Assembly: GCA_022710245.1 (NCBI GenBank)
Contig: JAKLHH010000312.1
Coordinates: 1 to 7,945 of the forward strand
Source of the DNA: Myxococcota bacterium
Lineage (GTDB): Bacteria > Myxococcota > Polyangia > GCA-2747355 > JAKLHH01
Length of the DNA: 7,945 nucleotides
Direction of reading: 5' to 3'
The notes below the pieces were generated by a model, which saw only the letters and a program-made list of their open reading frames with translations, did not search any database and had not been told where the DNA came from. Shown in pieces: positions 1 to 7,945 of the stretch. A program made the position numbers and the translations under genes. Each line of letters opens with the position of its first letter. Position 1 is the stretch's first letter.

Positions 1-439
1 CCGCGTCCTCGAGGGTGAAGCCGCTGCGCGCCGTGGCTCCTGGCGGCGTCCAGAAGGGGGCGCGCTGCGCCAGGTTCAGCCGGCGCGCCGCCAGGGTGGC
101 GACGCCGGTGCTGCAGGCGACCGCGATCTGGTTCTGCAGGTACTCCTCGTTCTGCCAGTACGACTCGCGGGAGAGGTCCACCACCTCGCGGACCTTGCTC
201 CCCAGCACCTCGGGCGGCGTCTTGCTGATGAGGACGGCGGCGCTGGCGCGGTAGACGCGGACGCGGGTGAAGGTCCACAGCGCGGCGGCGGTGACCACCA
301 CCAGCACGGCGGCGGCGATCAGCCACTTCCGCTTGCGGATCACGTCGAGGTGCTGCTGGAGGTCCAGCACTGGCTCATGATCAGTCGGTCCCTGTTGCTG
401 CTGGGGCATCGCTGGCGAGACCTTCTTCTTCCCCCGCAT
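1..439 (-). CDS. Wzz/GumC-type polysaccharide chain-length determinant (5' part)
   Basis: Partial gene on the minus strand; the first 146 codons are visible and the rest lies beyond the left edge. Family members are inner-membrane polysaccharide copolymerases that set chain length or assist export of O-antigen, capsule or exopolysaccharide. After a basic, Gln-rich start (RGKKK, PQQQQ) comes the typical entry motif HLDVIRKRKW at about residues 30-39. A membrane helix follows at about 39-58, then the periplasmic beginning VYRASAAVLISKTPPEVLG at about 62-80, which matches the conserved N-terminal Wzz fold. A strong Shine-Dalgarno, GGGAGGAGG (456..448), lies 8 nt before the ATG and supports this start over the internal Met at residue 11. 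No tyrosine-kinase domain is visible, but a C-terminal fusion cannot be excluded. The gene probably opens an exopolysaccharide operon continuing leftward. The family call is firm; the exact subtype is not. Confidence 0.85.
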   Translation of the reverse strand, partial: MRGKKKVSPAMPQQQQGPTDHEPVLDLQQHLDVIRKRKWLIAAAVLVVVTAAALWTFTRVRVYRASAAVLISKTPPEVLGSKVREVVDLSRESYWQNEEYLQNQIAVACSTGVATLAARRLNLAQRAPFWTPPGATARSGFTLEDA

Positions 440-488
440 TGCCACGGCCTCCTCCCGGGTTCCCGACTCTGATCATCTTTCGAGGAGC

Positions 489-501
489 AGTATCCGATAC
501 T
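489..501. promoter_or_regulatory. Perfect 13-base palindrome (possible operator)
   Basis: AGTATC-C-GATACT is a perfect inverted repeat of two 6-base arms around one base. It covers the proposed -10 box and start site of the Wzz-like gene, where a repressor would bind. The binding protein is unknown. Confidence 0.4.
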
Positions 502-509
502 ACAACAAA

Positions 510-529
510 TTCTTGCAGCGTAACAAGAA
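510..529. promoter_or_regulatory. Inverted repeat TTCTTG-N8-CAAGAA (operator or weak terminator)
   Basis: Perfect 6-base arms (510-515 and 524-529) are separated by 8 bases. On the minus strand the repeat overlaps the proposed -35 box of the Wzz-like gene and is followed by TTTGTTG. It could therefore be either an operator or a weak A/U-stem terminator for the upstream peptide-modification operon, whose last stop lies at 557-559. Confidence 0.35.
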
Positions 530-556
530 AGCGCAGGTCGGTGGATTGCTACTTAC

Positions 557-1348
557 TCATCCGATCGAGTCGAGCGCCGCGCAGGCCTCCTCGACCGAGC
601 CGGTCACCAGCTCGTAACCTGGCGTCTTGCCAGCCGTCGCGAGGAGGATGGCCCGCGCCTCCTGGGTGGGTCGCTGGGCGCAGCTCCACAGCCGGCAGGT
701 GAGCTCGCCGGCGCTGATCCGCCGCAGGCCGCTCCCCGCGGCGCCGTGACCGATGAGGACGACGGCCGCCAGGGGCTGGGCGCGGTGCTCACGCTGGAGC
801 GGCGCCGGGTGGACGAGCGTGCCCCGCTCGGCGCCTGGCTCGGCGCGGATCGCGTACGGGCAGAGCTCGGCGCCGGGCGGGATCTCCGCGGCGGGATCCG
901 GCAGGGTGAGCGGCCGGGTCAGGCCACGCACGCTGGCCGCGCCGTCGATCAGGGCGAGCTCGTCGGTCAGGTAGCGTGCGCCCCGGCCGAGGAGCGCCAG
1001 CGCCAGCGTGGTCTTGCCCGCCCCCGACGGTCCGGCGAGGATCCAGGCCCCGCCTGGCCAGCCGAGCGCGGCCGCGTGGAGCGCGAGCCCCGGCGAGCGC
1101 GCCAGCGCCTGGTCGTAGAGGTCACGCTCGAAGACGGGGGCGAGGTCCCGCTCGTCGTCGACCACGCAGCGGAGCTCGTCACCGCGCTCGAGGCACGGCG
1201 GCCCGCCCGTCACGCGGTAGCGGACGGCCTCGCCGCCCTCGGGCGAGCCGTAGGTGGCGGTGAGGGCGCGCAGCGGCGGCGCCAGCTCGTCGGCCGCCAC
1301 CTCGAGGTGGACGTCGAGCTCGAGCGCCCGGAAGGCGGCGCGCCACAT
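557..1348 (-). CDS. HprK-like P-loop kinase of the peptide-modification operon
   Basis: A 263-residue protein related to HPr kinase/phosphorylase. Known relatives include HprK-related kinases found beside PqqD-like proteins, and lasso-peptide kinases that phosphorylate the precursor peptide. The N-terminal half (about 1-85) is poorly conserved. The kinase core begins with LALHAAAL (88-95), followed by a clear Walker A loop GPSGAGKTT (106-114) and YLTDELALID (126-135), whose acidic pair D129/E130 is placed like the conserved Asp after the P-loop in this family. It is shorter than classical HprK (about 310 residues), and I do not see the C-terminal signature needed for HPr phosphorylase activity, so regulation of a PTS system is unlikely. 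The ATG overlaps the PqqD-like stop by one base (TGATG), so translation is probably coupled. It is the last gene of the operon. The fold is well supported; the substrate is inferred, most likely the operon's own peptide or a partner. Confidence 0.75.
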   Translation of the reverse strand: MWRAAFRALELDVHLEVAADELAPPLRALTATYGSPEGGEAVRYRVTGGPPCLERGDELRCVVDDERDLAPVFERDLYDQALARSPGLALHAAALGWPGGAWILAGPSGAGKTTLALALLGRGARYLTDELALIDGAASVRGLTRPLTLPDPAAEIPPGAELCPYAIRAEPGAERGTLVHPAPLQREHRAQPLAAVVLIGHGAAGSGLRRISAGELTCRLWSCAQRPTQEARAILLATAGKTPGYELVTGSVEEACAALDSIG

Positions 1349-1623
1349 CAGCGTCCCCGCGCGTCCTCGAGCAGGCCGTGGGACGCGAGCTCCGCGACCA
1401 GGCGCTCCACGTCGGCCCGCGCCCGGGCCGGGTCGAGCTCCACGAAGGCCTCGCAGAGGAGGGAGGCCAGCTCGTCCAGCTCCAGCTCGCCGCCCGCGAG
1501 CTCCCAGAGGACGCCGCCCGTCGGGTTGAGCACCACCGCGCGCTCGCCGTCGGCGGAGAGCACCACCAGCTCGCCGTCGGGGAGCTCGCGGTGCGTGGCG
1601 CCGGCCGCCCGGCGGGGCCTCAT
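1348..1623 (-). CDS. PqqD-family peptide chaperone (RRE domain protein)
   Basis: A 91-residue stand-alone PqqD-like protein. Such proteins form a small winged-helix RiPP recognition element that binds a precursor leader and presents it to a radical SAM enzyme. The family pattern is plain: a beta-strand start GELVVLSADGERAVVLNPTGGVLWELAGG (17-45), then helices with ELASLLCEAF (51-60) and a final DVERLVAELASHGLLED (71-87). Length matches PqqD (about 90 residues). The start ATG overlaps the stop of the radical SAM gene by four bases (ATGA, 1620-1623), which fixes the start and excludes the longer upstream reading frame. Its position between the radical SAM enzyme and the HprK-like kinase recalls the HprK-related-kinase/PqqD pairs catalogued in other bacteria; membership in one named subsystem would need an HMM search. 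Confidence 0.85.
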   Translation of the reverse strand: MRPRRAAGATHRELPDGELVVLSADGERAVVLNPTGGVLWELAGGELELDELASLLCEAFVELDPARARADVERLVAELASHGLLEDARGR

Positions 1624-2774
1624 CGCGCGGCCTCGCCGAGCGCGGCGAGCGCGCAGGCGGTCAGGCGGCAGTCGAGGCAGGGGAGCGCCCGTCGCGCCTG
1701 CGCGAGCCGCGCCGCCGGGTCCTGCCCCGCCGGCAGCGCGGGCGCCGCGAGGATCGCGCGCAGGCTGCGCCCGCCGGCGACGCTCCCCAGCTGATCGCGG
1801 CGGTTGAAGATGCAGGGGTAGACCGCGCCGTCGGCGGCGACCGCGAGCCGGCCGCGGCGGCGCTCCATCCCGGGCGGCGCGGGCGGGGCGTCCGGCGGCA
1901 CGCTGGCGTCGGGCGGCTCGCTGGCGCGCGCGGGCGGGAGCGCGCCCTCGAAGAGCTCGCCGCGCCCCACCGCGGCGCTCCACCCCACGCCCACCGCCGC
2001 GAGGCCGAGCCCCGAGAGGAGCGCCTGAGTGGCGGCCAGGTCGCCCTCGTTCTCGCGCATCACGACGATGGCGGCGCGCGCCGGCAGCCCGCGCGCGAGG
2101 ACGGCCTCGATGGCGGCGAGGGTGCGCCGCTGGCTGCCCGGCGTGCGCGTGATGGCGTCGTGGACCTCGGCGCGGTGCGAGTAGAAGGAGAAGGCGAAGG
2201 CCGGGCGCAGCGCGGCCAGCTCGTCGAGGAGCGCGCCCTCGAGGAGGAGCCCGTTCGTGTAGAGCTCGCAGGCGAGGCCCCGCTCGCCGGCCCGCGCCGC
2301 CAGCGCGACGACGTCCTCGTGGAGGAGCGGCTCGCCGCCGGTGAGCTGCACGCGCTCGAAGCCGAGCTCGCGCGCCTCGTCGAGGAGCGCCTCGCAGCGG
2401 GCGCGGTCGAGGTGCGCCGAGGCCTCCGGGCTCGCCGAGGCGTAGCAGTGGACGCAGCGCTGGTTGCAGCGCGCGGTGAGCTCGAGGAAGAGCGTCTCGA
2501 AGCCCTCCAGCGCCAGCGCGCTCGCCGCGCTGAGCGGGAGCGCGGGCTCGCCGGCGAGGCGGGCGAGCCAGGCGCCGGCGGCGCCCTCGCCCGCGGCGGC
2601 CAGCGCCGGGCCGCGCTCGCCGCGGCTGAGCCAGCGCGTGAGCTCCTCCGCGAAGCGGCCGCCTGCGCGGAGCACCTCGCCGCTCGCCGCGTCGAGGAGC
2701 AAGAGCTCACCGTCGCGCCAGCTGGCCAGCGCCGCGCCGCGCGGGAGGATGCGGCCCTCGCGCGCCACGCTCAC
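1620..2774 (-). CDS. Radical SAM peptide-modifying enzyme (SPASM/twitch-like C-terminus)
   Basis: A 384-residue radical SAM protein. The N-terminal extension of about 90 residues contains DGELLLLDAASGEVL (21-35), loosely like a PqqD/RRE strand pair. The TIM-barrel core starts at FLELTARCNQRCVHCYAS, with the CxxxCxxC ligands C103, C107 and C110 binding the SAM-cleaving 4Fe-4S cluster and GGEP at 146-149 for SAM binding. The C-terminal part has VYPCIFNRR (C321), LGSV, then PCLDCRLTAC (C366, C369, C374). This is a reduced SPASM or twitch pattern likely to hold an auxiliary cluster, as in enzymes acting on RiPP precursors. I chose the GTG at 2774 because it overlaps the precursor stop (GTGA), a second GTG follows two codons later, and a longer frame to 2894 would run through the precursor gene. 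The reaction is unknown: thioether formation, epimerisation and other C-H chemistry are all possible. A Pro-rich linker lies at about 279-302. Confidence 0.87.
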   Translation of the reverse strand: MSVAREGRILPRGAALASWRDGELLLLDAASGEVLRAGGRFAEELTRWLSRGERGPALAAAGEGAAGAWLARLAGEPALPLSAASALALEGFETLFLELTARCNQRCVHCYASASPEASAHLDRARCEALLDEARELGFERVQLTGGEPLLHEDVVALAARAGERGLACELYTNGLLLEGALLDELAALRPAFAFSFYSHRAEVHDAITRTPGSQRRTLAAIEAVLARGLPARAAIVVMRENEGDLAATQALLSGLGLAAVGVGWSAAVGRGELFEGALPPARASEPPDASVPPDAPPAPPGMERRRGRLAVAADGAVYPCIFNRRDQLGSVAGGRSLRAILAAPALPAGQDPAARLAQARRALPCLDCRLTACALAALGEAAR

Positions 2775-3073
2775 GGCGGGTTCGGCTGCGCCGGGTTGCA
2801 CTGCGCGGGGTTGCAGCCCGGTCCGGGGTTGCAGGCGGCCGGGTGGCAGGGGTACGGCCCGCAGGGGTGCGGGTGGCAGGGCGCGGGCTTGCACTGGCTC
2901 GGCTGGCAGGAGACAGGTGGCGCGGCGTGGGCGTCCCTCGACGCGAGCAACGTGCCGATCACCGCGGGCGCCACGTAGACGCCGAGGCGAAGGAGCTTGC
3001 GCCTGGCGCGGGCGCGCGCGTCGAGGTGCTCCTCGGTCGCCCCCTCCTCCGGCCTCTCGTCACGTGTGGTCAC
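2771..3073 (-). CDS. Candidate precursor: signal-bearing C-x-P-x-x repeat peptide
   Basis: A small protein of 100 residues counted from a GTG at 3073. Residues 1-20 are acidic and Thr/Glu-rich. Residues 24-29 read RRKLLR, followed by a hydrophobic stretch GVYVAPAVIGTLLAS (31-45) and A-H-A (48-50), which resembles a twin-arginine signal peptide with a type I cleavage site. The tail (56-100) is built from units C-x-P-x-x: cysteines at 56, 61, 66, 71, 76, 81, 87 and 92, each with Pro two residues later, and a ninth unit where Cys is replaced by Pro (97). Position +1 is Q, K, H, G, H, N, N, N. There is no other recognisable domain. It is the first gene of an overlapping unit with radical SAM, PqqD-like and HprK-like genes, so it is the natural substrate candidate. 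No clear Shine-Dalgarno precedes the GTG; an upstream ATG at 3226 is rejected because it would overlap the divergent kinase gene. It could instead be a Cys-rich exported metal-binding protein. Confidence 0.72.
   Translation of the reverse strand: MTTRDERPEEGATEEHLDARARARRKLLRLGVYVAPAVIGTLLASRDAHAAPPVSCQPSQCKPAPCHPHPCGPYPCHPAACNPGPGCNPAQCNPAQPNPP
2774..2908 (-). repeat. Tandem C-x-P-x-x coding repeat (about 15-base period)
   Basis: The 3' end of the precursor gene repeats with a 15-base period: TGC, a variable codon, a proline codon, then two variable codons. Eight units carry Cys and a ninth carries Pro. One unit (the sixth, N-P-G-P-G) is one codon longer. The conserved points are amino-acid positions rather than exact DNA copies, since proline codons and flanking codons vary. 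That suggests selection on the peptide rather than a recent DNA duplication. Confidence 0.8.
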
Positions 3074-3188
3074 CAGTCGATGATACGCGCTCCGCGCGCG
3101 AGTCGGCAAGGCGCGCCGACCCGCACCGACCCGGCCCCGGCCCGCCCGACCCGAGCGGTAGAGTGGCAAATGGGACGCGGATGCGACT
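3074..3188. promoter_or_regulatory. Divergent promoter region with phased CCGACCCG repeats
   Basis: This 115-base gap must hold the promoters of the peptide operon (leftward) and the Ser/Thr kinase (rightward). It contains CCGACCCG at 3116, 3126 and 3146, with a one-mismatch copy CCGGCCCG at 3137, so the copies recur about every helical turn. There is also a perfect inverted repeat GTCGGC-N7-GCCGAC at 3102-3120. A weak -10-like TAGAGT (3159-3164) follows the repeats on the plus strand, without a good -35. High local G+C raises the chance of accidental repeats. Confidence 0.4.
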
Positions 3189-4628
3189 ATGATCGGCTCA
3201 CTCTCCATGGCAGCGTCGGATCCCATCGGGATGGTCCTGGAAGGGACCTACCGGATCGAGCGGATGATCGGGCGGGGCGCGATGAGCACCCTCTACGAGG
3301 CCTCGCACCTCCGTCTCTCGCGCCGCTTCGCGGTGAAGATCCTCTCGCCGTCGCTGGCCGTCCACGCGGAGGCGCTGGCGCGCTTCCGGCGCGAGGCCGA
3401 CGTCACCTCGGCGCTCGGGCACCTGAACATCCTCGACGTGGTGGACTTCAACCAGACCCCCGACGGGACGTCCTTCATCGTCATGGAGCTCCTCGAGGGC
3501 GAGGACCTCGGGCAACGGCTCGAGCGGGTGGAGCGGCTCGAGCTGCCGGCGGCGGTCTCCATCTTCCGCCAGGTCGCCTCGGCGGTGGCCGCCGCGCACG
3601 ACAAGGGCATCGTGCACCGCGACCTGAAGCCGCCGAACATCTATCTCTGCCGGCGCGCTGGCCGCGATGACTTCGTCAAGGTGGTCGACTTCGGCATCTC
3701 CAAGGTCCTCACCGAGGCGGAGATGACCCAGACCGACGTCATCCTCGGCAGCCCCGCGCACATGGCGCCCGAGCAGGCGGCGGGCCGCCCGTCCCAGGTC
3801 GACGCCCGCAGCGACGTCTACGCGCTCGGCGCCATCCTCTTCGAGATGCTGACCGGGCAGCCGCCGATCCTCGACGAGGCGCTCCCGGTCCTGCTGGAGA
3901 AGATCCTGCACGAGCCGGCGCCGCTCCTCTCCTCGTGCCGCGACGATCTGCCGGCCGAGCTCGACGCGGTGGTCGCGCGCGCGCTCGCCAAGGCCCGCGA
4001 GGAGCGCTTCCAGACCATGGCCGAGTTCGCGGCCGCGGTGGAGCGCGCGGTGGGCGGGTCGCTCGACGCGGCGGCCGCCGCCTTCGCCCTCGACGCGTGC
4101 ATCGGCTTCGAGCCGCAGCAGCAGGCCTCGGCGAGCGGTCTCTTCGCGGCGCGCACCGAGGTCAGCGAGCCGCCAGCCGGCTGGGATGTCTCGACGGAGG
4201 TCGAGCGGCCGACGGCCGTGGACCGCCCGGTCCGCAAGGTGCTCCCCTCGGTCGCCGAGGAGGTCGAGCCCGACGCGCTGACCCAGGTCGACGTGGAGCG
4301 CCCGACGGTGCCGAAGCCGCGCCCCGCAGCCGGGGCCAGCGGCGCCGGCGCCCCGTCCTCGCGTCCCGGCGGGCGGCTCCGGGAGGAGGCGGGCGGGCCG
4401 TCCTCGCGTCCGGCGGGGCCGCTCCGGGAGGAGGCAGGGGGCAGGAGGCAGCGCGGGGCGGGGGTCGCACCGCCCGCCGAGCCCGCGGAGCCCGATGAGG
4501 ACCTCGAGCCGCCGAGGCCGAGCGAGCGGCGCGACACCTTCGTGACGCCCTTCGCGATCGGAGCCGCCTGCAGCGCGGTCTTGATCGTGGCCGGCTTTCT
4601 GCTCCTGCGCCTGGCCGGGTGCACTTGA
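3189..4628 (+). CDS. Membrane-anchored Hanks-type Ser/Thr protein kinase
   Basis: A 479-residue serine/threonine kinase of the PknB/Hanks type. The kinase domain spans about 21-288: glycine loop IGRGAMSTLYEA (27-38), ATP-binding Lys50 in FAVKIL, partner Glu69, catalytic loop HRDLKPPN (143-150), DFG at 167-169 and MAPEQ (192-196). All catalytic residues are present, so it should be active; HRD with Arg before Asp suggests activation-loop phosphorylation. Residues 290-450 are a low-complexity Pro/Glu/Arg linker with TEVERPTAVDRP and TQVDVERPTVPKP and a 15-residue tandem repeat. A single membrane helix (about 453-475) ends the protein with only four residues outside, so it is a cytoplasmic kinase with a C-terminal anchor and no external sensor domain. 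The start is uncertain: ATG 3189 and the in-frame ATG 3207 both lack a clear Shine-Dalgarno. It is transcribed divergently from the peptide operon. Such kinases are abundant in Myxococcota; the substrate is unknown. Confidence 0.93.
   Translation: MIGSLSMAASDPIGMVLEGTYRIERMIGRGAMSTLYEASHLRLSRRFAVKILSPSLAVHAEALARFRREADVTSALGHLNILDVVDFNQTPDGTSFIVMELLEGEDLGQRLERVERLELPAAVSIFRQVASAVAAAHDKGIVHRDLKPPNIYLCRRAGRDDFVKVVDFGISKVLTEAEMTQTDVILGSPAHMAPEQAAGRPSQVDARSDVYALGAILFEMLTGQPPILDEALPVLLEKILHEPAPLLSSCRDDLPAELDAVVARALAKAREERFQTMAEFAAAVERAVGGSLDAAAAAFALDACIGFEPQQQASASGLFAARTEVSEPPAGWDVSTEVERPTAVDRPVRKVLPSVAEEVEPDALTQVDVERPTVPKPRPAAGASGAGAPSSRPGGRLREEAGGPSSRPAGPLREEAGGRRQRGAGVAPPAEPAEPDEDLEPPRPSERRDTFVTPFAIGAACSAVLIVAGFLLLRLAGCT
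4353..4442 (+). repeat. 45-base tandem duplication in the kinase linker
   Basis: Two adjacent 45-base copies (4353-4397 and 4398-4442) encode PSSRPGGRLREEAGG and PSSRPAGPLREEAGG, which differ at two residues. The copies lie in the disordered linker between kinase domain and membrane helix, keep the frame, and probably arose by a recent slippage or unequal exchange. Confidence 0.8.
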
Positions 4629-4630
4629 CG

Positions 4631-4646
4631 CACGCGCGCGCGCGTG
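4631..4646. repeat. Alternating CG palindrome
   Basis: CACGCGCGCGCGCGTG is a perfect 16-base palindrome of alternating purine-pyrimidine steps just after the kinase stop. Such tracts can adopt Z-DNA or a loopless cruciform, but in DNA this G+C-rich a run of this size may have no role. Confidence 0.5.
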
Positions 4647-4664
4647 AGAGGGCGAGAGGGCGCC

Positions 4665-4684
4665 GGCCGCGCTGCAGTGCGGCC
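4665..4684. terminator. Hairpin between kinase gene and small minus-strand frame (weak terminator candidate)
   Basis: GGCCGCGC-TGCA-GTGCGGCC forms an 8-pair stem (one G-U on the plus strand) with a four-base loop, 37 bases after the kinase stop. No proper U tract follows on either strand, so it may be a pause or Rho-assisted end rather than a standard intrinsic terminator. Confidence 0.35.
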
Positions 4685-4706
4685 TTGCCCCCGGCCCCTA
4701 GTCCCG

Positions 4707-4823
4707 CTACCAGGTGAGGAAGAGGTAGCCGCCGACCAGGGCCAGCGCGACGAGCACCGCCCCGGCCACGGCCCAGTGGGCGCGGGGCAGGCAGGGGGTC
4801 GGGGTGGAGATAGCCGTCCGCAC
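4707..4823 (-). CDS. Possible small single-helix membrane peptide
   Basis: A 38-residue frame on the minus strand starts at GTG 4823 and ends at TAG. After VRTAISTPTPCLPRAHW comes a strong membrane helix AVAGAVLVALALVGGYLFL (18-36) and a closing TW. Third codon positions in the helix are almost all G or C, as in the confident genes, and the hydrophobic run ends right at the stop; a chance frame rarely does both. Against it, no good Shine-Dalgarno precedes the GTG, no ATG is available in frame, and I recognise no family. It converges on the kinase gene and diverges from the pyrophosphatase gene, so it would need its own promoter in about 65 bases. It is a hypothetical peptide. Confidence 0.35.
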   Translation of the reverse strand: MRTAISTPTPCLPRAHWAVAGAVLVALALVGGYLFLTW

Positions 4824-4888
4824 GATCTGATCATCGGCGGGAGCGGCCGGCAGTTTAGGCCGGGATCGGCTCGCGCCAGGAGGTATCG

Positions 4889-6268
4889 ATGAGCCCGGAG
4901 CTTGCGCAGGCCAGCCCCATCTACGTGGTCGGCCACAAGAACCCCGACACCGACTCGATCTGCGCGGCGATCGGCTACGCCTGGCTCCTGCGCGAGCGCG
5001 ACAAGGAGGACGCCCGCGCCGCGCGGGCCGGCCAGCTGAACCCGCAGTCGAGCTTCGCGCTGGCGCGCTTCGAGCTCGAGGCGCCCGTGCTCCTCGCCGA
5101 CGCCTCGCAGCGCTTCGCGGCGGTGGCGCGGCGGCTGCAAGCGCTGGGGCCGGAGCGGCCCCTGGCCGAGGCCTGGGCGCTCGCCGCGGCGAGCGGCCTG
5201 GTGGCGCCCGTCGTCGACGGGGATGGCCGGCCGGTGGGGCTGGTCACCGGGGCCAGCGTCTTCCGGTTCCTGACGGTGCAGCTCGCCGACCGGCTCGGCA
5301 TGACGCCCTCGGCGCTGGCCGATGTGCCGCTCGGGCGCGTGCTCGCCGCGCCCGCGGGAGACGCGATCGAGCGCGGCGTGCCCGCGTTCGAGGTGGGCGC
5401 CCGCATCCGCGACCACCTGCCGCGGATCCTGCGCGAGACGCAGGACACCTTCTGGGTGGTCGACGGCGACGGCCGATACCTCGGCGTCTGTACCAAGGCC
5501 GACCTGCTGCACCCGCCGCGGCACCGCCTGATCCTGATCGACCATAACGAGGCCGGCCAGGCCATCGGCGGGCTCGACGAGGCCGAGCTCCTCGAGGTCC
5601 TCGACCACCACCGCCTGGCGAACCCGCCGACGCACATGCCGATCGCCTTCCACGTCGACCCGGTGGGGAGCTCCTCGACGCTGGTCGCCGAGCGGGCCAT
5701 GCGCTTCGGTGGGCAGGTGCCGCGGCCGATCGCCGGCGCGCTCCTCTCCGGGCTCCTCTCGGACACGCTCTGCCTGCGCTCGCCGACCACCACCGATCGC
5801 GACCGCGTGGCCGCGATGCAGGTCGCGGCCTGGGCCTTCGGCGATCGCAGCGACCCCTACGGCGCCATGCTCGAGTACGGCAAGGAGCTCCTCCGCGCGG
5901 GCGCCAGCCTCGCCGGGCGCGACGCCGCCGCGATCGTCACCGGTGACTACAAGGAGTACAGCTCGGGCGGGCTCCGCTTCGCCATCGCCCAGGTGGAGGT
6001 GACCGACCTCGCCGAGGTGGAGGGCCGCGTGGACGAGCTGCGCGGCGCGCTGCGCGAGCTGGCGGAGCGCACCGGCCACGCCTTCGCGCTGCTCATGGTG
6101 ACCGACATCGTCGGCGGCATGAGCCGCCTCATCACCGGCGGCGAGACGCGCTTCCTCGAGGGGCTCCCCTACCAGCGCCACCCCGACGGGACCTACGACC
6201 TGCCGCCGGGCGTGGTCTCGCGCAAGAAGCAGCTGCTGCCTGCGCTGCTGGGGCTGCTCGAGCGGTAG
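4889..6268 (+). CDS. ppaC: CBS-domain family II (Mn-dependent) inorganic pyrophosphatase
   Basis: A 459-residue DHH-family pyrophosphatase that hydrolyses PPi to two phosphates in the cytoplasm and pulls biosynthetic reactions forward. Metal-binding motifs are GHKNPDTDSI (15-24, ligands H16, D20, D22), DHN (218-220), DHH (239-241) and D292 in LLSDTL. The C-terminal DHHA2 domain carries the substrate-binding SRKKQ (444-448). Two CBS domains interrupt the catalytic domain at about 65-133 and 145-210, recognisable by APVVDGDGRPVGLVT and WVVDGDGRYLGVCTKADLL. In known CBS-pyrophosphatases these bind adenine nucleotides and adjust activity; I see no DRTGG domain between them. AGGAGG (4878-4883) ends five bases before the ATG and fixes the start. 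It appears to be a single-gene unit closed by a hairpin with a T run at 6270-6335. The symbol follows usual family naming. Confidence 0.93.
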   Translation: MSPELAQASPIYVVGHKNPDTDSICAAIGYAWLLRERDKEDARAARAGQLNPQSSFALARFELEAPVLLADASQRFAAVARRLQALGPERPLAEAWALAAASGLVAPVVDGDGRPVGLVTGASVFRFLTVQLADRLGMTPSALADVPLGRVLAAPAGDAIERGVPAFEVGARIRDHLPRILRETQDTFWVVDGDGRYLGVCTKADLLHPPRHRLILIDHNEAGQAIGGLDEAELLEVLDHHRLANPPTHMPIAFHVDPVGSSSTLVAERAMRFGGQVPRPIAGALLSGLLSDTLCLRSPTTTDRDRVAAMQVAAWAFGDRSDPYGAMLEYGKELLRAGASLAGRDAAAIVTGDYKEYSSGGLRFAIAQVEVTDLAEVEGRVDELRGALRELAERTGHAFALLMVTDIVGGMSRLITGGETRFLEGLPYQRHPDGTYDLPPGVVSRKKQLLPALLGLLER

Positions 6269-6269
6269 C

Positions 6270-6335
6270 CTCCTCGGCATCCGGGCCAGCGGCTTCGCCG
6301 CGCGCCTCGCCCCCTCCCTCGAGGAGCTTGTTTTT
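6270..6335 (+). terminator. Terminator candidate after the pyrophosphatase gene
   Basis: CTCCTCG (6270-6276) pairs with CGAGGAG (6320-6326), and an inner hairpin GCGGC-TTC-GCCGC (6289-6301) lies between. CTTGTTTTT follows (6327-6335), the best T run in the gap. The outer stem starts two bases after the stop codon. The arrangement suits an intrinsic terminator, though the outer loop is long. Confidence 0.45.
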
Positions 6336-6451
6336 CTGTTGGGCGGTGCTTCGATGCTCGCCTCCAGTCACTCGCTCGTGCGAGGGCCCAGGTATCTTTT
6401 CCGCGACCCAGGTCAGTGCAGGAGGCTCGCGCGCGCGGACGGTGCGGCCGG

Positions 6452-6487
6452 GAGGAGCACACGTTGATGCGCGCTTGCGTGCTCCTC
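6452..6487. repeat. Inverted repeat with 9-base arms
   Basis: GAGGAGCAC (6452-6460) and GTGCTCCTC (6479-6487) are perfect complements around an 18-base spacer. Lying between convergent genes, the structure could stop or stabilise transcripts from either side; no T run follows. Confidence 0.45.
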
Positions 6488-6539
6488 GAGGGAGGGAGCG
6501 AGGCGAAGGCCCGGGCTCGGCCTCCTGCGGCTCACGCCA

Positions 6540-6561
6540 GGGATGGGATGGGATGGGATGG
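6540..6561 (+). repeat. GGGAT tandem repeat, G-quadruplex-type motif
   Basis: Four GGG runs (6540, 6545, 6550, 6555) are separated by AT, and a GG follows at 6560. This is a perfect short-loop G-quadruplex pattern on the plus strand and a 5-base microsatellite. It lies about 140 bases beyond the hydantoinase stop and 270 bases beyond the pyrophosphatase stop. Confidence 0.7.
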
Positions 6562-6697
6562 AGCGAGTCGCGGCGTGAACCAGCTGTCCACAAGATCGGG
6601 GCAACTCCACACCCACGGGGGAGAGGGCGAACCTGGTACGCTTCAGCGAGGGTGGTGATGTGGTGACGCGGAGATCGAGGGGAGCGGCGAGGTGCAA

Positions 6698-7945
6698 TCA
6701 CCCACAGGGAGAGGGAGAGGCCGAGCGCGCCAGGAACCTCCCTGCCCCTGGCCTGCCGAGGAACCGCCCGCCCTCCACGATCAGCTCGCCGCGCAGGTAG
6801 ACGCGCTCGGGCCCGCCGCGCACCGTGCGCCCCTCGTAGAGGCTGTAGTCGACGCGCATGTGCAGCGCGCGCTGCGAGAGGTCGACCTCGCGCCCGGGGT
6901 CCCACACCACCACGTCCGCGTCGGAGCCTGGCGCGAGGACGCCCTTCCTCGGGTAGAGGCCGAAGAGGCGCGCCGGCGCGGTGGCGACCGCGTCGACGAA
7001 GCGCGGGAGCGACAGGCGCCCCTCGACGACCGCCTGGTGCAGCAGCAGGAGCCGCGTCTCGATGCCGGGGAGCCCGTTCGGGATGCGGCGGAAGTCGCCG
7101 CGGCCGAGCTCCTTCTGGTCCTTCATGCAGAACGGGCAGTGGTCGGTCGATACCATCTGCAGGTCGTTGGTGCGCAGCGCCTGCCACATGTAGTCCTGGT
7201 GGCCGTCCTCGCGGGAGCGCAGCGGCGTCGAGCACACCCACTTCGCGCCCTCGAACGCCCCCCACTCCTCGCTCGTCGCTCCGAGCTGCTCCTCGAGCGA
7301 CAGGTACAGGTACTGCGGGCACGTCTCGCCGAAGACGTTCTGACCCTTGTCGCGCGCCCAGGCGAGCTGCTCGACGGCCTGCTTCGCGCTCACGTGCACC
7401 ACGTAGAGCGGTGCGCCGGTGAGGTTCGCGAGCATGATGGCGCGGTGCGTGGCCTCCTCCTCCATCTGCCAGGCTCGTGCGATGCCGTGGTAGAACGGGT
7501 CGGTCTTGCCCTGATCGACGAGCTGGGCGGCCAGCGCGTCGATCACCGGGCCGTTCTCAGCGTGCATCATGGTGAGCAGTCCGGTCTCGCGCGAGACCTG
7601 CATCGCCTTGAGGATCTGCGCGTCGTCGGAGTAGAAGACGCCCGGGTAGGCCATGAACAGCTTGAAGCTCGAGATGCCCTCGTCGATCAGCTTCGGCATC
7701 GCGGCGAGCGCGGCGTCGTCGACGCCGCCGATGATCTGGTGGAACCCGTAGTCGATCGCGCAGTTGCCGGCGGCGAGGTCGTGCCACTTGCCGAGGCCCT
7801 CGAACACGTCGCCGCCTTGGTTCTGGATGGCGAAGTCGATGATCGTGGTGGTGCCGCCGGCCAGGCCGGCGCAGGTGCCATCGTAGAAATCGTCCACCGC
7901 CACCGTGCCCATGAAGGGCAGCTGCATGTGGGTGTGCGGGTCGAT
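6698..7945 (-). CDS. hydA: D-hydantoinase / dihydropyrimidinase (N-terminus cut off by the window edge)
   Basis: A cyclic-amide amidohydrolase that opens the ring of dihydropyrimidines or 5-substituted hydantoins to N-carbamoyl amino acids, acting in pyrimidine or hydantoin breakdown in the cytoplasm. 415 residues are visible, and roughly 55-60 N-terminal residues lie past the right edge. Counting from the edge, the binuclear metal site is complete: H4 and H6 in DPHTHMQLPF, the carboxylated Lys95 in SFKLFMAYPG, H128 in MMHAENG, H184 in VVHVSA and D268 in STDHCPF. NGLPGIETRL (about 289-298) is the usual substrate-loop motif. The C-terminal beta-sandwich part ends GRFLARSASPSPCG. Dihydropyrimidinase and D-hydantoinase cannot be separated by eye, so the symbol is a family label. 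Allantoinase is less likely given the close match to the hydantoinase motifs. It converges on the pyrophosphatase gene; its upstream neighbours, which might show the pathway, are not visible. Confidence 0.9.
   Translation of the reverse strand: MDPHTHMQLPFMGTVAVDDFYDGTCAGLAGGTTTIIDFAIQNQGGDVFEGLGKWHDLAAGNCAIDYGFHQIIGGVDDAALAAMPKLIDEGISSFKLFMAYPGVFYSDDAQILKAMQVSRETGLLTMMHAENGPVIDALAAQLVDQGKTDPFYHGIARAWQMEEEATHRAIMLANLTGAPLYVVHVSAKQAVEQLAWARDKGQNVFGETCPQYLYLSLEEQLGATSEEWGAFEGAKWVCSTPLRSREDGHQDYMWQALRTNDLQMVSTDHCPFCMKDQKELGRGDFRRIPNGLPGIETRLLLLHQAVVEGRLSLPRFVDAVATAPARLFGLYPRKGVLAPGSDADVVVWDPGREVDLSQRALHMRVDYSLYEGRTVRGGPERVYLRGELIVEGGRFLGRPGAGRFLARSASPSPCG

Follow-up and report, generated by a model that had tools for sequence, protein, structure and literature searches.

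Gene systems such as HPr-rel-A, SynChlorMet, and GeoRSP contain, by the names of their models, one or more of HprK-related, PqqD, and radical SAM proteins. In lasso peptide biosynthesis, passages of PMC10368454 describe that BsfK phosphorylates Ser3 of its precursor with the aid of its B1 protein, and that B1 recognition of lasso leaders requires a YxxPxL motif. Lasso kinases are accompanied by psmN and bsfN (for bsfN, passages of PMC10368454). The locus described here lies in a window of 7,945 nucleotides, the whole stretch of DNA that was analyzed, from a Myxococcota bacterium (GCA_022710245.1, contig JAKLHH010000312.1). Judged from sequence and predicted structure, its cassette probably represents an uncharacterised RiPP family in which a lasso-type RRE/kinase/nucleotidyltransferase module is combined with radical SAM chemistry on Cys-x-Pro and with Tat export. 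A search of the open-licence literature found no published description of the cassette.

The cassette occupies positions 557-3073 of the minus strand, on which all features given below also lie, and consists of four overlapping genes. The first encodes a 100-residue precursor peptide (2771-3073, GTG start), recognized from its ORF and its relatives. It is followed by a radical SAM enzyme with C-terminal auxiliary-cluster Cys (1620-2774, GTG start, 384 aa; PF04055, 7.3e-22), a stand-alone PqqD/RRE protein (1348-1623, ATG start, 91 aa; PF05402, 1.4e-14), and an HprK-like kinase with a PEPCK/HprK fold (557-1348, ATG start, 263 aa). Successive genes are joined by GTGA, ATGA, and TGATG overlaps. 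A previous sequence-only reading had described four minus-strand genes with stop/start overlaps, and every ORF was found at the place and on the strand that it gave, so the cassette is confirmed as real; its interpretation, radical SAM chemistry with possible phosphorylation of a Cys/Pro peptide, is supported. The arrangement is more than chance because all eight core Cys are followed by x-Pro, unlike in shuffled cores, and because distant bacteria carry the cassette as well. Beyond the kinase gene, 556 bases remain before the end of the contig. The nucleotidyltransferase family PF14907 gave no match on the window contig, and this partner could not be visible from the window alone. The window also contains no ATP-grasp-like gene, no MFS transporter, and no non-coding RNA at gathering scores.

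Relatives were drawn from the best 80 of 259 loci in a scan, many of which are closely related, so the rows are not independent. Of the 60 related loci, 49 have a precursor next to the radical SAM gene, 54 have PqqD, 52 the kinase, and 41 a nucleotidyltransferase (NTP_transf_5, PF14907). For the last three, a match at any position of the locus was counted, and the search profiles came from these loci themselves. Neither PqqD nor the kinase occurs in any of the 20 control loci of this set. An ATP-grasp-like gene is found in 14/60 related loci and an MFS transporter in 12/60, and both are absent from the controls. Homologues of the radical SAM gene thus do not consistently lack the peptide, the outcome that the sequence-only reading had named as refuting it. 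No precursor was found in L050, L053, and L058, which have both PqqD and kinase, in L047, L052, L055, and L056, which have neither, or in L042, where a run of N lies at that place. The sequences of L012 and L038 end inside a precursor, and L041 is also cut off. Control locus L072, whose sequence breaks off within the radical SAM match, holds a precursor of the family and was kept among the 20 controls. In total, 164 proteins are homologous to the precursor, and a Pfam domain is absent from the 120 listed. At 1e-50, whole-genome prevalence is at least 3/195 in the group of G004 and at least 23/200 in the group of G008; both are lower bounds because scoring stopped at no more than 9 or 10 first-look candidates per genome, and they include the query genomes.

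The core of the precursor (2774-2923) contains eight Cys, each followed by x-Pro, against a mean of 2.7 in shuffled cores, and none of 5000 shuffles reached eight. The same holds for 113/113 Cys in 22 non-zetaproteobacterial cores, where the mature part was taken from 18 residues past the leader Tyr (17 for the zetaproteobacterial-type, spacing, and middle-residue counts) and an earlier Cys in L002 was left uncounted. C-x-P is not universal, since only 84/412 Cys are of this form in precursors of the zetaproteobacterial type, a division from the C-x-P type that was made by locus for this analysis. Among the 120 listed homologues, 48 have short cores, and 5 of these have all Cys in C-x-P. The C-x-P unit of the sequence-only reading thus stands, but its fixed five-residue repeat does not, as the spacing varies and the Cys-Cys interval is five in 43/87 cases (21 cores). 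The residue between Cys and Pro also varies (N 30, G 20, P 12, M 11, A 10; n=108) while Pro is constant, and Cys is the constant residue common to both core types. The precursor tables hold 55 rows in one case and 56 in the other, the latter including L034. Three peptides that failed the pattern lie outside these counts, namely the C-x-P-type peptides of L003 (8928-9221) and L028 (4341-4538), in which all Cys are C-x-P, and the fused peptide of L054 (ending at 4790); a false match in L042 (6852-7028) was removed.

The radical SAM enzyme carries the cluster motif CNQRCVHC (C103-C110; 2445-2468), in which C103, C107, and C110 are present in 58/58 aligned enzymes. The additional C-terminal Cys noted from the sequence are likewise conserved, with the auxiliary cluster cysteines C321 (1812-1814) in 56/58 and C366 and C369 (1668-1679) in 55/58 each. 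All NCBIfam scores shown for the enzyme fall under their cut-offs. SkfB is the solved structure nearest to it in the profile, Foldseek, and VIA-align comparisons, with 17-19% identity in the alignments; the VIA-align rows cover mainly residues 82-377. The epimerase EpeE, PqqE, and SuiB share the fold and rank slightly lower in Foldseek and VIA-align. The N-terminal domain (residues 1-80; 2535-2774) has four strands followed by helices in the AlphaFold secondary structure and is RRE-like by topology only; hhalign against the PqqD family gave a probability of 0.5, no better than the 0.4-1.7 of three control segments, and by this comparison homology to RREs was rejected. A role in anti-phage defence was also rejected, as the PADLOC viperin matches reach no further than residues 97-242, within the part common to radical SAM enzymes.

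These comparisons bear on the bond that may be formed. A Cys thioether in the core is a serious possibility that falls a little short of probable. The enzyme could instead carry out epimerisation, C-C crosslinking, or a change at Pro or the middle residue, with the Cys kept as thiols or disulfides that may bind metal outside the cytoplasm. This is a doubtful alternative: the fold common to EpeE, PqqE, and SuiB lies not far below SkfB, and a varying middle residue beside a constant Pro is compatible with it, but SkfB ranks first in three comparisons and it is Cys that both core types retain.

The leaders follow the pattern RRxLL...YxxPx[ILV]..., usually with AxA at the end. In the window, the twin-arginine motif is RRKLL (residues 24-28; 2990-3004), of which R24, R25, and L28 are invariant in 28 aligned precursors, and the leader also has a hydrophobic stretch. 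The Arg pair is present in 56/56 precursors from the loci and in 120/120 listed homologues, under patterns that permitted other residues. The lasso-type motif YxxPx[ILV] appears as YVAPAV (residues 33-38; 2960-2977) and is the proposed PqqD binding site. P36 is invariant and Y33 is found in at least 90% of the 28 aligned precursors and, as Tyr, in 120/120 listed homologues, whereas position 38 is I, L, or V, rarely M, and V in the window. AHA (residues 48-50; 2924-2932) is the proposed signal peptidase site by the AxA rule only, a rule that 39/56 precursors follow. The leader therefore looks like a Tat-like signal containing the lasso YxxPxL recognition motif. The signal sequence seen earlier is thus present and is refined to a conserved twin-arginine leader.

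Tat export of the precursor is likely, although the Tat reading is not secured for every member because 13/55 precursors lack Arg/Lys ahead of the predicted cut (8-19 residues past the leader Tyr) and 17/56 lack AxA by the simple rule. The same counts speak for a rival reading of the leader as a Sec signal or membrane anchor in which the Arg pair is retained solely for PqqD binding, and signal peptides reported for other RiPP precursors in passages of PMC12452194 are of the Sec type. The unvarying Arg pair makes this unlikely, together with TatC, found in 34/36 host genomes (2/36 gave none), and the match of 1/28 precursors to the NCBIfam model for a formate dehydrogenase region TAT target (0.0016). 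The suggestion that the signal might replace a transporter and protease agrees with the Arg pair, the hydrophobic stretch, the AxA frequency, and the distribution of TatC.

Among solved structures, the PqqD family profile finds the lasso protein TbiB1 as its first match (7.2e-12). The kinase model has a pLDDT of 93.9 and a PEPCK/HprK fold. Searches against Pfam and NCBIfam, as the sequence-only reading had proposed, returned the radical SAM and PqqD families for the two other proteins, and HprK-related kinase A for the kinase at 1.4e-11, scoring 44 bits where the cut-off is 200. Its motifs are His91 (1076-1078; 51/51 aligned kinases), the P-loop G106-T113 (GPSGAGKT; 1010-1033), with Lys112 in 51/51, and the proposed catalytic pair Asp129-Glu130 (959-964), with Asp in 50/51 and Glu, where the lasso kinase motif ends in Asp, in 46/51. 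The spacing of His, P-loop GxxGxGK[ST], and D-D is that of BsfK, in a comparison that covered residue spacing. With the B1 motif and the TbiB1 match, this makes the earlier hint of a lasso peptide relationship stronger than it was originally worded. The proposed phosphorylation site is Ser55, adjoining the first core Cys (Ser55-Cys56; 2906-2911). Ser or Thr precedes the first Cys in 15/21 and in 19/34 of the precursors counted, which exceeds the permuted expectation.

Phosphorylation of the precursor peptide is rated as fairly probable. It is quite unlikely that the kinase, instead of acting on the peptide, regulates metabolism via HPr or modifies the PqqD protein and merely travels along with the operon. 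In favour of this, it has the general HprK/PEPCK fold and stays below every curated NCBIfam cut-off, yet it recurs in the related loci with the lasso-kinase spacing, a nucleotidyltransferase partner as in lasso clusters, and a Ser/Thr preceding the first Cys. The view that the product of the enzyme is a small molecule or cofactor, with the exported Cys-rich protein merely co-regulated, is very improbable, since the overlapping genes, their co-occurrence, and a lasso-type RRE protein with its recognition motif in the leader outweigh zetaproteobacterial precursors that can have 130-160 aa with 13-15 Cys, large for a RiPP, and profile matches of the enzyme to BlsE, MoaA, and viperin.

The precursor peptide is very probably the substrate. 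On the observed gene linkage, conserved motifs, and predicted folds, a RiPP pathway can be proposed, whose leader binding, bond made, phosphorylated site, sequence of steps, and export would be as follows. Bound at YxxPx[ILV] of the signal-type leader, the PqqD protein would offer the core to both enzymes. One of them, the radical SAM enzyme, would carry an auxiliary Fe-S cluster similar to that in SkfB and modify the Cys of C-x-Pro, most likely into intrapeptide thioethers; the other, the kinase, would phosphorylate Ser/Thr, most likely just before the first core Cys. Where present, the nucleotidyltransferase may extend the phosphate, as reported for PsmN. The Tat system would then export the peptide, and signal peptidase would remove the leader, so a dedicated transporter or protease would be unneeded. 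PqqD bound to the leader may delay export until modification is complete. More tentatively, this could be a new class of RiPP, with a single stretch of sequence serving as both Tat signal and lasso-type RRE site and with PqqD acting as a Tat proofreading chaperone. PqqD would then release the peptide only once the radical SAM enzyme had made repeated Cys-x-Pro crosslinks and the kinase, often together with the nucleotidyltransferase, had added phosphate or phosphosugar next to the first crosslink.

If true, the pathway would connect Tat export and radical SAM chemistry on peptides with RRE/kinase modules of the lasso type, three subjects hitherto studied separately. It predicts recognition through Tyr33 and Pro36, phosphorylation of Ser55, and a single modification for each C-x-P. 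Heterologous tests could draw on dozens of homologues from nature, many of them from Zetaproteobacteria. It also offers a testable answer to how a signal-bearing RiPP precursor avoids export before modification, a question raised for MNIO RiPPs in passages of PMC12452194.

Compared with known systems, SynChlorMet was rejected, as ScmC, ScmD, ScmE, and ScmF gave 15.2, 16.8, 55.9, and 72.4 bits against cut-offs of 125, 100, 400, and 400. HPr-rel-A (HprK_rel_A 44 and PqqD_rel_X 15.3 bits; cut-offs 200 and 35) and GeoRSP (radical SAM 56.5 and PqqD 15.4 bits; cut-offs 400 and 100) were rejected likewise. Weak NCBIfam matches in relatives show the same mix as the window, with ScmC in 9/36 kinases and ScmD in 13/19 PqqD proteins. 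The B2 protease and the asparagine-synthetase-like cyclase are absent among the families matched by at least 2 of 85 and 63 neighbour proteins and from the 8 window ORFs scanned. In general terms, the cassette is RiPP-like, with a short precursor, conserved leader, and variable core beside modifying enzymes. It resembles SkfB, the thioether former of sporulation killing factor, and sactipeptide enzymes in its conserved C-terminal Cys, but differs from these systems in its separate PqqD and kinase partners. Bufferins, other MNIO RiPPs, and lipoprotein-type DAG-RiPPs also have Cys-motif precursors in which an export signal replaces the ordinary leader, according to passages of PMC12452194 and PMC12636315; these describe Sec or lipoprotein signals with MNIO enzymes, whereas the cassette has a twin-arginine leader and a radical SAM enzyme. 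Like the phosphorylated lasso clusters (bsf of Bradymonas sediminis, paeninodin, and pseudomycoidin), the cassette has a separate RRE (B1/PqqD) protein, an HprK-like kinase whose motif residues are spaced identically, and a leader motif of the YxxPxL type, found here as YxxPx[ILV, rarely M]; a nucleotidyltransferase, often present in its relatives, is a further shared feature. Unlike them, the cassette has no recurring lasso protease or cyclase and instead combines a radical SAM enzyme with a signal-type leader and a Cys core.

The cassette occupies 3073–557 of the minus strand, where ORF reading of the window gave four genes, each end overlapping the next start. The first encodes a precursor peptide of 100 aa, whose sole Pfam match is a sub-threshold one to a keratin model. 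The second encodes a radical SAM enzyme of 384 aa (Pfam Radical_SAM, 7.3e-22) with a weak Pfam SPASM match (0.01, under the cut-off), the third a PqqD protein of 91 aa (Pfam PqqD, 1.4e-14), and the fourth an HprK-like protein of 263 aa. The sequence-only reading had described these four genes as one system, and the ORFs of the window, together with relatives in other loci, proved this finding to be real and conserved.

A promoter-like site at 3080–3109 on the minus strand scores 9 of 12 (shuffles mean 0.0), and its -10 hexamer ends 6 bases upstream of the precursor GTG; the precursor mRNA may be leaderless. The radical SAM homologue P0003 has a predicted N-terminus composed of successive short repeats, which looks as though the upstream C-x-P precursor frame were translated in another frame, and a 424-aa ORF in the window has a similar N-terminus.

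Among the 7994 best-sharing candidates, 97 radical SAM homologues were found at E <= 1e-3. An alignment of 41 of them served to scan species genomes; from the 259 relatives that this gave, the 80 best loci were retained, with L001–L060 treated as family and L061–L080 as controls. Profile searches of all ORFs in these best 80 of 259 placed the PqqD protein in 54 of 60 family loci, the kinase in 52, and the NTP_transf_5 nucleotidyltransferase in 41; each was found in 0 of 20 controls. The precursor was present in 49 of 60 family loci. The hosts include Myxococcales, Kofleriaceae, Deltaproteobacteria, Mariprofundaceae, Ghiorsea, other Zetaproteobacteria, Planctomycetota, and one gammaproteobacterium. 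NTP_transf_5 was also the commonest neighbour-protein family (15/85 and 8/63 scanned, from 184 listed). A profile search found no nucleotidyltransferase on the window contig, which stops 556 bases past the kinase gene.

Tandem precursor genes, two or three per cassette, occur in L003, L009, L026, L028, L031, L043, L054, and L059. An ATP-grasp-like gene with weak ATP-grasp Pfam matches adjoins the kinase on the opposite strand in 14 of 60 family loci (L005, L011, L016, L018, L021, L024, L026, L032, L033, L036, L038, L040, L051, and L060), and 12 of 60 contain an MFS transporter. Both are possible further tailoring functions in the zetaproteobacterial type.

An alignment of 28 precursors shows no variation at R24, R25, L28, P36, or C66, and conservation of at least 90% at Y33. 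RR is present in 56 of 56 precursors, where the search pattern also permitted RK, and in every one of 120 listed homologues, where five residues were permitted at each of both places; Tyr is likewise found in all 120, with four residues permitted. A profile of this leader was used to gather these 120, so they are not independent. The leader consists of RRxLL, a hydrophobic stretch, and AxA, and thus has the form of a twin-arginine signal by the Tat consensus. One of 28 precursors matched the NCBIfam model "formate dehydrogenase region TAT target" (0.0016), and TatC is present in 34 of 36 host genomes. Counting from Tyr33, the AHA site in the window ends at the 18th residue. A simple rule applied to 56 precursors gave a Tyr-to-AxA length of 17 in 9, 18 in 10, 19 in 9, and 14–16 or 21–24 in 11, and no AxA in 17. 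Arg/Lys lies 8–19 residues past Tyr in 42 of 55. Judged from sequence, the lasso-kind Tyr-x-x-Pro-x-[ILV] lies within the putative signal peptide, and its spacing to the predicted cleavage site is roughly constant in many members.

All 113 cysteines in 22 non-zetaproteobacterial-type cores are followed by x-Pro, including 8 of 8 in the window core; 2000 shuffles of these cores gave a mean of 27.7 C-x-P (sd 4.2, maximum 43). The middle residue is variable (N 30, G 20, P 12, M 11, A 10, and eleven others; n = 108, 21 cores). Only 84 of 412 cysteines in 34 zetaproteobacterial-type precursors are C-x-P, but CMPSACQP, CAPCFCAP, CCPC, or a similar short element is present in each of the 34. The residue immediately preceding the first Cys is Ser or Thr in 15 of 21 C-x-P-type and 19 of 34 zetaproteobacterial-type precursors (permuted means 3.2 and 5.4, maxima 10 and 13; 2000 permutations).

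The analysis established linkage, motifs, and predicted folds; each chemical step of the pathway is our inference. The PqqD protein would bind the leader at YxxPx[ILV], and the radical SAM enzyme would act on the C-x-P cysteines, with thioethers as the likeliest product. The kinase may place a phosphate on the Ser/Thr preceding the first Cys, which the nucleotidyltransferase, where present, could extend. Tat would then export the product and signal peptidase would cut it.

The start of a chain-length determinant gene (Wzz, PF02706, 1.3e-7) at 2–439, minus strand, runs off the contig; it begins 117 bases past the kinase gene on the same strand. A Ser/Thr protein kinase at 3189–4628, plus strand (PF00069, 1.5e-41), is divergent from the precursor gene. 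The DHH-DHHA2-CBS protein at 4889–6268, plus strand, is presumably a family II inorganic pyrophosphatase by its domain make-up. The dihydropyrimidinase-like amidohydrolase at 6698–7927, minus strand, has actinobacterial named close homologues (Microbacterium sp., 80% identity), unlike the relatives of the cassette, and one 97% homologue on another contig of 7921 bases. G+C along the window has no clear break. Either horizontal transfer or a chimeric contig may explain this gene.

Searches of open-licence literature found no description of the cassette, no paper on SynChlorMet with radical SAM, no RiPP context combining HPr kinase/HprK, PqqD, and radical SAM, no cysteine-rich periplasmic radical SAM RiPP with a Tat signal peptide, and no zetaproteobacterial radical SAM RiPP. 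Few open-licence papers match combinations of NTP_transf_5, HprK, PqqD, nucleotidyltransferase, and RiPP. "Twin-arginine" is absent from the listed open-licence papers on radical SAM, RiPP, precursor peptide, or PqqD; combined with RiPP leader and precursor peptides, it occurs, judging by titles, only with lanthipeptide display and a lantibiotic synthesis complex. Sec signal peptides are described as rare among bacterial RiPPs in passages of PMC12452194 that make no mention of "Tat". A term search of the RRE-Finder paper (PMC7470986) found neither "HPr" nor "kinase".

NCBIfam matches of the cassette proteins are to relatives only, every one under its curated cut-off, and membership in the named systems tested (HPr-rel-A, SynChlorMet, and GeoRSP) was rejected on these cut-offs. 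Membership in a lasso-peptide cluster was also rejected: neither a B2 protease nor an asparagine-synthetase-like cyclase was among the families that at least two of the scanned neighbour proteins matched, or among the matches of the 8 window ORFs scanned. By analogy, the cassette would act as an RRE/kinase module of the lasso type to which a radical SAM enzyme has been added.
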